64,000 bases of DNA from an uncultured Flavobacteriales bacterium (GTDB lineage Bacteria > Bacteroidota > Bacteroidia > Flavobacteriales_D > Crocinitomicaceae). A program made the position numbers and the translations under genes. Numbering within the stretch: the first letter of the stretch is position 1; the number at the start of each line of letters is the position of its first letter. The notes below the pieces were generated by a model, which saw nothing but the letters and a program-made list of their open reading frames with translations, was not told the origin of the DNA and ran no database searches. Below, in pieces: positions 1 to 64,000 of this stretch. The DNA lies in the NCBI GenBank assembly GCA_913054135.1, contig CAJXJK010000006.1, positions 124,001 to 188,000 of the forward strand. The letters run 5' to 3'.

Positions 1-833
1 AGTTTTGGGAAAAATTCAATGCACCAACTGAGCAAAAACTATTAACTGCAATGTTTCAAATGTACATAGCAGATGTTCCTAAAGATCAATTACCTGCTAA
101 GATGGATAGCTTAGTTGAAAAGAACGGATCAATAGAGAAACTTGTTAGCGAAGCCTTTAAAAACTCAGCTTTCACTGACAAAGCGCGTTATGAGGAATTT
201 ATAAAAAATCCGACAAAATCTGTTTTAGCAACTGATGATTTATTTCAATTGAACATGATGCTATTAGACAACTTCCAATACGTATCAAGAGGTCCGGCAA
301 TAAATCAAGCTAGAGCCAAATTGACGCAAGCAAACAGATTATTCATTGAGGCATTGAGAGAAATGAATCCGAAAAAAATGTACTATCCAAATGCGAATTT
401 TACTTTGAGATTAACTTACGGAAACATACTTTCATACAAGGCTCAAGGTAATGATTACGACTACTACACTACAATAGAAGGATTAATGGAAAAAGAAGAT
501 CCTAACAATGATGAATTCATTGTTCCTTCGAAACTGAAAGAGCTTTATGAAGCTAAAGATTACGGCAGATACGGTAAAGATGGAACATTGTGGGTAAACT
601 TCATTTCAAACAATGACATCACCGGTGGAAATTCTGGCTCGCCTGTAATGAACTCTAGAGGAGAATTAATAGGTTGTGCTTTTGATGGAAACTGGGAAGC
701 AATGAGCGGAGATATAGCTTTTGAAAAAGACTTTCAAAGAACTATTAGTGCTGACATCAGATATATTTTATTCGTTATTGATAAGTATGCAGGCGCAACT
801 CACTTAATTGATGAGATGACAATTGTAGATTAA
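1..833 (+). CDS. S46 family dipeptidyl-peptidase (DPP7/DPP11 type), 3' part only
   Basis: C-terminal part of a periplasmic or surface serine peptidase that removes dipeptides from peptide N-termini. The frame is open to the left edge (first full codon at base 3), so the start and the catalytic His and Asp lie outside the window. The visible part has the S46 nucleophile motif TGGNSGSPV followed by a GELIGCAFDGNWEAMSGDI block and the closing DIRYILFVIDK segment, all typical of family S46. From memory the AFDGNWEAMSGDI wording is nearer to the acidic-specific DPP11 than to DPP7; this is inference and the specificity residue should be checked by alignment. A factor-independent terminator follows 28 nt after the stop. 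Confidence 0.93.
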   Translation, partial: FWEKFNAPTEQKLLTAMFQMYIADVPKDQLPAKMDSLVEKNGSIEKLVSEAFKNSAFTDKARYEEFIKNPTKSVLATDDLFQLNMMLLDNFQYVSRGPAINQARAKLTQANRLFIEALREMNPKKMYYPNANFTLRLTYGNILSYKAQGNDYDYYTTIEGLMEKEDPNNDEFIVPSKLKELYEAKDYGRYGKDGTLWVNFISNNDITGGNSGSPVMNSRGELIGCAFDGNWEAMSGDIAFEKDFQRTISADIRYILFVIDKYAGATHLIDEMTIVD

Positions 834-860
834 CTATTAATAAAGTATTAGATACTAAAT

Positions 861-890
861 GGTCAACAATCACTGTTGGCCTTTTTTTTT
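861..890 (+). terminator. Rho-independent terminator after the S46 peptidase
   Basis: Stem GGTCAACA/TGTTGGCC (8 bp, one T-G wobble) with a 5-nt loop, followed by nine T on the plus strand. It ends the S46 transcript and just overlaps the stop codon of the convergent minus-strand gene. Confidence 0.8.
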
Positions 891-1407
891 ATGCCCTATG
901 ACGATCGTCCATGGCATCTTCAAAGGCTCCTCGGTTCATCCACTCTTGCTCATATATATGATCAATAAGTTTTTCAATTCTAGGATTAAACTTTGAGCTA
1001 ATTCCGTTATCATCAACGAACATAATGGCTTCTGAAAATGACTTCTGAATACTTTTGTAAAAAGCATCTTGCTTTGAAGGATACTCTGCATTGAAGGTAA
1101 TAGCCACTTCCATATTATAAATCATAAGGTCAGCTACGATTGATGCCTCTACCCCTAACTTTATAAATTCCTTTATCTTTTTGTGAGCAACCGATCTTCG
1201 CTTTTTCGGTTTTCTTGTTCCAGGCGGGAAATACTCTTTAGAAATTCGAAACTTAGCTTCATCAAGCATCTTATCTTCTTTAGGATTGAAGACAAATGAA
1301 TAAAAATCTTTAACCTCTTTTAAACGGTCATGTAATTCAAGTACTTGAAGTTCTAATTCTTGCTTTGATAAGCCTTCTAGATATTGCTTTAGCTTTCTTT
1401 TACTCAT
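889..1407 (-). CDS. DUF6155-like small cytosolic protein
   Basis: Protein of 172 residues if begun at MSKRKLKQYL (ATG at 1407); an ATG 18 nt upstream would lengthen the overlap with the preceding gene and adds residues unlike the family. The N-terminus (SKRKLKQYLEGLSKQELELQVLELHDR) and the internal FVFNPKEDKMLDEAKFRISKEYFP block are what I remember of the Bacteroidota DUF6155 family, whose function is unknown. It has no signal peptide or membrane segment and is rich in charged helices. It overlaps the upstream secreted-protein gene by 8 nt, so the two are probably co-transcribed and translationally coupled from the promoter at 2314-2345. Confidence 0.75.
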   Translation of the reverse strand: MSKRKLKQYLEGLSKQELELQVLELHDRLKEVKDFYSFVFNPKEDKMLDEAKFRISKEYFPPGTRKPKKRRSVAHKKIKEFIKLGVEASIVADLMIYNMEVAITFNAEYPSKQDAFYKSIQKSFSEAIMFVDDNGISSKFNPRIEKLIDHIYEQEWMNRGAFEDAMDDRHRA

Positions 1408-2290
1408 TCTCAGCCAAAGCATCAAATCGTTCGAAACCCTTTTTACTAGCAGAATGGATAGCTAGTAAGAACTCTTCTTCAATTTTTTCAGGATTAGGAA
1501 AAAGGTCTGAACAGAACTTGTGAAGAGAGAAGTTTAAATCTCTATTGTAAACAAACATTGAGTGCTCTCCGCTTTTAATTTCAACTCCTGATACAATGTT
1601 TTTCACATTACTGCTCAAAGGTTCAAATGTCATCTTTTGGCCAGCTTCATTAGTCAATTCAATCTTTCCAGGACTCTCAACTACTATATTATGTTTAGTT
1701 AAATAGGTTGAAGACAATCCTGTCAGGTTTCCTTTATTGTCAAAGGTAAATTGTCTCCACATTTTTGCAGTTGACATTTGATTGCCCTTATATTGCTTTT
1801 TAAGCCATTTTATTTCATCCTCATAAAACAAAGCGTTCACTGCATCATCAAAATGAGACTTTGAATAGGCTGATAATATCTTACTTAAATTATTAAAAAC
1901 AAGCCAGTTGTCAAGCTCTTTCGCATAAGTCTCGACATGTTCACCCACCCCAAATTTATTGGTCCAAGCCGTAATTGACGAGTGTGGATATAACCTTTGA
2001 ATTTTCGGGGGATTCTCTGTTCCATCTTTGGTCAATAAATCCCAATTTTCAGAATGGGTTATTGTATGAATCTTGTTGTAAACTGAAGTAGAGAAAATGA
2101 ACTCAATGTCAATCGTTTCTTCAATACTAAATTTGTTCTCACTTTGAAAGCTTAGATGCGACTCAGCCTTTAGCATATCAGAACTTAAAAATTGTCCTAA
2201 CCAATTGTTAGCATGCTTTTCGTCATCCGCAAATGCTGTAGAGGATAAAAAACAGCCAATTAGAGCCAGTATCGATAGAGTTTTATTCAC
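1400..2290 (-). CDS. Secreted protein of unknown function
   Basis: 296 residues with a clear signal peptide (MNKTLSILALIGCFLSSTAFA, cleavage likely before DDEKH). No family recognised. The mature part is mixed alpha/beta, with one Cys in the mature chain. The start is GTG at 2290: an in-frame TAA lies immediately upstream, so no earlier start is possible. A near-perfect Bacteroidota promoter lies 24 nt upstream. First gene of a two-gene operon with the DUF6155-like gene. It is exported while its partner looks cytosolic, so a shared complex is unlikely. Confidence 0.75.
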   Translation of the reverse strand: MNKTLSILALIGCFLSSTAFADDEKHANNWLGQFLSSDMLKAESHLSFQSENKFSIEETIDIEFIFSTSVYNKIHTITHSENWDLLTKDGTENPPKIQRLYPHSSITAWTNKFGVGEHVETYAKELDNWLVFNNLSKILSAYSKSHFDDAVNALFYEDEIKWLKKQYKGNQMSTAKMWRQFTFDNKGNLTGLSSTYLTKHNIVVESPGKIELTNEAGQKMTFEPLSSNVKNIVSGVEIKSGEHSMFVYNRDLNFSLHKFCSDLFPNPEKIEEEFLLAIHSASKKGFERFDALAENE

Positions 2291-2313
2291 TTACTTTTAA
2301 TCTCTGAGATCAT

Positions 2314-2345
2314 CAAAAGTAGCCTATTTAATTAGGACTTACAAA
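2314..2345 (-). promoter_or_regulatory. Bacteroidota-type promoter for the 2290-889 operon
   Basis: On the minus strand TTTG (2345-2342), a 20-nt spacer, then TACTTTTG (2321-2314), an exact match to the -33 TTTG / -7 TAnnTTTG consensus of the primary sigma factor in this phylum. The expected transcription start is near 2307, giving a leader of about 17 nt before the GTG start. Confidence 0.6.
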
Positions 2346-2362
2346 TCATTTGCAAAAGCTTA

Positions 2363-3331
2363 TCAACAGGGACACCCTTGACTACTCCATTCAAATGAAT
2401 ATTTAATTGCAGATTTTGGCTTTGAAATATCGATAATTGCACTACTTGCGAAGTCAGCTACTAGTACCTCAGGAAAACCATCTCCTTCTACATCTATGAA
2501 GTCTATAACAAAGTGATCAAGCGCCCCAGAAGAGATTATATCGTATTTCTCTTTGACTTTTTTGAACACAATAAATTCACTTTCAATCATCCCTTCGCAG
2601 TGACCTATCACGCAATTTTGAACCAAAACAAACTCTTCGCCATCTTTACTTTTGAATTGAAAAACATCATCTCTTTGATATTCATAATTCTCACCGTACT
2701 TCAAGCTTAGGTCATTATAAAATTTAGAATCCCAATACATGATTGCAAACTTCTCATCCCCGCCTTCTTCAAACTCTTGTTTTTCAAAAGGGTAAGGATC
2801 AATCGAAGTCTCTGATGACCAAGCGTAGTAAATATCATGCTCTTCTTGACTTTCCACCACCGCAGCCAGATAAGGTGGCTCGCTATGTTCATCATTGATG
2901 ATAACAAAATCAACAATCTTCGTTTTGTATTGCTTTCTATTGTAGTTATTTAATTGAATTTCTTTGCCGTCAAGCTTCGAATATTTTTCTAACAACTCAG
3001 CATCATCAAGCTTGTAAGCATGCATATAGATGGATTCCACATTGAACTGTTCCGTGACTTCATTCATCTTCTTAAAATCCTGCTCAGCAATATCTACGTA
3101 TTCAAGAAAAACAAAATTAGAGTGAGCAACCAAATTTCCTTTAAAGAAATCTGACTTTCTCAGCTGCTTTCTGAACAACACTTCACTGATGTTCTTCTTT
3201 GGAGAGTAAAACTTCTTAAGCTTCATCACATAAGTGGTTTTCACCTTATGAAGTTCCTTCTTCGACTTCAACTTATTGTAGGAAAATGACATTAAGATCA
3301 ATATGGACAAAGCGGACACGAGAGTTTTCAT
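2363..3331 (-). CDS. Exported protein with an FG-GAP-like segment, unknown function
   Basis: 322 residues, no family recognised. The N-terminus (MKTLVSALSILILMSFSYN) is a signal peptide or anchor, followed by a Lys-rich stretch. Residues about 270-300 read HFVIDFIDVEGDGFPEVLVADF, resembling the calcium-binding D-x-E-G-D-G loop of FG-GAP/VCBS repeats, but only one copy is visible. Two Cys near residue 240 and a terminal CPC may form disulfides. It ends 72 nt before the next minus-strand gene, which has its own promoter, so it is probably transcribed separately. Confidence 0.7.
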   Translation of the reverse strand: MKTLVSALSILILMSFSYNKLKSKKELHKVKTTYVMKLKKFYSPKKNISEVLFRKQLRKSDFFKGNLVAHSNFVFLEYVDIAEQDFKKMNEVTEQFNVESIYMHAYKLDDAELLEKYSKLDGKEIQLNNYNRKQYKTKIVDFVIINDEHSEPPYLAAVVESQEEHDIYYAWSSETSIDPYPFEKQEFEEGGDEKFAIMYWDSKFYNDLSLKYGENYEYQRDDVFQFKSKDGEEFVLVQNCVIGHCEGMIESEFIVFKKVKEKYDIISSGALDHFVIDFIDVEGDGFPEVLVADFASSAIIDISKPKSAIKYSFEWSSQGCPC

Positions 3332-3456
3332 AGTTTTTTCTTTCTAATGTCTAAAAATTGATTGGTCAAAGCACAATTAAAACTGACAGACTACACCAGC
3401 AGTTATTATTTGTAATGAGAATAAAATTATTTGATTTGAAAACGTACTTTTAGAGA

Positions 3457-4440
3457 ATGATATCGATTGTAATGCCAGTAAAAAATGCTTTTAAATATTT
3501 AGAAGAGTGCATACTATCAATTCAGAACCAATCACTTGCAGATTGGGAGCTAATTGCAATCATTGATAATTCTTCAGATGACTCAATTCATATTTTGAAT
3601 AAATTCTCTGATTCTGATTCACGAATTAAAGTGTTCAACAATGACGGCAAAGGAATCATTGATGCCTTGATCTTAGCATATTCTAAAACTGAAGGAGAAT
3701 TTATAAGTCGAATGGATGCTGACGATAAAATGCACCCGAACAAACTACAAATGTTGAGCGATTCTTTGAGAGAGAATCCAAAAGCCATAATCACTGCTAA
3801 GGTTTCTTATTTTTCAGATACTGAATTAGGTCAAGGATATTTAGACTATCAAAATTGGTTAAACCAATTCATAGATCAACAGAATCACTATTCAGGTATT
3901 TATCAAGAATGTGTACTCCCCTCACCTTGCTGGATGATGACGAGATCAACATTAGATGCATTAGGCGGCTTCAAATCACTTTCTTATCCTGAAGATTACG
4001 ACTTATGTTTCAAAGCGTATCAAAAGAACATCCAAATATTAGGTGTCAATGAAATCTTGCATTATTGGAGAGATTACTCAGAAAGAACTTCAAGAAATGA
4101 CCCTAATTATGCCGACAACACCTTTATAGAGTTAAAAACGAGTTACTTCATAGCGTGCGACAACAAGTCAGATCAGCCGTTAATTTTATGGGGAGCAGGT
4201 AAGAAAGGAAAAAAAATAGCTCGCCTATTGATTGAAAGTGGCACCAAATTTATCTGGGCAACAAATAATCCTAAAAAGCTGAATGTTCCAATCTATGATC
4301 AACAGTTAGTATTAGATGAGGAGATTTCAGATATCAAAGATGCTCAACTAATTATTGCAATTGCTGATAGAAAGGCTTCTGAAGATATTCTAAGAGTATT
4401 GCAAGCATCTGCAGTGGACGAAGTTTATTATTTCTGTTAA
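3457..4440 (+). CDS. Family 2 glycosyltransferase
   Basis: 327 residues. The start ISIVMPVKNA and the metal-binding motif RMDADD (Asp87, Asp89, Asp90) define a GT-A fold family 2 enzyme that transfers a sugar from a nucleotide-sugar donor. Residues about 130-220 hold the acceptor half, with CWMMTRSTLDALGGF and SYPEDYDLCFKA. The last 90 residues (PLILWGAGKKGKKIARLLIESG onward) look like a small Rossmann-like nucleotide-binding domain with a G-x-G-x-x-G turn, an appendage seen on some cell-surface polysaccharide transferases. There is no polysaccharide cluster around it, so substrate and product are unknown. Confidence 0.88.
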   Translation: MISIVMPVKNAFKYLEECILSIQNQSLADWELIAIIDNSSDDSIHILNKFSDSDSRIKVFNNDGKGIIDALILAYSKTEGEFISRMDADDKMHPNKLQMLSDSLRENPKAIITAKVSYFSDTELGQGYLDYQNWLNQFIDQQNHYSGIYQECVLPSPCWMMTRSTLDALGGFKSLSYPEDYDLCFKAYQKNIQILGVNEILHYWRDYSERTSRNDPNYADNTFIELKTSYFIACDNKSDQPLILWGAGKKGKKIARLLIESGTKFIWATNNPKKLNVPIYDQQLVLDEEISDIKDAQLIIAIADRKASEDILRVLQASAVDEVYYFC

Positions 4441-4442
4441 CC

Positions 4443-4477
4443 AAAAAGAGCTCATCCTCCTTGAATGAACTCCTTTT
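4443..4477. terminator. Probable bidirectional terminator between convergent genes
   Basis: Imperfect stem GAGCTCAT/ATGAACTC (one mismatch) at 4448-4471, with TTTT on the plus side and five A (T on the minus side) at 4443-4447. It sits between the convergent glycosyltransferase and thioesterase genes. Confidence 0.45.
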
Positions 4478-4565
4478 AAAACCACATAAATAAATGCTCA
4501 ACTAAAACAACTAAACAATGTATTGTTAAGCTTTTACAGTATAATAACGAATTGGAAGATGATGG

Positions 4566-5126
4566 TTACAGTTTTTCTCTTTCGTAGGCTACATCACAAC
4601 GATCTTCGGCCAAACTTTCAATCATAGCCTGCTCGGTAACATCTTTAATCTCTCTATCAAGCACTTCAGATATCTGCCTTCTCATTTTTTTAAGAATCTT
4701 ACCGTCATAAAAACGTCTCATATCATCATTAGATTCCAGGATTAATCGAGGAACCGTCATCAGTGAGCCGTCTTCATTCTTTGCAACCATTGTAAAGTAA
4801 CAAGAGTTGGTATGCTTTTCGATTCCAGTCTTTGGCTTCAACGAAACCACTCTTATACCTACAATCATTGATGAGTTCCCTACATAATTGATTGATGCTG
4901 CCAAACTAACTAATTCACCTACTTCTACGGGCTCTTTAAACTCAACACCATCAACTGATACAGTTACACAGTAGGCTCCTGAATGCTTTGATGCACAAAC
5001 GTAGGCCACCTTATCCATAAGTGACAATAAAAGACCTCCATGCACCTTGCCCGAAAAATTGGCAAAAGATGGAATCATTAATTCTGTAATGGTTGTTCTT
5101 GAATAGTCTACCGTTCTAGCTTCCAT
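4566..5126 (-). CDS. Acyl-CoA thioesterase (hotdog fold)
   Basis: 186 residues. Hydrolyses acyl-CoA to free acid and CoA. The hotdog signature is clear: NFSGKVHGGLLLSLMDKVAYVCA at residues 23-45, with Asn23, the HGG turn (29-31) and Asp38 at the positions used by YciA/BACH-type enzymes. The C-terminal 60 residues are a charged helical tail longer than in single-domain YciA. It lies 37 nt after the DUF6495-like gene on the same strand and is probably co-transcribed with it. Chain-length preference cannot be read from the sequence. Confidence 0.88.
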   Translation of the reverse strand: MEARTVDYSRTTITELMIPSFANFSGKVHGGLLLSLMDKVAYVCASKHSGAYCVTVSVDGVEFKEPVEVGELVSLAASINYVGNSSMIVGIRVVSLKPKTGIEKHTNSCYFTMVAKNEDGSLMTVPRLILESNDDMRRFYDGKILKKMRRQISEVLDREIKDVTEQAMIESLAEDRCDVAYEREKL

Positions 5127-5163
5127 AATGATTATAGTTTTTTTCTAAAGATAAAAAATTCGC

Positions 5164-5628
5164 CTAATCTTGAACGGCAGCTAACATAAGAGCTTTAAAA
5201 AGGTCTCCCTCTGATATATAATAACCTATCTCAGTAAGCTTGTATAACTCCTCTTCTCTTTTTCCTTCATAAGACTTCTCAGCCGAATGAATTTCAAACT
5301 CTTTATAGTCAATTGTTGTCCAATCTACACTTTGCAAATCTAAGTCAGGGTTCTTAGTAGATAGAGCTACCATAACCATTTTGTCTTCTAAGCACTGAAT
5401 AGCCTGAACATATGACTTTCGTTTGATTTGCAAAAACTTTGCAGACCTCATTATTTTTTCAAAAACTACATCAGAAAATAAATCGACAATTTGCTGGGCA
5501 GCTTCAGGCTTTTCATCCAACATCTTTTTCCAATCATCTGCTGCTATACCATTCACAACCAAATACTTCACGAACTCATCTTCAAAGCTCTGTAGTTCCT
5601 CATTATTTAATAGTCTGTACTTTGTCAT
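5164..5628 (-). CDS. DUF6495-like protein
   Basis: 154 residues, cytosolic. The start TKYRLLNNEELQSFEDEFVKYLVVNGIAADDW and the segment QQIVDLFSDVVFEKIM match what I recall of DUF6495, a small conserved Bacteroidota family of unknown function. No catalytic motif or membrane segment is visible. First gene of a probable pair with the thioesterase. Confidence 0.72.
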   Translation of the reverse strand: MTKYRLLNNEELQSFEDEFVKYLVVNGIAADDWKKMLDEKPEAAQQIVDLFSDVVFEKIMRSAKFLQIKRKSYVQAIQCLEDKMVMVALSTKNPDLDLQSVDWTTIDYKEFEIHSAEKSYEGKREEELYKLTEIGYYISEGDLFKALMLAAVQD

Positions 5629-5636
5629 ATCTGATA

Positions 5637-5644
5637 CAAATTTA
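5637..5644 (-). promoter_or_regulatory. Possible -7 element before the DUF6495-like gene
   Basis: TAAATTTG on the minus strand matches TAnnTTTG, but it lies only 8 nt from the ATG at 5628, implying an almost leaderless transcript, and no good -33 TTG sits 17-23 nt upstream. Confidence 0.25.
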
Positions 5645-5725
5645 CGCTTTTCAACCTATAATGGTGAAAAGCTTTTAAAAGTCCTGAAATGACAAACGAT
5701 TTAATAGTTACTTTCGTCATAGAAG

Positions 5726-7294
5726 ATGATGTATAAAAGGTTATTCATACTTAGTTGTGCTATAGTTCTCTTGTTAGGCTGTAAAAAAGAACCCACTTCT
5801 TGGTCATCTAACTGGTCTGTACCTCTCGTTCATGGATCCTTATCATTGGATGATTTAATTCCTGCTGAATATCAAACTACGAACTCTGACAATTATCTAT
5901 CAATTGTTTATTCTGAACCGGTATACAGCTTTACAATTGACACTCTTGTTCAACTTCCAGACACCACTATTTTCAGAAAAACAGCAGTGGCTGTACCTTC
6001 ATTAACAGTAAACCCAGATTTTATTTACGGAGACAATTATGATCAAGCTTATACTTTAGATCAAATTGAATTGAAAAGAGTGATTGTAAAAGAAGGTGAA
6101 GTTGAAATGACTATCAGAAATACATGGCCTGGTAAAACGCATATGACATTTGATTTCCCGAAAATACTTGATATGGGAATTCCTTTTAATCGCATTTTTT
6201 ATTTAGAAGCCGGCTCAATATCAAGTCCATACGAAGCAACTGAGCTAATTCAAATGAATGGTTTTGACCTTGATTTGACAGGAGTTAGCGGGAACTTAAA
6301 CAACACGATATCAGGAACAATAACGGTAGGCTCAAACGAAGTTTCGGCTTCGTATGACATTACAAATCAAGACAGCATTGAGTATGATATCACATTTAGA
6401 AATTTAGTGCCAGATTACGCCAAAGGATATTTCGGATCTTATTTTCTTACAGACACCATTGGTATTTCATTAGATTTTATGGATAAGATATCTGGTGGTT
6501 CTGTTGATTTGGATTCGTTAGATATGAACATTGTTCTTAGAAATGGATTCAACTTGATTGCACAATCTAAAATTACGCTTCTTGAAGGGGTGAACTCAAG
6601 TACAATGACCTCAGTACCACTAAGCTTTCCAGACTTTAATACCGACATTAATATCAACCCAGCAAGTGGAGGCCTTTATGATTATGTTCCATCTGAATAT
6701 CCAATGGTTATTAACAATTCAAACTCTAACGTTCTTCCATTTTTAGAGAATTTGTCCGATTCGATCGTATTGGGTTACGAGCTGTTTGTTAACCCCTTTG
6801 GAAACATTACTTCAGGTTCAGATGAATTGTTTCCTGGCTCAAGCATGGAGCTCTTCTTGGATGCTGAATTCCCGGTTAGTTTTGCCGCTAACAATATGGT
6901 TCTGAGAGATACTTTTGATTTTTCATTTGAAGAAAACTCAACGGTAGAAGGAGAAACAGCAAGTATTGCTCTCAATTATTCAAATGGTTTCCCTCTAACA
7001 GCAAATACTTCTCTCTATCTATTGGATGAATTGGGAGCCGTCATTCATACAATTACTGCTGACTCCCCTATTCTATCAGGCGTTTATGACAATGTCACTT
7101 TTGAAACAGCTCCAACAAGTGGAATGGCCATCTTCACATTAGATCAATCAACTATAGCGCTATTAGCAGACGTCAAGGAAATAGCTTTTGATGTTACCTT
7201 TAGCACTGAAAACAGTGGGAACGTAAAACTTCAATCTTCTTCTACTATTGATTTCAATTTGAATTCAGATTTACAAATTAAATTGAATCTGTGA
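5726..7294 (+). CDS. Large lipoprotein of unknown function
   Basis: 522 residues (521 if the second of two adjacent ATGs is used). Lipoprotein signal with lipobox LLGC (Cys19) followed by KKEP. The mature protein is Ser/Thr/Asn/Asp-rich and beta-strand-rich, with repeated stretches of the type DxxxxxxLxxxFxxxxxV, consistent with an all-beta surface protein; no family recognised. It starts a three-gene operon: its TGA overlaps the next GTG by 4 nt. Position before a barrel-like protein and a T9SS cargo protein suggests an outer-membrane or surface role (inference). Confidence 0.82.
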   Translation: MMYKRLFILSCAIVLLLGCKKEPTSWSSNWSVPLVHGSLSLDDLIPAEYQTTNSDNYLSIVYSEPVYSFTIDTLVQLPDTTIFRKTAVAVPSLTVNPDFIYGDNYDQAYTLDQIELKRVIVKEGEVEMTIRNTWPGKTHMTFDFPKILDMGIPFNRIFYLEAGSISSPYEATELIQMNGFDLDLTGVSGNLNNTISGTITVGSNEVSASYDITNQDSIEYDITFRNLVPDYAKGYFGSYFLTDTIGISLDFMDKISGGSVDLDSLDMNIVLRNGFNLIAQSKITLLEGVNSSTMTSVPLSFPDFNTDININPASGGLYDYVPSEYPMVINNSNSNVLPFLENLSDSIVLGYELFVNPFGNITSGSDELFPGSSMELFLDAEFPVSFAANNMVLRDTFDFSFEENSTVEGETASIALNYSNGFPLTANTSLYLLDELGAVIHTITADSPILSGVYDNVTFETAPTSGMAIFTLDQSTIALLADVKEIAFDVTFSTENSGNVKLQSSSTIDFNLNSDLQIKLNL

Positions 7295-8529
7295 AAGGAG
7301 CCATTGTCTATATAACCTTGGCTTTTGCATCCATTTCGTATGGACAAGAACCTACATACATTTTTGAGGATACTGTTAATAGTGACAACCTTCTCAAACT
7401 AAGCTCCTACAACACTTATTCGAGTAATCGATTCAATAATGATTTGATTGACAAATTCTTATTCGGCGGTGAAATTACTACTGAAATTAAGGATAAGGCA
7501 TCATCTAAACTAGGGAAGCTCAATGCAATTGGCGGAGAATTCGAGCAAAGAATTGATAGCTACACACCATCAATTAACATGTTCAATAAAGAACGATACG
7601 GTCTAAAACTATCATTTTCAGATAATCATTATTTCTCAGCAAACTTTTCTACAGACCTTTTCAATACAGCTATGTACGGCAACAGCCCATACATAGGAGA
7701 AACTCAAGACTTTACTTTTTCACATGCTCAATATTTGCATTACCAAAAATTCAGTGTAGGATTTTATGATGAATCAAATCTATCTTCAATTCAGCTCAGT
7801 TATGTTGCAGGATCTAAAGGTCTAGAATTTGGTCTTTCTGAATCTTCTTTACTCTCACGTTCAACACTAGATACAATAGATGTTGATTTAACGGGCGCAG
7901 GCTTCATGACAGACACTTTAGGTCCATATTGGGCATTTCAAGGAGGTGGTTTTTCTTTCGATTTAGATTACAATTTTATATTTGAAGGAAAGGTTAAGAG
8001 TCGACAGATTATCAATTTTAAAATCAACAACTTAGGTGTGATTTTTTGGAACAAAAGAACGGATAATTACATCATCAATACTCATGAGAAATATTCAGGC
8101 TTTGAAGTGTCACAATTGTTGAGTGGAGATTCCACACTTTTTGATATTGATGTGCAAGACACGCTTAATATATTTCATGAAAAAAGAAATTACATTGATG
8201 TTTTACCTATAGAATTAGTTGTACAAAAGCTTGCAGATAATGGAATCGATCAAAAACTACAGGCAATCTTTGGTTTCAAGACGATTTTAGTACCGGATTA
8301 CTTTCCATACCTGTATGCCGGCGCGTATTACAGACCAATTGAAAACTTTTCTGTTTCTACTCGCTTATCTTATGGAGGTTTTGCTGGTGTTAGATGGGGA
8401 ATGAATATCAACTATTGGCTAAAAGAGAAATTGTACTTCTCTCTTGGTTCTTTTGATCTCATTGGTTTAGCCTCAAAAAAGATTGGCTACGGCAGAGGAC
8501 TTAACTTTTCAATGTATTATAAAATTTAG
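7291..8529 (+). CDS. Predicted outer-membrane barrel protein (DUF5723-like)
   Basis: 412 residues, GTG start inside GTGA overlapping the upstream stop. Signal peptide MKGAIVYITLAFASISYG. The mature chain has many alternating hydrophobic/polar strands rich in aromatic residues and ends FSMYYKI with aromatic residues near the C-terminus, as in outer-membrane barrels. The middle section FSFDLDYNFIF...INFKINNLGVIFWNKRTDNY recalls the Bacteroidota DUF5723 family, but I hold that loosely. It is coupled to the lipoprotein gene before it and lies 4 nt before the T9SS protein gene after it. Confidence 0.72.
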   Translation: MKGAIVYITLAFASISYGQEPTYIFEDTVNSDNLLKLSSYNTYSSNRFNNDLIDKFLFGGEITTEIKDKASSKLGKLNAIGGEFEQRIDSYTPSINMFNKERYGLKLSFSDNHYFSANFSTDLFNTAMYGNSPYIGETQDFTFSHAQYLHYQKFSVGFYDESNLSSIQLSYVAGSKGLEFGLSESSLLSRSTLDTIDVDLTGAGFMTDTLGPYWAFQGGGFSFDLDYNFIFEGKVKSRQIINFKINNLGVIFWNKRTDNYIINTHEKYSGFEVSQLLSGDSTLFDIDVQDTLNIFHEKRNYIDVLPIELVVQKLADNGIDQKLQAIFGFKTILVPDYFPYLYAGAYYRPIENFSVSTRLSYGGFAGVRWGMNINYWLKEKLYFSLGSFDLIGLASKKIGYGRGLNFSMYYKI

Positions 8530-8533
8530 GGGG

Positions 8534-9994
8534 ATGAGGAAGATAGCATTAGCAATAATATGTGTTTTGGGTATAAGTTTTTCTACTGATGCTCAATTAA
8601 TTAGCTTCATAAAAACATATGGTAATACAGGCTATGATTTTGGAAAAGATATTAAGCAAGATACTGACACTGGCTATGTGGTAACAGGAAGTTCAAGTAG
8701 CTTCGTTGGTGCTCAAAGTGATGTCTACCTTCTTAAAGTAGATTCTCTAGGTAATTTCAAATGGTCTATCAATCATGGTGGCGAAGGCTCTGACTGGGGA
8801 GAAGCGATTGAAGTAACAAATGATTCTACTTACGCTATTGGCGGTTATACAAATAGCTTTGGCGAAGGCGGGTTTGATTTTTATTTACTTCGTTTAGACC
8901 AGGAAGGCAATGAAATCTGGAGCAAAACATATGGCGGCAGTAATTGGGACAAAGCTTATGGTATGGTTCAAACTCCAGACTCTGGGTTTGTTCTAGTTGG
9001 CGAATCCTACAGCTTTAACGGCAGTAATCAAAGTGGATACGTGGTTAGGACCGATAAATGGGGCGATACATTATGGACATACGTTGAAGAGAATACGAAT
9101 CAAAGTTTTTTCAATGACGTTACCCTAGATGGCGACTCAATCGTAATATGTGGCGGCTACTACTCTAGCGCAACAAGTTCTGTTGATGGATGGATCAAAA
9201 CAATGCATTTAGATGGTAACGAAGGTGCCTCTAAACTTGTAGGGCAAGGGAATGACGACTACTTCACATGTGTTTATGTTGAAGGTGGATTCTATAATTT
9301 TGGCGGAGCGAGAGCTTATAATTTTGACACTGAAAAAACGAATATGTGGAATTATAGAATGCAAGATGACCACACAGTAGTCTTTGATTTAGCCTACATC
9401 AATCTATCTGTTGAAAGCGACCAAATCAATGACATTGTTACGAGATGGTATAATCAAGACACCTACTTCATTGGGCAAACAGAAAGCTATGGATACCTTC
9501 TTGATGGTAAAGACGATATTTTTATGGGCAAATGCAGTTCAGGAGGAGTCTACTTCGCAGCTAACAATTATGGTGCTCAAGGTGAAGACATTGGTCAATC
9601 AGTGGACAATTGCTATGATGATGGAGTTGTATTCCTTTCTGATTCGAAATATTTCGCAACTGGCGGAAACAATATTATTATCATGAAATTGAATTACACA
9701 TGGTCTTATCCTGACTTATTTGGAGACATTTCTTATGATGACATTACCACTTCAATTGATGAAGAAAACGACTCAGATCACTTTTATCCTAATCCTTTAG
9801 AGAACTCGCTTAATTTTGGAAAAGTACTGAATGGCCAAATTCAAATTTATGACCTATCTGGGAAGTTAATCCTTGATAATGCCGTGAATTCTTCTTCAAT
9901 TAACTTAGAAGGTTTAGAGTCAGGAACCTACATTCTAACCTATGTAAACGCAGCCGACAAAAAGGTTTCTAGAACAAAAATCATTAAGAATTAG
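8534..9994 (+). CDS. T9SS type A cargo protein with repeated beta-propeller-like motifs
   Basis: 486 residues from the ATG at 8534, chosen because AGGGGG lies just before it and a signal peptide follows (MRKIALAIICVLGISFSTDAQ); an upstream in-frame ATG at 8483 lies inside the previous gene. The body has repeated units of the form TYGG...DxAxxxxxTxDxGYxxxGxTxSFG...DxYLLxxDxxGNxxWS, common in secreted Bacteroidota proteins. The end (HFYPNPLENSLNFG...YDLSGKLI...GLESGTYILTYV...IIKN) is a T9SS type A sorting domain. Third gene of the 5726-9994 operon. The convergent next gene overlaps it by 11 nt. Confidence 0.88.
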   Translation: MRKIALAIICVLGISFSTDAQLISFIKTYGNTGYDFGKDIKQDTDTGYVVTGSSSSFVGAQSDVYLLKVDSLGNFKWSINHGGEGSDWGEAIEVTNDSTYAIGGYTNSFGEGGFDFYLLRLDQEGNEIWSKTYGGSNWDKAYGMVQTPDSGFVLVGESYSFNGSNQSGYVVRTDKWGDTLWTYVEENTNQSFFNDVTLDGDSIVICGGYYSSATSSVDGWIKTMHLDGNEGASKLVGQGNDDYFTCVYVEGGFYNFGGARAYNFDTEKTNMWNYRMQDDHTVVFDLAYINLSVESDQINDIVTRWYNQDTYFIGQTESYGYLLDGKDDIFMGKCSSGGVYFAANNYGAQGEDIGQSVDNCYDDGVVFLSDSKYFATGGNNIIIMKLNYTWSYPDLFGDISYDDITTSIDEENDSDHFYPNPLENSLNFGKVLNGQIQIYDLSGKLILDNAVNSSSINLEGLESGTYILTYVNAADKKVSRTKIIKN

Positions 9995-10736
9995 AAATAA
10001 TTCTCTCGGTAATCACTTTATATAGGTTTTTTAATTCAGGAGACTTCAAAGATTCTAATTGCTCTTGAATCACCTTGTCATCCCTCCTCTTTGCGGGCCC
10101 AGTCAATGAATTGGCAGCACCATTATTAATGCAATTGGAAATTGTTTCTTTAATCAATGGAATAAGTAATTCAAAGCTGTGTCCATTTGATTTCATTAGG
10201 CTTTCGGCCTCAATTAACATTTGAACGGTAAAGTTACTTGCAAACACAGCTGCCAGATGAAGTTCTTTTCTTTTCTTTGAATCCGCAAAGTCTACATTTT
10301 TTGATAAGAATGAATGAACAAAGGTCTTCAATTCATTCGCAAATCCTTCGCTTGAAGCCTCTATCAAGAATGGAACTTCATCCAATTCCATCTCACCATC
10401 TTTTCGGAATGTTTGCAAAGGATAAAGAACTCCGTGAAAATCGAAATTCTCGAACACATCTATTGCGACAGATCCTGAAGTATGAACCACTTTCAAATCA
10501 GACGGAAGCTCGCTAAGAACAGTCTGAATGACATCATCTTTAACAGCTACAATCGTTAAATCAGCTTCCAAACTAACTTCTGACAACTTATCTACCCCTA
10601 TTGAATCAACTTTGTCAGCCAGATCTTGGGCTTTCTGAATATCTCTTGAAAACACAGTGAGTACCTCTGCATTCTTAGCAAGATTAATTGCTAAATGTGT
10701 TGCCACATTTCCAGATCCAATGATATTCAGCTTCAT
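9984..10736 (-). CDS. DUF2520/Rossmann-like NAD(P)-binding protein
   Basis: 250 residues. N-terminal Rossmann fold with MKLNIIGSGNVATHLAINLA (GxGxxxxxL) and VFSRDIQKAQDLADK, then a helical C-terminal domain (LHLAAVFASNFTVQMLIEAESL), the layout of the ProC/6-phosphogluconate dehydrogenase-like DUF2520 family. Substrate unknown. Its ATG overlaps the stop of the upstream membrane glycosyltransferase gene by 4 nt, so the pair is translationally coupled. Confidence 0.82.
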   Translation of the reverse strand: MKLNIIGSGNVATHLAINLAKNAEVLTVFSRDIQKAQDLADKVDSIGVDKLSEVSLEADLTIVAVKDDVIQTVLSELPSDLKVVHTSGSVAIDVFENFDFHGVLYPLQTFRKDGEMELDEVPFLIEASSEGFANELKTFVHSFLSKNVDFADSKKRKELHLAAVFASNFTVQMLIEAESLMKSNGHSFELLIPLIKETISNCINNGAANSLTGPAKRRDDKVIQEQLESLKSPELKNLYKVITERIISNS

Positions 10737-12148
10737 TTCTTTTTATATGATTTGAGCATAAAACCTCCTTTATACCCAGTTTCTTCAATCCAAAGATACT
10801 TATCACTGAGAACTTCATGAGTGTTCAATCCTTGATTAGTGAATTCAGAATTGAAATCAATGTATAAGATTTCTGATGCCTCATCACTCAAAACTCTTTC
10901 GCCCGCGCAATCGGCGATAATCTTCTCAGAAATCAACCTCTCATTCAATTCAAGCTTGTTCAAACTTTCAAAGTCTTCAATTAAGTGATATGCAAGCAAT
11001 AATTCATAATGTTCAGGGCAATAATAAACCGACTTGCCGTCATTAAGCCCTTCTTTGACTTCATCAATCAAAAGGTTGGTCTCGCGGTTAATATCTGGAG
11101 CAAAGTGAACACTGAACAAAAACGGCAGACAAACTCCCGGGACGAGATATTTGACAAAGCTCCATTTAAACTCAACTTTACCAAACCATATGAAGATTGG
11201 CAAGAAGAATACCATTGAAACAAACAAATAGCGCTCATGAAATACAGGCTGAACTGCCAAGGAGAATAAGAACATCAATACGAACAGACCTAATCCTGCT
11301 GTTAGAAAAAAGAAGAAACTGGAGTCCTTTTTACCCCCTTTAACCACCAACACTCTTAGAGCAATTAAAAATAGGGTGAAGAAAATAAGGTTGAACGGAG
11401 TATTGAACATTTTAAAGAGCTCTTCATAAAAGTCAACGAACCGTGGATATGGAATCCATGAACCATTGGAAACGAAATCAGATCCTCTTGAGAAAATCAC
11501 AAGCAATATTGGAGAAATCAGTATCAGAAATAATAAAGCTGATTTGAGAATTTGCTTGCCTTGAATCTTAGCTAAATTCATCAAGCCTAATAAAACTAAA
11601 ATAGCCAAAGCGAATATGCCTAAATAGTGGGTGTATATGGCCAGAGCTATAAAGATTGCAGTAAAATATGAGCTTCGATTATTTTCTTCAAAAACCCACT
11701 TATACAGGCTAGTAAGACTTAAAAAGGAGAACAGAATAAACAATTGAAACATCCTTGCTTCCATGCTAAAATGATGAAATGAATCAGTGAACATCAAGAT
11801 TCCAACCGCACCAAAACCTATTAAATAGTTAGATCGCTCGGAAACAAACAGATACACAGATGATATTAAAAACAATGAAATCAGGAGTGACATTGATCTT
11901 ACAGCCAAGGGATCAACTCCAAAAAGAGATTGCCAAAAATGTTGAAGTATATAATGTAAGGGCGGATTATTTCCGTTTGACAGAAAATTAAGCGTCTCGC
12001 CCAGTGGTTGCGAAGAATAATAGATAGTAAAAGGCTCGTCTAATTCAATTGGATATGAATCTAAGAAAGGAATACAAACACAAAGCTGCAAGACTATAAG
12101 AAAGAACAGAATAACTAAATCTAGCTTTTTATAACCTTTCATATCCAT
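10733..12148 (-). CDS. Polytopic membrane glycosyltransferase (GT39/PMT_2-like)
   Basis: About 471 residues with some ten to twelve membrane segments. The first extracytoplasmic loop has DSYPIELDEPFTIYYSSQP, the acidic motif of GT-C enzymes (ArnT/PMT_2 family), and NGNNPPLHYILQHFWQSLFG with the NPP-L-H pattern of that family. Such enzymes move a sugar from a lipid-linked donor to lipid, glycan or protein. The last 130 residues are soluble. ATG at 12148 or 12142 is preferred over a TTG three nt further upstream. Acceptor unknown. Confidence 0.82.
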   Translation of the reverse strand: MDMKGYKKLDLVILFFLIVLQLCVCIPFLDSYPIELDEPFTIYYSSQPLGETLNFLSNGNNPPLHYILQHFWQSLFGVDPLAVRSMSLLISLFLISSVYLFVSERSNYLIGFGAVGILMFTDSFHHFSMEARMFQLFILFSFLSLTSLYKWVFEENNRSSYFTAIFIALAIYTHYLGIFALAILVLLGLMNLAKIQGKQILKSALLFLILISPILLVIFSRGSDFVSNGSWIPYPRFVDFYEELFKMFNTPFNLIFFTLFLIALRVLVVKGGKKDSSFFFFLTAGLGLFVLMFLFSLAVQPVFHERYLFVSMVFFLPIFIWFGKVEFKWSFVKYLVPGVCLPFLFSVHFAPDINRETNLLIDEVKEGLNDGKSVYYCPEHYELLLAYHLIEDFESLNKLELNERLISEKIIADCAGERVLSDEASEILYIDFNSEFTNQGLNTHEVLSDKYLWIEETGYKGGFMLKSYKKK

Positions 12149-12157
12149 CAAACTTAT

Positions 12158-12165
12158 TAAATTTG
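12158..12165 (+). promoter_or_regulatory. Possible -7 element for the thiolase gene
   Basis: TAAATTTG fits TAnnTTTG, 40 nt before the ATG at 12206, in the 57-nt divergent gap. No convincing -33 TTG is visible at the usual distance. Confidence 0.33.
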
Positions 12166-12205
12166 AAGCAATACAGATTCAAATTCATAAACTAAATCCA
12201 AACAA

Positions 12206-13414
12206 ATGAAAGACGTTTTTATTGTAGATGCTATTAGAACAGCAATTGGAAACTTTGGCGGAACCCTTGCACCAGTTAGAACTGATGACTTAGGAGCTCA
12301 CGTAATGAAAGCACTAATTGATCGAAACCCAGACTTTGACCCGAAAGATATTGAAGACGTAATTTTCGGTTGTGCTAATCAGGCAGGTGAAGACAATAGA
12401 AACGTAGCCAGAATGAGTTCTTTATTGGCTGGTTTACCTTGGACTATTGGAGGAGAAACTGTTAACAGACTTTGCTCATCAGGTATGGCATCTACTGTTA
12501 ACGCAGCTAGAGCAATCAAAGATGGAGCTGGAGACATTTACATTTCAGGAGGAGTTGAACACATGACAAGAGGACCTTGGGTAATCTCTAAGGTTTCAAA
12601 ACCTTTTGGTAGAGATGCACAAATGCATGATTCTTCATTTGGATGGAGATTTGTCAATCCTAAAATGAAAGAGATTTATGGAGTTGACGGAATGGGAGTT
12701 ACGGCAGAGAACTTGGTTGAGATGTACGGTATATCTAGAGAAGATCAAGATTTATTTGCCTACAACAGTCAAATGAAAGCGGCTAAAGCTCAGTCATCAG
12801 GAAGATTTGCTGAGGAGATTATTCCAATCGCAATTCCGAGAAGAAAGCAAGAAGATTTAATATTTGATCAAGATGAATTTATAAAGCCAAATTCTTCATT
12901 AGAAGTATTAGGAAAACTGAGAGCGGCATTCAAGAAAGAAGGCGGATCAGTAACAGCAGGGAATGCTTCAGGACTTAATGATGGAGCTGTTGCTCTTTTA
13001 TTGGCAAGTGAAGATGCTGTGAAATCAAACAACTTTAAACCAATGGCCAGAATAGTTTCTGCTGCCGTAGCTGGAGTTGAACCAAGAATTATGGGAATAG
13101 GACCTGTATATGCTTCTCAAAAAGCATTAGCACGAGCAGGATTAACCTTTGATGATATGGATATCATTGAGATCAATGAAGCCTTTGCTGCTCAAGCACT
13201 TGCATGCACAAGAGAAATGGGACTTGCAGATGACGATCCAAGAATCAACCCTAACGGTGGTGGAATTGCAATTGGTCACCCATTAGGAATGACAGGAGGA
13301 CGTATTCTTCAAACAGCAGCAATTGAATTAGCAAAACAAAATAAGAGATATGCCTTAGTAACACTATGTATTGGTGTTGGTCAAGGTTACGCGACAATCA
13401 TTGAGAGAGTTTAG
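12206..13414 (+). CDS. Acetyl-CoA acyltransferase / 3-oxoadipyl-CoA thiolase-like
   Basis: 402 residues, full-length thiolase. Catalytic residues visible: nucleophile Cys90 in NRLCSSGMAS, His358 in GGGIAIGHPLGMTGGR and Cys388 in LCIGVGQG. The signatures SFGWRFVNPKMKEIYGVDGM and ADDDPRINPNGGGIAIGHP are closer to 3-oxoadipyl-CoA thiolases (PcaF/PaaJ) than to fatty-acid FadA as I remember them. The reaction is CoA-dependent cleavage of a 3-oxoacyl-CoA. No phenylacetate, beta-ketoadipate or beta-oxidation genes lie beside it, so the substrate is open. Confidence 0.93.
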   Translation: MKDVFIVDAIRTAIGNFGGTLAPVRTDDLGAHVMKALIDRNPDFDPKDIEDVIFGCANQAGEDNRNVARMSSLLAGLPWTIGGETVNRLCSSGMASTVNAARAIKDGAGDIYISGGVEHMTRGPWVISKVSKPFGRDAQMHDSSFGWRFVNPKMKEIYGVDGMGVTAENLVEMYGISREDQDLFAYNSQMKAAKAQSSGRFAEEIIPIAIPRRKQEDLIFDQDEFIKPNSSLEVLGKLRAAFKKEGGSVTAGNASGLNDGAVALLLASEDAVKSNNFKPMARIVSAAVAGVEPRIMGIGPVYASQKALARAGLTFDDMDIIEINEAFAAQALACTREMGLADDDPRINPNGGGIAIGHPLGMTGGRILQTAAIELAKQNKRYALVTLCIGVGQGYATIIERV

Positions 13415-13430
13415 GCACGTAGTTTTTCAT

Positions 13431-13593
13431 AAATTGTCATTTCGTAGAAGGTTAAATAAGTAGTTGTCATTTCGAGCGTAGTCGAGAAATCTGATAAAGC
13501 GTTTCGTAAGGCTTTGGCAGATTTCTCCATTCCACTTTGTTTCAGTCGAAATGACAATCTTCGAAGTCAGAACTTCGCTCGAAATGACAATTT
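13431..13593. repeat. Nested palindromic TTGTCATTTCG element
   Basis: Four copies of a TTGTCATTTCG core in two nested inverted pairs. Outer arms: 13431-13444 and 13580-13593, 14 bp perfect. Inner arms: TTGTCATTTCGA at 13464-13475 and its complement at 13546-13557, 12 bp perfect, extended by GAGAAATCT (13484-13492) and AGATTTCTC (13520-13528). The outer right arm, read on the minus strand, continues GAGCGAA, nearly the same as the inner left arm (GAGCGTA). This arrangement is a REP-like dispersed intergenic palindrome I recall from Bacteroidota genomes. No other full copy was seen here. The inner hairpin would place about 95 nt in one fold. Confidence 0.85.
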
Positions 13594-13624
13594 ATTAATT
13601 CACCTTGAATTAATTGCATTTAAG

Positions 13625-13915
13625 ATGAACTACAACTATTTCATTTACATACTCAGCAATAAAAATCGTTCTACACTTTACATTGGTGTCACAAACAACA
13701 TTCTTAAAAGGATTGAAGAACACAAGCTTACAAAATCAGGATTTGCGTATAGATATAATTGCTTTGACTTAGTGTATTACGAACACTTCACGCAAATTGA
13801 ACATGCAATTTCAAGAGAAAAGCAAATCAAGAAATGGAGCAGAATTAAAAAGAACAACCTAATTAAATCTAAAAATCCAGACTTATTAAATTTAATTAAT
13901 GATCTTAAGCATTAA
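13625..13915 (+). CDS. Single-domain GIY-YIG nuclease
   Basis: 96 residues from the ATG at 13625. A compact GIY-YIG domain of the YhbQ/UvrC-N type: FIYIL (5-9), LYIGVT (18-23), then ILKRIEEH with Arg29 and His33, and SREKQIKKW with Glu65, the expected catalytic set. Such proteins cut DNA; cellular roles of the free-standing ones are mostly unknown. The frame stays open upstream to 13514 through the palindromic repeat, but those residues merely translate the repeat (RNDN twice), so I place the start after it. The gene begins 32 nt after the palindrome, an arrangement reminiscent of REP elements and their RAYT transposases (inference). Confidence 0.9.
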   Translation: MNYNYFIYILSNKNRSTLYIGVTNNILKRIEEHKLTKSGFAYRYNCFDLVYYEHFTQIEHAISREKQIKKWSRIKKNNLIKSKNPDLLNLINDLKH

Positions 13916-13929
13916 ACATTATTAGAATA

Positions 13930-14535
13930 ATGCAAACTAAATCGTCTTTCATCCTTAGTTTTTTAACGCTTGCGATAATAATTGTATCAAGCTTACTAGG
14001 ATATCTTGACGTTATCTCTGCCCTATTCTACTTTGTTGGCGAAATTGCTGTAATGGTTATCATCACAATGATAATGCATATTCAATTTGGTAATATTTTC
14101 AAAGCAATTCAAATTGGAATCATGTCGATTTTCCCTCTTGCTATGGGATACCTACTGGCCTACTTCCCAGTTATCTTCTTAGATCACGTTGACCTAGCAC
14201 TTAGAAATGAAGTTTACGATTCGAGTCAGTTTCTACCTTATATGCTCAAAATCACATGGCCATTTATATTAATCAGATTAATCACTTCTGTAGCGGCTTA
14301 CTTTTTAATTCCTAAAGATATCCGTGAAGAAACTGTGATGAACAACCTGTTTACTCCGATATTTCTAATATTAGGAATTGGGGTCACCAACATTGCTTTG
14401 CTTAATTTCTTTGACGGCGTTTTAACAGCCAATATTATTCTGATTGTTATTCTATCAATCAGATTCATAGTCGAATTGATTCAGTACAAATCTATTTTGG
14501 GTATTGGTTTAAGGAAACAAAAAAAGCAGCCCTAA
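13930..14535 (+). CDS. Integral membrane protein, unknown function
   Basis: 201 residues, five or six membrane helices: about 8-25, 30-50, 58-80, 107-128, 140-163 and 164-184, with a basic tail (RKQKKQP). No family recognised and no signature motif. It begins 14 nt after the GIY-YIG stop and may be co-transcribed. Its stop codon lies in the loop of a terminator hairpin. Confidence 0.75.
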   Translation: MQTKSSFILSFLTLAIIIVSSLLGYLDVISALFYFVGEIAVMVIITMIMHIQFGNIFKAIQIGIMSIFPLAMGYLLAYFPVIFLDHVDLALRNEVYDSSQFLPYMLKITWPFILIRLITSVAAYFLIPKDIREETVMNNLFTPIFLILGIGVTNIALLNFFDGVLTANIILIVILSIRFIVELIQYKSILGIGLRKQKKQP

Positions 14536-14545
14536 AGCTGCTTTT
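14519..14545. terminator. Bidirectional terminator between membrane protein gene and gltA
   Basis: Stem AAAGCAGC (14523-14530) with GCTGCTTT (14537-14544), 8 bp, 6-nt loop. Seven A at 14519-14525 make a T7 run for minus-strand gltA; TTTT follows on the plus strand. The plus-strand stop codon (14533-14535) lies in the loop. Confidence 0.75.
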
Positions 14546-14573
14546 CATTATTACCAGAGGTAAATTTTATCTC

Positions 14574-15872
14574 TTATCTTTTATCTAAATCAACAAAGTC
14601 TCTAGCGTTTTCACCAGTATAAACTTGTCTTGGTCTTCCAATTGGATCACCGTTATCTAACATTTCTTTCCATTGAGCAATCCACCCTGGTAATCTACCT
14701 AAGGCGAACATAACTGTGAACATCTCAGTTGGAATTCCGATAGCTCTGTAGATAATTCCCGAATAGAAATCAACGTTTGGATAAAGACCTCTTGACTTGA
14801 AGTACTCATCTTCTAAAGCTACTTGCTCTAATCTCTTAGCAATATCCAATGTAGGATCATCAATTCCTAATTGATCTAAAATATCGTCACATGCTTTCTT
14901 AATGATTGTTGCTCTTGGATCAAAGTTTTTATAAACTCTGTGTCCGAAGCCCATTAATCTAAACGGATCTTCTTTGTCTTTTGCTTTCGCAATCCATTTA
15001 TCTAAATCACCACCATCTTCTTGAATCATTTCTAACATTTCAATAACTGCTTGGTTTGCTCCACCATGAAGTGGACCCCAAAGAGCAGAAATACCTGCAG
15101 AAATAGAAGCATATAAGTTAGCTTGTGAAGAACCTACAATTCTTACAGTTGAAGCCGAACAGTTTTGCTCGTGATCAGCATGAAGAATTAATAATTTATT
15201 TAATGCTTTAGCAATAACTGGATTAGGCGTGTAATCTTCAGTTGGCATTGCAAAACACATGTGCATGAAATTCTCAATATATCCTAAATCATTTTTAGGA
15301 TACATAAAAGGATGACGTACTGCATTTTTATAAACCATTGCTGCCAATGTTGGCAACTTGGCAATCAATCTCTTAATTGTTAATTGGAAAGCTTCTTGAG
15401 ATCTGTTTGGATCTTGAGATTCTGGATAGAATGTTGACATTGATACAATCATTGAAGCCAAAATACCCATTGGGTGCGCCTTTGCAGGATAAGCTTCAAA
15501 GAAACGCTTCATGTCTTCATGAACCAAAGTATGGTGATCAATTTCACTTTCAAATGATTCTAACTCTGCTTTCGTAGGAAGCTCTCCATTCAGAATTAAG
15601 TAAGTCACTTCTAAGAATGAAGCTTGCTCAGCTAACTGCTCAATTGGATAACCTCTATATCTTAAAATACCTTTTTCACCATCAAGAAACGTAATTGCAC
15701 TCATACAAGAACCAGTGTTTTTAAAACCTCTATCTAAGGTAATGTATCCAGTTTGGGCTCTCAACTTAGAGATATCCAAAGCTTTCTCATTTTCAGATCC
15801 TGTGATAATAGGAATTTCAATTGTTTTCCCATCTAATTCGATTCTTGCTATTTCGTCCATTTTTGTTTCCAT
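14574..15872 (-). CDS. gltA: Citrate synthase
   Basis: 432 residues, type II citrate synthase, condensing oxaloacetate and acetyl-CoA at the entry of the TCA cycle. Active-site residues align with the E. coli enzyme: His234 (LHADHEQN), His269 (GPLHGGANQ), His311 (MGFGHRVYKN) and Asp368 (NVDFYSG). An N-terminal beta-rich region and GSCMSAITFLDGEKGILRYRGYPIEQLA complete the expected layout; length is normal. An internal Met5 is an alternative start. It has its own strong terminator and is separated by 108 nt from the next minus-strand gene, so it is likely a single-gene unit. Confidence 0.98.
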   Translation of the reverse strand: METKMDEIARIELDGKTIEIPIITGSENEKALDISKLRAQTGYITLDRGFKNTGSCMSAITFLDGEKGILRYRGYPIEQLAEQASFLEVTYLILNGELPTKAELESFESEIDHHTLVHEDMKRFFEAYPAKAHPMGILASMIVSMSTFYPESQDPNRSQEAFQLTIKRLIAKLPTLAAMVYKNAVRHPFMYPKNDLGYIENFMHMCFAMPTEDYTPNPVIAKALNKLLILHADHEQNCSASTVRIVGSSQANLYASISAGISALWGPLHGGANQAVIEMLEMIQEDGGDLDKWIAKAKDKEDPFRLMGFGHRVYKNFDPRATIIKKACDDILDQLGIDDPTLDIAKRLEQVALEDEYFKSRGLYPNVDFYSGIIYRAIGIPTEMFTVMFALGRLPGWIAQWKEMLDNGDPIGRPRQVYTGENARDFVDLDKR

Positions 15873-15980
15873 GTTTACTTTGCGTCTTTTAAAATATTCC
15901 CCCTAAATATAGCAGGAATTTTGTGATTTGAGATAGCTAAACCTTAAAATATTTTGGCTGTAGCTTGCAGTCTCACCTGA

Positions 15981-17942
15981 TTATAGTTCATCTTCTGATA
16001 AAACAACTAAGAAATCACCTTCATTTATAGTTACTTGCTCATCTTTCGGAAGATTTAATCGCACTCCAAAATTTGAACTTGAATCTTTACTCATATCTCC
16101 TTTTCTAATCCCTAAACAAACTTCATCACGTTTAAGAGCTAATCCAATAAGATCGCCAAATCTCACTTTTGCAGGGAATTCACTGAAATATAAATCGGCT
16201 GGTTTAACGTAAATCTCAGAGCCATCTTCAGAGAATAAATCATCATAAAGAGCCTTAATTAAAGGTTCTTCAGACAATTGAGCTAAAATCATTGTGATCA
16301 GTTTATTACTAATAATGAAATCATCTACATCAGTTTGAGTGATAATTTCTTGATTCTCAGAGTTCAATACTTGAGTAATGATATTTGTGTGCACATCTAC
16401 TCCACCTTCTTGTTTGATATTTCTCAATAACAACAGAATAATCAAAGTGTCAGAGTCAATTTTATCTGCAGATAGTTCAGAAGTGTTTTGAGATAAAATA
16501 ATAATATTGTCGTATTCAAACGGATTACATGATTGCAATGTTTCCAACTTAAGTGGATCCGCATTTCGCATTGTAATTTCAAAGTCTTCATACTCCTTCT
16601 TCATTTCCTCTACCTTTGATGTTAATATGTCATCTGGTTCATTAAAAATGATATCCACCTTCGTTCCACTGGTCAAATAATCCGCAGACTCTCTAACGAA
16701 TATCTCAGCTACACTATGCCATCCAAGAATTAGAATGTTCTTACTTTTTTGCTCGAGCTTTTTACCAGACAGATTTAAATCAACCGGCTTCATTATTGAA
16801 TTCTCTTGGAAATCAATGGTAGAATCATCTTCTGCCAAAATGATTACTTGATCGTCAGGAACAAGCATATAATTCTCTTCAGGTCGTAATCTAATCCCAT
16901 CCTGCTCATTGTATACTCCTAACGGAATACCATCTATAAAGTGAAAAGGTAATCTACCAAAGCTCACTCCATTCCAATCGGCTTCATAGAAGTACACTTC
17001 ACAACCGTCAAAAGAAAGCATCTCATTGTATACCATCTCTAAACCAGATGTAAGAGAAGTTTGAACCAAGAGTTTCCCCATAATGTCCCAGCTATCTAAT
17101 GCTATTATATTCTCATCTTTAAAGAATGATATTAACTGACGTTTTTCTTCAGAGAATATCTCAGCAATAATTGGTAATTCATTTTTACCATCTTGACAAG
17201 AAATAATCGCCATAATAGCTTTTACTGAAAGTACATCTGAACTTAACTTCTCATCTAAGGTTGAACTCTCAGAGCAAGTTGCTAATAAGATGACAGACTT
17301 TGCCTTCTTAATGTTTACTCTGTGTAGCTCATTGATATTTGCAAAATCTCCAGTTGTCGTAATAATTCTAGTAGTTCCTGTAGATGGTAATCTTTTGGCA
17401 ATCATGTCATCCATCTCTTCTTTGCCCATTGTAGACAATATCACAACACTCGCATCTTTCTCTGATTCATTCGCAATTATCAACTCTCTAATAATATCTA
17501 CAACTCTCTCATTCCATCCTAAAATCAAAGTATGATCCTCTTCTATCACCACACCCCTGCCTTTTCTGAAGTTATAAAGTACCTTCTCAAGAGATGTTGT
17601 AATGAAGGCAATAAGCATTGAAAGAATAATTACACCTACTAATCCTGCTAGAACCGTAGAGATTTTTACCCAAATAGATTGGGTATTATCTTGATTCATA
17701 TTACCTGGATCTGTCATTTGTAGCCAGGTACGCCAAACATCATCTTCTTGACCGTGGTAGTATTCATCTACTGAAGGATCCACATCTACTCCAGTCATAT
17801 TAACTATTAGAACTCTGATTCCGACTATCACTAAGAATAATACAATGAATACTATAAATAGACTGACAAAGATGGATGCACCACCTTTACTTAAGTATTG
17901 TCCGAATCGGTATCTGAGTTTATCTTTTATTGAAAATGACAT
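15981..17942 (-). CDS. CASTOR/POLLUX-related ion channel protein with RCK domains
   Basis: 653 residues. Two membrane segments (about 24-48 and 93-117) flank an extracytoplasmic loop, then GRGVVIEEDHTLILGWNERVVDIIRELI starts a Rossmann-like RCK domain; a second begins near residue 400 (SKNILILGWHSVAEIFVRESA). The two ILGW motifs and the overall plan match bacterial relatives of plant CASTOR/POLLUX (DMI1) channels, thought to be ligand-gated cation channels; ion and ligand are unknown here. C-terminal stretches resemble TrkA-C domains (FGDLIGLALKRDEVCLGIR). No other start exists near the N-terminus, and a GC-rich hairpin directly abuts the ATG. Confidence 0.86.
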   Translation of the reverse strand: MSFSIKDKLRYRFGQYLSKGGASIFVSLFIVFIVLFLVIVGIRVLIVNMTGVDVDPSVDEYYHGQEDDVWRTWLQMTDPGNMNQDNTQSIWVKISTVLAGLVGVIILSMLIAFITTSLEKVLYNFRKGRGVVIEEDHTLILGWNERVVDIIRELIIANESEKDASVVILSTMGKEEMDDMIAKRLPSTGTTRIITTTGDFANINELHRVNIKKAKSVILLATCSESSTLDEKLSSDVLSVKAIMAIISCQDGKNELPIIAEIFSEEKRQLISFFKDENIIALDSWDIMGKLLVQTSLTSGLEMVYNEMLSFDGCEVYFYEADWNGVSFGRLPFHFIDGIPLGVYNEQDGIRLRPEENYMLVPDDQVIILAEDDSTIDFQENSIMKPVDLNLSGKKLEQKSKNILILGWHSVAEIFVRESADYLTSGTKVDIIFNEPDDILTSKVEEMKKEYEDFEITMRNADPLKLETLQSCNPFEYDNIIILSQNTSELSADKIDSDTLIILLLLRNIKQEGGVDVHTNIITQVLNSENQEIITQTDVDDFIISNKLITMILAQLSEEPLIKALYDDLFSEDGSEIYVKPADLYFSEFPAKVRFGDLIGLALKRDEVCLGIRKGDMSKDSSSNFGVRLNLPKDEQVTINEGDFLVVLSEDEL

Positions 17943-17967
17943 AGGGCCAAATTTAAAATGAGGCCCT
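17943..17967. other. GC-rich inverted repeat abutting a start codon
   Basis: Six-bp perfect arms AGGGCC/GGCCCT, 13-nt AT-rich loop. On the minus strand the second arm ends on the base before the ATG of the CASTOR/POLLUX-like gene, leaving no room for a Shine-Dalgarno site, and the loop contains TAAATTTG. Confidence 0.5.
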
Positions 17968-18000
17968 TAAGATAAGTAAAAATGTCTTTTAGAAAATGGC

Positions 18001-18471
18001 TTACTTATTCTCGTATTTTGAGAGGATTGAAAGTAGTTCTTTCGGCTTCTTGAAACCATTAATAGTTCCAATTTTCACTTGTCTTTTTGACAAAACTACG
18101 AAAGTTGGAAAGCTCATTCTACCACCTAACAAATTATACGCAAGCTCGTTATAAGTTTTGCTACCATATGTTTTAGACTCATAGAGCTTTTTCTTGAAAG
18201 CAATTGCATCTTTAGACTCTGCATCCATTTTTACCGCATAAAAGTGTTCGTTCATGTACGAAACCACTTTGGGATCTTTGAAAGTAGAATTATCCATTTT
18301 CACGCACCAACCACACCATGTAGTATAGATATCAATGAATAGCGGCTTTTTGTCTTCTTCGTTTGCATCAATAGCAGATTCAAAATCATACCATTTTATT
18401 GATTGCTCTTTCTCATCTTGAGAAAAGCCAATAAAACTTGCAAACGATATTATTAAAAGAAGAAATCTCAT
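18001..18471 (-). CDS. Periplasmic thioredoxin-fold protein
   Basis: 156 residues. Signal peptide MRFLLLIISFASFIGFS, then a thioredoxin fold of the Thioredoxin_7/DsbD-C type: KPLFIDIYTTWCGWCVKMD with redox pair Cys53-Gly-Trp-Cys56, the following TFKDPKVVSYMNEHFYAVKMDAE block, and the cis-Pro loop at MSFPTFVVL. It probably reduces or rearranges disulfides of exported proteins. It lies 24 nt downstream of the DPP4 gene and is probably co-transcribed with it. Confidence 0.88.
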   Translation of the reverse strand: MRFLLLIISFASFIGFSQDEKEQSIKWYDFESAIDANEEDKKPLFIDIYTTWCGWCVKMDNSTFKDPKVVSYMNEHFYAVKMDAESKDAIAFKKKLYESKTYGSKTYNELAYNLLGGRMSFPTFVVLSKRQVKIGTINGFKKPKELLSILSKYENK

Positions 18472-18495
18472 ACTATGAAAGACGATTAAAAGGTA

Positions 18496-20661
18496 TTAGA
18501 GGTTTGCCTTAGTGAAGGTTAACATTTTGTTAAATAAATGAAGCCTAGTGTATCCTCCGTAAATTCCGTGCGTTTTATTTGTGTAGATGAACATATCGAA
18601 ATCTTTGTTCTCTTTCACTAATGCATCAACCATTTCCATTGTGTTTTGAACATGTACATTATCATCTCCCGAACCGTGAACTAGTAGATACTTCCCTTTC
18701 ATCTTACTTACATGATTAATAGGAGAATTATCTTCATACCCATCATTGTTCTCAGCCGGCGTTCTCATAAATCTTTCTGTATAAATGTTGTCATACCATT
18801 TCCAATTTGTAACTGGAGCTACTGCTATACCCATCTTAAACACATCCGCCCCCTTAGTCATACAAAGAGAAGTCATATAGCCTCCATAACTCCAACCCAT
18901 CACTCCTATTCTATCTGGATCAACAAATTTCCATTTCTGAACTTCTTTGGCGCAAGCAATCATATCTTCAGTTTCTAATTTCCCTAATTGCAAATAAGTA
19001 GACTTTTTAAAGTCAGCTCCACGATACATTGTACCTCTAGTATCTACAGAAACTACAATGTAGCCTTCTTGAGCTAATAACTGGTGGTAATGAAAATTTG
19101 CACCAGACCACGAATCAGTAACAGTATTGTGTCCAGGACCATTATAAATATTAAAGTAAACAGGATACTTTTTAGACTCATCAAAGTTTGGTGGTTTTAC
19201 AATGAAGGCGTTTAGCTCGTCACCAGCATGACCTTTGACAGTAATGAACTCTTTCTTTGCCAAATTATACTCACTCAACTTCTTTTTAAGATCTTTATTA
19301 TCAACTAACACATCAAGTTCTTTTCCTTTCGCATTGTGTACTGAGATTCTTGCAGGTTCATTGGCATTTGAATAGTAATTGATGTAATACTTCATCCCTT
19401 GACTAAACATTGCATCATTCGTCCCTTTCAATTCTGACAATTTCGTTTTTGAAGAACCATCAAATTTTATGGAGTAAAGCGCTTTGTAAATAGCTCCTTC
19501 TTCAGCTGAGACATAATACACTAGGCCTTTCTTTGAATTCACTCCTTTTAACTCAACAACATCCCAATCACCTTTAGTGATTTGAGTAGTTTTACCGTCT
19601 AAACCTACTTGGTAGATGTGATTAAATCCGTCTCTTTCTGATGTTCTTAAAAATGACTCTCCGTCATCAAGAAAAATTAAGTTATCATCTACATCAACAT
19701 ATGTCTTTGATTCATCTTGATGTATGATCGCTCCCTTCTTCCCAGTCTCGTCATATTCAGCAATGGCATAAACCAAGTTGTTTTGATGTCTATTTAATGA
19801 TAGATAAACCAGCTTATTATCATCTTTTGTCCATTTCATTCTTGGCACATATTCAAACGGACCTCTTTCAATCTCTACAGTCTTGGCATCTTCAAGGTTA
19901 TACATGTTAAGCGATAACTTTGAATTGTCTTCACCTGCCTTTGGATACTTAAATGTGTATTGAACTGGATAAATCTCATTTCGATAGTAATCCATTGTGA
20001 AGTCTTTTACCTCTGATTCATCAAATTTTAAAAAAGCAATTTTTGTTCCTTTTGGTGACCATTCCCAAGCCTTAGTTAAAGAAAATTCTTCTTCGTAAAC
20101 CCAATCAGTAGACCCATTGATTGCTCCATTTGTACTTCCGTCAGATGTAATCTGCGTAACAGAACCTGATTTCAAATCTTTGTAAAACAGATTGTTTTCA
20201 TACACAAAGGCCACTTTAGAACCATCAGGAGAAAACTCAGCCAACATTTCTTTAGACTCTTTATTGTAAAGGGCTTCTGCTTCACCCGACTTCAAGTCTA
20301 CCACATAATATTTCGCAGTAAAACTTCTTCGGTAAATAGATTTAACCTCAGTTGCCAAGAGCATTTTAGTTTCATCTGCATTAAAAAAGTAATTATCAAT
20401 AGTGATGTCTTTTAGCTTTGAACCATCCAATATAGTAGAAACTGGAGTACCAAAATCTGTGTAGCTGTACTTTACAATTTTATCTTTTTCAAGAGCTGAA
20501 AAATGTTCTCCATCATTCATGGAACTCACTGAGTAAACATAGTCTGCTGAGAATTCACGAGACGCCCAAATGATATCGTTTGTTAATTGTTTTTCTTGGG
20601 AAATTACTGGATTTGAAGCCGTTAAGAAGACTAACAATAGAGGTGATAATGCTTTTTTCAT
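18496..20661 (-). CDS. Dipeptidyl-peptidase IV (S9B prolyl peptidase)
   Basis: 721 residues, exported (signal peptide ending VISQ). Cleaves X-Pro dipeptides from peptide N-termini in the periplasm or at the surface. N-terminal half is the beta-propeller (DPP IV N domain) with the substrate N-terminus clamp in DWVYEEEFSLTKAWEWSP. The C-terminal alpha/beta hydrolase carries Ser591 in GWSYGGYM, the acid in HGSGDDNVHVQ (Asp666/667) and His698 in NKTHGIYGG. Length is standard. With the S46 peptidase and PepD in the window this suggests peptide feeding. Transcribed from the promoter at 20684-20691, with the thioredoxin gene following. Confidence 0.96.
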   Translation of the reverse strand: MKKALSPLLLVFLTASNPVISQEKQLTNDIIWASREFSADYVYSVSSMNDGEHFSALEKDKIVKYSYTDFGTPVSTILDGSKLKDITIDNYFFNADETKMLLATEVKSIYRRSFTAKYYVVDLKSGEAEALYNKESKEMLAEFSPDGSKVAFVYENNLFYKDLKSGSVTQITSDGSTNGAINGSTDWVYEEEFSLTKAWEWSPKGTKIAFLKFDESEVKDFTMDYYRNEIYPVQYTFKYPKAGEDNSKLSLNMYNLEDAKTVEIERGPFEYVPRMKWTKDDNKLVYLSLNRHQNNLVYAIAEYDETGKKGAIIHQDESKTYVDVDDNLIFLDDGESFLRTSERDGFNHIYQVGLDGKTTQITKGDWDVVELKGVNSKKGLVYYVSAEEGAIYKALYSIKFDGSSKTKLSELKGTNDAMFSQGMKYYINYYSNANEPARISVHNAKGKELDVLVDNKDLKKKLSEYNLAKKEFITVKGHAGDELNAFIVKPPNFDESKKYPVYFNIYNGPGHNTVTDSWSGANFHYHQLLAQEGYIVVSVDTRGTMYRGADFKKSTYLQLGKLETEDMIACAKEVQKWKFVDPDRIGVMGWSYGGYMTSLCMTKGADVFKMGIAVAPVTNWKWYDNIYTERFMRTPAENNDGYEDNSPINHVSKMKGKYLLVHGSGDDNVHVQNTMEMVDALVKENKDFDMFIYTNKTHGIYGGYTRLHLFNKMLTFTKANL

Positions 20662-20683
20662 TCTTTTTCTTGAATATTTGAAT

Positions 20684-20691
20684 CAAATATA
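20684..20691 (-). promoter_or_regulatory. -7 element of the DPP4 promoter
   Basis: TATATTTG on the minus strand, exact match to TAnnTTTG, 22 nt before the ATG at 20661. A TTG lies upstream but only 13 nt away, so the -33 element is unclear. Confidence 0.42.
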
Positions 20692-20751
20692 TCAATTATT
20701 CTGCCAAGCTTTATCCCTTTAGTTTTGAAGGATTAGGAAAGATATTAACGG

Positions 20752-21672
20752 TTAATATTGAGCATAAAGAGAAAGTACTTTATCCTTCTTGATTTCTAAG
20801 GTGTCAGCTGCATTAACCCAATGAATTTTGTAGCCATTTTTTTCCATCCTTCTGAACCAAGTCATTTGGCGCTTTGAAAACTGATGGATAGCAGTATTAA
20901 GACCATCAAAGAGCTCTTTCTTTGAAATTTCTTTTCTTAAATAAAGGCTTAACCATTTATACTCCAAGCCAAAAAACGACAACTCGTCATGGGTTAGATG
21001 ATTTTCAATCAAATACTCGGCCTCTTCAATCAATCCATTATTAAGTCTATGACTCAGCCTTTTCGTAATCTTCTCTCTTCTTAAATCCCGCTCAATTTCA
21101 ACTCCAATAATCAAAGAATCAATCTCTTCGTATTTTCTGGGTTTCCAATTAGGGTTTTGAAGCATAAACTCATGGATCGCAATAGCCCTAATTTTTCTTG
21201 CAGAAGTACGAGCATTCAAGTCATTTCTGAGTAAATCTGGCAGCTTAGCATATCTCATTTCAAGCCCCTTTTCGTCTAAGGACTCTAATTCCGCCCTCAG
21301 TTCGGGCTTAGTTTCAATCCCTAAGTATGATGATCCTTTGAGAGCGGTCTCTATGTATAAGCCTGAGCCTCCGCAGAGAATGGGAGTCTTACTCCTATCT
21401 CTGATATCTCCCAAGGCTTTATGAAAATCGATCTGATATTCGGCAATATTGTATTTGTAGTTAGGGTCTTTGATGTCGATAAGGTGAAAAGGAATTGATT
21501 GCGCGTCCACCGTATATTCTTCAATGTCTTTACCTGTACCAATATCCATGTATTTATAAATCTGTCGGCTGTCTGCTGAGATGATTTCGGCATCAAGTTC
21601 TAATGACAGGTGACAAGCTAACTCTGTTTTACCAGATGCCGTAGGACCTAATATGGTGATCATTTTCTTCAT
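20752..21672 (-). CDS. miaA: tRNA dimethylallyltransferase
   Basis: 306 residues from the ATG at 21672, which overlaps the aroE TGA by one base (TGATG); seven more residues could be read upstream but lie inside aroE. Transfers a dimethylallyl group to A37 of tRNAs reading UNN codons. P-loop LGPTASGKTELA at the N-terminus, then ADSRQIYKYMDIGTGK, the PFHLIDIKDP block, CGGSGLYIETAL and the late RQMTWFRRM motif: all family landmarks are in order. Translationally coupled to aroE. Confidence 0.97.
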   Translation of the reverse strand: MKKMITILGPTASGKTELACHLSLELDAEIISADSRQIYKYMDIGTGKDIEEYTVDAQSIPFHLIDIKDPNYKYNIAEYQIDFHKALGDIRDRSKTPILCGGSGLYIETALKGSSYLGIETKPELRAELESLDEKGLEMRYAKLPDLLRNDLNARTSARKIRAIAIHEFMLQNPNWKPRKYEEIDSLIIGVEIERDLRREKITKRLSHRLNNGLIEEAEYLIENHLTHDELSFFGLEYKWLSLYLRKEISKKELFDGLNTAIHQFSKRQMTWFRRMEKNGYKIHWVNAADTLEIKKDKVLSLYAQY

Positions 21673-22403
21673 CAAGAGTTCCAAATCTCCCAAGCTTTCT
21701 CAGCTTGCTGCTCTAGCATTGTTTTCCCATTAAGAGTCCAGGCTCCTTTATCTTTGCATCTTTTTAAAAATTCAGTTTGAATAGGATTATAGATTAGATC
21801 TATCGCTAAATGTTCTTCGGTAACAAACTCATACGGTATGTTTGGACATTGCTCTATTTCAGGAAAAGTCCCCAAGGGTGTGCAGTTCACAATGATCTTG
21901 CAAAACGTCATCATATTCTCATTCATCTCTTCATAGGTGAACTCGTCTTCTCTTTGCGGATTTCTTGATATGTAAATGACTTCACAACCCAAACCTTCCA
22001 ACACATAAGCTATGGCCTTACTTGCACCTCCTGTCCCCAGAATCACAGCTCTTTCATGTCTTGATTTGAAAAAAGGCTTAATCATCTGTTTGAAACCATA
22101 CACATCTGTATTGTGTCCGATTAGCTTTCCATCTGAAAATCTTACTGTATTCACTGCTCCAACATCTGCTGCAACCTCTGAAAGTTCGTTTAAATATGGA
22201 ATGATTGATTCTTTATAAGGGATTGTGACGTTCAAGCCAGACAAATCTTCTTTATTAAGAATGGGAATTAATTCATCAATCTCAGACAATTCATAATTCA
22301 AATACTGAGCGTCTACCCTATTTTCGTTGAACTTTTGCTCAAAATAAGATTTAGAAAATGAATGTCCGAGACACTTCCCTATTAAACCAAATTTTCTTTT
22401 CAT
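21672..22403 (-). CDS. aroE: Shikimate dehydrogenase
   Basis: 243 residues. NADP-dependent reduction of 3-dehydroshikimate to shikimate. Shikimate-site motif GKCLGHSFSKSYF near the N-terminus, catalytic Lys64 in NVTIPYKESI and Asp100 in GHNTDVYGF, then the nucleotide loop LGTGGASKAIAYVL. The family is usually 260-290 residues; this one is at the short end, as is common in Bacteroidota. First gene of the aroE-miaA pair, downstream of the ilvE terminator. Confidence 0.96.
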   Translation of the reverse strand: MKRKFGLIGKCLGHSFSKSYFEQKFNENRVDAQYLNYELSEIDELIPILNKEDLSGLNVTIPYKESIIPYLNELSEVAADVGAVNTVRFSDGKLIGHNTDVYGFKQMIKPFFKSRHERAVILGTGGASKAIAYVLEGLGCEVIYISRNPQREDEFTYEEMNENMMTFCKIIVNCTPLGTFPEIEQCPNIPYEFVTEEHLAIDLIYNPIQTEFLKRCKDKGAWTLNGKTMLEQQAEKAWEIWNS

Positions 22404-22413
22404 TGTCTGGTAT

Positions 22414-22445
22414 AAAAAAAGGGAATTCCATAAGAAACTCCCTTT
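22414..22445 (-). terminator. Rho-independent terminator of ilvE
   Basis: On the minus strand AAAGGGA (22445-22439) pairs with TCCCTTT (22424-22418), followed by four more T, giving a T7 run. It lies 21 nt after the ilvE stop and 11 nt before the aroE start. Confidence 0.75.
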
Positions 22446-22465
22446 GATATTATTTTTTTATTCAA

Positions 22466-23536
22466 TTAGATTTTCATCAACCAATTGAACTTATCAGCTT
22501 CGATTCCTTTTTTATAATTCGTTACATAAGTTTTCACTTTGTTTGAGAACTTTCTGTCAGCAACTGCAGGCAACTCATAAGTTGTGCCTTCATATCCGAT
22601 ATGAGAAATTGGCGCAATCGTAGCAGCTGTACCAGCCCCAAAAGCATCCTGTAAAGTACCATTGTTGATAGCATCCATAATCTCAACTACCGTAACTGCT
22701 CTTTCTTCAACTTTATATCCCCAATCCTTTGCAATCTCAACTACCGATCTCTTAGTGATCCCTTTAAGGATAGTATCTTTTGTTTCGTCAGGAGTAATAA
22801 TAACATCATTGATCACAAATACAACATTCATTGTACCTGCTTCTTCAATAAAAGTATGTGTTTTAGCATCTGTCCAAATCAATTGTCTAAAACCTTCTTC
22901 AGCAGCCAATTTTGCAGGATAAAGAGAACTAGCATAATTCCCTGCAGCTTTTGCTCTACCAACTCCACCTTCTGCAGCTCGAGTATAATATGTTTCAATT
23001 TTAACTTTAACAGGGTCAGCATAATAAGCACCAACCGGACTCGTGATAATGACAAATTTATATTTTTCAGACGGCCTAATCCCTACATAATCATCTGTAG
23101 CAATCATGAAAGGTCTTATATATAACGACTGTCCTTCATTTGAAGGAACCCATTCTTTATCTAATTCTAAAAGAGTCCTTAAGCCCTCTAAAAACAGCTC
23201 TTCAGGGATTTCGGCCATACACATTCTATCCGCAGATTCATTGAATCTTTTAGCGTTCATGTCTGGTCTAAAAACCAATACATCACCATCAACTCCTTTT
23301 TGAGCTTTTAAACCTTCAAAAATTGCTTGGCCATAATGCAAGGCAGAAGTTGCTGGATGCAATTCAAGATTGTTGAAAGGAACAATAGTTGGTGTACCCC
23401 ACTTACCATCTGCATAATCTATCTCAAACATGTGGTCTGAAAAGATTTTTCCGAAAGGAAGGTTATCAAAATCTACTTCTGATAATCTTGACTTTGATGT
23501 TTTGGTAATTTGAATGTTATTTATAGTAGTATCCAT
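22466..23536 (-). CDS. ilvE: Branched-chain amino acid aminotransferase
   Basis: 356 residues, fold-type IV PLP enzyme that interconverts Leu, Ile and Val with their 2-oxo acids. The start region (MFEIDYADGKWGTPTIVPF), LHYGQAIFEGLKA and the PLP Lys196 in GRAKAAGNYASSLYPAK fit the type II, eukaryote-like BCAT group. The later motif FGAGTAATIAPI is also present. Monocistronic between its own promoter (23560-23590) and terminator. Confidence 0.96.
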   Translation of the reverse strand: MDTTINNIQITKTSKSRLSEVDFDNLPFGKIFSDHMFEIDYADGKWGTPTIVPFNNLELHPATSALHYGQAIFEGLKAQKGVDGDVLVFRPDMNAKRFNESADRMCMAEIPEELFLEGLRTLLELDKEWVPSNEGQSLYIRPFMIATDDYVGIRPSEKYKFVIITSPVGAYYADPVKVKIETYYTRAAEGGVGRAKAAGNYASSLYPAKLAAEEGFRQLIWTDAKTHTFIEEAGTMNVVFVINDVIITPDETKDTILKGITKRSVVEIAKDWGYKVEERAVTVVEIMDAINNGTLQDAFGAGTAATIAPISHIGYEGTTYELPAVADRKFSNKVKTYVTNYKKGIEADKFNWLMKI

Positions 23537-23559
23537 TGATTAAGGCTCTTTTGATGTCG

Positions 23560-23590
23560 CGAAGATAGTCATTTAAAACTGTTTAATCAA
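23560..23590 (-). promoter_or_regulatory. Promoter of ilvE
   Basis: Minus strand TTG (23590-23588), 20-nt spacer, TATCTTCG (23567-23560), one mismatch to TAnnTTTG. Expected start near 23553, about 17 nt before the ATG. Confidence 0.45.
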
Positions 23591-23685
23591 GCCCCAAGTA
23601 GGCTTTGCATCACAATTCTTCTTCGTATGAACATTCTTAGTACTTTTAATGCTGCTAAAGACGAATGACTGATTGAAATATTACA

Positions 23686-25590
23686 TTGAAAGATCCAAAA
23701 GAAATATTGAAAGCATATTGGGGCTTTGACGATTTCAGACCAAATCAGCTCGAGATTATCAATGAAATTGTGAACAACAGGGATATTCTAGCGCTTCTTC
23801 CTACTGGCGGAGGGAAATCTATCTGCTATCAGGTCCCTGCTCTAATGCAAGAAGGCATTTGTGTAGTTATATCTCCACTCATTGCCTTAATGCAAGACCA
23901 GGTTCAAAATTTGAATTCAAAAGGAATCAAGGCTATTGCAATCACTTCAGGAATGGGTACTCGGCAAATTGATCGTCTTTTAGACAACTGCGTTTATGGA
24001 GGATACAAATTCTTATATGTTTCTCCTGAAAGATTAAAATCCCGATTGTTCCTTTCTCGTTTTGAAAAAATGAACGTCTCTTTCATTGCTGTTGATGAAG
24101 CACATTGTATCTCAGAATGGGGATTTGACTTCAGGCCTTCATATCGAGATATTTCTGATTTAAAGAAACTTAAGCAGAACCTTACTATTTCAGCATTCAC
24201 AGCCACAGCCACTTCTGAAGTTGTTGCGGACATTCAGGATAAACTTGAGTTTAAGAAACCAAATCTAATTTCTTCTTCATTTTTTAGACCTAATCTGATT
24301 TATGATGTGGTGGAATGTGATAACAAACTAAACAGAATTGAAGAACAGCTTCTTTCTCAAAAAGCATCAAGTATTGTTTATTGCAGCACAAGAAAAGAGG
24401 TAAAGTCAGTTTGTCAACATCTTATTAATAAAGGGATTAAGGCCAACTTCTATCACGGTGGTCTTGACTATAAGAGTAGAAAAGATAGACAGGCAGAATG
24501 GATGAATTCAGATTCTTCGGTCATTGTTTGCACAAATGCATTTGGTATGGGTATCGACAAATCGAATGTCAAACTTGTGCTTCACTACTCTATTCCCGAA
24601 ACACTTGAAGCTTATTTCCAGGAGGCTGGAAGAGCTGGTAGAGACGGCAATGATGCCAGGGCAATACTGTTTTACGAAAAGGCAGATATTCAAAAGTTAC
24701 GTGAGAAGATTGAACTGAAATTTCCCGAGATTAAGCAAATCAAAAAAGTCTACAATGCACTGGGCAATTTCTTTCAACTGGCCATAGGATCAGGACTTGA
24801 AGAGAGCTACCCTATTGATATCATGGAGTTTTGTGACAGATATAGTTTCGACTTAATGGAAACATTTAATTCCCTGAAATTTCTTGAGTTATCTGGTTTT
24901 ATAGCGGTTTCAGAGAATTTTCAAGTTCCTTCAAAAATTCAAATAACAGCTGACAAGACCACACTTTATAACTATCAAGTGAAATCTCAGGAGATTAATA
25001 AGATTGTTCAATTTATCATTCGGACTCAAATGGGTGTTTTTGACAATCTCACTATCATTAATGAAAAGAAAGTATCTAAAGAACTAAATATTTCGTTTAA
25101 AAAAGTCACTGAAACGCTCAAAACACTCCATGAGCTTGATATTGTGAATTATCTTCCAAGTTTGAATGGAACGCATATTTACTATAAAACTGAGCGTTTG
25201 AATGAGCAAAATCTTTCTTTACCTACCGAACTCTATCATAAAAGGAAGAAACTTGCAGAGAAAAAACTGCAGCAGAACATAGAATTTTTAAAATCAGATT
25301 CATGCACAAGTAAAATGCTGTTAAACTATTTTGATCAGAAAGAAGCTGAAAATTGCGAAAGATGCACGAGATGCCTCCATGCTAAAAACCCACAAAACCC
25401 TGATTTAAAACACTTAATAGGTAACCACATAAAGAATCAATTCAATACGGTCAACGAAATTATAATCACAGATTTAATAGCGGTTTTCTCTGAATATAAA
25501 AGAGAAAAAGTTTTGGAAGCAATTAGATGGCTAAGCGACCACAATGAAGTTCATGTTGACGCATTGGGCAAAAGACTCACCAGACCTTAA
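23686..25590 (+). CDS. recQ: RecQ-family DNA helicase, HRDC-less form
   Basis: 634 residues, 3'-5' superfamily 2 helicase. Motifs in order: LLPTGGGKSICYQVPAL with Lys44, VDEAHCISEWGFDFRP, SAFTATAT, IVYCSTRKE and the VI region HYSIPETLEAYFQEAGRAGRDG. The zinc-binding Cys cluster is late (ENCERCTRCL, about residue 560), and there is no HRDC domain. The start is TTG at 23686; the only nearby in-frame ATG (23665) is followed by a stop. It differs clearly from the second RecQ at 38079-40187. Confidence 0.92.
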   Translation: MKDPKEILKAYWGFDDFRPNQLEIINEIVNNRDILALLPTGGGKSICYQVPALMQEGICVVISPLIALMQDQVQNLNSKGIKAIAITSGMGTRQIDRLLDNCVYGGYKFLYVSPERLKSRLFLSRFEKMNVSFIAVDEAHCISEWGFDFRPSYRDISDLKKLKQNLTISAFTATATSEVVADIQDKLEFKKPNLISSSFFRPNLIYDVVECDNKLNRIEEQLLSQKASSIVYCSTRKEVKSVCQHLINKGIKANFYHGGLDYKSRKDRQAEWMNSDSSVIVCTNAFGMGIDKSNVKLVLHYSIPETLEAYFQEAGRAGRDGNDARAILFYEKADIQKLREKIELKFPEIKQIKKVYNALGNFFQLAIGSGLEESYPIDIMEFCDRYSFDLMETFNSLKFLELSGFIAVSENFQVPSKIQITADKTTLYNYQVKSQEINKIVQFIIRTQMGVFDNLTIINEKKVSKELNISFKKVTETLKTLHELDIVNYLPSLNGTHIYYKTERLNEQNLSLPTELYHKRKKLAEKKLQQNIEFLKSDSCTSKMLLNYFDQKEAENCERCTRCLHAKNPQNPDLKHLIGNHIKNQFNTVNEIIITDLIAVFSEYKREKVLEAIRWLSDHNEVHVDALGKRLTRP

Positions 25591-25958
25591 TTGAAATCGC
25601 CATCATCAACTTTGAAGACACAGGTCTGAACCCTTTCTTTTTCAGGCCCAGTAACTGTAAAAGTCCAATTAGCATCAATCTTTGGAGATTTTGTGCAAAC
25701 CGAGTCGTTCTGATTCACTATGTACAATGAATCCCCAAGCCATTTGCAGTCTTCACTCTCTTGCTCAGTATCCAAAACTTTGTAGTCATAAAACAAAATG
25801 GACGTTCCCGGAAGAGACAAAAACGTAGTATCAAAGTCAGGATTGATAAGGGTAATTGTATCTGAAGAAGTGTTTTGAAAGTAACGTTCATGCCTAAGAT
25901 CATGCTGACAAGACACTGCAAGCATTGAAAAAAGCGATATTATCACTAAGGATCTCAA
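25587..25958 (-). CDS. Small lipoprotein, unknown function
   Basis: 123 residues. Lipoprotein signal MRSLVIISLFSMLAVSC (lipobox AVSC, Cys17). The mature part is about 105 residues, beta-rich, with three Cys (DCKW, DSVC, QTCV). No family recognised. It begins 2 nt after the PepD stop, so it is probably the second gene of a pepD operon, and its end overlaps the convergent recQ by 4 nt. Confidence 0.72.
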   Translation of the reverse strand: MRSLVIISLFSMLAVSCQHDLRHERYFQNTSSDTITLINPDFDTTFLSLPGTSILFYDYKVLDTEQESEDCKWLGDSLYIVNQNDSVCTKSPKIDANWTFTVTGPEKERVQTCVFKVDDGDFN

Positions 25959-25960
25959 AC

Positions 25961-27421
25961 TTAATTTTTTGCTGGGGTTTCTTCGATTACCTTAACCAAG
26001 AACTTCCAAAACTTTTGTACTGACTTTATATTAACTTTTTCGTCAGGTGAATGAGGATGACGAATCGTAGGCCCAAAAGAAATCATGTCGCAATCAGGTA
26101 AATGCTCACCTAAAATCCCGCATTCTAAACCGGCGTGACAAGCAGCTACCTTTGGTTCTTCATTAAACATTTCAATGTAGTTTTTCTTTAGAACTTCAAG
26201 AATTCTAGAGTTCGGATTCGGCTCCCATCCTGGATAATCGCCACCTTGCACAACTGAAGCGCCTGCATTTTCATAATGCAATCTTAAAGCATTTGCCACA
26301 TCATTCTTCCCTGATTCTGACATACTTCTTTGAAGAGACTGGGTGATAAACTCACCGTTTTTAATGATAACTTTTGCCAAAGAACTAGATGTTTCAACTA
26401 ATCCGGGTATAGTATCGCTCATTTTCCAGATAGCATTCGGAGTAGCATAAATACAGCTTACAACATTTATCTGATCTGCTTTTGACATCATCTTCATTCC
26501 GCCAACCTTAGACTCTTCAAGAGAAGAAACCATATTTGGTTCAACTATACTATATTCAATTTGAATTAAATTGAAAATTCTTTCAAATTCAGTTTTAACA
26601 ACAGAAATATCAGACGACTTAAAGGCAATTTGCCCAAAACTCTCTCTCGGAATAGCATTTCTTAAACTACCCCCTTCAAGTCCTACTATTCTTACATCAG
26701 ACACTTGCGTTAATGCATAAATCATTCTATTCATTAACAAGTTAGCATTTGCTCTTCCTGAATTAATATCCATTCCAGAATGACCACCTTTTAAACCTTT
26801 TAATTCAATATCATAAATTGCGAAATCGTTCGGCACAGCTTCTTCAGCATAAGACATTGATGTGTTTGTATCAATTCCACCTGCACATCCAACCGAAAAC
26901 TCGTCATCATCTTCAGTATCTAAGTTTAGTAGAATTTTACCTTCAAGCAAACTACCATCTAACTCTTTCGCTCCAGTCATTCCTGTTTCTTCATCTATAG
27001 TAAACAAAGCTTCCAATGCGGGATGACTTACATTTGTTGAAGATAACAGACTCATTGCGGCTGCAACTCCCATTCCATTATCAGCACCTAATGTTGTCCC
27101 CTTAGCTTTCACCCAATCGCCTTCAATAAATGATTGAATTCCTTGAGTTGAAAAATCAAAACTAGTTTCTGCATTTTTTTGGTGCACCATATCAATATGG
27201 CTTTGTAAAATCACAGTCTCCCTGTCCTCCATTCCAGCCGTTGCCGGTTTTTTAATTATTACGTTACCAATCTTATCTTCAGACACTGACAAACCCAATG
27301 AATTTCCAAAATCAATCATGAATTGACGTACTCTCTCCTCTTTCTTTGAAGGCCTTGGAACAGCATTTAAATTTTCAAAATGATTCCAAATAACTTGTGG
27401 TTCTAAATCTCTAACGTTCAT
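25961..27421 (-). CDS. pepD: Aminoacyl-histidine dipeptidase (peptidase M20, PepD)
   Basis: 486 residues, the normal size for PepD. Cytosolic di-zinc dipeptidase with broad specificity including Xaa-His. Metal and catalytic motifs: VILQSHIDMVHQ (His and Asp ligands), TLGADNGMGVAA (bridging Asp), FTIDEETGMTGA (Glu pair) and the late GPTIRHPHSPDEKVN (His ligand). The lid domain has KGLKGGHSGMDI. It probably finishes digestion of peptides produced by the exported dipeptidyl-peptidases in this window (inference). Confidence 0.95.
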   Translation of the reverse strand: MNVRDLEPQVIWNHFENLNAVPRPSKKEERVRQFMIDFGNSLGLSVSEDKIGNVIIKKPATAGMEDRETVILQSHIDMVHQKNAETSFDFSTQGIQSFIEGDWVKAKGTTLGADNGMGVAAAMSLLSSTNVSHPALEALFTIDEETGMTGAKELDGSLLEGKILLNLDTEDDDEFSVGCAGGIDTNTSMSYAEEAVPNDFAIYDIELKGLKGGHSGMDINSGRANANLLMNRMIYALTQVSDVRIVGLEGGSLRNAIPRESFGQIAFKSSDISVVKTEFERIFNLIQIEYSIVEPNMVSSLEESKVGGMKMMSKADQINVVSCIYATPNAIWKMSDTIPGLVETSSSLAKVIIKNGEFITQSLQRSMSESGKNDVANALRLHYENAGASVVQGGDYPGWEPNPNSRILEVLKKNYIEMFNEEPKVAACHAGLECGILGEHLPDCDMISFGPTIRHPHSPDEKVNIKSVQKFWKFLVKVIEETPAKN

Positions 27422-27523
27422 AATTGTTTGGTGTGAATTGAAGCGCGAAAATACGAATATTGTTACGACTGCTTAGGGAATTAGCCCACAAAATTCTTAA
27501 TTTAGTGGAAAATACTCTGAGAT

Positions 27524-28639
27524 ATGAAAACTATTTTATCAATCCTGACAATTGCGTCACTTACTTTCAATTCTTTTGCTCAACAAACGTATGAAACCAT
27601 TGATATCAATGGAGAAACAAGAGAGTACTACAAATATTTACCAACTGGGTATGATGCAAATACTGAAGAGTTACCTTTATTGTTTGTTCTACATGGAATT
27701 GGAGGAACTGCGCTTGCAACAAGTGCATACGGTATGAATCAGTTAGCTGACACCGAAAGATTTATCCCTGTCTACTTACAAGGAGCGAACAATCAATTTG
27801 GTCAATCTTCTTGGAATAACGGAACTGGACTTGAATCTCAAGCCGAAGACTTGGCTTTCATATCTAACTTGTTAGACTCAATTAATAATGACCCAAATGT
27901 TGATATTAATATGTCTAGAGTTTACATGACTGGTATTTCAATGGGATCAATTATGACATACAATGTATGTAGATACATGAGTGATAGAATTGCCGCGGTA
28001 GTTTGTCACATAGGAACAATGTCAACAGAAGACCTTACCAACTTCACTCCTGAATACCCTGTACCTACATTACACAAACACGGAACAAATGATGGAACAG
28101 TTCCTTATGCAGGTACAGCCCTACCATCTTTATCGCTAGTTCAGGAGACAATTAATCAGCTTAAAATTTCAAATGGTTTTCAAGGAGATTCAACTATCAT
28201 TCCATTACCAGACAATGCTTCGGACGGGATCACAATTGACAAAATAGTTTACAATTGTACAACTCCTCTTGAATTATGGAGAATGAATGATGCTGACCAT
28301 ATACTTTTATTTGAACCAGCTAATGACACGAATAGCACTGAAGTAACCTGGGAGTTCTTAAAACAATACACACATCCAAACCCTTCTGCTGCTGCACTTG
28401 AAGAAGACTTAAAAACTCAAGCTAGAATTTACCCTAATCCGGTTAATTCAGACATCAATTTTATTAACCATGGTGATTTCAAATCGTATCAAATAATTGG
28501 GCTTGATGGAAGAACTTTGGTAAAAACTACAATACCAACGAACAAAATTGATATTGAAAGCCTCAAAGCTGGAACATACATATTGTCTCTGACAGATTTA
28601 AACGGTAGAGTTTCAAATCAACAATTCATCAAAGAATAG
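27524..28639 (+). CDS. Secreted esterase/PHB-depolymerase-like hydrolase with T9SS tag
   Basis: 371 residues. Signal peptide to SFAQQ, then an alpha/beta hydrolase of the LpqC/feruloyl-esterase type: LFVLHGIGGTA (oxyanion region), nucleophile Ser139 in TGISMGSIM, Asp in HGTNDGTVPYAG and a late DADHILLF giving the His. The C-terminal 70 residues (ARIYPNPVNSDINFIN...LDGRTLV...LKAGTYILSL...FIKE) are a T9SS type A sorting domain, so it is released to or tethered on the cell surface. The usual GxSxGG is GISMGS. Substrate unknown. Confidence 0.88.
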   Translation: MKTILSILTIASLTFNSFAQQTYETIDINGETREYYKYLPTGYDANTEELPLLFVLHGIGGTALATSAYGMNQLADTERFIPVYLQGANNQFGQSSWNNGTGLESQAEDLAFISNLLDSINNDPNVDINMSRVYMTGISMGSIMTYNVCRYMSDRIAAVVCHIGTMSTEDLTNFTPEYPVPTLHKHGTNDGTVPYAGTALPSLSLVQETINQLKISNGFQGDSTIIPLPDNASDGITIDKIVYNCTTPLELWRMNDADHILLFEPANDTNSTEVTWEFLKQYTHPNPSAAALEEDLKTQARIYPNPVNSDINFINHGDFKSYQIIGLDGRTLVKTTIPTNKIDIESLKAGTYILSLTDLNGRVSNQQFIKE

Positions 28640-28793
28640 TCAAAAGATATTGATTTTTAACCCCTTATCGATTCTATTCTTTTTCTGAGGGAAATTCAGA
28701 CAACCTTTTCTTTTATCATTTCGTTTTTATAAGTGTTAACATTTAGGTAACATTAAGTTTATCTAGGTTTTAAATTGTCGTATCTTGTCATAA

Positions 28794-29954
28794 ATGAATA
28801 AAAAAGCTCTTCTTCTTATTCTTTGCCAACTTATTATGTTGGTTTCTTTCGGGCAGTATTGCACTGCGATTGGACCGAGTTCAGATTTAGATTCTAACGT
28901 TGAGTCGGTTTCTATTGTTGGAGAAAGCGGTACTTCAATTTCTTATACAGGCTGTCCCGCTATCTTAGGATTAGAAGATTTGACGACAACCGAGAATGTT
29001 ACACTCATTGCAGGAAACAGCTATACCATTTATGTTCAATTCGGAACATGCGGCAATAATTTCGCCTCTGCTGGTAATGTTTACATAGACTTCAATACTG
29101 ATGGAGTTTTCGACTTGTCAGAAAATGTTGGAGACTGGGCTGGAACTCCACCTGTGGCTCTGAGCAGTTTTAATTTTACCGTTCCTGCGGGAATTACAGA
29201 TGGCGTAGGAAGAATAAGAGTTCTACAAGATGAAAGTTCTGTAAACCCAGTTAATCCGTGTGCTTCTTTTACCTGGGGCTCAGCTGTTGATTTCGGAGTC
29301 ACATTTACTGGGGGAGTTGACTGTAGTGGTTATATTGGAGATGACAGAAATGACCCAAGAATGATTTCTGCATTACCTTTTCAAGAATCACATAATTCAT
29401 CTTTTTGTTATTCAAACCAAGAACCGGTTTACGGATCACCGGATGTTTTTTATCAAATAGATGTCTCTGACTTTGAGGTAGACTATCTAAAAGTATCTCT
29501 TTGCGGATCAACTTTTGACACTTACTTATCAGTTCAAGACTTGGATACCAATGTACTTTTCATCAATGACGACTTTGACGTTTGTTCTCCGCAGTCCCAA
29601 TTAACAATCCCAACAATTGGGCTCGATACTATTTTTATTATAGTTCAAGGCTGGGGAATTGAGGCGGGTGATTATGACATTAATATTGAAGAAGACATTT
29701 CAGCATCTCTAGGAAACACAAGAGGTACAACCTTAACTCTCTATCCTAATCCTATTGTTGAGTCCTTTAAAATCCTTAACTTAACTACTACTGCAGATTA
29801 TCTCATCTACAATGAATTAGGACAAATCATTGATAACGGAAAAATCAAACCTGATGAGGCGATATCAATTGATGAACTGCCTGCCGGCATATTCTACCTA
29901 AAGCTATCAACTTTAGATGAGATGAAAATTTTTAAGCTAATTGTAACAGAATGA
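28794..29954 (+). CDS. GEVED-domain surface protein with T9SS tag
   Basis: 386 residues. Signal peptide MNKKALLLILCQLIMLVSFGQ. Residues about 15-175 form a GEVED domain, with the acidic loop VYIDFNTDGVFDLSEN typical of it. Residues about 180-305 (CSGYIGDDRNDPR...LCGSTFDTYLSVQD) look like a pre-peptidase C-terminal beta-sandwich. The end (TLYPNPIVESFKIL...YNELGQII...LPAGIFYLKL) is a type A sorting domain. First gene of an operon: its stop overlaps the first kelch ATG by 4 nt. Adhesion or substrate-binding role is inference. Confidence 0.87.
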   Translation: MNKKALLLILCQLIMLVSFGQYCTAIGPSSDLDSNVESVSIVGESGTSISYTGCPAILGLEDLTTTENVTLIAGNSYTIYVQFGTCGNNFASAGNVYIDFNTDGVFDLSENVGDWAGTPPVALSSFNFTVPAGITDGVGRIRVLQDESSVNPVNPCASFTWGSAVDFGVTFTGGVDCSGYIGDDRNDPRMISALPFQESHNSSFCYSNQEPVYGSPDVFYQIDVSDFEVDYLKVSLCGSTFDTYLSVQDLDTNVLFINDDFDVCSPQSQLTIPTIGLDTIFIIVQGWGIEAGDYDINIEEDISASLGNTRGTTLTLYPNPIVESFKILNLTTTADYLIYNELGQIIDNGKIKPDEAISIDELPAGIFYLKLSTLDEMKIFKLIVTE

Positions 29955-31177
29955 AGAGACTTTTAATCATATCGATCATTTTATTTTTGGCTGGACTTGA
30001 GAGCCACGCAACTTCAAACTGGACTCAAAAGGCAAATTTTGGAGGTATCGCTAGACACAGAACAACTTCCTTTTCAATTGGAAATAAAGGATACATGGGC
30101 CTAGGGCATTACAATTCTGGTCCTGGAGGAAATATTCATTTGGCCGATTTTTGGGAATATGATCCAGGATCAAATGCCTGGACCCAAAAAGCTGATTTTG
30201 GAGGCGGACCAAGGTATCATGCTGTAGGAGAATCTTTCGGAAACAAAGCTTATGTCGGCACTGGGCGTTCACCAGGGAGCATTCTTATGACAGACTGGTG
30301 GGAATTTGATCCAATTGCCAATACCTGGACAGCAAAATCGGCTTTTCCTGGTACTGAGCGAAGAGGCGCAGTCTGTTTTAAAATTGACGGATATCTTTTT
30401 GTTGGGACAGGACAAATTCCATCTGGTTTTACCAATGATTTTTTCGCATATGATGTTGAGAATGATCAATGGCTTGGTGGAATCCCCGTATTCCCTGGCT
30501 CCTCAAGAACATCTGCTGCATCTTTCGTAATTAACAATAAAGGTTATGTCGGAACGGGCGGTGTTGGCTGTGGAACAACTGATTTCTATGAATATAAATT
30601 ATCTACCAATCAATGGATACAAAGAGCTGATGTAGGAACATTAATTAGACAAGAAGCAGCTGGATTCTCTGTAAACGGCAAGGGTTATATTGCTGCAGGT
30701 GACAACTGTTCGAGTGGTACAAACTATCAAGACGTTTGGGAATATGACCCTAACCTTGATACCTGGACTCAAATTGATGATTTTGGTGGTGCGGCCAGAA
30801 GATATCTTGACGCCTTTGTGATTGGAAACAGAGCTTTTTGTGGCCTAGGTACTTCAGGGGTTAATTACTCAGATCTATGGGAGTTTGACGCTTTCCTATC
30901 TACTATTCAAAGAGATTTAGAAACAGTAAAAGTTGATTGTTATCCAAACCCAATAGTTGAATCAGCAACTTTTACAATTAGTAACATCCCACAAGGTGGT
31001 AGCGCCAATTTATTCGAATTAAAAATCCTAAATCTTCAGGGACAAGTGCTGTTCGAAGACGCATTTGAAGATACGAAACTTGAGTATAATAGAGAAAATA
31101 TACCAGCAGGACTATATGTCTATCACATTACCTATGAAGGCAATACTGTAAGAAACGGAAAATTAATTTTTGAATAA
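29951..31177 (+). CDS. Kelch-repeat surface protein 1 with T9SS tag
   Basis: 408 residues. Signal peptide, then six kelch-like blades, each opening with W-x-x-[KR]-A-x-F-x-G-x-x-R and carrying a KGY-x-G-x-G turn and a WEYDP-x-x-N-x-W close, giving a predicted six-bladed propeller. The end (VDCYPNPIVESATFTIS...LNLQGQVLF...IPAGLYVYHI) is a type A sorting domain. Translationally coupled to the GEVED gene (ATGA). The first two blades are strongly similar at DNA level to those of the next gene. Confidence 0.9.
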   Translation: MKRLLIISIILFLAGLESHATSNWTQKANFGGIARHRTTSFSIGNKGYMGLGHYNSGPGGNIHLADFWEYDPGSNAWTQKADFGGGPRYHAVGESFGNKAYVGTGRSPGSILMTDWWEFDPIANTWTAKSAFPGTERRGAVCFKIDGYLFVGTGQIPSGFTNDFFAYDVENDQWLGGIPVFPGSSRTSAASFVINNKGYVGTGGVGCGTTDFYEYKLSTNQWIQRADVGTLIRQEAAGFSVNGKGYIAAGDNCSSGTNYQDVWEYDPNLDTWTQIDDFGGAARRYLDAFVIGNRAFCGLGTSGVNYSDLWEFDAFLSTIQRDLETVKVDCYPNPIVESATFTISNIPQGGSANLFELKILNLQGQVLFEDAFEDTKLEYNRENIPAGLYVYHITYEGNTVRNGKLIFE

Positions 31178-31181
31178 GTCA

Positions 31182-32330
31182 ATGAAAATATCACTATTCA
31201 TAAGCTACGTTTTGATTGGCCTTTCAGGTTTTTCACAGGGTTCTTGGACTCAAAAAAGCAGTTTACCTGGAGAAGGGCGACATAGAGGAACAGGATTCTC
31301 AATAGGAAATAAAGGATATTTCGGTTTAGGACATTATAATTCTGGTCCTAACGGAAATGTTGTTAAAGCCGACATCTGGGAGTATGATCCGGGAACTGAT
31401 TCCTGGACGCAAAAAGCAGATTATGGATTCGGAGGCACGTATGGGGCTACGGCATTTACAATCGGACAATATGCATATGTTGGAGCTCATGTTTACGCCG
31501 GAGATCAGTTTTACAAGTTTGATCCTATTGCGAATGTATGGACATTGATAGCCACTGCTCCAATAGGTGGAAGTGAAACATCTTCTTTTGCGATTGACGA
31601 ATATGGATATGTATTGCATTTCAACAATGTCTTAAGATACGACTCTAATGCAGATAGCTGGTTAGATTTAGGCCCTTGCCCTGCTGGAGTTAGTTCTTGG
31701 TCTACTGCCTTTTCCATAGAGGATAAAGGATATGTATTAACACAAGGAATGCTTTACGAATACAAACCCTTTTCTAATAGCTGGGCACTGAGAGCGCCCT
31801 TTCCAGGTGAAGCTCAAGGAGGCAGTGCAAGTTTTTCAATTAACGGAAAAGGATACGTTTTTGGGGGGTATATCCAGTTTTTAAACCCAACAAGCAGGCA
31901 AATATGGGAATTTGATCCTTTAACAAATAGCTGGAGTCAAAATCAAGATTTACCTGGCGCCTCACGAAGATTCTCTGCGGGATTCTCGATTGCAAACAAG
32001 GGATATATTGGAACCGGTACAAATGGTACCAACATGAAAGATCTTTGGGAATTTGACCCTCTACTCTCTTCATTCGAAGAGAACTCATACACTTCATTAG
32101 AAATTTACCCAAATCCAACCACAAACTCAGTGAAGGTGAATATTGATGAGAAGCTTATTGGCTCTGCCATCATAACAATTACAGATTTAGCAGGAAAAAC
32201 TGTGTTACAAAGGGCTGTCACCGAAGTGAATACGCACTTAGATTTATCGCAGTTTAATGCTGGAACGTATTTTTGCCTAATTTCAAACTCAGGTGGAATC
32301 ATCAGCACTGAAAAAATAATTAAACATTAA
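31182..32330 (+). CDS. Kelch-repeat surface protein 2 with T9SS tag
   Basis: 382 residues from the ATG at 31182, 4 nt after the previous stop; a TTG at 31170 would overlap that stop. Signal peptide MKISLFISYVLIGLSGFSQ, six kelch-like blades (WTQKSSLPG, WTQKADYGF, WTLIATAPI, WLDLGPCPA, WALRAPFPG, WSQNQDLPG), then a type A sorting domain starting LEIYPNPTTNS. Ends TAATG with the next gene. No catalytic motif is visible, so it is more likely a binding protein than a galactose oxidase. Confidence 0.9.
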   Translation: MKISLFISYVLIGLSGFSQGSWTQKSSLPGEGRHRGTGFSIGNKGYFGLGHYNSGPNGNVVKADIWEYDPGTDSWTQKADYGFGGTYGATAFTIGQYAYVGAHVYAGDQFYKFDPIANVWTLIATAPIGGSETSSFAIDEYGYVLHFNNVLRYDSNADSWLDLGPCPAGVSSWSTAFSIEDKGYVLTQGMLYEYKPFSNSWALRAPFPGEAQGGSASFSINGKGYVFGGYIQFLNPTSRQIWEFDPLTNSWSQNQDLPGASRRFSAGFSIANKGYIGTGTNGTNMKDLWEFDPLLSSFEENSYTSLEIYPNPTTNSVKVNIDEKLIGSAIITITDLAGKTVLQRAVTEVNTHLDLSQFNAGTYFCLISNSGGIISTEKIIKH

Positions 32331-33562
32331 TGAAGATATTATTTACTCTTTTAATCGCCTTTGGCAGCCTATTAGCTTATTCCCAGCAAAACACTTGGAC
32401 TAAAAAATCTTCTTTTGCAGGATTAAAAAGAGCGCGCGGAATAGCTTTTTCTGTTGGAGAATATGGTTACGCCGGGATGGGTGAAGACACTTCTGAAACT
32501 ACCAACAACGACTTATGGCGATATGACCCTGAGTTTAACGTATGGTCTCAAATGATGTCGCTTCCTGGTTCAACCAGAAGAAATGCTTCTGCTATAACAA
32601 TAGGCGATAAAGGATATGTTGGATTGGGTGCTGACTCATCAATTGCTACAACAGGAACCATCTTAGATGACTGGTGGGAATATGACCCACAATCAAATGC
32701 CTGGACGGCCAAAGCAAATTACCCTGGTGGATTTGATGTTACAAATAATGGTGGTATTCAAGGTGTTTACTTTGCATCTGGATTTGCAATTGACACTAAA
32801 GGATATATATGTTGCGGAAAAATGGGATCTGATTTTTACGGAACAGACCTATGGGAATACGATCCTCAATTAGACAGCTGGACAAGATTAGCAGATTTTC
32901 CTGGAGGTGACAGATATCAACTCTCAGCTTTTGCGGTAGAAGGCAAAGGATATGTTGGTATGGGAATAGATCATGACTTGTATCGCAAAGATTGGTGGCA
33001 ATATGATCCTCAATCAGGTGTATGGACTGAAGTTTCTTCCTTACCTGGAGTTGAAAGAGGATCTTCTTCAACTTTCGTTTTATCCTCAAGAGCCTATGTA
33101 GTTTTTGGTTCTGACGGTGGTTATAAAGATGAGCTTTGGGAATACAATCCGTTCTCAGACTCTTGGAATATCAAAGCAAACTTCCCTGCTGATGGCCGAA
33201 AAAATGCTTTTGCTTTTTCAATTGGAAACAAGGGCTACGCAGGAATGGGTAAAGGTGCATCAGGAAAGAGACAAAGCTTTTATGAATATGCTCCACTCCT
33301 ACCCGTTTCAATAGAGGAATACGAAAATTCCATTTCATTTTTTCCCAATCCAGCAAAAGAAAGCTTTTCAATTTCAATAGAAGGTTTTGAAAATCAATCT
33401 ATGCAAATCTTCGATTTGTCTGGTAGATTAATTTCCTCTCAAACAAATTTGAATAGTTTTACCAATATTAGTTCTGAACTAATGAATTCAGGTACATACA
33501 TCATCCAAATTTCGGATCAAGAAAATTTGAACAGTATTTCTAAAAAGCTTACCATTCTATGA
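32330..33562 (+). CDS. Kelch-repeat surface protein 3 with T9SS tag
   Basis: 410 residues. Signal peptide to AYSQQ, six blades (WTKKSSFAG, WSQMMSLPG, WTAKANYPG, WTRLADFPG, WTEVSSLPG, WNIKANFPA) and a type A sorting domain (ISFFPNPAKESFSIS...FDLSGRLI...LMNSGTYIIQI). Its ATG shares a base with the previous stop (TAATG) and its stop overlaps the next ATG (ATGA), so all kelch genes appear translationally coupled. Confidence 0.9.
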   Translation: MKILFTLLIAFGSLLAYSQQNTWTKKSSFAGLKRARGIAFSVGEYGYAGMGEDTSETTNNDLWRYDPEFNVWSQMMSLPGSTRRNASAITIGDKGYVGLGADSSIATTGTILDDWWEYDPQSNAWTAKANYPGGFDVTNNGGIQGVYFASGFAIDTKGYICCGKMGSDFYGTDLWEYDPQLDSWTRLADFPGGDRYQLSAFAVEGKGYVGMGIDHDLYRKDWWQYDPQSGVWTEVSSLPGVERGSSSTFVLSSRAYVVFGSDGGYKDELWEYNPFSDSWNIKANFPADGRKNAFAFSIGNKGYAGMGKGASGKRQSFYEYAPLLPVSIEEYENSISFFPNPAKESFSISIEGFENQSMQIFDLSGRLISSQTNLNSFTNISSELMNSGTYIIQISDQENLNSISKKLTIL

Positions 33563-34761
33563 GATTGACTTTTACCTTTATATTATCATTGGTCGCATCT
33601 ATCTCCATTTCTCAGGACACTTGGATTCAAAGAGACACGATTAACGGAGCTGCAAGAGCCAATGCCGCTACATTCGTACTTGAAGATGACGGTTATATAA
33701 TTACCGGATATGATGGCTTTGGAAGAAAGAAAAGTTCTGTATCTTATGATATTGATCAAGATGATTGGGATTCTGAATTATCACTAGGTGGTTTATCTGG
33801 AGATGGCTTAAATAGATCATCAGCCGTTGGATTCAGCTCGGGATTATACGGATACATCTCTTTAGGAGAAGGCTCAGGGTTCATGTTTAAAGATCTCTGG
33901 CAATACGATAGATACAATGAAGTTTGGACTCAAATGGCTGATTTTGGTGGAGAATCGCGAACACAGGCCGTAGTTTTTGAAATTGATGATACTGCTTATG
34001 TGGGATTAGGTAAAGGTGCTGACCTGTCAACTTTTTATGAAGATTTTTGGAAATATGATCCGGGTTTAAATGCTTGGACTGAGATAGCTTCTTTTCCTGG
34101 AACTGCAAGAATTGATGCAGTCGCTACTGACATGATCGGAAAAGGCTATGTTGGATTAGGCTATGATGGTTCAAGCTATCCAACTGACTTCTATCAATAC
34201 TATCCAACCACTGATAGTTGGACATCAATTGCAAGCTTTCCTGGTGCGGCAAGAATAAATGCTGTAAGTTTTTCTGTTTTCCCGCATCTTTATGTAGCCA
34301 CGGGAGATGATGGCTTTAATTATCTGAACGACACCTGGGAGTATAATTATTTCGGGGATGTATGGACGCAAAGAGCCAACTTTGCCGGTGAAGGAAGGTC
34401 AGGAGCTTCAGCTTTCGTTATTGAGAGCAGACCATTCGTTGGAGGCGGATTCAGTTCAGGAGTTTACTACGAAGATTTTTATGAATACACTGTACTTCTC
34501 GGAGATGATGAATCTCATTTTGAGAATTTCAAGGTGTACCCTAACCCCTCAGCAGATAAAGTTTACATTCAAACCAATCATCTATCCGAAAACATTTCAA
34601 TCAAATTATTTTCTCTAAATGGACAAGAAGTTCCGATTTCATCTAGTTTTGTATCAAATAAGATTGAAATTGACCTAAGCAACTATGAACCCGGAACATA
34701 CTTTATTGCAATCTATAATGAGAATGAATTACAAGAATTCAAGCAGATTGCCCATACTTAA
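33559..34761 (+). CDS. Kelch-repeat surface protein 4 with T9SS tag
   Basis: 400 residues. Short signal peptide (MRLTFTFILSLVASISIS), six blades (WIQRDTING, WDSELSLGG, WTQMADFGG, WTEIASFPG, WTSIASFPG, WTQRANFAG) and a type A sorting domain (FKVYPNPSADKVYIQ...FSLNGQEV...YEPGTYFIAI). First two blades diverge most from the kelch consensus. Its 3' end overlaps the 5' end of the lipoprotein gene that follows. Confidence 0.9.
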   Translation: MRLTFTFILSLVASISISQDTWIQRDTINGAARANAATFVLEDDGYIITGYDGFGRKKSSVSYDIDQDDWDSELSLGGLSGDGLNRSSAVGFSSGLYGYISLGEGSGFMFKDLWQYDRYNEVWTQMADFGGESRTQAVVFEIDDTAYVGLGKGADLSTFYEDFWKYDPGLNAWTEIASFPGTARIDAVATDMIGKGYVGLGYDGSSYPTDFYQYYPTTDSWTSIASFPGAARINAVSFSVFPHLYVATGDDGFNYLNDTWEYNYFGDVWTQRANFAGEGRSGASAFVIESRPFVGGGFSSGVYYEDFYEYTVLLGDDESHFENFKVYPNPSADKVYIQTNHLSENISIKLFSLNGQEVPISSSFVSNKIEIDLSNYEPGTYFIAIYNENELQEFKQIAHT

Positions 34762-35164
34762 GACTTTCATATTTGCTGCAATATCCTTGGCGTTAATCAC
34801 TTGTGAATCAGAACCAGAGGATAAACCAGATAACTCTATCGTATCAAACCCTAATCCTGATAATGAGGTTGATCAAAATGCCAACAATTTCGTAGACTCA
34901 GTTGATTCGGAAGTCATTCTTGTTTCCCAATATTCATTTCAAACAATATTTAACGAACAACAAGGTTGGGGCTATCAATTACTAGATAATGGTAAAGTAT
35001 TCATAAATCAACCTCACATCCCTGCGGTTCAAGGTAACAAAGGATTTAGCTCAGAAGAGAAAGCGATTATTTGTGCAGAATTCGCATTAATGAAAGTTGA
35101 TGAAGGTATGATACCTCCTACTCTCACTAAAATTGAATTAGATAGCTTAGGCGTTCTTGATTAA
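34724..35164 (+). CDS. DUF4907-like lipoprotein
   Basis: About 146 residues from the ATG at 34724 (38-nt overlap with kelch 4); a TTG at 34748 (14-nt overlap) would also give a good signal peptide, so the start is uncertain. Lipobox LITC. The C-terminal 80 residues (GWGYQLLDNGKVFINQPHIP...KGFSSEEKAIICAEFALMKV) resemble the Bacteroidota DUF4907 family, which I recall occurring next to kelch proteins. Last gene of the 28794-35164 operon; likely a periplasmic-face or surface lipoprotein partner (inference). Confidence 0.75.
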   Translation: MNYKNSSRLPILKTFIFAAISLALITCESEPEDKPDNSIVSNPNPDNEVDQNANNFVDSVDSEVILVSQYSFQTIFNEQQGWGYQLLDNGKVFINQPHIPAVQGNKGFSSEEKAIICAEFALMKVDEGMIPPTLTKIELDSLGVLD

Positions 35165-35189
35165 GAATCATTCTTACTATTATTATAAA

Positions 35190-35197
35190 TATCTTTG
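35190..35197 (+). promoter_or_regulatory. -7 element for trkA-trkH
   Basis: TATCTTTG, exact match to TAnnTTTG, 19 nt before the trkA ATG at 35217. No clear TTG at the -33 position. Confidence 0.4.
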
Positions 35198-35216
35198 TAA
35201 AAGAATTAAGATTTAA

Positions 35217-36557
35217 ATGAAGATTATCATCACAGGAGCTGGCGCGGTAGGATTGCATATCGCTAAAATGATGGCTAGTGAATCACAAGACATCTACCTA
35301 ATTGATCAGAATAAAGAAAGACTGAATTACATTCAGTCACAAATTGATGTATTTGCCATTCACGGAGATGCAAAATCAATTTCAATCTTAAAAGAGGCTA
35401 AAATTGAAAGCTGTGACTTGCTTATAGCGGCTACCGCATCTGAAGAAACGAATTTATTAGTTTCTATTTTAGCCAAAAAATTTGGTGCCAAAAGAACAAT
35501 AGCACGTATCAACAATCTTGAATTACAAGATGAAGAAAACGTCAAACTATTAGAATCATTAGGTATTGACACATTGATATCTCCAGTTCGTTTAGCAGCT
35601 GAGGAGATTATTAGGCTTGTAGACAACTCTGTTTTCACAGACGATCATGAGTTTGAGGACGGAAAGCTAACTGTTTTCGGTATTCCAATTGATGACTGTA
35701 GCCCTCTTAAAAACAAGACGATTGAAGAAAGTGCTTATTTAAATCCCGATTTAAACTTCAAGCCTATTGCTCTTCACCGAAGAGAGGAAACTCTTATTGT
35801 CACGGGAGAAACAAAGATTCTTGAAGACGATATTGTTTATTTTATATCTAACGAAGAAGCCATTGAACAGGTAATCGACATTTGTGGTAAAGCTAGATTT
35901 GAAATCAGAAACATAATGATTTTGGGAGGAAGCTCAATTGGCGTATTAACAGCCGAACTTCTTGAGAATAAATACAAAGTCACGCTCATTGAAAAAAACA
36001 GAGAGTTAGCTGAAGAGATTGCGGGTAAATTGAAAAACACCTTAGTCCTGAATATTGATGGACGAGATGTTGCGGCAATTGAAGAAGAAGGACTTGCAGA
36101 CATGGACGCATTTATTGCTGTGACTGGAGATTCTGAATCTAACATCATGTCTTCTCTTGTTGCAAAGAATCATGACGTTAAAAAGACAATTGCAAGAGTT
36201 GAAAATGTAGATTACATTCATCTCTCTCAAAATATTGGAATTGACACCTTGATTAACAAGAAGATAATTGCCGCAAGTAATATTTTCAAATATGTTAGAA
36301 AGGGTGATGTTACTGCGATAGCGAATCTTCACGGAGTTGACGCCGAGATCATTGAGTTCATTGTTAAGCCGAATTCAAAAGTCACTAAGAAAAGAATCAG
36401 AGATCTTAAATTCCCGAAGAATGCAAATATTTGCGGTGTCGTGCGAAACAATGTAGGCTTCATTCCGTTCGGTGGTTTTCAGCTTGAAGAAGATGACCGA
36501 GCTGTTGTATTTTCACTTACTGAATCTATTCATCTAATTGAAAAATTCTTTCAATAA
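35217..36557 (+). CDS. trkA: Trk potassium uptake regulatory subunit TrkA
   Basis: 446 residues with two tandem RCK units, each a Rossmann TrkA-N domain plus TrkA-C domain. First: MKIIITGAGAVGLHIAKM and YLIDQNKERL; second from about residue 230: NIMILGGSSIGVLTAELL and VTLIEKNREL. It binds NAD(H)/ATP and gates the TrkH channel on the cytosolic face. Length is normal for the duplicated form. trkH starts on the base right after its stop. Confidence 0.96.
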   Translation: MKIIITGAGAVGLHIAKMMASESQDIYLIDQNKERLNYIQSQIDVFAIHGDAKSISILKEAKIESCDLLIAATASEETNLLVSILAKKFGAKRTIARINNLELQDEENVKLLESLGIDTLISPVRLAAEEIIRLVDNSVFTDDHEFEDGKLTVFGIPIDDCSPLKNKTIEESAYLNPDLNFKPIALHRREETLIVTGETKILEDDIVYFISNEEAIEQVIDICGKARFEIRNIMILGGSSIGVLTAELLENKYKVTLIEKNRELAEEIAGKLKNTLVLNIDGRDVAAIEEEGLADMDAFIAVTGDSESNIMSSLVAKNHDVKKTIARVENVDYIHLSQNIGIDTLINKKIIAASNIFKYVRKGDVTAIANLHGVDAEIIEFIVKPNSKVTKKRIRDLKFPKNANICGVVRNNVGFIPFGGFQLEEDDRAVVFSLTESIHLIEKFFQ

Positions 36558-38024
36558 ATGGCAAAGAGACTTCTTAGTAAGAACGTAATTGCAAATGTTG
36601 TTTCAAGTATCATCATTATTATGGGGATACTGATGCTACCAGCATTAGGCTTTTCTGTTTACTACGGTGAGTCAGATTTTTACCCACTACTCTATTCTGT
36701 AATCATTACACTTTCTTTTGGAACCGGATTAAAATTTCTCACTAGAAAAAGTAAGGATGCTGAAATCAAGAAAAGGGATGGATACTTAATTGTAACATTA
36801 AGCTGGGTTTCTATGGCCATATTCGGAACTTTGCCTTACTTATTAATGGAGCATAACTTAGGAGTTTCTGACGCTTTCTTTGAATCCATGTCAGGACTCA
36901 CAACAACAGGCGCAACCATTTTAGACGACATAGAATCGCTCCCTCATGGTATTCTTTTCTGGAGATCTATGACCCAGTGGATAGGCGGAATGGGAATTAT
37001 CGTTCTCACGATTGCAATTCTTCCGCTCTTAGGTATTGGAGGGATGGAACTTTTCGTAGCAGAAGCACCTGGCCCAACTAAAGACAAAATTCATCCAAGA
37101 ATTAAAGAAACAGCTAAGCGTCTTTGGATCATCTACCTCATTCTGACTATTTCAGAAACGATAATATTAATGTTCTGTGGTATGAACTTTTTTGACGCCA
37201 TCAATCACTCATTAACAACTAATTCAACAGGAGGATTCTCTACTAAACAAGATAGTATAGCTGCATTCAACTCACCTGTTATTGAATTGGTAATCATGTT
37301 CTTTATGTTTGTAGCAGGTACCAACTTTACCTTAATCTATTTTGGATTCAAGGGTAAATTCTCTAGATTTTGGAACAATGATGAATTCAAATGGTACTTA
37401 GGTGCTGTGCTGGGACTAATCATAATCTTGACTCCAATTATTTGGATGGAAACCGACCTTTCCTTCTTCAGGTCATTGCGAGATGTTTCCTTTCAAGTTG
37501 TTAGTATTATTACTACTACTGGTTATGCGACTGCTGATTACACCCTTTGGGGACCTCTGGCTACATTCATGTTCTTTCTTTTGCTCTTCTCAGGTGCATC
37601 TGCCGGATCAACTTCTGGTGGAATTAAAATTGTGAGAATTGTTTTATTAATGAAAAATGGATTTTTAGAGTTTAAAAAACGTCTTCATCCAAACGCCATT
37701 TTACCTGTTCATTTAAATAAGCAATCGGTTCCTTCAAATATTATTTACAATCTGTTGGCATTTATTTTCCTTTACCTTTTCATTTTCACGCTTGGTGCGC
37801 TAGTCATGACAGCTCTTGGCGAAACATTTGATGTCGCACTTTCTTCTGTAGCCACTTCACTAGGTAATGTTGGTCCTGGGATCGCAGAGATTAGTCCGGC
37901 AAATACTTTTTCAGCAATTTCTTCACCTGGTAAATGGGTTCTTTCCTTTCTAATGCTCTTTGGTAGATTAGAATTATTCACTGTTGCCCTACTCTTTACT
38001 CCTTATTATTGGCGGCGTAATTAA
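36558..38024 (+). CDS. trkH: Trk potassium uptake channel subunit TrkH
   Basis: 488 residues, polytopic. Four pore-loop repeats of the SKT superfamily are visible, e.g. SMSGLTTTGATIL, LTTNSTGGFST, SIITTTGYAT and ATSLGNVGPG, each giving a selectivity-filter segment with a conserved Gly. C-terminus has LMLFGRLELFTVALLFTPYYW, typical of TrkH. Forms the membrane part of the potassium transporter with TrkA, encoded with no intergenic gap. Confidence 0.96.
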   Translation: MAKRLLSKNVIANVVSSIIIIMGILMLPALGFSVYYGESDFYPLLYSVIITLSFGTGLKFLTRKSKDAEIKKRDGYLIVTLSWVSMAIFGTLPYLLMEHNLGVSDAFFESMSGLTTTGATILDDIESLPHGILFWRSMTQWIGGMGIIVLTIAILPLLGIGGMELFVAEAPGPTKDKIHPRIKETAKRLWIIYLILTISETIILMFCGMNFFDAINHSLTTNSTGGFSTKQDSIAAFNSPVIELVIMFFMFVAGTNFTLIYFGFKGKFSRFWNNDEFKWYLGAVLGLIIILTPIIWMETDLSFFRSLRDVSFQVVSIITTTGYATADYTLWGPLATFMFFLLLFSGASAGSTSGGIKIVRIVLLMKNGFLEFKKRLHPNAILPVHLNKQSVPSNIIYNLLAFIFLYLFIFTLGALVMTALGETFDVALSSVATSLGNVGPGIAEISPANTFSAISSPGKWVLSFLMLFGRLELFTVALLFTPYYWRRN

Positions 38025-38078
38025 CCATTTCAGATTACTTTTCAACATTAGAAATCTATCGCTACTTTTCGATTAGAT

Positions 38079-40187
38079 TTGTTCTCAGTGAAGAAGCCCG
38101 AGCAGATATTAAAAGACGTTTTTGGATATGATAGTTTTAGACCATATCAGCTTGAAATAATAGAGCACGCGCTTGCCAACCAAGACGGACTAGCCATTAT
38201 GCCAACTGGTGGTGGTAAATCCATCTGTTTTCAAATTCCAGCAATATTAAAACCTAAGGTAACGATTGTCATTTCACCTCTGATATCTCTCATGAAAGAT
38301 CAGGTAGAAGCTTTACGATCTAACGGGGTTGAATCAGCCTATTTCAATAGCACCTTGCCAGAAGCTGCAAAGGCTGTGATTTATGACAAGGCAGTAAAAA
38401 ATGAATTAGACCTACTCTACATGTCGCCAGAAACTTTTGTTGCTGGTTTAGATTGGATTCAAAAAATTCCCATTTCAATGCTGGCAATTGATGAAGCTCA
38501 TTGCGTTTCAATGTGGGGGCATGACTTCAGACCAGAATACCAGCAAATTGGTGGATTAAGAAATTACTTTGAAGGTATTCCAATCATGGCATTTACAGCT
38601 ACAGCCGATAAAGTAACAAGAGGAGACATCTGCGAAAAGCTTTCACTAAACAATCCTTCTACCTTCATTTCAAGCTTTGATAGACCTAATCTGAGTTTAG
38701 CTGTTAGATCACAGGTTCCAAAAAAGCAGAAGCAAAAGGAAGTTGTAAAATTTCTAAGTGAAAGAACAGATCAATCAGGTATTATCTATTGCCTATCAAG
38801 AAAAGAAACTGAAGCATGGTCTTCTCACCTGAACAGCAGTGGATTCAATGCCAGGCATTATCACGCGGGTCTTTCAAATGAAGATAGAGAACAAGTTCAA
38901 GATGGATTCATTAATGATCAATATCAAATAATTTGCGCCACTATTGCCTTCGGTATGGGGATTGACAAATCCAATGTGAGATGGGTAATCCATAGCAATC
39001 TCCCAAAAAATATTGAAGGCTATTATCAAGAGATTGGACGTGCTGGTCGTGATGGCTTAGCCAGTGAAACAATACTTTATTACAATTATCGAGATGTAGT
39101 TTTACTCAATGACTTTGTTGCAGAATCTGAGTTTAAAGAAGTCTACCACGAGAAAATTAATCGCATGCTCAAGTATGCTGAGGCATCAACTTGTCGTAGA
39201 AGAATATTACTAGCCTATTTTGGAGAACATTTAACTGAAGATTGCGGTAACTGTGATGTTTGCGACAATCCTCCTGCTTTTATTGACGGGACTATAATTG
39301 CCCAAAAGGCATTATCCGCAGTGGTCAGATCAAAAGAAACATTAGGATTAAATTTACTTGTCAATGTTTTAAGAGGTGCAAAAACCATGGACATTTTTGA
39401 AAGAAAGTTAGATACCTTAAAAACATACGGAGCTGGAGCCGAATACTCTTACAAAGAATGGCAGCACTTCATTAATCAAATTGTTAATCAGGGGATTCTT
39501 GAAATTGGTTATGACAACAACCTAAGACTTCAATCTACTGAATTAAGTACGCCAGTGTTGAAGGGTGAATTGGACGTGAAACTCACTTCTTTTGAAGAAA
39601 AAGAACTAAAATCAAAATCAAAAAAGAAGAAGTCAGCTTCTGGTCAAACTGTTGATGACACTTTGTTAGGACAACTGAAAGCTTGGAGAAAAAAGAAGTC
39701 TTCAGACAATTCAGTTCCAGCTTACGTCATTTTCAATGATGCCACCTTGAATGATTTAGCCAGTATTAAACCAATTGAAGTCAGTGCCTTGCAGGATATT
39801 CAAGGCTTTGGAAAGGTTAAAATTGAGCGGTTCGGAAAAGATGTTATTGACATTATACGTCAAAACTCAACAAAACTGTCTACTCATGATAAAACTCAAA
39901 TGTTATACAAAGAGGGGCACTCCATTACGGCTATAGCTGAGCAAAGAGATTTAAGCGAGCAAACAATAATAAATCATTTGATTAAATTGTTTGAGGATGG
40001 TGAGAATATTCAACTCTCTCAATTCATTTCAGAATTTGAAGTGCAATCTGTTAAGCAGGCAACCGAAAAACTGAATAACACAGTTCAACTTAAACCACTT
40101 CATGATGAACTTAAAGGCGAGATAGATTATTCTAAAATTTCAATCGCACTAGCAATCCTCAATAAGAGATCTAATCAATTTTCTTAG
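38079..40187 (+). CDS. recQ: RecQ DNA helicase with HRDC and C-terminal HTH region
   Basis: 702 residues. Helicase motifs: MPTGGGKSICFQIPA with Lys47, IDEAHCVSMWGHDFRP, AFTATAD, IIYCLSRKE and GYYQEIGRAGRDGL. The zinc cluster is CRRRILLAYF...CGNCDVC (about residues 370-400), then a winged-helix RQC domain, a Lys/Ser-rich linker, an HRDC domain (DDTLLGQLKAWRKKKS...) and a C-terminal helix-turn-helix region (EGHSITAIAEQRDLSEQTIINHL). The start is TTG at 38079, or GTG at 38088; no ATG fits. This is the classical RecQ; the gene at 23686 is a second, shorter type. Confidence 0.95.
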   Translation: MFSVKKPEQILKDVFGYDSFRPYQLEIIEHALANQDGLAIMPTGGGKSICFQIPAILKPKVTIVISPLISLMKDQVEALRSNGVESAYFNSTLPEAAKAVIYDKAVKNELDLLYMSPETFVAGLDWIQKIPISMLAIDEAHCVSMWGHDFRPEYQQIGGLRNYFEGIPIMAFTATADKVTRGDICEKLSLNNPSTFISSFDRPNLSLAVRSQVPKKQKQKEVVKFLSERTDQSGIIYCLSRKETEAWSSHLNSSGFNARHYHAGLSNEDREQVQDGFINDQYQIICATIAFGMGIDKSNVRWVIHSNLPKNIEGYYQEIGRAGRDGLASETILYYNYRDVVLLNDFVAESEFKEVYHEKINRMLKYAEASTCRRRILLAYFGEHLTEDCGNCDVCDNPPAFIDGTIIAQKALSAVVRSKETLGLNLLVNVLRGAKTMDIFERKLDTLKTYGAGAEYSYKEWQHFINQIVNQGILEIGYDNNLRLQSTELSTPVLKGELDVKLTSFEEKELKSKSKKKKSASGQTVDDTLLGQLKAWRKKKSSDNSVPAYVIFNDATLNDLASIKPIEVSALQDIQGFGKVKIERFGKDVIDIIRQNSTKLSTHDKTQMLYKEGHSITAIAEQRDLSEQTIINHLIKLFEDGENIQLSQFISEFEVQSVKQATEKLNNTVQLKPLHDELKGEIDYSKISIALAILNKRSNQFS

Positions 40188-41214
40188 CATCTATGTCATG
40201 CCCAGCAGAAAGCATGATTGCATAAGGCTTGGTGTTAGGGAATTGATTGAGTACGATCATCAATGTAACCGTTATTGGCACACATAAAAACATGCCTGCC
40301 ACTCCCCAAATTGCTCCCCAAAAAGACAAAGAAAGTAATACAACCAAAGGGCTTAAATTCAGAGACTTCCCTATAACTCTTGGCTCTATAATATTCCCCA
40401 TTATTACTTGAATTAGTACCAGAACACTCAATAAACTTATAGAAATCAGAGGATCTCCATGCTGTAGAAAACTAATCAAGACCGGAAACACTATTGCTAC
40501 AAAGGCTCCTATAAAAGGAATGAAGTTTAACAGAAAGGCCAGGAATGCCCATAAAAAGGCAAAATCAACTCCGAATGATTCGAGTACAATTAATGTTATG
40601 ATCCCAATTATTAAAGAAAGAAAACTCTTTGTTGCAAAGTATTTATACATAGAAGCATCAATCTTTTTAATGGTATCATAAAGTTTCTGTCTTCTTTGCT
40701 TTTCAGGGATCGCTAGCTTCAACTTATTCAAAGAAATACCTTCTTCTAAAAAAAGAAATACAACATAAAACACCACAACAAATGTTGCGCTAAGAAATGC
40801 AATTGAAGAATTAAAGACTTTACCTACAATCTCTGAGATATTTAACTCTTTGGTCACCTCCTCAAGTGAAGGTAAATCAAGTTGTTGTGCAATAGTTTTA
40901 GAATGCATTAAAATTCGGTCATTGTATTCGGGAGCAACCTTTTGAAAAGCCTTTAAATTATGAATTAAGAGGCTACCAATAAACCATATTATCCCCGAAA
41001 GTACTAAAGTTGAAATGATCATTTGCATCCATTTCGGAGGAGTCCAATTCTTTATTCTAATCTTAGCCACTTGACGTCTTAAAATGTCAATCAAGTAGGT
41101 TAACAAGAAAGCCATCACCAGTGGAATTAAGATGTTCTGCCCAATTATTAAACCCAAAAGAATTAAACCAATAAGCAGTAAAGTAAGGGCAGGATGAGAA
41201 ACAGATGATTTCAT
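40171..41214 (-). CDS. AI-2E/PerM family permease
   Basis: 347 residues, about eight membrane helices: a pair at the N-terminus, a soluble amphipathic stretch (about 85-140), then helices ending with the family signature VMGNIIEPRVIGKSLNLSPLVVLLSLSFWGAIWGVAGMFLCVP. Members export or exchange small molecules or ions (autoinducer-2, sodium/proton), and substrate is not predictable. Its 3' end overlaps the convergent recQ by 17 nt. Confidence 0.92.
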   Translation of the reverse strand: MKSSVSHPALTLLLIGLILLGLIIGQNILIPLVMAFLLTYLIDILRRQVAKIRIKNWTPPKWMQMIISTLVLSGIIWFIGSLLIHNLKAFQKVAPEYNDRILMHSKTIAQQLDLPSLEEVTKELNISEIVGKVFNSSIAFLSATFVVVFYVVFLFLEEGISLNKLKLAIPEKQRRQKLYDTIKKIDASMYKYFATKSFLSLIIGIITLIVLESFGVDFAFLWAFLAFLLNFIPFIGAFVAIVFPVLISFLQHGDPLISISLLSVLVLIQVIMGNIIEPRVIGKSLNLSPLVVLLSLSFWGAIWGVAGMFLCVPITVTLMIVLNQFPNTKPYAIMLSAGHDIDAKKID

Positions 41215-41291
41215 TTTGTTCGAATTTAACTATTAAATCTGTCTCAACTTATCGATTTATCTTGTTTTTTAGTTAAATTAGAGGAAAACTT

Positions 41292-41690
41292 ATGTACAAT
41301 ATGAAAAAGATTAGCCTATTAATGATTTTCGCCTTAGGAATGTTTATGATTTCTTGCGGTGGCGAAGAAGAAGCGACTGAAACAACTGAAGAAAACACTG
41401 AAGAAGTTGCAGATCACGCTTGCTGCTCAGATGAGTGCGCAGATGATTGCGAAATGCATGCAGAAGAAAAGAAGAATTGTGAGAAACCTTGTTGTAATGG
41501 AGACAAGAAGTGTGACTCTACAAGCTGTGACAAATCAAAATGTGATAAACATGGTGAATCTCATTGTGATGATGGAGACCACTGTGATGGATCAATGGAT
41601 GCTGAATCTCATTGTGATGACGGAGACCACTGTGATGGATCTTCAGATGCTGAATCACACTGTGATGACGGAGACCACTGTGACTCATAA
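41292..41690 (+). CDS. Cys/His/Asp-rich repeat lipoprotein
   Basis: 132 residues (MKKIS at codon 4 is an alternative start). Lipoprotein signal with Cys22 in FMISC. The mature chain starts with an acidic Glu/Thr linker, then carries 16 further Cys, nine His and many Asp. It ends in three copies of a 16-residue unit ESHCDDGDHCDGS[MS]DA, the last truncated to 12. Paired CC, SHC and DHC motifs strongly suggest metal binding (zinc, copper or similar) on the outer side of a membrane, but no known metallothionein family is recognised. Monocistronic, with a strong terminator after it. Confidence 0.82.
   Translation: MYNMKKISLLMIFALGMFMISCGGEEEATETTEENTEEVADHACCSDECADDCEMHAEEKKNCEKPCCNGDKKCDSTSCDKSKCDKHGESHCDDGDHCDGSMDAESHCDDGDHCDGSSDAESHCDDGDHCDS
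41556..41687 (+). repeat. 48-nt tandem repeat within the lipoprotein gene
   Basis: Units at 41556-41603 and 41604-41651, differing at few bases, and a partial third at 41652-41687. In phase with the reading frame (16 codons), so unit gain or loss keeps the frame. Confidence 0.9.
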
Positions 41691-41723
41691 ATTACAATAG
41701 AATTAAATAATTATTAAATTGAG

Positions 41724-41756
41724 CTTCTCATCTCTTCGGAGATGAGAAGTTTTTTT
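41724..41756 (+). terminator. Strong terminator with UUCG tetraloop
   Basis: Perfect 11-bp stem CTTCTCATCTC/GAGATGAGAAG closed by TTCG, followed by seven T. It ends the repeat-lipoprotein transcript but lies only 8 nt before the ATG of amn. Confidence 0.9.
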
Positions 41757-41764
41757 ATACAAAC

Positions 41765-42550
41765 ATGAAGACAAAAGAAGAAATTGTAAAAGATTGGCTT
41801 GTTAGATATACAGGTACTGAACTAGAAGAGTTTGGAGAATACATCCTCTTAACTAATTTTCAAGGTTATTTAAAATTATTCGCAAACTTATATGAGGTAG
41901 AAATCGTTGGAAACGATAAGGCTATGCCAACCGCTACTGCAAATGGTATTACAATGATTAACTTCACCATGGGGTCGGCTAATGCTGCAACCATTATGGA
42001 TCTTTTGTCGGCAATTTCGCCTAAAGCTTGCCTGTTTCTTGGTAAATGTGGTGGACTTAAAAAGAAAACCGCGATTGGAGATTTAATCCTACCAATTGCA
42101 GCCATTAGAGGTGAAGGTACATCAAATGACTACTTTCCTGCTGAAGTTCCAGCATTACCTGCCTTTACACTACAAAGAGCAATTTCAACTACGATCAGAG
42201 AATTCAATAAAGATTATTGGACCGGAACAGTTTACACTACAAACAGAAGAGTTTGGGAGCATGATGATGAGTTCAAAGATTACTTGAGAAAAATTAGAGC
42301 AATGGCCATTGACATGGAGACCGCTACTCTATTTACTACTGGATTCGCTAACAAAATCCCGGTGGGAGCTTTATTGTTAGTTTCTGATATACCAATGATT
42401 CCAGAAGGAGTTAAAACTTCTAAAAGCGATAAGCTAGTTTCTAGTAATTTCGTTGAAGAGCACATCAAAATAGGAGTAAAATCACTTGAAGAAATTAAAA
42501 ATAATGGAACTTCTGTAAAACACCTGAGATTCCCTTATTCAGAAGACTAA
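41765..42550 (+). CDS. amn: AMP nucleosidase
   Basis: 261 residues, the short Bacteroidota form without the long N-terminal domain of the E. coli enzyme. Hydrolyses AMP to adenine and ribose 5-phosphate. PNP/UDP-phosphorylase fold: MINFTMGSANAATIMDLL, FLGKCGGLKKKTAIGD, the active-site MAIDMETATLFTTGF and LLLVSDIPM. First gene of an operon: 9 nt to the histidine kinase gene. Initiation is odd because a terminator hairpin ends 8 nt before its ATG. Confidence 0.93.
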   Translation: MKTKEEIVKDWLVRYTGTELEEFGEYILLTNFQGYLKLFANLYEVEIVGNDKAMPTATANGITMINFTMGSANAATIMDLLSAISPKACLFLGKCGGLKKKTAIGDLILPIAAIRGEGTSNDYFPAEVPALPAFTLQRAISTTIREFNKDYWTGTVYTTNRRVWEHDDEFKDYLRKIRAMAIDMETATLFTTGFANKIPVGALLLVSDIPMIPEGVKTSKSDKLVSSNFVEEHIKIGVKSLEEIKNNGTSVKHLRFPYSED

Positions 42551-42559
42551 TCCATTCTC

Positions 42560-43783
42560 ATGGGACTATTTACGCCCAATAATATCCAACATGAAAATGA
42601 AATTGAACAAGCAAAGTTCAATTTAATTTGGCGATTGTCAATAGTAGCTATTGTCGTCTTATCTCTTCTTACCACTGTATTTTTTGCAGATGCTTCAAAT
42701 GCCAAATACACTTATCTAATTGGACTATCTTTTGCTGTTTTTGGTATTGTCTACCTAAAAATCACACATAAATCAAAGATGATTTATGTCTTTTATGTTG
42801 CAGCAGGAACCATTCTAATGCAAATAGACACCAACATCACTCTAGACACCCCTCATCTTGCCAACTATTTTTGGATAATGCTAGTCATTATGTTGGCTCT
42901 ATTCGGGACAACACTTAGGATAGCGGCAATCTTTCTTATAGTTAATTGCATTGGTATCATTTACTATTCAATTTTCAGCATTGATGCACATTACAAGGCA
43001 ATGCATAGCATCTCTCAAACCAATTCATTGGCTGTTGGATTAGAACTAATTTGCATTATTAGTACTATCAGTTATGTAATATATCTCTTCGTAAAAACTA
43101 GAGACTTATCTGAAAACAAACTCAAAAAAACTAACTCACTCCTGGAATCGAACAATGCTGAAATTCTAAAACGAGATGAAGAGAAGACTGTTCTAGTAAA
43201 AGAGATTCACCACAGAGTAAAGAACAACCTTCAAATAATAATTAGCCTTCTACGACTTCAAATGATGGACATAAAAAACATAGAAGCCAAAGAGCACTTT
43301 TCTGAGGCTATCAATAGAGTCATGGTGATGTCCTCTATCCATCAAAAACTCTATCAAGATAAGAACTTGACAGATTTTAATCTTCAAGAATATATCATAG
43401 AATTGTCAGATGAATTAAAGCTGTTCTTCAAAGAAGAGTTCCCTATTGAAATAAAGGTTGAGGTCGATTACCAAAACATTGATTTGAAAACGATTGTTCC
43501 TATTGGTCTTTTGCTGAATGAATTATTATCGAATTCATTCAAATATGCCTTTGAAGACAAGTCTGAGGGAATAATCAAGATTACAATAGATGGAAAAGGA
43601 GAGTTTTTCGAGCTAAAATTCTCAGACAGTGGAAGTTGGAAAGAAAATAAAAAACAAGACAATGGCTTTGGTTTAGAGTTATTGGATATATTAACAGAAC
43701 AATTAAACGGAACTAAGGAAGTCTCAAAAACTACCGAAGGTACTTTTTACACCTTCAACCTTCAGTCAATTAAGGACTCATGA
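42560..43783 (+). CDS. Membrane sensor histidine kinase (HisKA_2 type)
   Basis: 407 residues. About six membrane helices (28-180), a short coiled coil, then the HisKA_2 motif VKEIHHRVKNNLQIIISLLRLQ with the phospho-acceptor His218, and a HATPase_c domain (N-box LLLNELLSNSFKYAF, G-box DNGFGLELLDIL). The sensor domain has no known ligand fold. No response regulator gene lies nearby, so it is an orphan. Its end overlaps the asparaginase ATG by 4 nt and it follows amn by 9 nt. Confidence 0.92.
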   Translation: MGLFTPNNIQHENEIEQAKFNLIWRLSIVAIVVLSLLTTVFFADASNAKYTYLIGLSFAVFGIVYLKITHKSKMIYVFYVAAGTILMQIDTNITLDTPHLANYFWIMLVIMLALFGTTLRIAAIFLIVNCIGIIYYSIFSIDAHYKAMHSISQTNSLAVGLELICIISTISYVIYLFVKTRDLSENKLKKTNSLLESNNAEILKRDEEKTVLVKEIHHRVKNNLQIIISLLRLQMMDIKNIEAKEHFSEAINRVMVMSSIHQKLYQDKNLTDFNLQEYIIELSDELKLFFKEEFPIEIKVEVDYQNIDLKTIVPIGLLLNELLSNSFKYAFEDKSEGIIKITIDGKGEFFELKFSDSGSWKENKKQDNGFGLELLDILTEQLNGTKEVSKTTEGTFYTFNLQSIKDS

Positions 43784-44781
43784 AAAAGAACAGGAGAGAA
43801 TTTATAAAAGTATCTGCCATTGGCGGAGCGGCTTTATTACTTAACTCATCATGCACAGAGAGTGAAGAGTTAAAGGATGAGTTGGCTGCAGAAGAGATCA
43901 TTCAAAATAAACCCATTGTTGTATCTACTTGGGAGCATGGATTAGCGGCTAATGAGGCAGCATGGGAAATCCTCTCAAAAAAAGGAAAGGCCCTAGATGC
44001 TGTTGAGGCAGGAGTGCGCGTAAGTGAATCGGATCCTGAAAACTTGACAGTTGGAATTGGGGGATTACCGGATAGAGATGGAAAAGTTACCCTTGATGCT
44101 TGCATTATGGATCACACAAGCCAGTGTGGAGCTGTTGCTTGTCTTGAAGAGATAGAAAATCCAATTTCTGTGGCAAGAAAAGTTATGGAAGACACTCCGC
44201 ACGTAATGCTTGTAGGCAAAGGAGCCCAAGAGTTTGCAGTGAGTAAAGGATTTGAGAAGAAAAATCTACTGACCACAGAATCAACCAAACAATGGAAAGA
44301 GTGGTTAGAAAAATCAGAATACGAACCTATTATCAATATCGAAAACCATGATACCATTGGTATGCTGGCATTAGATGAAGATGGAAACCTTGCCGGAGCT
44401 TGCACCACTAGCGGAATGGCTTACAAGCTTCATGGGCGAGTTGGAGATTCACCAATTATTGGAGCGGGACTCTTTGTGGATAACGAAGTTGGCGCAGCAT
44501 GTGCGACTGGAGTTGGTGAAGCTGTGATAAGAGTGGCAGGCAGTGCAATGGTAGTTGAACTTATGAGAAACGGAAAAAGCCCGTCAGAAGCTTGTAAAGA
44601 AGTTGTGAACCGCATTATAAGCAAGCATGAAAACGTAGATGGCTTACAAGTTGGATTTTTGGCTCTCAATAAAAATGGAGAACACGGTTCACATTCAGTT
44701 TACCAGGGTTTTAATGTTGCTGTAGCAGCTTCTGAAACTAATGAATTAGTTGACGCAAGCTTTGATAAAGAGTGGGATTAA
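43780..44781 (+). CDS. Glycosylasparaginase / isoaspartyl peptidase-like Ntn hydrolase, Tat-exported
   Basis: 333 residues. Tat signal MKKNRREFIKVSAIGGAALLLNSSC with a lipobox-like end, so it may be an exported lipoprotein. The Ntn-hydrolase core has the self-cleavage and nucleophile site at Thr192 in NHDTIGMLALDEDGNLAGACTTSGM, with GRVGDSPIIGAGLF supplying substrate-binding residues, as in N4-(beta-N-acetylglucosaminyl)-L-asparaginase. It would remove glycans from Asn or repair isoaspartyl bonds outside the cytosol. Coupled to the kinase gene; its end overlaps the convergent molybdoenzyme gene by 4 nt. Confidence 0.93.
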   Translation: MKKNRREFIKVSAIGGAALLLNSSCTESEELKDELAAEEIIQNKPIVVSTWEHGLAANEAAWEILSKKGKALDAVEAGVRVSESDPENLTVGIGGLPDRDGKVTLDACIMDHTSQCGAVACLEEIENPISVARKVMEDTPHVMLVGKGAQEFAVSKGFEKKNLLTTESTKQWKEWLEKSEYEPIINIENHDTIGMLALDEDGNLAGACTTSGMAYKLHGRVGDSPIIGAGLFVDNEVGAACATGVGEAVIRVAGSAMVVELMRNGKSPSEACKEVVNRIISKHENVDGLQVGFLALNKNGEHGSHSVYQGFNVAVAASETNELVDASFDKEWD

Positions 44782-47075
44782 CCTACTTTTTCCAATTTAA
44801 TTTCAATAAATTTAGATACAGGAGTATTACTTCCTTTAGCTACGCTTTTTAGAGGTACTAATACATTCGCTTCTGGGAAATATGTCGCACAACATCCTTT
44901 GGCAATTGAATAAGAAATCACCTTGTAATTGTTAGATCTTCTAATTTCGCCGTCAAACTCTCCAACAAGGTTCACTACTTGTGTATTCGTCAAACCTTGT
45001 TCTTTCATGTCTTCAGGATTCATTAGCACTACTCTTCGCTCTCCCTCTATTCCACGGTAACGATCGTTCATACCGTAAATGGTCGTATTGTATTGATCAT
45101 GAGTTCGAATGGTCATCATAATGAGATGACCTGTTTTCACCTGTCTATTAGGAGCTTTAACTATTGAGAAATGCGCTTTACTGTCAGGAGTTCCAAAATT
45201 TCTATCTCGTGCGCCATTTGGTAAGTAGAAGCCTTTTGGAACTCTAACTTTCGTGTTGTAGTTATCAAATCCAGCAATCGTAGCCTCTATATGATCTCTT
45301 ATGGTATCATAATTATCAGCCATCTCTTTCCAGTTCACTTTTTCGGAGCCCATAGCGGCATGTGCCATTCCACAAACGATTGCTGGCTCGCTCTTCAAGT
45401 GTTTTGAAGGAGGATCCAATCTGCCTTGTGATTTATGGACAACTCCCATAGAATTCTCAACGGTCACAAACTGGAGACCTGATTTTTGTTCATCCTTGTC
45501 AGACCTTGCCAAACAAGGCAGAATAATCGCCTCATCCCCTGTCACACAATGAGATCTATTTAGTTTTGTCGAGACCTGAACTGTCATTTCGCAATTCTGA
45601 ATTGCCTCTCCAGTCAACTTACTATCTGGAGTTGCTGAGATAAAATTTCCACCCATGAATACATAGACTTTCACTTTCCCATCTAAACTAGCCTGAATCG
45701 ATTCAACGGCATCAACCCCATGCTCTCTAGGAGTTTGTATGCCAAATCTTGTATCTAATTTTGACAGAAAACCTTCTTTAGGTTTCTCCCAAATCCCCAT
45801 AGTTCTGTCTCCTTGAACATTTGAGTGACCTCTAACCGGGCAAGTACCCGCACCGGGCTTACCAATACTTCCTTTTAAAAGGAGAATATTCACTACTTCT
45901 TTTACATTATCAACACCATTTACGTGCTGTGTCAGCCCCATAGCCCAACAAATAATTATTTTCTTTTTAGAAATAAACAAATCCGCTACCTCTCTGACTT
46001 CCTTTTCATTAAGGCCAGACTGCTCAATCATAGCTTCAAACGAAGCACTTCGAATATCTGCCACCAATTCTTCGTATCCTTCAGTTAAAGTTGCAATGAA
46101 TTCTAGATCAAAAACTTCTCCAGGACGCTTATCTTCTTCCTCTAACATTAGGATCATAATAGCCTTTAATAAAGCCACGTCTCCGTTCACTTTTACTTGC
46201 AAATAATGATCCGTTAGTTTTGTACCACCTTTCATGATAGCCAGAGGATTTTGAGGATCAACAAAAGTGTTGTTTCCCGTTTCTGGAATCGGGTTAACCG
46301 ATACTATCTTACCGCCGTTTTTCTTACACTTCTCAAGCGCGGTTAGCATTCTAGGATGATTGGTGCCTGGGTTTTGTCCCATTACCATAATTAGTTCTGA
46401 TTCATACAAATCTTCCAATGTAACTGAGCCTTTACCTATACCTACCGTTTGACTCAAACCAGCTCCAGAAGATTCATGGCACATATTTGAGCAATCAGGT
46501 AAATTGTTAGTACCAAATTGCCTTGCCATTAATTGATAAGCATAGGCTGCTTCATTACTTGTTCTTCCTGAAGTATAGAACACGGCTTCGCTAGGGGAAT
46601 TTAGACTCTTCATCTTCTCTCCTATCTTAGCAAATGCGTCATCCCAACTGATCGGTTCATAATGACTGCTCCCTTTCGCCAAGTACATTGGTTCAGTTAT
46701 CCTTCCTGCTTTTCCTAAAAAGAAATCAGTTTGTTCTGATAACCACTCAACTGAATGTTTTGCAAAGAATTCAGGAGTTACTCTATGCTTAGTAGCTTCT
46801 TCAGCTATTGCTTTTGCACCATTTTCACAGTACTCACCCAAGCCAGAGCGTTTACCATCAGGGTCGGGCCAGGCACAGCCAGGACAATCAAAACCATCTT
46901 TTTGGTTCATTTTGTTCAGCAATTTAATACCTCTCCAAATTCCCATTTCTTTTGAGATATGCCTCATAGAGGATATGATTGCCGGTATACCAACCGCCTT
47001 ATCCTTCATTTTGGTAAGCTTTAAATTCGCGAAAGTTTCGGGTGGTAAAATTTGAACGTTTCTTTTGTCTGACAT
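44778..47075 (-). CDS. FdhF/YdeP-family molybdopterin oxidoreductase
   Basis: 765 residues. N-terminal iron-sulfur region FDCPGCAWPDPDGKRSGLGEYCENG (Cys64, Cys67, Cys83), then the molybdopterin-binding body with DCSNMCHESSGAGLSQTVG, VMGQNPGTNHPRML and a C-terminal molydopterin dinucleotide-binding domain (MMTIRTHDQYNTTIYGMNDRYRG). This is the YdeP layout; physiological substrate is unknown (YdeP is linked to acid resistance in E. coli). No fdhD or molybdenum cofactor gene lies beside it. Confidence 0.93.
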   Translation of the reverse strand: MSDKRNVQILPPETFANLKLTKMKDKAVGIPAIISSMRHISKEMGIWRGIKLLNKMNQKDGFDCPGCAWPDPDGKRSGLGEYCENGAKAIAEEATKHRVTPEFFAKHSVEWLSEQTDFFLGKAGRITEPMYLAKGSSHYEPISWDDAFAKIGEKMKSLNSPSEAVFYTSGRTSNEAAYAYQLMARQFGTNNLPDCSNMCHESSGAGLSQTVGIGKGSVTLEDLYESELIMVMGQNPGTNHPRMLTALEKCKKNGGKIVSVNPIPETGNNTFVDPQNPLAIMKGGTKLTDHYLQVKVNGDVALLKAIMILMLEEEDKRPGEVFDLEFIATLTEGYEELVADIRSASFEAMIEQSGLNEKEVREVADLFISKKKIIICWAMGLTQHVNGVDNVKEVVNILLLKGSIGKPGAGTCPVRGHSNVQGDRTMGIWEKPKEGFLSKLDTRFGIQTPREHGVDAVESIQASLDGKVKVYVFMGGNFISATPDSKLTGEAIQNCEMTVQVSTKLNRSHCVTGDEAIILPCLARSDKDEQKSGLQFVTVENSMGVVHKSQGRLDPPSKHLKSEPAIVCGMAHAAMGSEKVNWKEMADNYDTIRDHIEATIAGFDNYNTKVRVPKGFYLPNGARDRNFGTPDSKAHFSIVKAPNRQVKTGHLIMMTIRTHDQYNTTIYGMNDRYRGIEGERRVVLMNPEDMKEQGLTNTQVVNLVGEFDGEIRRSNNYKVISYSIAKGCCATYFPEANVLVPLKSVAKGSNTPVSKFIEIKLEKVG

Positions 47076-47146
47076 GCTATCTGTTTCTTAATGCTTTAAA
47101 TATAATTATAATTGCGCAGTCAATTTAGATTGATTAATTTCATAAC

Positions 47147-48427
47147 ATGAAGACTCTTTTGTTGATAATTGTATCACTACTCTCCTTCTCTAATCAAGGT
47201 TTTAGTCAATATCACGATTCCATACTTAGTCAACACCATTTTAAAGATGAAATAATTAGGTCATATGATGTTGACCTATATTCTAACAAGGAATTCATCA
47301 TTGGAATGAAAGGCAGCTCTTTAGGAAGTGGTAAGCTTTATCGATCAGAAGATGAAGGGGTAAGTTGGAAACCATTAAACCAAGGAAGACCTTTATGCGA
47401 TTCTTGCATTGATGTGCAGGCAGTTAAAATGCTGGGCAAAGAAATTATTCTTGCAGGCACATGGCAAAACGGCCTCTACCGAAGCTCTGACAATGGAGCG
47501 TCTTTTTCAAAACTCCAAAACTTTCCATCAACAGACATTCGATCAATAACCAAAGATTTGGATGCCGTGTACGCAGCAACTACCACTCATGGGATATTGA
47601 AATCTGAAGATGAGGGTTTGACTTGGGCCACAACACATCCTGACTCTTTAAATAAACAAATGGCAGCATGGCATATTGAAGTTAACCCTCACAATAAAAG
47701 ACACCTATACGCTTGTACATTTGGGCAAGACCTTAGAAGATCTGAAGAAGAAGGCAAAACCTGGACGTCCGTTTGTTCAAAAGAAGGCGTAATGTTCTTT
47801 GATATTGCTTTCACAGGTAAAATCATTTATGCCATTGCGGCAAGTGACTCAGCTAGCTACCTCTATTCATCACTTGATTACGGTAAGAGCTGGCGCGAAA
47901 AAAAACTTGAAATTCAATCAGCATGTGCCTTAGAGGTCGTTTTTGAGCAACATAGCCATCATATTTTAGTTGGAGCATGGACTGGAGGACTTTATCGCCT
48001 CTTCCCTTTGCAATATGGCGCTAACGAATTTCTAATGGACCCAGTTGAACATTTTGACTCAACTGGGGTCACAAAAATATTTTCGCACGGCATGAACGTA
48101 CACAAGTTCACATGGGGTGATGGATATAAAAAATATGAAAGACCATTAGGTTGTGATTTTTTTATGCCTAACATACTTTCACTAGATAGTGACCCAGAGT
48201 TTGAAGCCGCGTCTTCATGTGCTTTAGATGGCTTTCACCTGATCCTCTATAACAGATGGGGAGAAATAGTCATTGATAATGAAAAAGACTTAGACTCATT
48301 CAATGAACAAATGAGATCATTACCTGATGATACGCCGGATGGAACATATGTTTTTTGGATAAGAGGCACCTTCAAAGAAACCAAAATTCCATTCGATTAT
48401 AAAGGCCACATCACCATCTTAAAATAA
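47147..48427 (+). CDS. BNR/Asp-box surface protein with T9SS type B tail
   Basis: 426 residues. Signal peptide to GFSQ. Five Asp-box turns are visible (YRSEDEGVSW, YRSSDNGASF, LKSEDEGLTW, RRSEEEGKTW, YSSLDYGKSW), giving a predicted beta-propeller like sortilin or sialidase scaffolds but with no catalytic set seen. The C-terminal 85 residues (FMPNILSLDSDPEF...LILYNRWGEIVIDN...PDGTYVFWIRG...YKGHITIL) are a T9SS type B (CHU_C) domain, the only type B here. Function unknown, likely binding. Confidence 0.85.
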   Translation: MKTLLLIIVSLLSFSNQGFSQYHDSILSQHHFKDEIIRSYDVDLYSNKEFIIGMKGSSLGSGKLYRSEDEGVSWKPLNQGRPLCDSCIDVQAVKMLGKEIILAGTWQNGLYRSSDNGASFSKLQNFPSTDIRSITKDLDAVYAATTTHGILKSEDEGLTWATTHPDSLNKQMAAWHIEVNPHNKRHLYACTFGQDLRRSEEEGKTWTSVCSKEGVMFFDIAFTGKIIYAIAASDSASYLYSSLDYGKSWREKKLEIQSACALEVVFEQHSHHILVGAWTGGLYRLFPLQYGANEFLMDPVEHFDSTGVTKIFSHGMNVHKFTWGDGYKKYERPLGCDFFMPNILSLDSDPEFEAASSCALDGFHLILYNRWGEIVIDNEKDLDSFNEQMRSLPDDTPDGTYVFWIRGTFKETKIPFDYKGHITILK

Positions 48428-48460
48428 GTCATTCACATTTAATGACTATCTTCAAACCCA

Positions 48461-49795
48461 ATGAAATTTACAGAACTAAATCTACACGAATCCTTACTAG
48501 AAGCTATTTCTTATATGGGATTCGAAACAGCAACTCCAATACAAGAAAAAGCGATTCCAGTTATCTTGGACAACAAAGACATTTTGGCTTGTGCTCAAAC
48601 GGGAACAGGAAAAACAGGAGCATTCGTTTTACCAATCTTACATAAACTGGCTGATAGAACTGCTACTGACTGCAACACTTTAATAGTAGTACCAACAAGA
48701 GAGTTAGCGATTCAAATTGAACAACAAATTCAGGGATTATCATATTTCGTTTCAGTTTCATCTAAATCAATTTATGGTGGTGGAGACGGAAAAGACTTTA
48801 ACGCCGAAAAAGAAGCGTTAACCAAGGGATGTGACATTATTGTTGCAACACCAGGTAAGTTATTATCCCATTTAAAATTGGGATATGTCAAGTTTGATAA
48901 AATTGAACACCTAATTCTTGATGAAGCTGATAGGATGCTTGACATGGGGTTCATTGATGATTTGAAAAAGATAATTTCATACATCCCGAAGAAGCATCAA
49001 ACCCTCATGTTCTCAGCCACAATGGCTCCAAGCATCAGACAATTAGCGAAAACTATCTGTCAAAGCCCAACTGAAATTTCGCTTTCAATTGCCAAACCAG
49101 CAGCTGGAGTGAATCAACAAGTATACATGGCTTATGATAATCAAAAGTCTAAATTGTTGGCACACATTTTAAAAGACAGAAAAGAGTACAACAGTATAAT
49201 CATCTTCTCTTCTACCAAAGCCAAAGTAGGCGACATTGTAAGAGACTTGGGAAGAGCGGGTTTTCCCGCGAAAGGAATATCATCAAATCTTGAACAAGAC
49301 AAAAGAGAAGAAGTACTAAGAGGCTTCAGATCAAAGAGAATTAGAGTACTAGTTGCCACAGATGTTATGTCAAGAGGAATTGACATCAAGGAGATCAATA
49401 TGGTCATCAACTATGATGTGCCTAATGAGCCTGCAGATTATGTGCATAGAGTTGGGAGAACTGCGAGAGCAAACACAAAAGGAGAAGCTATCACTCTTGT
49501 GAACCCTAAAGACATGCAAAAGTTCTCACGAATTGAGCAACTAATTGAAACGACCTTAGAGAAGAAGCAGCCGCCAAAAGAGCTAGGTGAAGGCCCTGAA
49601 TACAGGGAGCCTAGAAAAGGTGGCGGAGGTGTTAACAAACGCCATTTTAACAATAAAGGAAAAGGTGGCAATCACAAAGGTGGAAAGAAGCCGTGGCACA
49701 AAAAGAAATCTGGAAACAGTAATTATAAGGGGAACAAACCTAACAATGGGAACAAAAGTGAAGGAGGTCAACAAAACTCAAAGCCTAAAACTTAA
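48461..49795 (+). CDS. DEAD-box ATP-dependent RNA helicase (RhlE-like)
   Basis: 444 residues. Q motif and Walker A (ATPIQEKAIPVIL, AQTGTGKT with Lys51), PTRELAIQIEQQ, DEADRMLDMGF, SATM, and the late ATDVMSRGIDI and HRVGRTAR. The C-terminal 70 residues are a Gly/Lys/Asn-rich basic tail with no fold, typical of RhlE-group helicases acting on rRNA and mRNA. It starts 33 nt after the type B protein gene. Confidence 0.95.
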   Translation: MKFTELNLHESLLEAISYMGFETATPIQEKAIPVILDNKDILACAQTGTGKTGAFVLPILHKLADRTATDCNTLIVVPTRELAIQIEQQIQGLSYFVSVSSKSIYGGGDGKDFNAEKEALTKGCDIIVATPGKLLSHLKLGYVKFDKIEHLILDEADRMLDMGFIDDLKKIISYIPKKHQTLMFSATMAPSIRQLAKTICQSPTEISLSIAKPAAGVNQQVYMAYDNQKSKLLAHILKDRKEYNSIIIFSSTKAKVGDIVRDLGRAGFPAKGISSNLEQDKREEVLRGFRSKRIRVLVATDVMSRGIDIKEINMVINYDVPNEPADYVHRVGRTARANTKGEAITLVNPKDMQKFSRIEQLIETTLEKKQPPKELGEGPEYREPRKGGGGVNKRHFNNKGKGGNHKGGKKPWHKKKSGNSNYKGNKPNNGNKSEGGQQNSKPKT

Positions 49796-49941
49796 GCAGA
49801 GTGCCTTCTCCCTTCCACAATACCACCAAATTGTAAATAATAAAGCAATCATCCAATTAACCTTATTTAAGATTTAAGTATCGAGAAAAAGCGTATCTTA
49901 TTCACTAATTCGCATTATTAGGATTAGAACTGAAACGATTT

Positions 49942-52900
49942 ATGAGATTTTCCAACTTTCTACTTACATTATTTTTTTTAAGCAGTTTAACAACATTTTC
50001 GCAAAAAAGACACGAAGGTTTACTTTGGGAAATAAGTGGAAATGGTCTCACAGAGGCCAGCTATCTGTATGGAACAATGCACGTTTCTAATAAATTAGCT
50101 TTTAACGTTTCTGACTCCTTCTACTTTTGCTTAAATAAGGCTAAAGGTATCGCCTTAGAATCTTCTCCAGCTTCTTGGATGGAGGACTACAGAGATATGG
50201 GAGCGTTTTCTTCTAACGGAAACTACGATTACGGAGATGACTTTTACAAGAAAGCATTTAAAGCGAGTGAAACAAAGTCAGAAGTAATATTTGATTTATT
50301 AGAGAATAAAAACGGATTAATGAATCAAATCCTTTATAGATTCAGACCAGGGAATGAAGATTATCAAGAGAGCACCTTTCTTGACATGTTCATTTTTCAA
50401 GCGGGCGCAAAGAACGGAAGGCCAATTTATAGTTTAGAAGAGTTAGACGAAGTCAATAAACTTTCGGCTTTAGCTATGACTCCTGATAAAGAGAAGAAGA
50501 GAGATAATAGCAATAATAACTACCTTGAAAAGGAAGGTAAAAGAAAGTTTGTTTTACTTGAAGAAGCTTACAGACGTGGAGATTTGGATCAAATAGACTC
50601 TCTGAGTAAGTCAGGAAATCCAACCGAAGTGTATCACAAATATTTCATTGTTGAAAGAAACAGAAACATGGTGAGACGTATGGACTCTATCATGCACCAA
50701 CACTCAATATTTACTGGTATTGGTGCCGCCCATTTACCTGGGAATGAAGGAGCAATAGAATTGCTAAGAGATATGGGCTATACTGTGAGACCCGTCTCAG
50801 CCAAATCAAGTGGGAAATCTCATAAGATGCGTAAAAAACTTGAAGGCTTATATAAATCGGTTGAATTTGAACAATCAAAAACATCTGATGGATTCATATC
50901 AGTAAACACTCCTGGTGAACTCTATGAAATGCCTTCATACACTAGAGGTAAAATGGAATATCTATGCCCAGAGCCAATTAATGGAGGATATTTTTCAGTT
51001 GTAAGGCTTTTCACTTATGGTCCTATCTTCAACAAAACTCCTGAATACTATAAAAAGACCTTAGACTCTCTACTCTACATAGCCACTCCTGGTGAACTGA
51101 TGAAAAAAGAAGACATTACCGTGAACGGTCACTCAGGATACAACATCCTTACTAAAACATCTAAGAATGCTCTCGTTCAATATAACATCATCTTCACGCC
51201 TACTGAAATCGTAGTTTTTAAAGGATCTGGTAACGACAATTATATTCAAAAAACAGAACCACAAGCTTTCTTTAATAAGATTCAATTATCTGCAAATAGT
51301 TCTGAGTGGCAAGATGTGAGTCCTAAATTTGGAGGAGCAGCATGGAAGATGAAAGGAATGGTTTCAGGCCAAGACATGATTGAAGGGATGGATGACACCT
51401 GGATGGACCCAATGTTTCAATCATACGATAGAGCTTCAAATGAGTATTATCAAGTGATGCGATACAGCTATAATGACTTGGACTACATTGAAGAAGATTC
51501 ATTTGATCTAGCCTACTTAGGTAAAGTTTACGGAGATAATCTAGGTTATGAAATTGAATCATCTGCTTTCGGAAATTCAAATGGATATAATGCAGTGAGA
51601 CAAGTTTTAAAGCAAAAAGAAGATGTTAGCGGTCAAAGTGAACATCTTGAACTTAAGGTATTAACCGAGGGAGGAATGTATTATTTAATGAGCACGACAG
51701 CCAGTGGCGAGAATGCAAACACATTCTTTAATTCATTCACATTCAGTGACTTTGTGATTGACGACGAATACGAAGAATGGGAAGACACTACTCTTTTCTA
51801 CACAGTTAACACTCTTAAAAAAGAAGAAGATTCAGATTACCCAACACCCGGTTATGGAGGTTATTATGACGAAGAAGAAGAAGACAAGTCTTATCTGGGC
51901 GGAACTGATTCCAAGATGCACTACTCTATTAAGTCTCAAGAATCCATTTATGTTGGATATTCAAAATTCCATAACTATGATGGTGCTTCTTCATTTGAAG
52001 ATTTTTGGGATTATCGTGAAAAGAGATTAGCAAATGAGCACAAATTTATTGTGTCAAGAAAAGTTCAATCAGAAGAAGATGGCGACCCAGTTCTTTCTTT
52101 CATGTTAACTGATACTGGTTCTGCAAAGGGTATCATGACTAAACTTAGACTTCATCATGGAGTCTTGTATACACTACAAACCCTAGTGGACTCAACGAAG
52201 GGAATGTCGACCTTTTCTCAAACCTTCTTTGATTCTTTCAAACCAACCGATACACTTGTAGGTAGAGACATTTTTGAAGACAAGGCGTTAGTATTTAAAG
52301 AACAAGTTTTTGGTACAGATAGTCTAGACAAAGTGAACGCAATGAAGTCTATCAGTAAAGTTGATTTTGAAGACAAGGACGTCTCAACTGTTGTTAAAAC
52401 CTATACTGAGTTTGAATTTGATGAAGATGAGGAGAGCAAGCAAAGAAACGACTTAATCATGTCATTAGGTAATGTTGAAACCCAAGAGGCCTATGATTTC
52501 TTGAATGGTGTTTACGATACTAACAATTTCAATTCAGATCTTCAGTTTATTGTCTTAAAATGCTTCTCATACACTGAAACTCAAGAAGCATATGATGCTA
52601 TTGAAAACCAGTTAATGAACAATACACCATTCACAGAGAACAAAACGAAACTCAACTTTTTCAATAACCTTTATGATTCGCTTGAATTGTCAAAAGGCTA
52701 TTTTCCAAAAATGCTTGAACTCTCGCAATACCCAGAATACAAGCCACATGTAGTGGAGTTGTTATCACGTGGTCTTTTAGATTCAATGTACTCTTTCAAA
52801 GATTTTAGTTCAGAAAAAAGCTCCATTTATAGAAATGCCAACATAGAACTTAAGAGAACTGTAGCAAACCAAGACAAGGACAAGAAGAAAGGAAGTTATT

Positions 52901-53550
52901 ATAACAGAGGATCTCAGACTACACCTTTCAAAAACATGTTCATTCATTATTATGCCTTGATGTGTGAGTTCAAAAACAAGGGACATAAAGACTCAGAAGA
53001 TTTTTTCAAAGACATCTATAGAATTACGGATAAAAAGTTTTTGATTGAAGCAGAAATCATCCATCATAAATTAGGTATGAAGGTGGACACTGCCAACATC
53101 AATGAGGTTGTAAACGACCTTGAATACAAAGTTTGGGCATATAATAGACTTGAGAAAAATGATATGCTAGATTACTTCACTCCAACTGTTAGTCAAGAAG
53201 ACATGGCTTTTGCAATCCTTTATAACTATGGATATGATGAAGAAGAGGATACTGCTGTTTTCTTAAAAAAAGTGATGGTGGATAACGGAAAAACGAACGG
53301 GTATGTTTATTTCTTTAAGCGTAAAACAGAAAAGACCAAAAATTGGATGATTGATTACGTGGGTCTTCAACCAGAAGATGTTTCTGAATTTAAAACCTTA
53401 GGCGTAGAAACTAAAAAAGGTTTAGCCGTTAGAAATGAAAGTGAAATTGACTTAACAATAGAAAAGACCATTGAAATCTTTGAACTCAAAAATAGAAAAA
53501 GAGTTGTGTTAACTGGCAATAGCTGGGGCGGCTGGGGTGGATTGTTTTAG
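49942..53550 (+). CDS. TraB/GumN-domain protein with a very large C-terminal extension
   Basis: 1202 residues. Signal peptide MRFSNFLLTLFFLSSLTTFS. Residues 25-280 are a TraB/GumN domain: the two GxxH motifs GTMHV (44-48) and GIGAAHL (His264), plus ALESSPASW. TraB/GumN proteins are putative metal-dependent proteases and are usually 280-350 residues. The rest has about three modules ending in FFN-x-IQLS, FFNSFTFSDF and FFDSFKPTDT (residues about 330-770), then an alpha-helical region resembling HEAT-type repeats (SLGNVETQEAYDFLNGVY onward). No family recognised for the extension. Secreted or periplasmic; no sorting domain seen. Confidence 0.85.
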   Translation: MRFSNFLLTLFFLSSLTTFSQKRHEGLLWEISGNGLTEASYLYGTMHVSNKLAFNVSDSFYFCLNKAKGIALESSPASWMEDYRDMGAFSSNGNYDYGDDFYKKAFKASETKSEVIFDLLENKNGLMNQILYRFRPGNEDYQESTFLDMFIFQAGAKNGRPIYSLEELDEVNKLSALAMTPDKEKKRDNSNNNYLEKEGKRKFVLLEEAYRRGDLDQIDSLSKSGNPTEVYHKYFIVERNRNMVRRMDSIMHQHSIFTGIGAAHLPGNEGAIELLRDMGYTVRPVSAKSSGKSHKMRKKLEGLYKSVEFEQSKTSDGFISVNTPGELYEMPSYTRGKMEYLCPEPINGGYFSVVRLFTYGPIFNKTPEYYKKTLDSLLYIATPGELMKKEDITVNGHSGYNILTKTSKNALVQYNIIFTPTEIVVFKGSGNDNYIQKTEPQAFFNKIQLSANSSEWQDVSPKFGGAAWKMKGMVSGQDMIEGMDDTWMDPMFQSYDRASNEYYQVMRYSYNDLDYIEEDSFDLAYLGKVYGDNLGYEIESSAFGNSNGYNAVRQVLKQKEDVSGQSEHLELKVLTEGGMYYLMSTTASGENANTFFNSFTFSDFVIDDEYEEWEDTTLFYTVNTLKKEEDSDYPTPGYGGYYDEEEEDKSYLGGTDSKMHYSIKSQESIYVGYSKFHNYDGASSFEDFWDYREKRLANEHKFIVSRKVQSEEDGDPVLSFMLTDTGSAKGIMTKLRLHHGVLYTLQTLVDSTKGMSTFSQTFFDSFKPTDTLVGRDIFEDKALVFKEQVFGTDSLDKVNAMKSISKVDFEDKDVSTVVKTYTEFEFDEDEESKQRNDLIMSLGNVETQEAYDFLNGVYDTNNFNSDLQFIVLKCFSYTETQEAYDAIENQLMNNTPFTENKTKLNFFNNLYDSLELSKGYFPKMLELSQYPEYKPHVVELLSRGLLDSMYSFKDFSSEKSSIYRNANIELKRTVANQDKDKKKGSYYNRGSQTTPFKNMFIHYYALMCEFKNKGHKDSEDFFKDIYRITDKKFLIEAEIIHHKLGMKVDTANINEVVNDLEYKVWAYNRLEKNDMLDYFTPTVSQEDMAFAILYNYGYDEEEDTAVFLKKVMVDNGKTNGYVYFFKRKTEKTKNWMIDYVGLQPEDVSEFKTLGVETKKGLAVRNESEIDLTIEKTIEIFELKNRKRVVLTGNSWGGWGGLF

Positions 53551-53570
53551 ATCCCTGAAAATAAATTAAG

Positions 53571-53590
53571 TCAATTCTTCAATTGATTTT
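53571..53590 (+). terminator. Weak terminator after the TraB/GumN gene
   Basis: TCAATT/AATTGA, 6 bp, CTTC loop, then TTTT. AT-rich and short; lies between convergent genes. Confidence 0.3.
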
Positions 53591-53614
53591 GAGTCTTCTC
53601 TAATCTAAAGGTAA

Positions 53615-54565
53615 TTACTGTTCTCCAGTGAGACCCTTGATAATTTCTGAAACAGGTTTAATAGAATTCGTATGTTCAATAGTGGGTCCAGCACACCAAA
53701 CAGTTTTGTATGTTGCACTGAAAGCAGATTTTTCTAATGCTTTCATCCCTTTGACAAATGTTAGCATTTTCACCCACTTCTTTAGGCGTTTGCTTTTAGA
53801 AAGAACTCTTTCAAACCAATTTTGCTTTGTTCCTATTTTTTGAACGTAAGGTGTATTGATCACAGTACAAGGAGTTCCCGAAACTTTGGTACTCATTACA
53901 ATATCTTTGGCTCCGTAATCTACACATGCTTGCTTGTATTCATTCGAAACACCTGATTCTTCTGACGCTATGAACACTGATCCAATAGACGCACCTACCG
54001 CACCAAGCTTTAAGACATCCTCCATTTGAGAAGCCTTACCAACACCACCTGCCGAAATCACAGGAATGTCGCATTTCTCAGCTAACAATGGAATTAATTC
54101 TTCTGGAGTCATTGGTCCTGCATGCCCACCAGCTTTGCTGTTTACCGCTATAATGGCATCTGCACCTAACTCTTGCACTTTTAAAGCAAACTTCAAATCA
54201 ACAACATCACAAAAGACTTTGATTCCATGAGGTTTGCATTGTTTGATAACCTCCTCAGGAGATCCAAGAGAGGTGATAATAAAGTCTACCTTTTTTTCAA
54301 CACAAGTTTTTAATTGTGCTGGAGCTTTTGGATTCGATTTATTGACGATCAAATTTACGCCTAGCCCTACTCCATTAGTATTTGCTCTTACTTCATCAAT
54401 TGCAGCCCTGAACTCTTCGTCAGTTCTGTAGTTCAATGCAGGAACCGCAGCTGCTATTCCGTTATTGATCCCAGCAATAAGCATTTTTGAATTGGACACC
54501 AAAAACATTGGCGCCATAATTATTGGATGTTTAACTCCTAAAAGTTCGGTAAGGGCTGTACTCAT
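53615..54565 (-). CDS. Nitronate monooxygenase (NPD family)
   Basis: 316 residues, FMN-dependent TIM barrel. IIMAPMFLVSNSKM at the N-terminus, VDFIITSLGSP, the signature AVNSKAGGHAGPMTPEEL and ISAGGVGKASQMEDVLKLGAVGASIGSVF fit the 2-nitropropane dioxygenase family, which also includes FabK-like enoyl reductases. It would oxidise propionate-3-nitronate or similar nitronates; the FabK alternative is less likely given the motif. Its ATG shares a base with the upstream lipoprotein stop (TAATG), so the two are coupled. Confidence 0.88.
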   Translation of the reverse strand: MSTALTELLGVKHPIIMAPMFLVSNSKMLIAGINNGIAAAVPALNYRTDEEFRAAIDEVRANTNGVGLGVNLIVNKSNPKAPAQLKTCVEKKVDFIITSLGSPEEVIKQCKPHGIKVFCDVVDLKFALKVQELGADAIIAVNSKAGGHAGPMTPEELIPLLAEKCDIPVISAGGVGKASQMEDVLKLGAVGASIGSVFIASEESGVSNEYKQACVDYGAKDIVMSTKVSGTPCTVINTPYVQKIGTKQNWFERVLSKSKRLKKWVKMLTFVKGMKALEKSAFSATYKTVWCAGPTIEHTNSIKPVSEIIKGLTGEQ

Positions 54566-55614
54566 TAATTATTATTATCGTCGATTTCTTTCAGCTTTTG
54601 GGCTTGTTCCCAACGCAAAACTCTATTACGTAAAATACGCGCGTAGTCTCTTGACTCTTTAATTCTGTAATCTGTGTAAGCTTTTTGAGCCCACTCAAGC
54701 GCTCCTTTAATATCACCATTAATTTCGGCATCAATTGCCATATTATGACAGGCTCTTCCTGCAACTTTTCTTTTCGGACTATCTACATCCTTTCTCCAAG
54801 CATCTGCAGATCCGTTCCAATCACCTACCAAAGCTCGTCTATGTCCAATCTTCAAATTTTGACTTCCTGATTTGAAATACATTCTACTAACTCTAAAAGA
54901 TTGAGATCTAACTCTACCGGCATAAAACCTACCTACTTGACCACTAATTTGCTTAACGGCCTGTCCTCTATTCATTAACACTGAAGCAGCTTTTGCAGGA
55001 TTAATCCCAGATCCTGTATTTCTAATTCTATCTTTCACAAAAAACTCATCACGAATCAATTTATTTGCAGGATCATAAAGTCTCCAACCTGTGGTAACTC
55101 TAGTTATTGCTGTAGCTGTATGTCTTGGAACCTGAACAGTTCCTAAAGGAGTAGTTTGATTAACCATTCTCATGTCATAGTCAACTTTCGTATCTGTGTC
55201 ATAAACTTCTAATACAAACAATATTTGTACGCCGTTCTCTTCACACAGTCTTGTGACTTCTGACCATTCCATTGGCGCAGGAAATACATCTCCCGCTCTA
55301 TTTTCTACAGCTATACTGTCTAATTTGGCAACATACTCAAATCTCTGATTTGTCGTGAGTTCATCAAACATTCCCTGAGTTGCGGCTTCTGATCCGACAT
55401 TGTCAAGATTTCCTTCAAGAGTGAGAGCATTATCAATAACGTCAACGACTTTACCTGCTCCTTTAGCAAATGATCTATTCACAACACCTGCTGTGACATA
55501 AGATTTTTCCAGAAAAACTGCAGGAGGATCTTGAATAGTAAGATTAACCGTGTTCTTACAAGAACTAAAAACTAATAAAAGGGCAAAAAAGGATAAAAAG
55601 CAAACTCTTTTCAT
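54565..55614 (-). CDS. DUF6340-like lipoprotein
   Basis: 349 residues. Lipoprotein signal MKRVCFLSFFALLLVFSSC. The middle (VQILFVLEVYDTDTKVDYD...TTGWRLYDPANKLIRDEF) and the tail with helical repeats (GDWNGSADAWRKD...ACHNMAIDAEINGDIKGALEWAQKAY, TPR-like) match what I recall of the Bacteroidota DUF6340 family, of unknown function. Basic C-terminal half. Coupled to the nitronate monooxygenase gene; probably outer-membrane anchored. Confidence 0.78.
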   Translation of the reverse strand: MKRVCFLSFFALLLVFSSCKNTVNLTIQDPPAVFLEKSYVTAGVVNRSFAKGAGKVVDVIDNALTLEGNLDNVGSEAATQGMFDELTTNQRFEYVAKLDSIAVENRAGDVFPAPMEWSEVTRLCEENGVQILFVLEVYDTDTKVDYDMRMVNQTTPLGTVQVPRHTATAITRVTTGWRLYDPANKLIRDEFFVKDRIRNTGSGINPAKAASVLMNRGQAVKQISGQVGRFYAGRVRSQSFRVSRMYFKSGSQNLKIGHRRALVGDWNGSADAWRKDVDSPKRKVAGRACHNMAIDAEINGDIKGALEWAQKAYTDYRIKESRDYARILRNRVLRWEQAQKLKEIDDNNN

Positions 55615-55646
55615 TTGATCGGGATTATTTGGTTACCCACAACTCC

Positions 55647-56435
55647 TTACAAATCAGATGCCAAAGCAATCATCTCTGCAATATCCAGTACCTGGATATC
55701 ATTCTCTTTATTAAAATTCTTGACACCATCCGTCATCATTGTATTACAAAACGGACAACCAGTTGCAATAATATTCGGATTAGTTTTCAGTGCGTCTTCA
55801 GTTCTCTCAACATTAACTTCCTTGTCTCCCTTTTCAGCCTCTTTAAACATTTGAGCTCCACCTGCACCGCAACAAAGTCCTTTTGCCTTGCATCTTTTCA
55901 TTTCAACCAATTCGGCGTCTAGTTTTGACAAAACTGATCTTGGAGCTTCATAAACATCATTCGCTCTCCCCAAGTAACAAGGGTCATGGAATGTAATTTT
56001 CTTTCCTTTAAATTCTCCGCCTTCAACATTCAACTTTCCTTCTTTGAAAAGGCTTTCAAGCAATTGTGTATGATGAATCACTTCGTAGTCCCCACCTAAT
56101 CCAGGATACTCGTTCTTCAGTGTGTTAAAGCAATGCGGACAAGCCGTTACAATTTTCTTAACCTCATATCCATCCAAAACTTGGATGTTCATCATGGCTT
56201 GCATTTGAAAAAGAAATTCATTCCCAGCTCTTTTCGCAGGATCTCCAGTACAAGACTCCTCAGCTCCTAAGACTGCAAATTTCACATCACACTTATTCAA
56301 TATTTTAACAATTGCTTTGGTGATCTTCTTTGCCCTATCATCAAAACTTCCAGAACATCCTACCCAAAATAAGACATCTGGTTTTTCACCAGAAGCCATC
56401 ATCTCAGCCATTGTTGGAACTACTAAATTGCTCAT
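55647..56435 (-). CDS. (Fe-S)-binding protein, HdrB/CCG-domain type
   Basis: 262 residues, soluble. Carries two CCG-type cysteine sets: WVGCSGSFDDRAKK with ACPHC, and FHDPCYLGRANDVYE with LCCGAGGAQMF and TGCPFCN. These bind noncubane iron-sulfur clusters in HdrB, LutA and GlpC-type subunits. It starts 4 nt after the HAD gene and pairs with the membrane iron-sulfur protein gene two genes upstream, giving a split heterodisulfide reductase-like complex; the electron acceptor is unknown. Confidence 0.9.
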   Translation of the reverse strand: MSNLVVPTMAEMMASGEKPDVLFWVGCSGSFDDRAKKITKAIVKILNKCDVKFAVLGAEESCTGDPAKRAGNEFLFQMQAMMNIQVLDGYEVKKIVTACPHCFNTLKNEYPGLGGDYEVIHHTQLLESLFKEGKLNVEGGEFKGKKITFHDPCYLGRANDVYEAPRSVLSKLDAELVEMKRCKAKGLCCGAGGAQMFKEAEKGDKEVNVERTEDALKTNPNIIATGCPFCNTMMTDGVKNFNKENDIQVLDIAEMIALASDL

Positions 56436-56439
56436 TCAA

Positions 56440-56859
56440 TTATTTTTTAAATACTTCTATCGTTTCATTCGAGTTCACTAAATCAGTAAACTTCCCTTCA
56501 AACCTTGTTGCTCTAACTATATGATTATCAATCCAATGATAATTTCCTCCTCTAGGTTTCCCCATCACCATTCCATGAAATTTGAAACCATGTTTATTCA
56601 ACCAATCTTCGGTTACGCCTCTATGCTCTTCAATTCGAGAAGTAAAAAAGGTAATAACATGTCCTTCATCAAACCATTTATTGATGGTTTCTAATGCATC
56701 AGGATAAAGTTCGGCAGTAGCCATTCTTTCAGCCTCTTCATTTGGAATATCATCACATATTGTCCCATCAATATCAATCATATAATTCTTGATATGTGAT
56801 GGTAATATTGGAGATATCGCTTCCCCGTTTTCTTCAGCTGCTAATAAATTATTCTTCAT
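56440..56859 (-). CDS. HAD-superfamily phosphatase
   Basis: 139 residues from MKNNLL (ATG at 56859), chosen because longer reading runs into the previous gene; the 11-nt overlap implies coupling. HAD motif I YMIDIDGTICDD (Asp29, Asp31), motif II FFTSRIEEH and a late acidic/neutral GGNYHWIDNH region. Some Bacteroidota homologs are annotated as phosphoheptose isomerase, but the sequence is a HAD phosphatase. It lies between the two iron-sulfur genes, a consistent but puzzling position. Substrate unknown. Confidence 0.85.
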   Translation of the reverse strand: MKNNLLAAEENGEAISPILPSHIKNYMIDIDGTICDDIPNEEAERMATAELYPDALETINKWFDEGHVITFFTSRIEEHRGVTEDWLNKHGFKFHGMVMGKPRGGNYHWIDNHIVRATRFEGKFTDLVNSNETIEVFKK

Positions 56860-58183
56860 CTTTCCACTTAAGTCTGTCAGTTGGTGAGAACTGCCAAGGT
56901 GCTTGATTGTTTTCAATATTCGTGTTCATTGTAATTAACTCTGAAGGAATTTTAGATTCCTCCATTACTAAATATCTTCTTAAATCAACAATGATTGCCA
57001 ATGGATCAATATTCACGGGACATTCTTGTACACAAGCATTACAAGATGTACATGCCCAAATTTCTTCTTCAGTAATGTAATCTCCTAAAAGTGATTTTCC
57101 ATCATTAAAGTCTTCACCATCTTTCTTAATTCCTTTCCCTATCTCTTCAGCTCTATCTCTTACATCCATCATGATCTTTCTTGGGGAAAGCATTTTACCT
57201 GTAACATTTGCAGGGCAAGATGAAGTACATCTTCCACACTCAGTGCACGTATATGCATTCATGATGTTTACCCAGTTCAAATCTGGAACATCTTTCGCTC
57301 CGAATTTCTGTGGAACAGCATTTGGATCAACCTCAGGAACTGCATAAGGATCAGCATTAGGATCTAACATCATCTTAACCTCATTCGTTACCGATTCCAT
57401 GTTTGAGAATTGTCCTTTGGGATCAAGATTCGAAAAGAAAACATTAGGAAATGCCCAGAAAATATGAAGGTGTTTAGAAAATGGCAAATAAATTACAAAG
57501 CCCATCACTACACCAAAGTGACCCCACCATCCTATTCTTTCTATTACATGAAGTGTTGAAGTCTCCATTCCTCCAAAAACACTTGGACCAAAGAATTGGC
57601 TCAGCGCAAATCCAAAACTTCCTTGACCTTCATAATGCGAAGCACCTCTGTTATATAAAGCTTCATCAGACCCGTTCATGGTAAAAACACAAATCACCAA
57701 AATTATTTCTAAGTAAAGAATAATGTTTCCATCTAGTTTCGGCCATCCGGTCATTTCACTCTTTACTAATCTCGGGACCTTGATTAAGTTTCTTCTCGAT
57801 AAAAACACAAAAGTTGCAATCAATGCTAGTAAAGACAATACTTCAATTAAACTGATAACAAAGGTGTAAAGACCACCCAATGGTTCAGCAAAAATTCTGT
57901 GAGAACCACTTGCACCATCAATAATTATTTCAATCAACTCAATTTGAGTAAAAATGAAGGCAACATAGATAAAGATGTGCAAAATACCAGCAATTGGTCT
58001 AGTTACCATTTTTGATTGACCAAGTGCAACTCGGATCATAATCTTTAATCGCTCGCCTTTTCTATCAGTACGATTGATTGATTTTCCAAGTCTAATGTTT
58101 TTGATTATTTGTCTAACCTTCATTGCAAAGAAGGCAGAACTTCCGACCAAGATCAGAATAAAGAGAATGCTACTAATTGTCAT
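56849..58183 (-). CDS. Membrane (Fe-S)-binding protein, HdrE/NarI-like plus 4Fe-4S domain
   Basis: 444 residues. About five to six N-terminal membrane helices (residues 3-230) of the NarI/HdrE-like cytochrome type, then a cytosolic ferredoxin domain with two 4Fe-4S sets: YTCTECGRCTSSCPANV and WACTSCNACVQECPVNI. It probably carries electrons from the quinone pool to or from the soluble CCG protein encoded downstream. First of three coupled genes (this, HAD, CCG). Confidence 0.9.
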   Translation of the reverse strand: MTISSILFILILVGSSAFFAMKVRQIIKNIRLGKSINRTDRKGERLKIMIRVALGQSKMVTRPIAGILHIFIYVAFIFTQIELIEIIIDGASGSHRIFAEPLGGLYTFVISLIEVLSLLALIATFVFLSRRNLIKVPRLVKSEMTGWPKLDGNIILYLEIILVICVFTMNGSDEALYNRGASHYEGQGSFGFALSQFFGPSVFGGMETSTLHVIERIGWWGHFGVVMGFVIYLPFSKHLHIFWAFPNVFFSNLDPKGQFSNMESVTNEVKMMLDPNADPYAVPEVDPNAVPQKFGAKDVPDLNWVNIMNAYTCTECGRCTSSCPANVTGKMLSPRKIMMDVRDRAEEIGKGIKKDGEDFNDGKSLLGDYITEEEIWACTSCNACVQECPVNIDPLAIIVDLRRYLVMEESKIPSELITMNTNIENNQAPWQFSPTDRLKWKDEE

Positions 58184-58206
58184 TAGACAGTTTTAACTGG
58201 TTATTA

Positions 58207-59259
58207 TTATATGCCTTGAAGAGAATCAAGAACGCCATCAAGAATATCTTCGCGTTCATTCGTGGTTTGGTATCCTTTCACTTTTCGTCCAAATACAGAG
58301 AAGTGCACAAATTTGTTTGGATTCGCTTCAAAGTCGTCTAGCAAGTTTTGTAAAGATTGGTTCGTTTGAATCAATTCATTGTGCAAACTGTCGGTATGCA
58401 AAAGTTTACCAATAGTACCCTGACCTGAATTAACATCAGCAAGTACTCCATTAAGTTCAGTTAAAGTAGTTTTCGTTTCTACTATGACAGATTTTATATC
58501 AGAATCGGCGAGAGTATCAGAAATAGCTGAAATGTTATCAATCACATTTGAAATCTTATCAGATTTATTAGAAAGATTGTCTGTTATTTCGTGTACATCT
58601 TCCAAGATTCTATCAACTTGTTCAGTCTCATTTGAAATCAAAACCGAAAGGTTATTGGCGAGCTCACCAAATTTATCAATGGCATCTCTAACTTCATAAA
58701 GACTTTCATCAATGGTATATGCTGCAGATGTATCCCAGAAGGCGTTAACCGAAACGATTATTGATTCAACAGAACCAATTAATTCCTCTGTCTTTTTCTT
58801 AAGAGGTAATATCTCTTGATTAATTTGCTCCTCAATAGAAATTTCTGTCCCAGAATACTTAAATGTATCCTGATCTTCGTAATATTTTAAATCACCGGAG
58901 GCAATCTCTCCACTGAACAAATTAAGATCCAAAGCTTTTGTACCAAGGATGTCAGATGAAATCAACTCAATGTAAGAAGAATCAGGTATTAAAATTTCAT
59001 CACTGTCAATTGAAAATTTAACAACAACCTTATTGGCATTATCAGATTTCAATTCAACCGACAAAACTTGCCCCACCTTAACTCCGTTCATTTGAACTTC
59101 ATTTGAAGGCTGTAATCCTGATGAATTATCGAAAATGGCGTAAAACTCTCTGTTTTTACTAAATATTCCTCCACCTTTTAGAAAGTTAACTCCAATAAAA
59201 AGGAGCAACAACCCTAAAACCACTAACAATCCTACTTTAAACTCTTTTGAAACTCTCAT
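58207..59259 (-). CDS. MCE/MlaD-family protein
   Basis: 350 residues. Single N-terminal membrane helix (about 8-27: KVGLLVVLGLLLLFIGVNF), then a single MCE domain (FYAIFDNSSGLQPSNEVQMNGVKVGQV...), then a long coiled coil (about 150-330) ending with NPNKFVHFSVFG. This matches MlaD-type substrate-binding subunits of ABC lipid transporters that carry phospholipids between inner and outer membrane. The permease and ATPase genes are not in the window. Sits between the amidase gene and the iron-sulfur operon. Confidence 0.92.
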   Translation of the reverse strand: MRVSKEFKVGLLVVLGLLLLFIGVNFLKGGGIFSKNREFYAIFDNSSGLQPSNEVQMNGVKVGQVLSVELKSDNANKVVVKFSIDSDEILIPDSSYIELISSDILGTKALDLNLFSGEIASGDLKYYEDQDTFKYSGTEISIEEQINQEILPLKKKTEELIGSVESIIVSVNAFWDTSAAYTIDESLYEVRDAIDKFGELANNLSVLISNETEQVDRILEDVHEITDNLSNKSDKISNVIDNISAISDTLADSDIKSVIVETKTTLTELNGVLADVNSGQGTIGKLLHTDSLHNELIQTNQSLQNLLDDFEANPNKFVHFSVFGRKVKGYQTTNEREDILDGVLDSLQGI

Positions 59260-59281
59260 TATTGGGCTTCTCTTTTGTTCG

Positions 59282-59307
59282 TTTTACACTGCTAAAATAG
59301 TGTAAAA
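59282..59307. other. Inverted repeat in the amidase-mlaD gap
   Basis: Nine-bp perfect arms TTTTACACT/AGTGTAAAA, 8-nt loop, between the amidase stop and the mlaD start. No T-run on either strand supports a terminator; could be an operator or an mRNA processing or stability element. Confidence 0.4.
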
Positions 59308-59320
59308 ATCGCGAAGCGAA

Positions 59321-60439
59321 TTATTTTTCTGTGATTTTAATTGCGTCTGCTAATTTAATCCTCGTATCTCCTTGAAAAGCAACAACAAAGGCATGCTCAA
59401 ATCCTTTTGCTCTCATTTCTTTTTTGAGATCATTTGCAGGAGTATTATTCTTGAAAAGGCCGACTGTATATTTGTACAAACCTGTACTTTCATAAGTCCA
59501 AACTGGCATGTTTTGAAATCGACTATTGGTAAGATCTAAAGGTGTGGCAGAAGTTTCAATTTGAACTCTGTACACAATGTCTTTAGCAGTTATAGAATTC
59601 TCATCCACCCCAAACTTGGCAGTGTCAACGCCATTTATAGTTGAATTCACAGATAAGTCTGCCCCTTCATACTCAGCTTTATAAGTTTCAAACGCCTTAA
59701 ATAATGATGTCGCCATCTTTTTCTGACTAGCAGGATCAGCCAAAAACTTTTCCTCTGTTGGATTTGTTAAGAAACCTGTTTCTATTAGTACACTTGGCAT
59801 TGTTGTTTTGTACAAGACGAGAAAACCAGCTTGCCTAACTCCCCTATTTGACCGACCTAAGGCTACTAATTCGTCTTGTATTTTTGTGGCAAAATTGATA
59901 CTGTGATCTAAAAAAACGGATAATTGTAATTGTCTAGCTATAATGGCATCTACAGAGAGTTTTTCATACTTATCACCAGCTCCTTCTTCAAATTCAATTA
60001 CTGAATTCTCTCTTTCTGCAATTTTTCTTTGTGCCTCAGTTCTGTGCAATCCTAAAACATATGTTTCTGCGCCAAAAGCCTTTGAAGGACCTGCGTTTGC
60101 ATGCACACAAATGAATAAATCTGCTTTCGCTTCATTAGCAATTTTAGCTCTCTCATCTAATTCAACAAAAACATCACTATCTCTCGTGTAAATCACTTTA
60201 ATATCTGGATATTTGTCTTGAATGAATTTACCCAAATGCAAGGCGATTGCAAGCGTTACAGTTTTTTCATTTGATTTTGCTCCGTGACAACCTGGGTCTT
60301 TCCCTCCATGTCCCGCATCAATCACTACTGTTTTAATACCTTTTACTAAATCAGCATCCTGCGCAACTAAATGGCTAGAGAAAAATATTACGCAATACAA
60401 TAATATTGCTCTTGTTATGTTTATTCTTTTTATCATCAT
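59321..60439 (-). CDS. N-acetylmuramoyl-L-alanine amidase
   Basis: 372 residues from ATG at 60439; a GTG at 60463 gives eight more. Signal peptide to LVAQ. Amidase_3 zinc domain: VVIDAGHGGKDPGCHG (His44), NEKTVTLAIA (Glu58), FICVHANAG (His113), HSINFATKIQ and the catalytic SVLIETGFLTNP. A C-terminal SPOR-like region follows (VYRVQIETSAT). Cleaves the amide between MurNAc and L-Ala in peptidoglycan during division or remodelling. Divergent from lptD. Confidence 0.95.
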   Translation of the reverse strand: MMIKRINITRAILLYCVIFFSSHLVAQDADLVKGIKTVVIDAGHGGKDPGCHGAKSNEKTVTLAIALHLGKFIQDKYPDIKVIYTRDSDVFVELDERAKIANEAKADLFICVHANAGPSKAFGAETYVLGLHRTEAQRKIAERENSVIEFEEGAGDKYEKLSVDAIIARQLQLSVFLDHSINFATKIQDELVALGRSNRGVRQAGFLVLYKTTMPSVLIETGFLTNPTEEKFLADPASQKKMATSLFKAFETYKAEYEGADLSVNSTINGVDTAKFGVDENSITAKDIVYRVQIETSATPLDLTNSRFQNMPVWTYESTGLYKYTVGLFKNNTPANDLKKEMRAKGFEHAFVVAFQGDTRIKLADAIKITEK

Positions 60440-60460
60440 CTGATAAAGTTTATAGATTTG
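60428..60460 (+). promoter_or_regulatory. Promoter of lptD
   Basis: T-tract at 60427-60431 as a weak -33, 22-nt spacer, TAGATTTG (60453-60460) exact to TAnnTTTG. Expected start near 60467, about 35 nt before the TTG start of lptD. Confidence 0.4.
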
Positions 60461-60483
60461 CACGTTAATTGTACATACCTCTA

Positions 60484-60491
60484 CAAAGTTA
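60484..60491 (-). promoter_or_regulatory. -7 element of the amidase promoter
   Basis: TAACTTTG on the minus strand, exact to TAnnTTTG, 45 nt before the ATG at 60439. It faces and overlaps the leader of lptD; -33 is uncertain (TTTG at 15 and TTG at 24 nt). Confidence 0.35.
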
Positions 60492-60501
60492 AGACCAAAG
60501 T

Positions 60502-63066
60502 TTGCTCAAAGCCTTCAAAATATCGGTAGTTTTCAATTTCAGTTTGTTAATAAGCTTACTTCTATTGCCCCAAATCTTCTGGGCTCAAGATGGTTTAGAC
60601 GGTCCCGTAAATTATCAAGCAACCGACTCAATTGTAGCCGATATTAAAACGGAAATCGTAAAACTTTACGGTGAAGCTAAGGTCACTTACGATAACATTG
60701 AACTCACAGCAGACTACATTGAAATTGACATGAAGAACAATGAGGTCTTGGCTACATACTCCACAGACAGTCTTGGTATGCCAATTGGGAAACCCATTTT
60801 CTCATCAGATGGCGAAGAATCTACCTGTGATTACATGAAATATAACTTCAAGACTAAAAAAGGATACATAAAAGAAGTTAGAGCGCAACAAGATGAAGGC
60901 TACATTCACATGGCCGAATCAAAAATACATCCTAATCAACAGATCCATTTAAAAAATGGAAAGTTCACTACATGTGATAAAGAAAAGCCGCATTATCATT
61001 TCAAAATGACCAGAGCGATCATTGTACCTGACGAAAGAATCGTGACTGGACCAGTGTTCATGAAGATTGGTAAAATCCCTACTCCATTAGCTGCGCCTTT
61101 TGGATTCTTTCCGACCACTAAAACTAGAAAGCATGGCTTAATCATTGGTGATTTTGGACAGGCCAATGGAAATTCAGGATTTGGATTGAGAGACTTTGGA
61201 TACTACATCCCTTTAGGAGATCATTTTGACACGAAGTTCTTAGGTTCGATTTTCACAACTGGACAATGGAACTTATCGAACCAAACCTCTTATTACAAGA
61301 GATACAACTACAGAGGAGCATTTGGAATCAAGTATGAAAGATTAAAGGGCTATTTCTATGACGAAAATATCACTAATAAATTCAGTGTCAATTGGAGACA
61401 TACCCAAGATCCAAAAGCCCACCCTAGTATGCAATTCTCAACAGATATCAATTTTAAATCTGACAACAATGCTAAGACAACTTTAGATGCTACAAATGAA
61501 GAATTCTTCAGCAATCAATTTAACTCGAGCGTAAAACTTAGCAAAAACTGGAAAGCTGGAAAATTTAAGGGAACAGCAAATCTGAATACTTCATTGAAAC
61601 AGAACTCAAACACTCAAAATTACATCTTAGACTTGCCTAGCTTCAATTTCAGAGTAAATCGTTTTGATTTAGGAGTTTTGAGAAAACAAAAAATTGGAAA
61701 AAAATGGTACGAGAACATTCAGGTTCAGTACAATATGGATTCAAAGAACTTCATAAATGCGCCAGATAGCATCTTCAATTTAAATGACTTAGGCATTGTT
61801 GGGGATTACGCTCAAAACGGAATACAACAAAACGCATCTGTTAGTTCTCAACTTAAATTATTTGGAGCACGATTAAACTTTAGCCCGAGTTTTAAATATA
61901 GAGAAATATGGAACTTTCAATCTGAATCACATTCTTGGAACGGAATCTCTGAACAAGTAGACACTGTGAGATACAAAGGCTTTGCTTCAGGTCGAAACAT
62001 GTCGTTTGCAGGAACAGTAACTGGAAACTTTTACGGGCTTTTCAAAATGAAAGGATCAGGACAAACAAGATTCAAACATGTTGCCACACCTAATGTTTCT
62101 TTCAGCTATGCCCCAGATTTAAGCCAAGGAATTTTAACTCAAATTGACACTTCAAATAACGAGAGAATTTACTCGCCATTTGCATCTAGTTTGTATAAAG
62201 AAGCAGGACAAGGGGCGTCAGGAAACTTAAGTTTCTCATTGGCAAACACTCTTAAAATGAAGCGTCTAGATAAAAAGGACACACTAAATGGCTCAAGTAA
62301 AAGTTTCAATTTGATAGACGCGGCCAACATTAGAGGTTCGTATGATTTTCTGAAAGACTCACTTAACCTTTCAAACATGACAATTGACTTCAGAACTTCT
62401 AAATTCTTGAATATATTTTCATTTCAAACTACCGCCACCCTTAACCCTTATGCGTTCGACGAACTGAACGTAACGAATAGTGATTATGCATGGCAAAATG
62501 GTCAAGGAATTGGGAGAATAACAGCTGCTAACTTCACCTCAAATGCAAACTTCACCTCTCAATCAGGTAGAAAGAAACAAAAAGAACTGAATAATTTAAC
62601 TGAAGATAATGCCAAAATTAATGGCGCCGCAACTGACGTTAACAAAGTAAACTTTGATATTCCTTGGCAATTAAATGTTGCTTACAACTACAACATCACC
62701 TCTGTGATTAAGGATAGCGTAATAGATGACGATTACAAAACAATACAAACTGGAACCGTTAGTGGAGATGTGAGCATCAACCAGAAATGGAAAATTGCCG
62801 GTTCAATTTCTGCTGATTTACAACAGTTCCTTCCTAAATATCAAACTGATGCGAATCATCCATTGGGATCACTCATTACGAGATGGAACTTGAATTTATG
62901 GAGAGACTTACACTGTTGGGAAGCGACTCTTCAATTAGGTCAGTTAAGCCCATGGAACTTCAATGATTGGACAGCAACCAATTTCACTTTTTTATTCAGA
63001 GTGAACATCAAAGCATCAATGCTGCAGGATATTAAGCTGGAATATAATCGTCCACCGTTTTTCTAG
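60502..63066 (+). CDS. lptD: LPS-assembly outer-membrane protein LptD (OstA)
   Basis: 854 residues, TTG start. Signal peptide ending FWAQ. The N-terminal OstA/LptA-like jellyroll (residues about 40-170: YGEAKVTYDNIELTADYIEIDMKNNEV) leads to a long beta-barrel with typical LptD segments (IGKIPTPLAAPFGFFPT, GFGLRDFGYYIPLGDHFDTKF, GQWNLSNQTSYYKRYNYRGAF). It inserts LPS into the outer leaflet. The Cys pair of E. coli LptD is not obvious. The end overlaps the convergent pqiA-like gene by 35 nt. Confidence 0.93.
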   Translation: MLKAFKISVVFNFSLLISLLLLPQIFWAQDGLDGPVNYQATDSIVADIKTEIVKLYGEAKVTYDNIELTADYIEIDMKNNEVLATYSTDSLGMPIGKPIFSSDGEESTCDYMKYNFKTKKGYIKEVRAQQDEGYIHMAESKIHPNQQIHLKNGKFTTCDKEKPHYHFKMTRAIIVPDERIVTGPVFMKIGKIPTPLAAPFGFFPTTKTRKHGLIIGDFGQANGNSGFGLRDFGYYIPLGDHFDTKFLGSIFTTGQWNLSNQTSYYKRYNYRGAFGIKYERLKGYFYDENITNKFSVNWRHTQDPKAHPSMQFSTDINFKSDNNAKTTLDATNEEFFSNQFNSSVKLSKNWKAGKFKGTANLNTSLKQNSNTQNYILDLPSFNFRVNRFDLGVLRKQKIGKKWYENIQVQYNMDSKNFINAPDSIFNLNDLGIVGDYAQNGIQQNASVSSQLKLFGARLNFSPSFKYREIWNFQSESHSWNGISEQVDTVRYKGFASGRNMSFAGTVTGNFYGLFKMKGSGQTRFKHVATPNVSFSYAPDLSQGILTQIDTSNNERIYSPFASSLYKEAGQGASGNLSFSLANTLKMKRLDKKDTLNGSSKSFNLIDAANIRGSYDFLKDSLNLSNMTIDFRTSKFLNIFSFQTTATLNPYAFDELNVTNSDYAWQNGQGIGRITAANFTSNANFTSQSGRKKQKELNNLTEDNAKINGAATDVNKVNFDIPWQLNVAYNYNITSVIKDSVIDDDYKTIQTGTVSGDVSINQKWKIAGSISADLQQFLPKYQTDANHPLGSLITRWNLNLWRDLHCWEATLQLGQLSPWNFNDWTATNFTFLFRVNIKASMLQDIKLEYNRPPFF

Positions 63067-63946
63067 ACCCAGAAGTCTTCACTACTCTTTTCAAGAAATA
63101 GCCTGAAAAAATAGAGAACACCACAAAGGTGAAAAAGAAGTATAAGCCCATCAGTGCTGAAGATCCTGTCTCTGCTCCTACACTCATATTTGAGAAACTA
63201 AAAAAGGCCAAAAAGACTGCGGCCACAAAGACATCTGCCATACTCCACTTACCGAGTTTCTCAACCACTAAAATGGCGTTCTTACTATACTTTGAACCTG
63301 GCCATATAAATACAACAAGTGATGAAAACAATTTCAGTGCTGGGAACACTATAGAGAATATTAATATGATGATAGCCACAGGTATGTTTCCACCTGTATA
63401 TAAAAATCCGATAACACCTAGAACTGATTTCATTTGATAAAGAGCATAAACCCTACCTGTAATGCCAAGCTCAGGTTTGGCAAAGGACAAGTCCATTGAA
63501 ACCCCAAAATCATCAATATAAGCTTCAATCTCCATCATTGGAGCATTAAGCCCTAAGTACAAAAAGGCCACAGCTGATATTACAAACGCAATTCCCATTG
63601 CCCTTCGATACTCTTGAGATTTCCGGTAAAAAATCAAGATAAAAACTAGGAATCCTAAGACACTAGCTACCATCATCCACCCGTCATTTGCTGCTGACGA
63701 ATAATACAAATCAGCCTTCTGTTCAAGTTCAAGCTTCTTATCCATCTTCTCATCTCCAGGATTTAAAAAGCTTACCGGCACCCATTCCCAAGCATCACCC
63801 ATTCTATTCTCAATACTCAAAATCTCAGCAACTTCTTCTTTTTTTGATTTATAGTTGTTCAATTTTTGAGTAATTCTTACCGTAAAATAAAATGTTGCGG
63901 CAAGCAGAATTCCTGATGATATAATTAAGGCTAAGTACTTTTTCAT
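63032..63946 (-). CDS. PqiA-like (paraquat-inducible protein A family) membrane protein
   Basis: 304 residues. Membrane helices at about 5-25, 92-107, 118-135, 185-215, 240-255 and 266-287. The core ALKLFSSLVVFIWPG...LVVEKLGKWSMADVFVAAVFLAF is the PqiA signature. Partners with MCE proteins in lipid trafficking, in keeping with mlaD nearby (inference). It starts one nt after the stop of a partial upstream minus-strand gene. Confidence 0.87.
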   Translation of the reverse strand: MKKYLALIISSGILLAATFYFTVRITQKLNNYKSKKEEVAEILSIENRMGDAWEWVPVSFLNPGDEKMDKKLELEQKADLYYSSAANDGWMMVASVLGFLVFILIFYRKSQEYRRAMGIAFVISAVAFLYLGLNAPMMEIEAYIDDFGVSMDLSFAKPELGITGRVYALYQMKSVLGVIGFLYTGGNIPVAIIILIFSIVFPALKLFSSLVVFIWPGSKYSKNAILVVEKLGKWSMADVFVAAVFLAFFSFSNMSVGAETGSSALMGLYFFFTFVVFSIFSGYFLKRVVKTSGSRKTVDDYIPA

Positions 63947-63947
63947 C

Positions 63948-64000
63948 TTATTGGTCAGTTAATCTAATTTTGTTTTCTGCAGCAAAAGCATCTTGAGTCT
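63948..64000 (-). CDS. 3' end of a minus-strand gene entering the window
   Basis: Sixteen codons reading TQDAFAAENKIRLTDQ followed by TAA, open to the right edge. Short, but in a normal amino-acid register and one nt before the PqiA-like ATG, so an operon is likely. Family cannot be told. Confidence 0.5.
   Translation of the reverse strand, partial: TQDAFAAENKIRLTDQ

Follow-up and report, generated by a model that had tools for sequence, protein, structure and literature searches.

The REPIN/RAYT systems combine REPs tagged with GTAG with a HuH Y1 transposase, TnpA-REP. Free-standing GIY-YIG nucleases are familiar as homing endonucleases (e.g. the Seg proteins of phage T4 and I-TevI); the GIY-YIG enzymes are hydrolytic nucleases and are not known to join DNA. 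Another REP super-family was surveyed by Di Nocera et al. (2013): the available sections describe REPs tagged with CGTC (or TGTC), with a stem starting in AT, arranged as head-to-head dimers and present in five phyla, and include among them Neisseria dRS3 and Rickettsia RPE-4/RPE-6 (PMC3733652). According to these sections, the CGTC REPs "apparently lack a dedicated transposase" and their associations with other transposases are only fortuitous (PMC3733652). The prokaryotic Slx1-like proteins are portrayed, in the available part of a 2006 study, as repair-like, conserved and mostly vertically descended (PMC1564403). No work joining GIY-YIG to REPs was found among the literature matches listed (open-licence titles and starts of abstracts), and GIY-YIG was unmentioned in the available parts of PMC12306157 and PMC5896051.

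The DNA analysed here (the window) is a stretch of 64,000 nucleotides from an uncultured Flavobacteriales bacterium. Its repeat element and nuclease gene comprise the following features:

13429..13444, + strand: outer half-REP 1 (ATAAATTGTCATTTCG), the left outer arm (from the sequence; 16-bp inverted match to 13580-13595)
13464..13492, + strand: REP 2, TTGTCATTTCGAGCGTAGTCGAGAAATCT, with a TGTC tag and the stem ATTTC/GAAAT (structural REP, script search)
13464..13557, no strand assigned: inner REPIN-like inverted REP pair, 94 bp (reading, fold and script)
13519..13557, - strand: REP 3, TTGTCATTTCGACTG..GGAGAAATCT (structural REP, script search)
13580..13595, - strand: outer half-REP 4, the right outer arm (from the sequence; inverted match to the left arm)
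13625..13915, + strand: single-domain GIY-YIG nuclease gene, 96 aa, clade B, UPF0213/prokaryotic Slx1-like (Pfam, tree, AlphaFold2 and PDB match)

The first-pass annotation of this DNA had described a nested inverted repeat of four copies, and TTGTCATTTCG was indeed found in four exact copies, two per strand: 13434-13444 (+), 13464-13474 (+), 13547-13557 (-) and 13580-13590 (-). Its inner arm length of 12 bp was recovered by reading, but the outer perfect arms, given as 14 bp, measured 16 bp (13429-13444/13580-13595); copies 2 and 4 pair as well, over 15 bp. With one mismatch allowed, the whole window contained 8 matches to TTGTCATTTCG (2.18 expected), a count reached by none of 100 shuffles. 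Folded as DNA, the repeat stretch gave -41.3 kcal/mol (shuffle mean -15.5, z -8.85). The core starts of the inner pair lie 81 bp apart, within the 67-144 bp range of the listed gene-free +/- pairs of the REP-rich genomes described below.

The 96-residue ORF, confirmed at 13625-13915 as a single-domain GIY-YIG protein, matched PF01541 (Pfam, E 2.4e-17), and its AlphaFold2 model (pLDDT 94.2) consisted of one GIY-YIG domain. The nearest solved structures in a profile search were 1zg2 (BH0048, E 8.6e-10) and 1ywl (EF2693, E 9.2e-7). With Foldseek, 1zg2 was the sole match below E 0.001 (E 9.8e-5, TM 0.59-0.60), followed by chains of the structure-selective nuclease Slx1 (E 0.011 and up). Tyr8, Tyr19, Gly21, Arg29, His33 and Glu65 were invariant across 37 proteins, as was Asn84 in protein alignment A2, and the genes were under purifying selection (median dN/dS 0.113, none above 1, in the 19 pairs passing filters). 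The frame had been said to run through the repeat. Upstream of the gene it stays open as far as about 13460 (151 codons) and covers part of the repeat; the start codon ATG, however, comes only beyond the repeat, so that a fusion of repeat and protein is not indicated. A tblastn search of 50,697 phage records gave no match at E 1e-5.

The nested REPs upstream of the window gene are partly degenerate, no REPs were found downstream of it, and the genome is almost without further copies. The hairpins, previously called dispersed, are not so in their own genome: across 24 contigs (4.05 Mb) there are only five occurrences of TTGTCATTTCGA, three of these in the window element and one within a long ORF, and the window copy is nearly solitary. 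Among the GIY-YIG genes of that genome, five are solo, one of them interrupted by an in-frame stop, and two encode longer proteins (about 620 and 460 residues). Copies were few in the window's family despite the nuclease: six in genome G000, against four for the reversed-pattern control, and none in G065, although that genome had three strong clade-B matches. The window copy looks like an old or a recent arrival. The neighbouring 201-aa frame (13930-14535) matched none of the other 58 genomes in the relatives search, and synteny was therefore unusable for finding an empty version of the window locus.

For the comparison of nuclease loci, 80 were fetched from genome contigs by protein similarity, using an alignment of six related proteins as query: of at least 593 matching stretches, 583 passed confirmation and the best 80 were taken by protein score. 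The six seeds had been picked after palindromes were noticed beside several of them, and the seed choice was thus not blind. When the k-mers of the 400-bp flanks were compared with those of DNA more than 1.5 kb off, the top enriched 10-mer was the window motif GTCATTTCGA, present near the gene in 30/80 loci (61 kb) and far from it in 10/80 (505 kb, eightfold the near sequence). Related 10-mers came next (TGTCATTCTG, 20 vs 4 loci; GTCATCCTGA, 14 vs 6, of the same 80). Motif density was 5.3/kb upstream and 4.8/kb downstream in the first 250 bp, a distance within which 62 of the 80 loci carried the motif, and 0.0-0.4/kb in bins covering 1 to 3.5 kb.

The repeat variants share one rule, GTCAT-xyz...x'y'z'-ATC, in which a change of xyz is accompanied by a matching change of its partner (16 xyz types in the clade-B set). 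The complementary AT at stem positions 1-2 is part of the structural definition used here (GTC-AT...AT-C); the next three stem pairs covary relative to a permuted-partner control. A structural REP lay within 400 bp of 105/135 clade-B genes (72 of 95 in a first set and 33 of 40 in the genus Mucilaginibacter) and was absent from that distance in 30/135; the loci are related, so these counts are non-independent events. The 95 genes include the six seeds and the window gene, and the 40 further loci, from the genus of the Mucilaginibacter locus L138, were hand-chosen, partly for having 0-3 TTC-core copies per genome; two of the 40 with a frame broken early were nevertheless counted. In the two sets (95 and 40 genes), density was 3.5 and 3.9/kb near the gene and 0.16 and 0.18/kb far from it, and permuted partners yielded 0.25 and 0.17/kb near it, 14 and 23 times below the real partner. 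A compact unit (median 429 bp, tags outward) is seen at 33/135 genes, whose nearest repeats face inward as a pair. This (+,-) orientation was the commonest among two-sided genes (33/74), yet the side marginals predict about 30 (by hand), and we therefore give the inward unit as a description and claim no rule.

Such proximity might arise if REPs and small nuclease genes shared intergenic space, with recombination between REPs carrying the gene along. REPs are extragenic and the far controls contain coding DNA, which accounts for part of the enrichment: in DNA outside ORFs of 100 codons, clade-B flanks held 5.59 REPs/kb and far DNA 0.78/kb, lowering the near/far ratio from about 22 (all DNA) to about 7. 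We regard this passive explanation as the most improbable of those considered, given the sevenfold enrichment left among intergenic bases, the sister clades that occupy similar intergenic space with no REP in 85 genes, the Y1 transposase genes of the same genus (1/50 with a REP) and the co-clustering of REP variant and nuclease, all detailed below.

The tree comprised 180 of 182 solo GIY-YIG ORFs, from 173 of 181 loci (L044, L074, L098, L160, L166, L188, L194 and L225 were without an ORF at the cut-off; in an early reading of solo GIY-YIG regions, the regex had left out 11/61). It resolved three groups, with SH-like support of 90 (A), 99 (B) and 96 (C) from few columns. Structural REPs within 400 bp were confined to clade B, at the 105/135 genes given above vs 0/46 in clade A and 0/39 in clade C. 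At the same distance, motif B (GTCATYYYGA) accompanied 66/95 genes of clade B, 2/46 of clade A and 1/39 of clade C, and motif A (CTGAG-N3-6-TCGAAG) 4/95, 20/46 and 0/39, respectively (Fisher, motif B in clade B vs A and C, p=4.9e-22; motif A, 1.7e-10). Within the window's family and order, motif B was at this distance in 8/16, 2/45 and 1/37 genes and motif A in 0/16, 20/45 and 0/37 (clades B, A, C). The A-only and B-only labels required two changes on the tree. Control regions around UvrC or fused genes (19 regions, 191 kb) contained motif B at 0.010/kb and motif A at 0/kb. No REPs were found in the intergenic flanks of clades A and C, where far intergenic DNA held 0.40 and 0.41/kb.

Nuclease subclades track REP variants. 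The xyz label changed 28 times on the clade-B nuclease tree, against a minimum of 53 in 200 shuffles, and 7 times among the Mucilaginibacter-genus rows, against a minimum of 11 in 500 shuffles. This test used 103/135 rows, after exclusion of 26 rows that had no label, 4 whose xyz was rare and two short frames, and a looser rule was applied for xyz=.GC. In the seven genomes with 0-3 TTC-core copies whose loci were printed, the nuclease lay beside another variant (TGC, GCC or GCT). That GIY-YIG genes sit beside copies more often than by chance, a check suggested in the first-pass annotation, is borne out by the k-mers, by the clade-specific association and by this co-clustering; the repeat and the gene are real, and their association is beyond chance.

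The sister clades had surroundings of their own. Clade A (YYTGST) genes were accompanied by a second palindrome, CTGAG-N3-6-TCGAAG, at 1.51/kb near and 0.014/kb far (e.g. L043, L047, L050, which is own-genome locus L006, and L068, as well as L010 of the own genome by eye). With ARAGORN, 26/39 clade-C genes had a tRNA no more than 400 bp away, vs 0/46 in clade A and 0/95 in clade B; examples are L071 (tRNA-Asp), L086 (tRNA-Asn), L073 (tRNA-Ala), L085 (tRNA-Val) and L061 (tRNA-Phe). At the clade-C loci read, the 3' end of the tRNA or a terminator was duplicated across the gene, sometimes with gene remnants. A solo GIY-YIG gene in L087 (near 4979-5261) stands at the 5' end of a gene named rfbB-like by eye, the start of which is duplicated over 29 bp. 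Some solo GIY-YIG genes (L042, L054, L086, L088, L095 and others) lie a few hundred bases from the ends of draft contigs, as expected since repeats break assemblies.

Clade-B nuclease and REP type co-occur mainly in Bacteroidota, with examples in other phyla. Among named clade-B loci, a structural REP was present in 55/65 from Bacteroidota, 3/6 from Bacillota, 1/1 each from Melainabacteria and Thermotogota, 0/3 from Fidelibacterota, 0/1 from Chlorobiota and 1/2 without a phylum; outside Bacteroidota (including the two without a phylum) this is 6/14 genes, a small sample. In a plasmid collection (33 matching records), a structural CGTC/TGTC REP lay within 400-450 bp of the gene in 9/12 records read; among the others, Novosphingobium and Sphingobium had related tagged palindromes (by eye) and one Rhizobium had none. 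The unpaired tag at one end (CGTC, TGTC or CCTC) was TGTC in the window and the Bacteroidota loci read and CGTC in Azospirillum, Sinorhizobium, Shinella, Rhizobium and Aeromonas. By eye, the rhizobial and Azospirillum copies fit the stem of 8-9 bp, loop of 4-5 nt and CCA tail that mark the CGTC super-family; REP 2 of the window is short-stemmed. Inverted pairs and multiple copies abound in the Mucilaginibacter-genus genomes, and the window genome is low in copies. Azospirillum lipoferum 4B and Sinorhizobium meliloti, both named in the available sections of the 2013 survey (PMC3733652), carry the gene beside CGTC/TGTC REPs.

Two plasmid settings are recorded here for their neighbours. In A. lipoferum 4B (L418, 4001-4294) the nuclease gene and CGTC REPs lie between sufB and sufC, and in a Planktothrix agardhii plasmid (L425, 3995-4279) a REP-flanked nuclease gene has an MmeI-type restriction gene on one side and the DISARM gene drmA on the other.

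Genome-wide copies were counted in the genus Mucilaginibacter. One 30-bp REP was present in 57, 39 and 52 copies in three genomes and in 0-1 copies in seven other genomes checked (reversed-pattern control: 0). Core copies reached 232 in the REP-rich genomes, where most were gene-less and many were paired in inverted orientation like REPINs, with spacings of 67-144 bp by reading of the listed copies. In G263, 110 core copies stood against 4 matches to nuclease profile A1, so that copies far outnumber nuclease genes, as REP copies likewise outnumber RAYTs. Copy number weakly tracks nuclease presence: the median of TGTCATTTCGA was 31 in 69 genomes with a clade-B match (E<1e-20) vs 23 in 11 without (p=0.055), and six of these 11 had 23-72 copies. 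The copies were not distributed independently of GIY-YIG genes, though they outnumber them in REP-rich genomes.

Y1 transposases were present in the 80 genomes searched with PF01797. A structural REP lay within 400 bp of 1/30 strong IS200-like Y1 genes and 0/20 weak RAYT-like ones, vs 33/40 clade-B GIY-YIG genes (Fisher, GIY-YIG vs Y1, 1.3e-16); "RAYT-like" denotes weak PF01797 matches in ORFs of 176-223 aa, 20 of which were chosen from the list. No REP was found in four strong-Y1 loci scanned over the whole locus. Seven genomes without a PF01797 match held 0, 5, 29, 7, 165, 52 and 0 copies of TGTCATTTCGA. The enzyme beside these REPs is, as proposed earlier, unrelated to RAYT. In all, 1/50 Y1 genes of the same genus had a REP nearby.

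When relatives were compared, the same sites were seen empty, with REPINs only and with REPINs plus gene. Between engB and ubiA, two genomes had REPIN-gene-REPIN, a relative with 98% identical EngB lacked the gene and had three REPIN-like inverted pairs, one of them degenerate, another genome had a single REPIN of another variant, and in yet another engB and ubiA were 2 bp apart; the nuclease motif was found in 2/30 engB loci (whole loci, L294 ending early). Between prmC and xerD, REP-gene-REP was present in one genome and two REPINs in a relative whose PrmC is 92% identical and which gave no strong clade-B match; two others were empty (nuclease motif in 1/30 loci, 10/30 loci read). Across syntenic blocks of 130-140 kb, G350 had more REPINs, which were missing from G347. 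Differences in presence and absence, which the first-pass annotation had suggested looking for, were thus seen. No clean target-site duplication appeared in the junctions read, where aligned flanks were about 75-97% identical (most 84-92%) and the intergenic flanks were too diverged for target-site duplications to be readable.

At three engB-ubiA loci (L291, L292 and L296), a DUF559 endonuclease gene adjoined CCCCTCTC[AG]AGAGGGG-type palindromes (DUF559 by Pfam for L292; the L291 frame is short), perhaps another pair of small nuclease and palindrome.

The gene could also have homed into REPs: REPs would be spread by another process and serve as target only, the nuclease would cut a REP or REPIN, and the gene would be copied in by recombination without the nuclease dispersing any REPs. 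Several observations are consistent with this. Flanking direct repeats (score >14) were frequent in all three clades (A, 30/45; B, 54/93; C, 24/36; shifted controls, 10/323), as expected if a target were duplicated around an inserted gene; the tRNA genes beside clade C (26/39) are presumably not dispersed by its nuclease; REPs persist in genomes without a strong clade-B match; and at engB-ubiA the gene stands between two REPINs in two genomes, a close relative having REPINs alone. We nevertheless consider homing, the chief rival of the reading preferred below, rather unlikely. Y1 genes, the sole alternative enzyme type tested, were beside REPs in 1/50 cases, and the available sections of the 2013 survey call the associations with other transposases merely fortuitous (PMC3733652); nuclease subclades track the REP variant, and the inward REP-gene-REP units look like an autonomous form from which REPINs could derive.

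In a regulatory explanation, the hairpins would attenuate or terminate transcription of the nuclease gene, whose product would be an ordinary repair enzyme. REPs often lie near the start codon, the repeat stretch of the window folds strongly, and a repair role has been proposed for prokaryotic Slx1-like proteins, for which the available part of the 2006 study favours conservation and mostly vertical descent (PMC1564403). REPs on both sides of the gene, their dispersal genome-wide away from the nuclease, and the variable presence of gene and REPIN at fixed sites make this explanation very improbable.

The reading that we prefer is that the nuclease acts on the REP hairpin and disperses both REPINs and its own REP-gene-REP unit via host repair, which we hold to be probable. 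The nuclease would bind the REP hairpin, as single-stranded DNA or a cruciform, in the manner of the structure-selective Slx1, and cut at or near it; host repair would then copy REPINs or the REP-gene-REP unit into new or cognate sites, and gene-less REPINs would be the non-autonomous (MITE-like) form. Insertion would have to fall to host repair, since GIY-YIG enzymes are not known to join DNA. On the comparative sequence data the clade-B nuclease is a strong candidate for the enzyme behind the widespread CGTC/TGTC palindromic repeats, and the window is likely to hold one copy of a widespread two-part genetic element made of a minimal clade-B GIY-YIG gene and CGTC/TGTC-tagged hairpin REPs. For the REP/RAYT-like pairing of a palindrome with an unrelated GIY-YIG enzyme, as the first-pass annotation put it, the comparative data give strong support; its proposal as a whole is supported in part.

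A broader proposal, which we make tentatively and rate at somewhat less than an even chance, is that solo GIY-YIG nucleases are minimal mobile elements with a nuclease of about 95 residues as their sole protein, the clade setting the target: CGTC/TGTC REPs for clade B (as the missing mobilising enzyme, with REP-gene-REP as the autonomous form and REPINs derived from it), CTGAG...TCGAAG palindromes for clade A, and tRNA genes and gene ends for clade C. If so, a hydrolytic nuclease would spread DNA with no DDE, tyrosine, serine or HuH transposase involved. If the nuclease mobilises REPs, REP-type elements would have arisen at least twice, with unrelated enzymes, and some genes annotated as "excinuclease ABC subunit C" or "GIY-YIG nuclease family protein" would be parts of mobile elements and not repair genes. 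What spreads the CGTC REPs was left open in the available sections of the 2013 survey that defined them in five phyla (PMC3733652), and one clade-specific enzyme candidate makes this question directly testable.

Compared with the known systems, the element resembles the GIY-YIG homing endonucleases in that the nuclease gene is present or absent at its target, as seen here from filled and empty sites, and differs from them in its single domain without a separate DNA-binding module and in its proposed target, a palindromic repeat. The protein belongs with UPF0213/prokaryotic Slx1-like proteins as a single-domain GIY-YIG akin to 1zg2 and 1ywl, but it looks mobile and is REP-linked, whereas the available text on that family describes it as repair-like and vertical (PMC1564403). 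With REPIN/RAYT systems it shares hairpin REPs, inverted pairs and one small DNA-processing enzyme gene adjoining copies; its enzyme, however, is GIY-YIG and not HuH/Y1, the window tag is TGTC and not GTAG, and RAYT-like genes of the same genus had these REPs in 0/20 cases. The repeats themselves resemble the CGTC REPs in the CGTC/TGTC tag, the AT stem start and the occurrence in several phyla including Bacteroidetes, and probably also in the inverted pairs and the intergenic location (PMC3733652, available sections). REP 2 of the window departs from these in its 5-bp perfect stem without a CCA tail, and where the available sections of the 2013 survey present the repeats without an associated enzyme (PMC3733652), here a GIY-YIG clade is attached to them.
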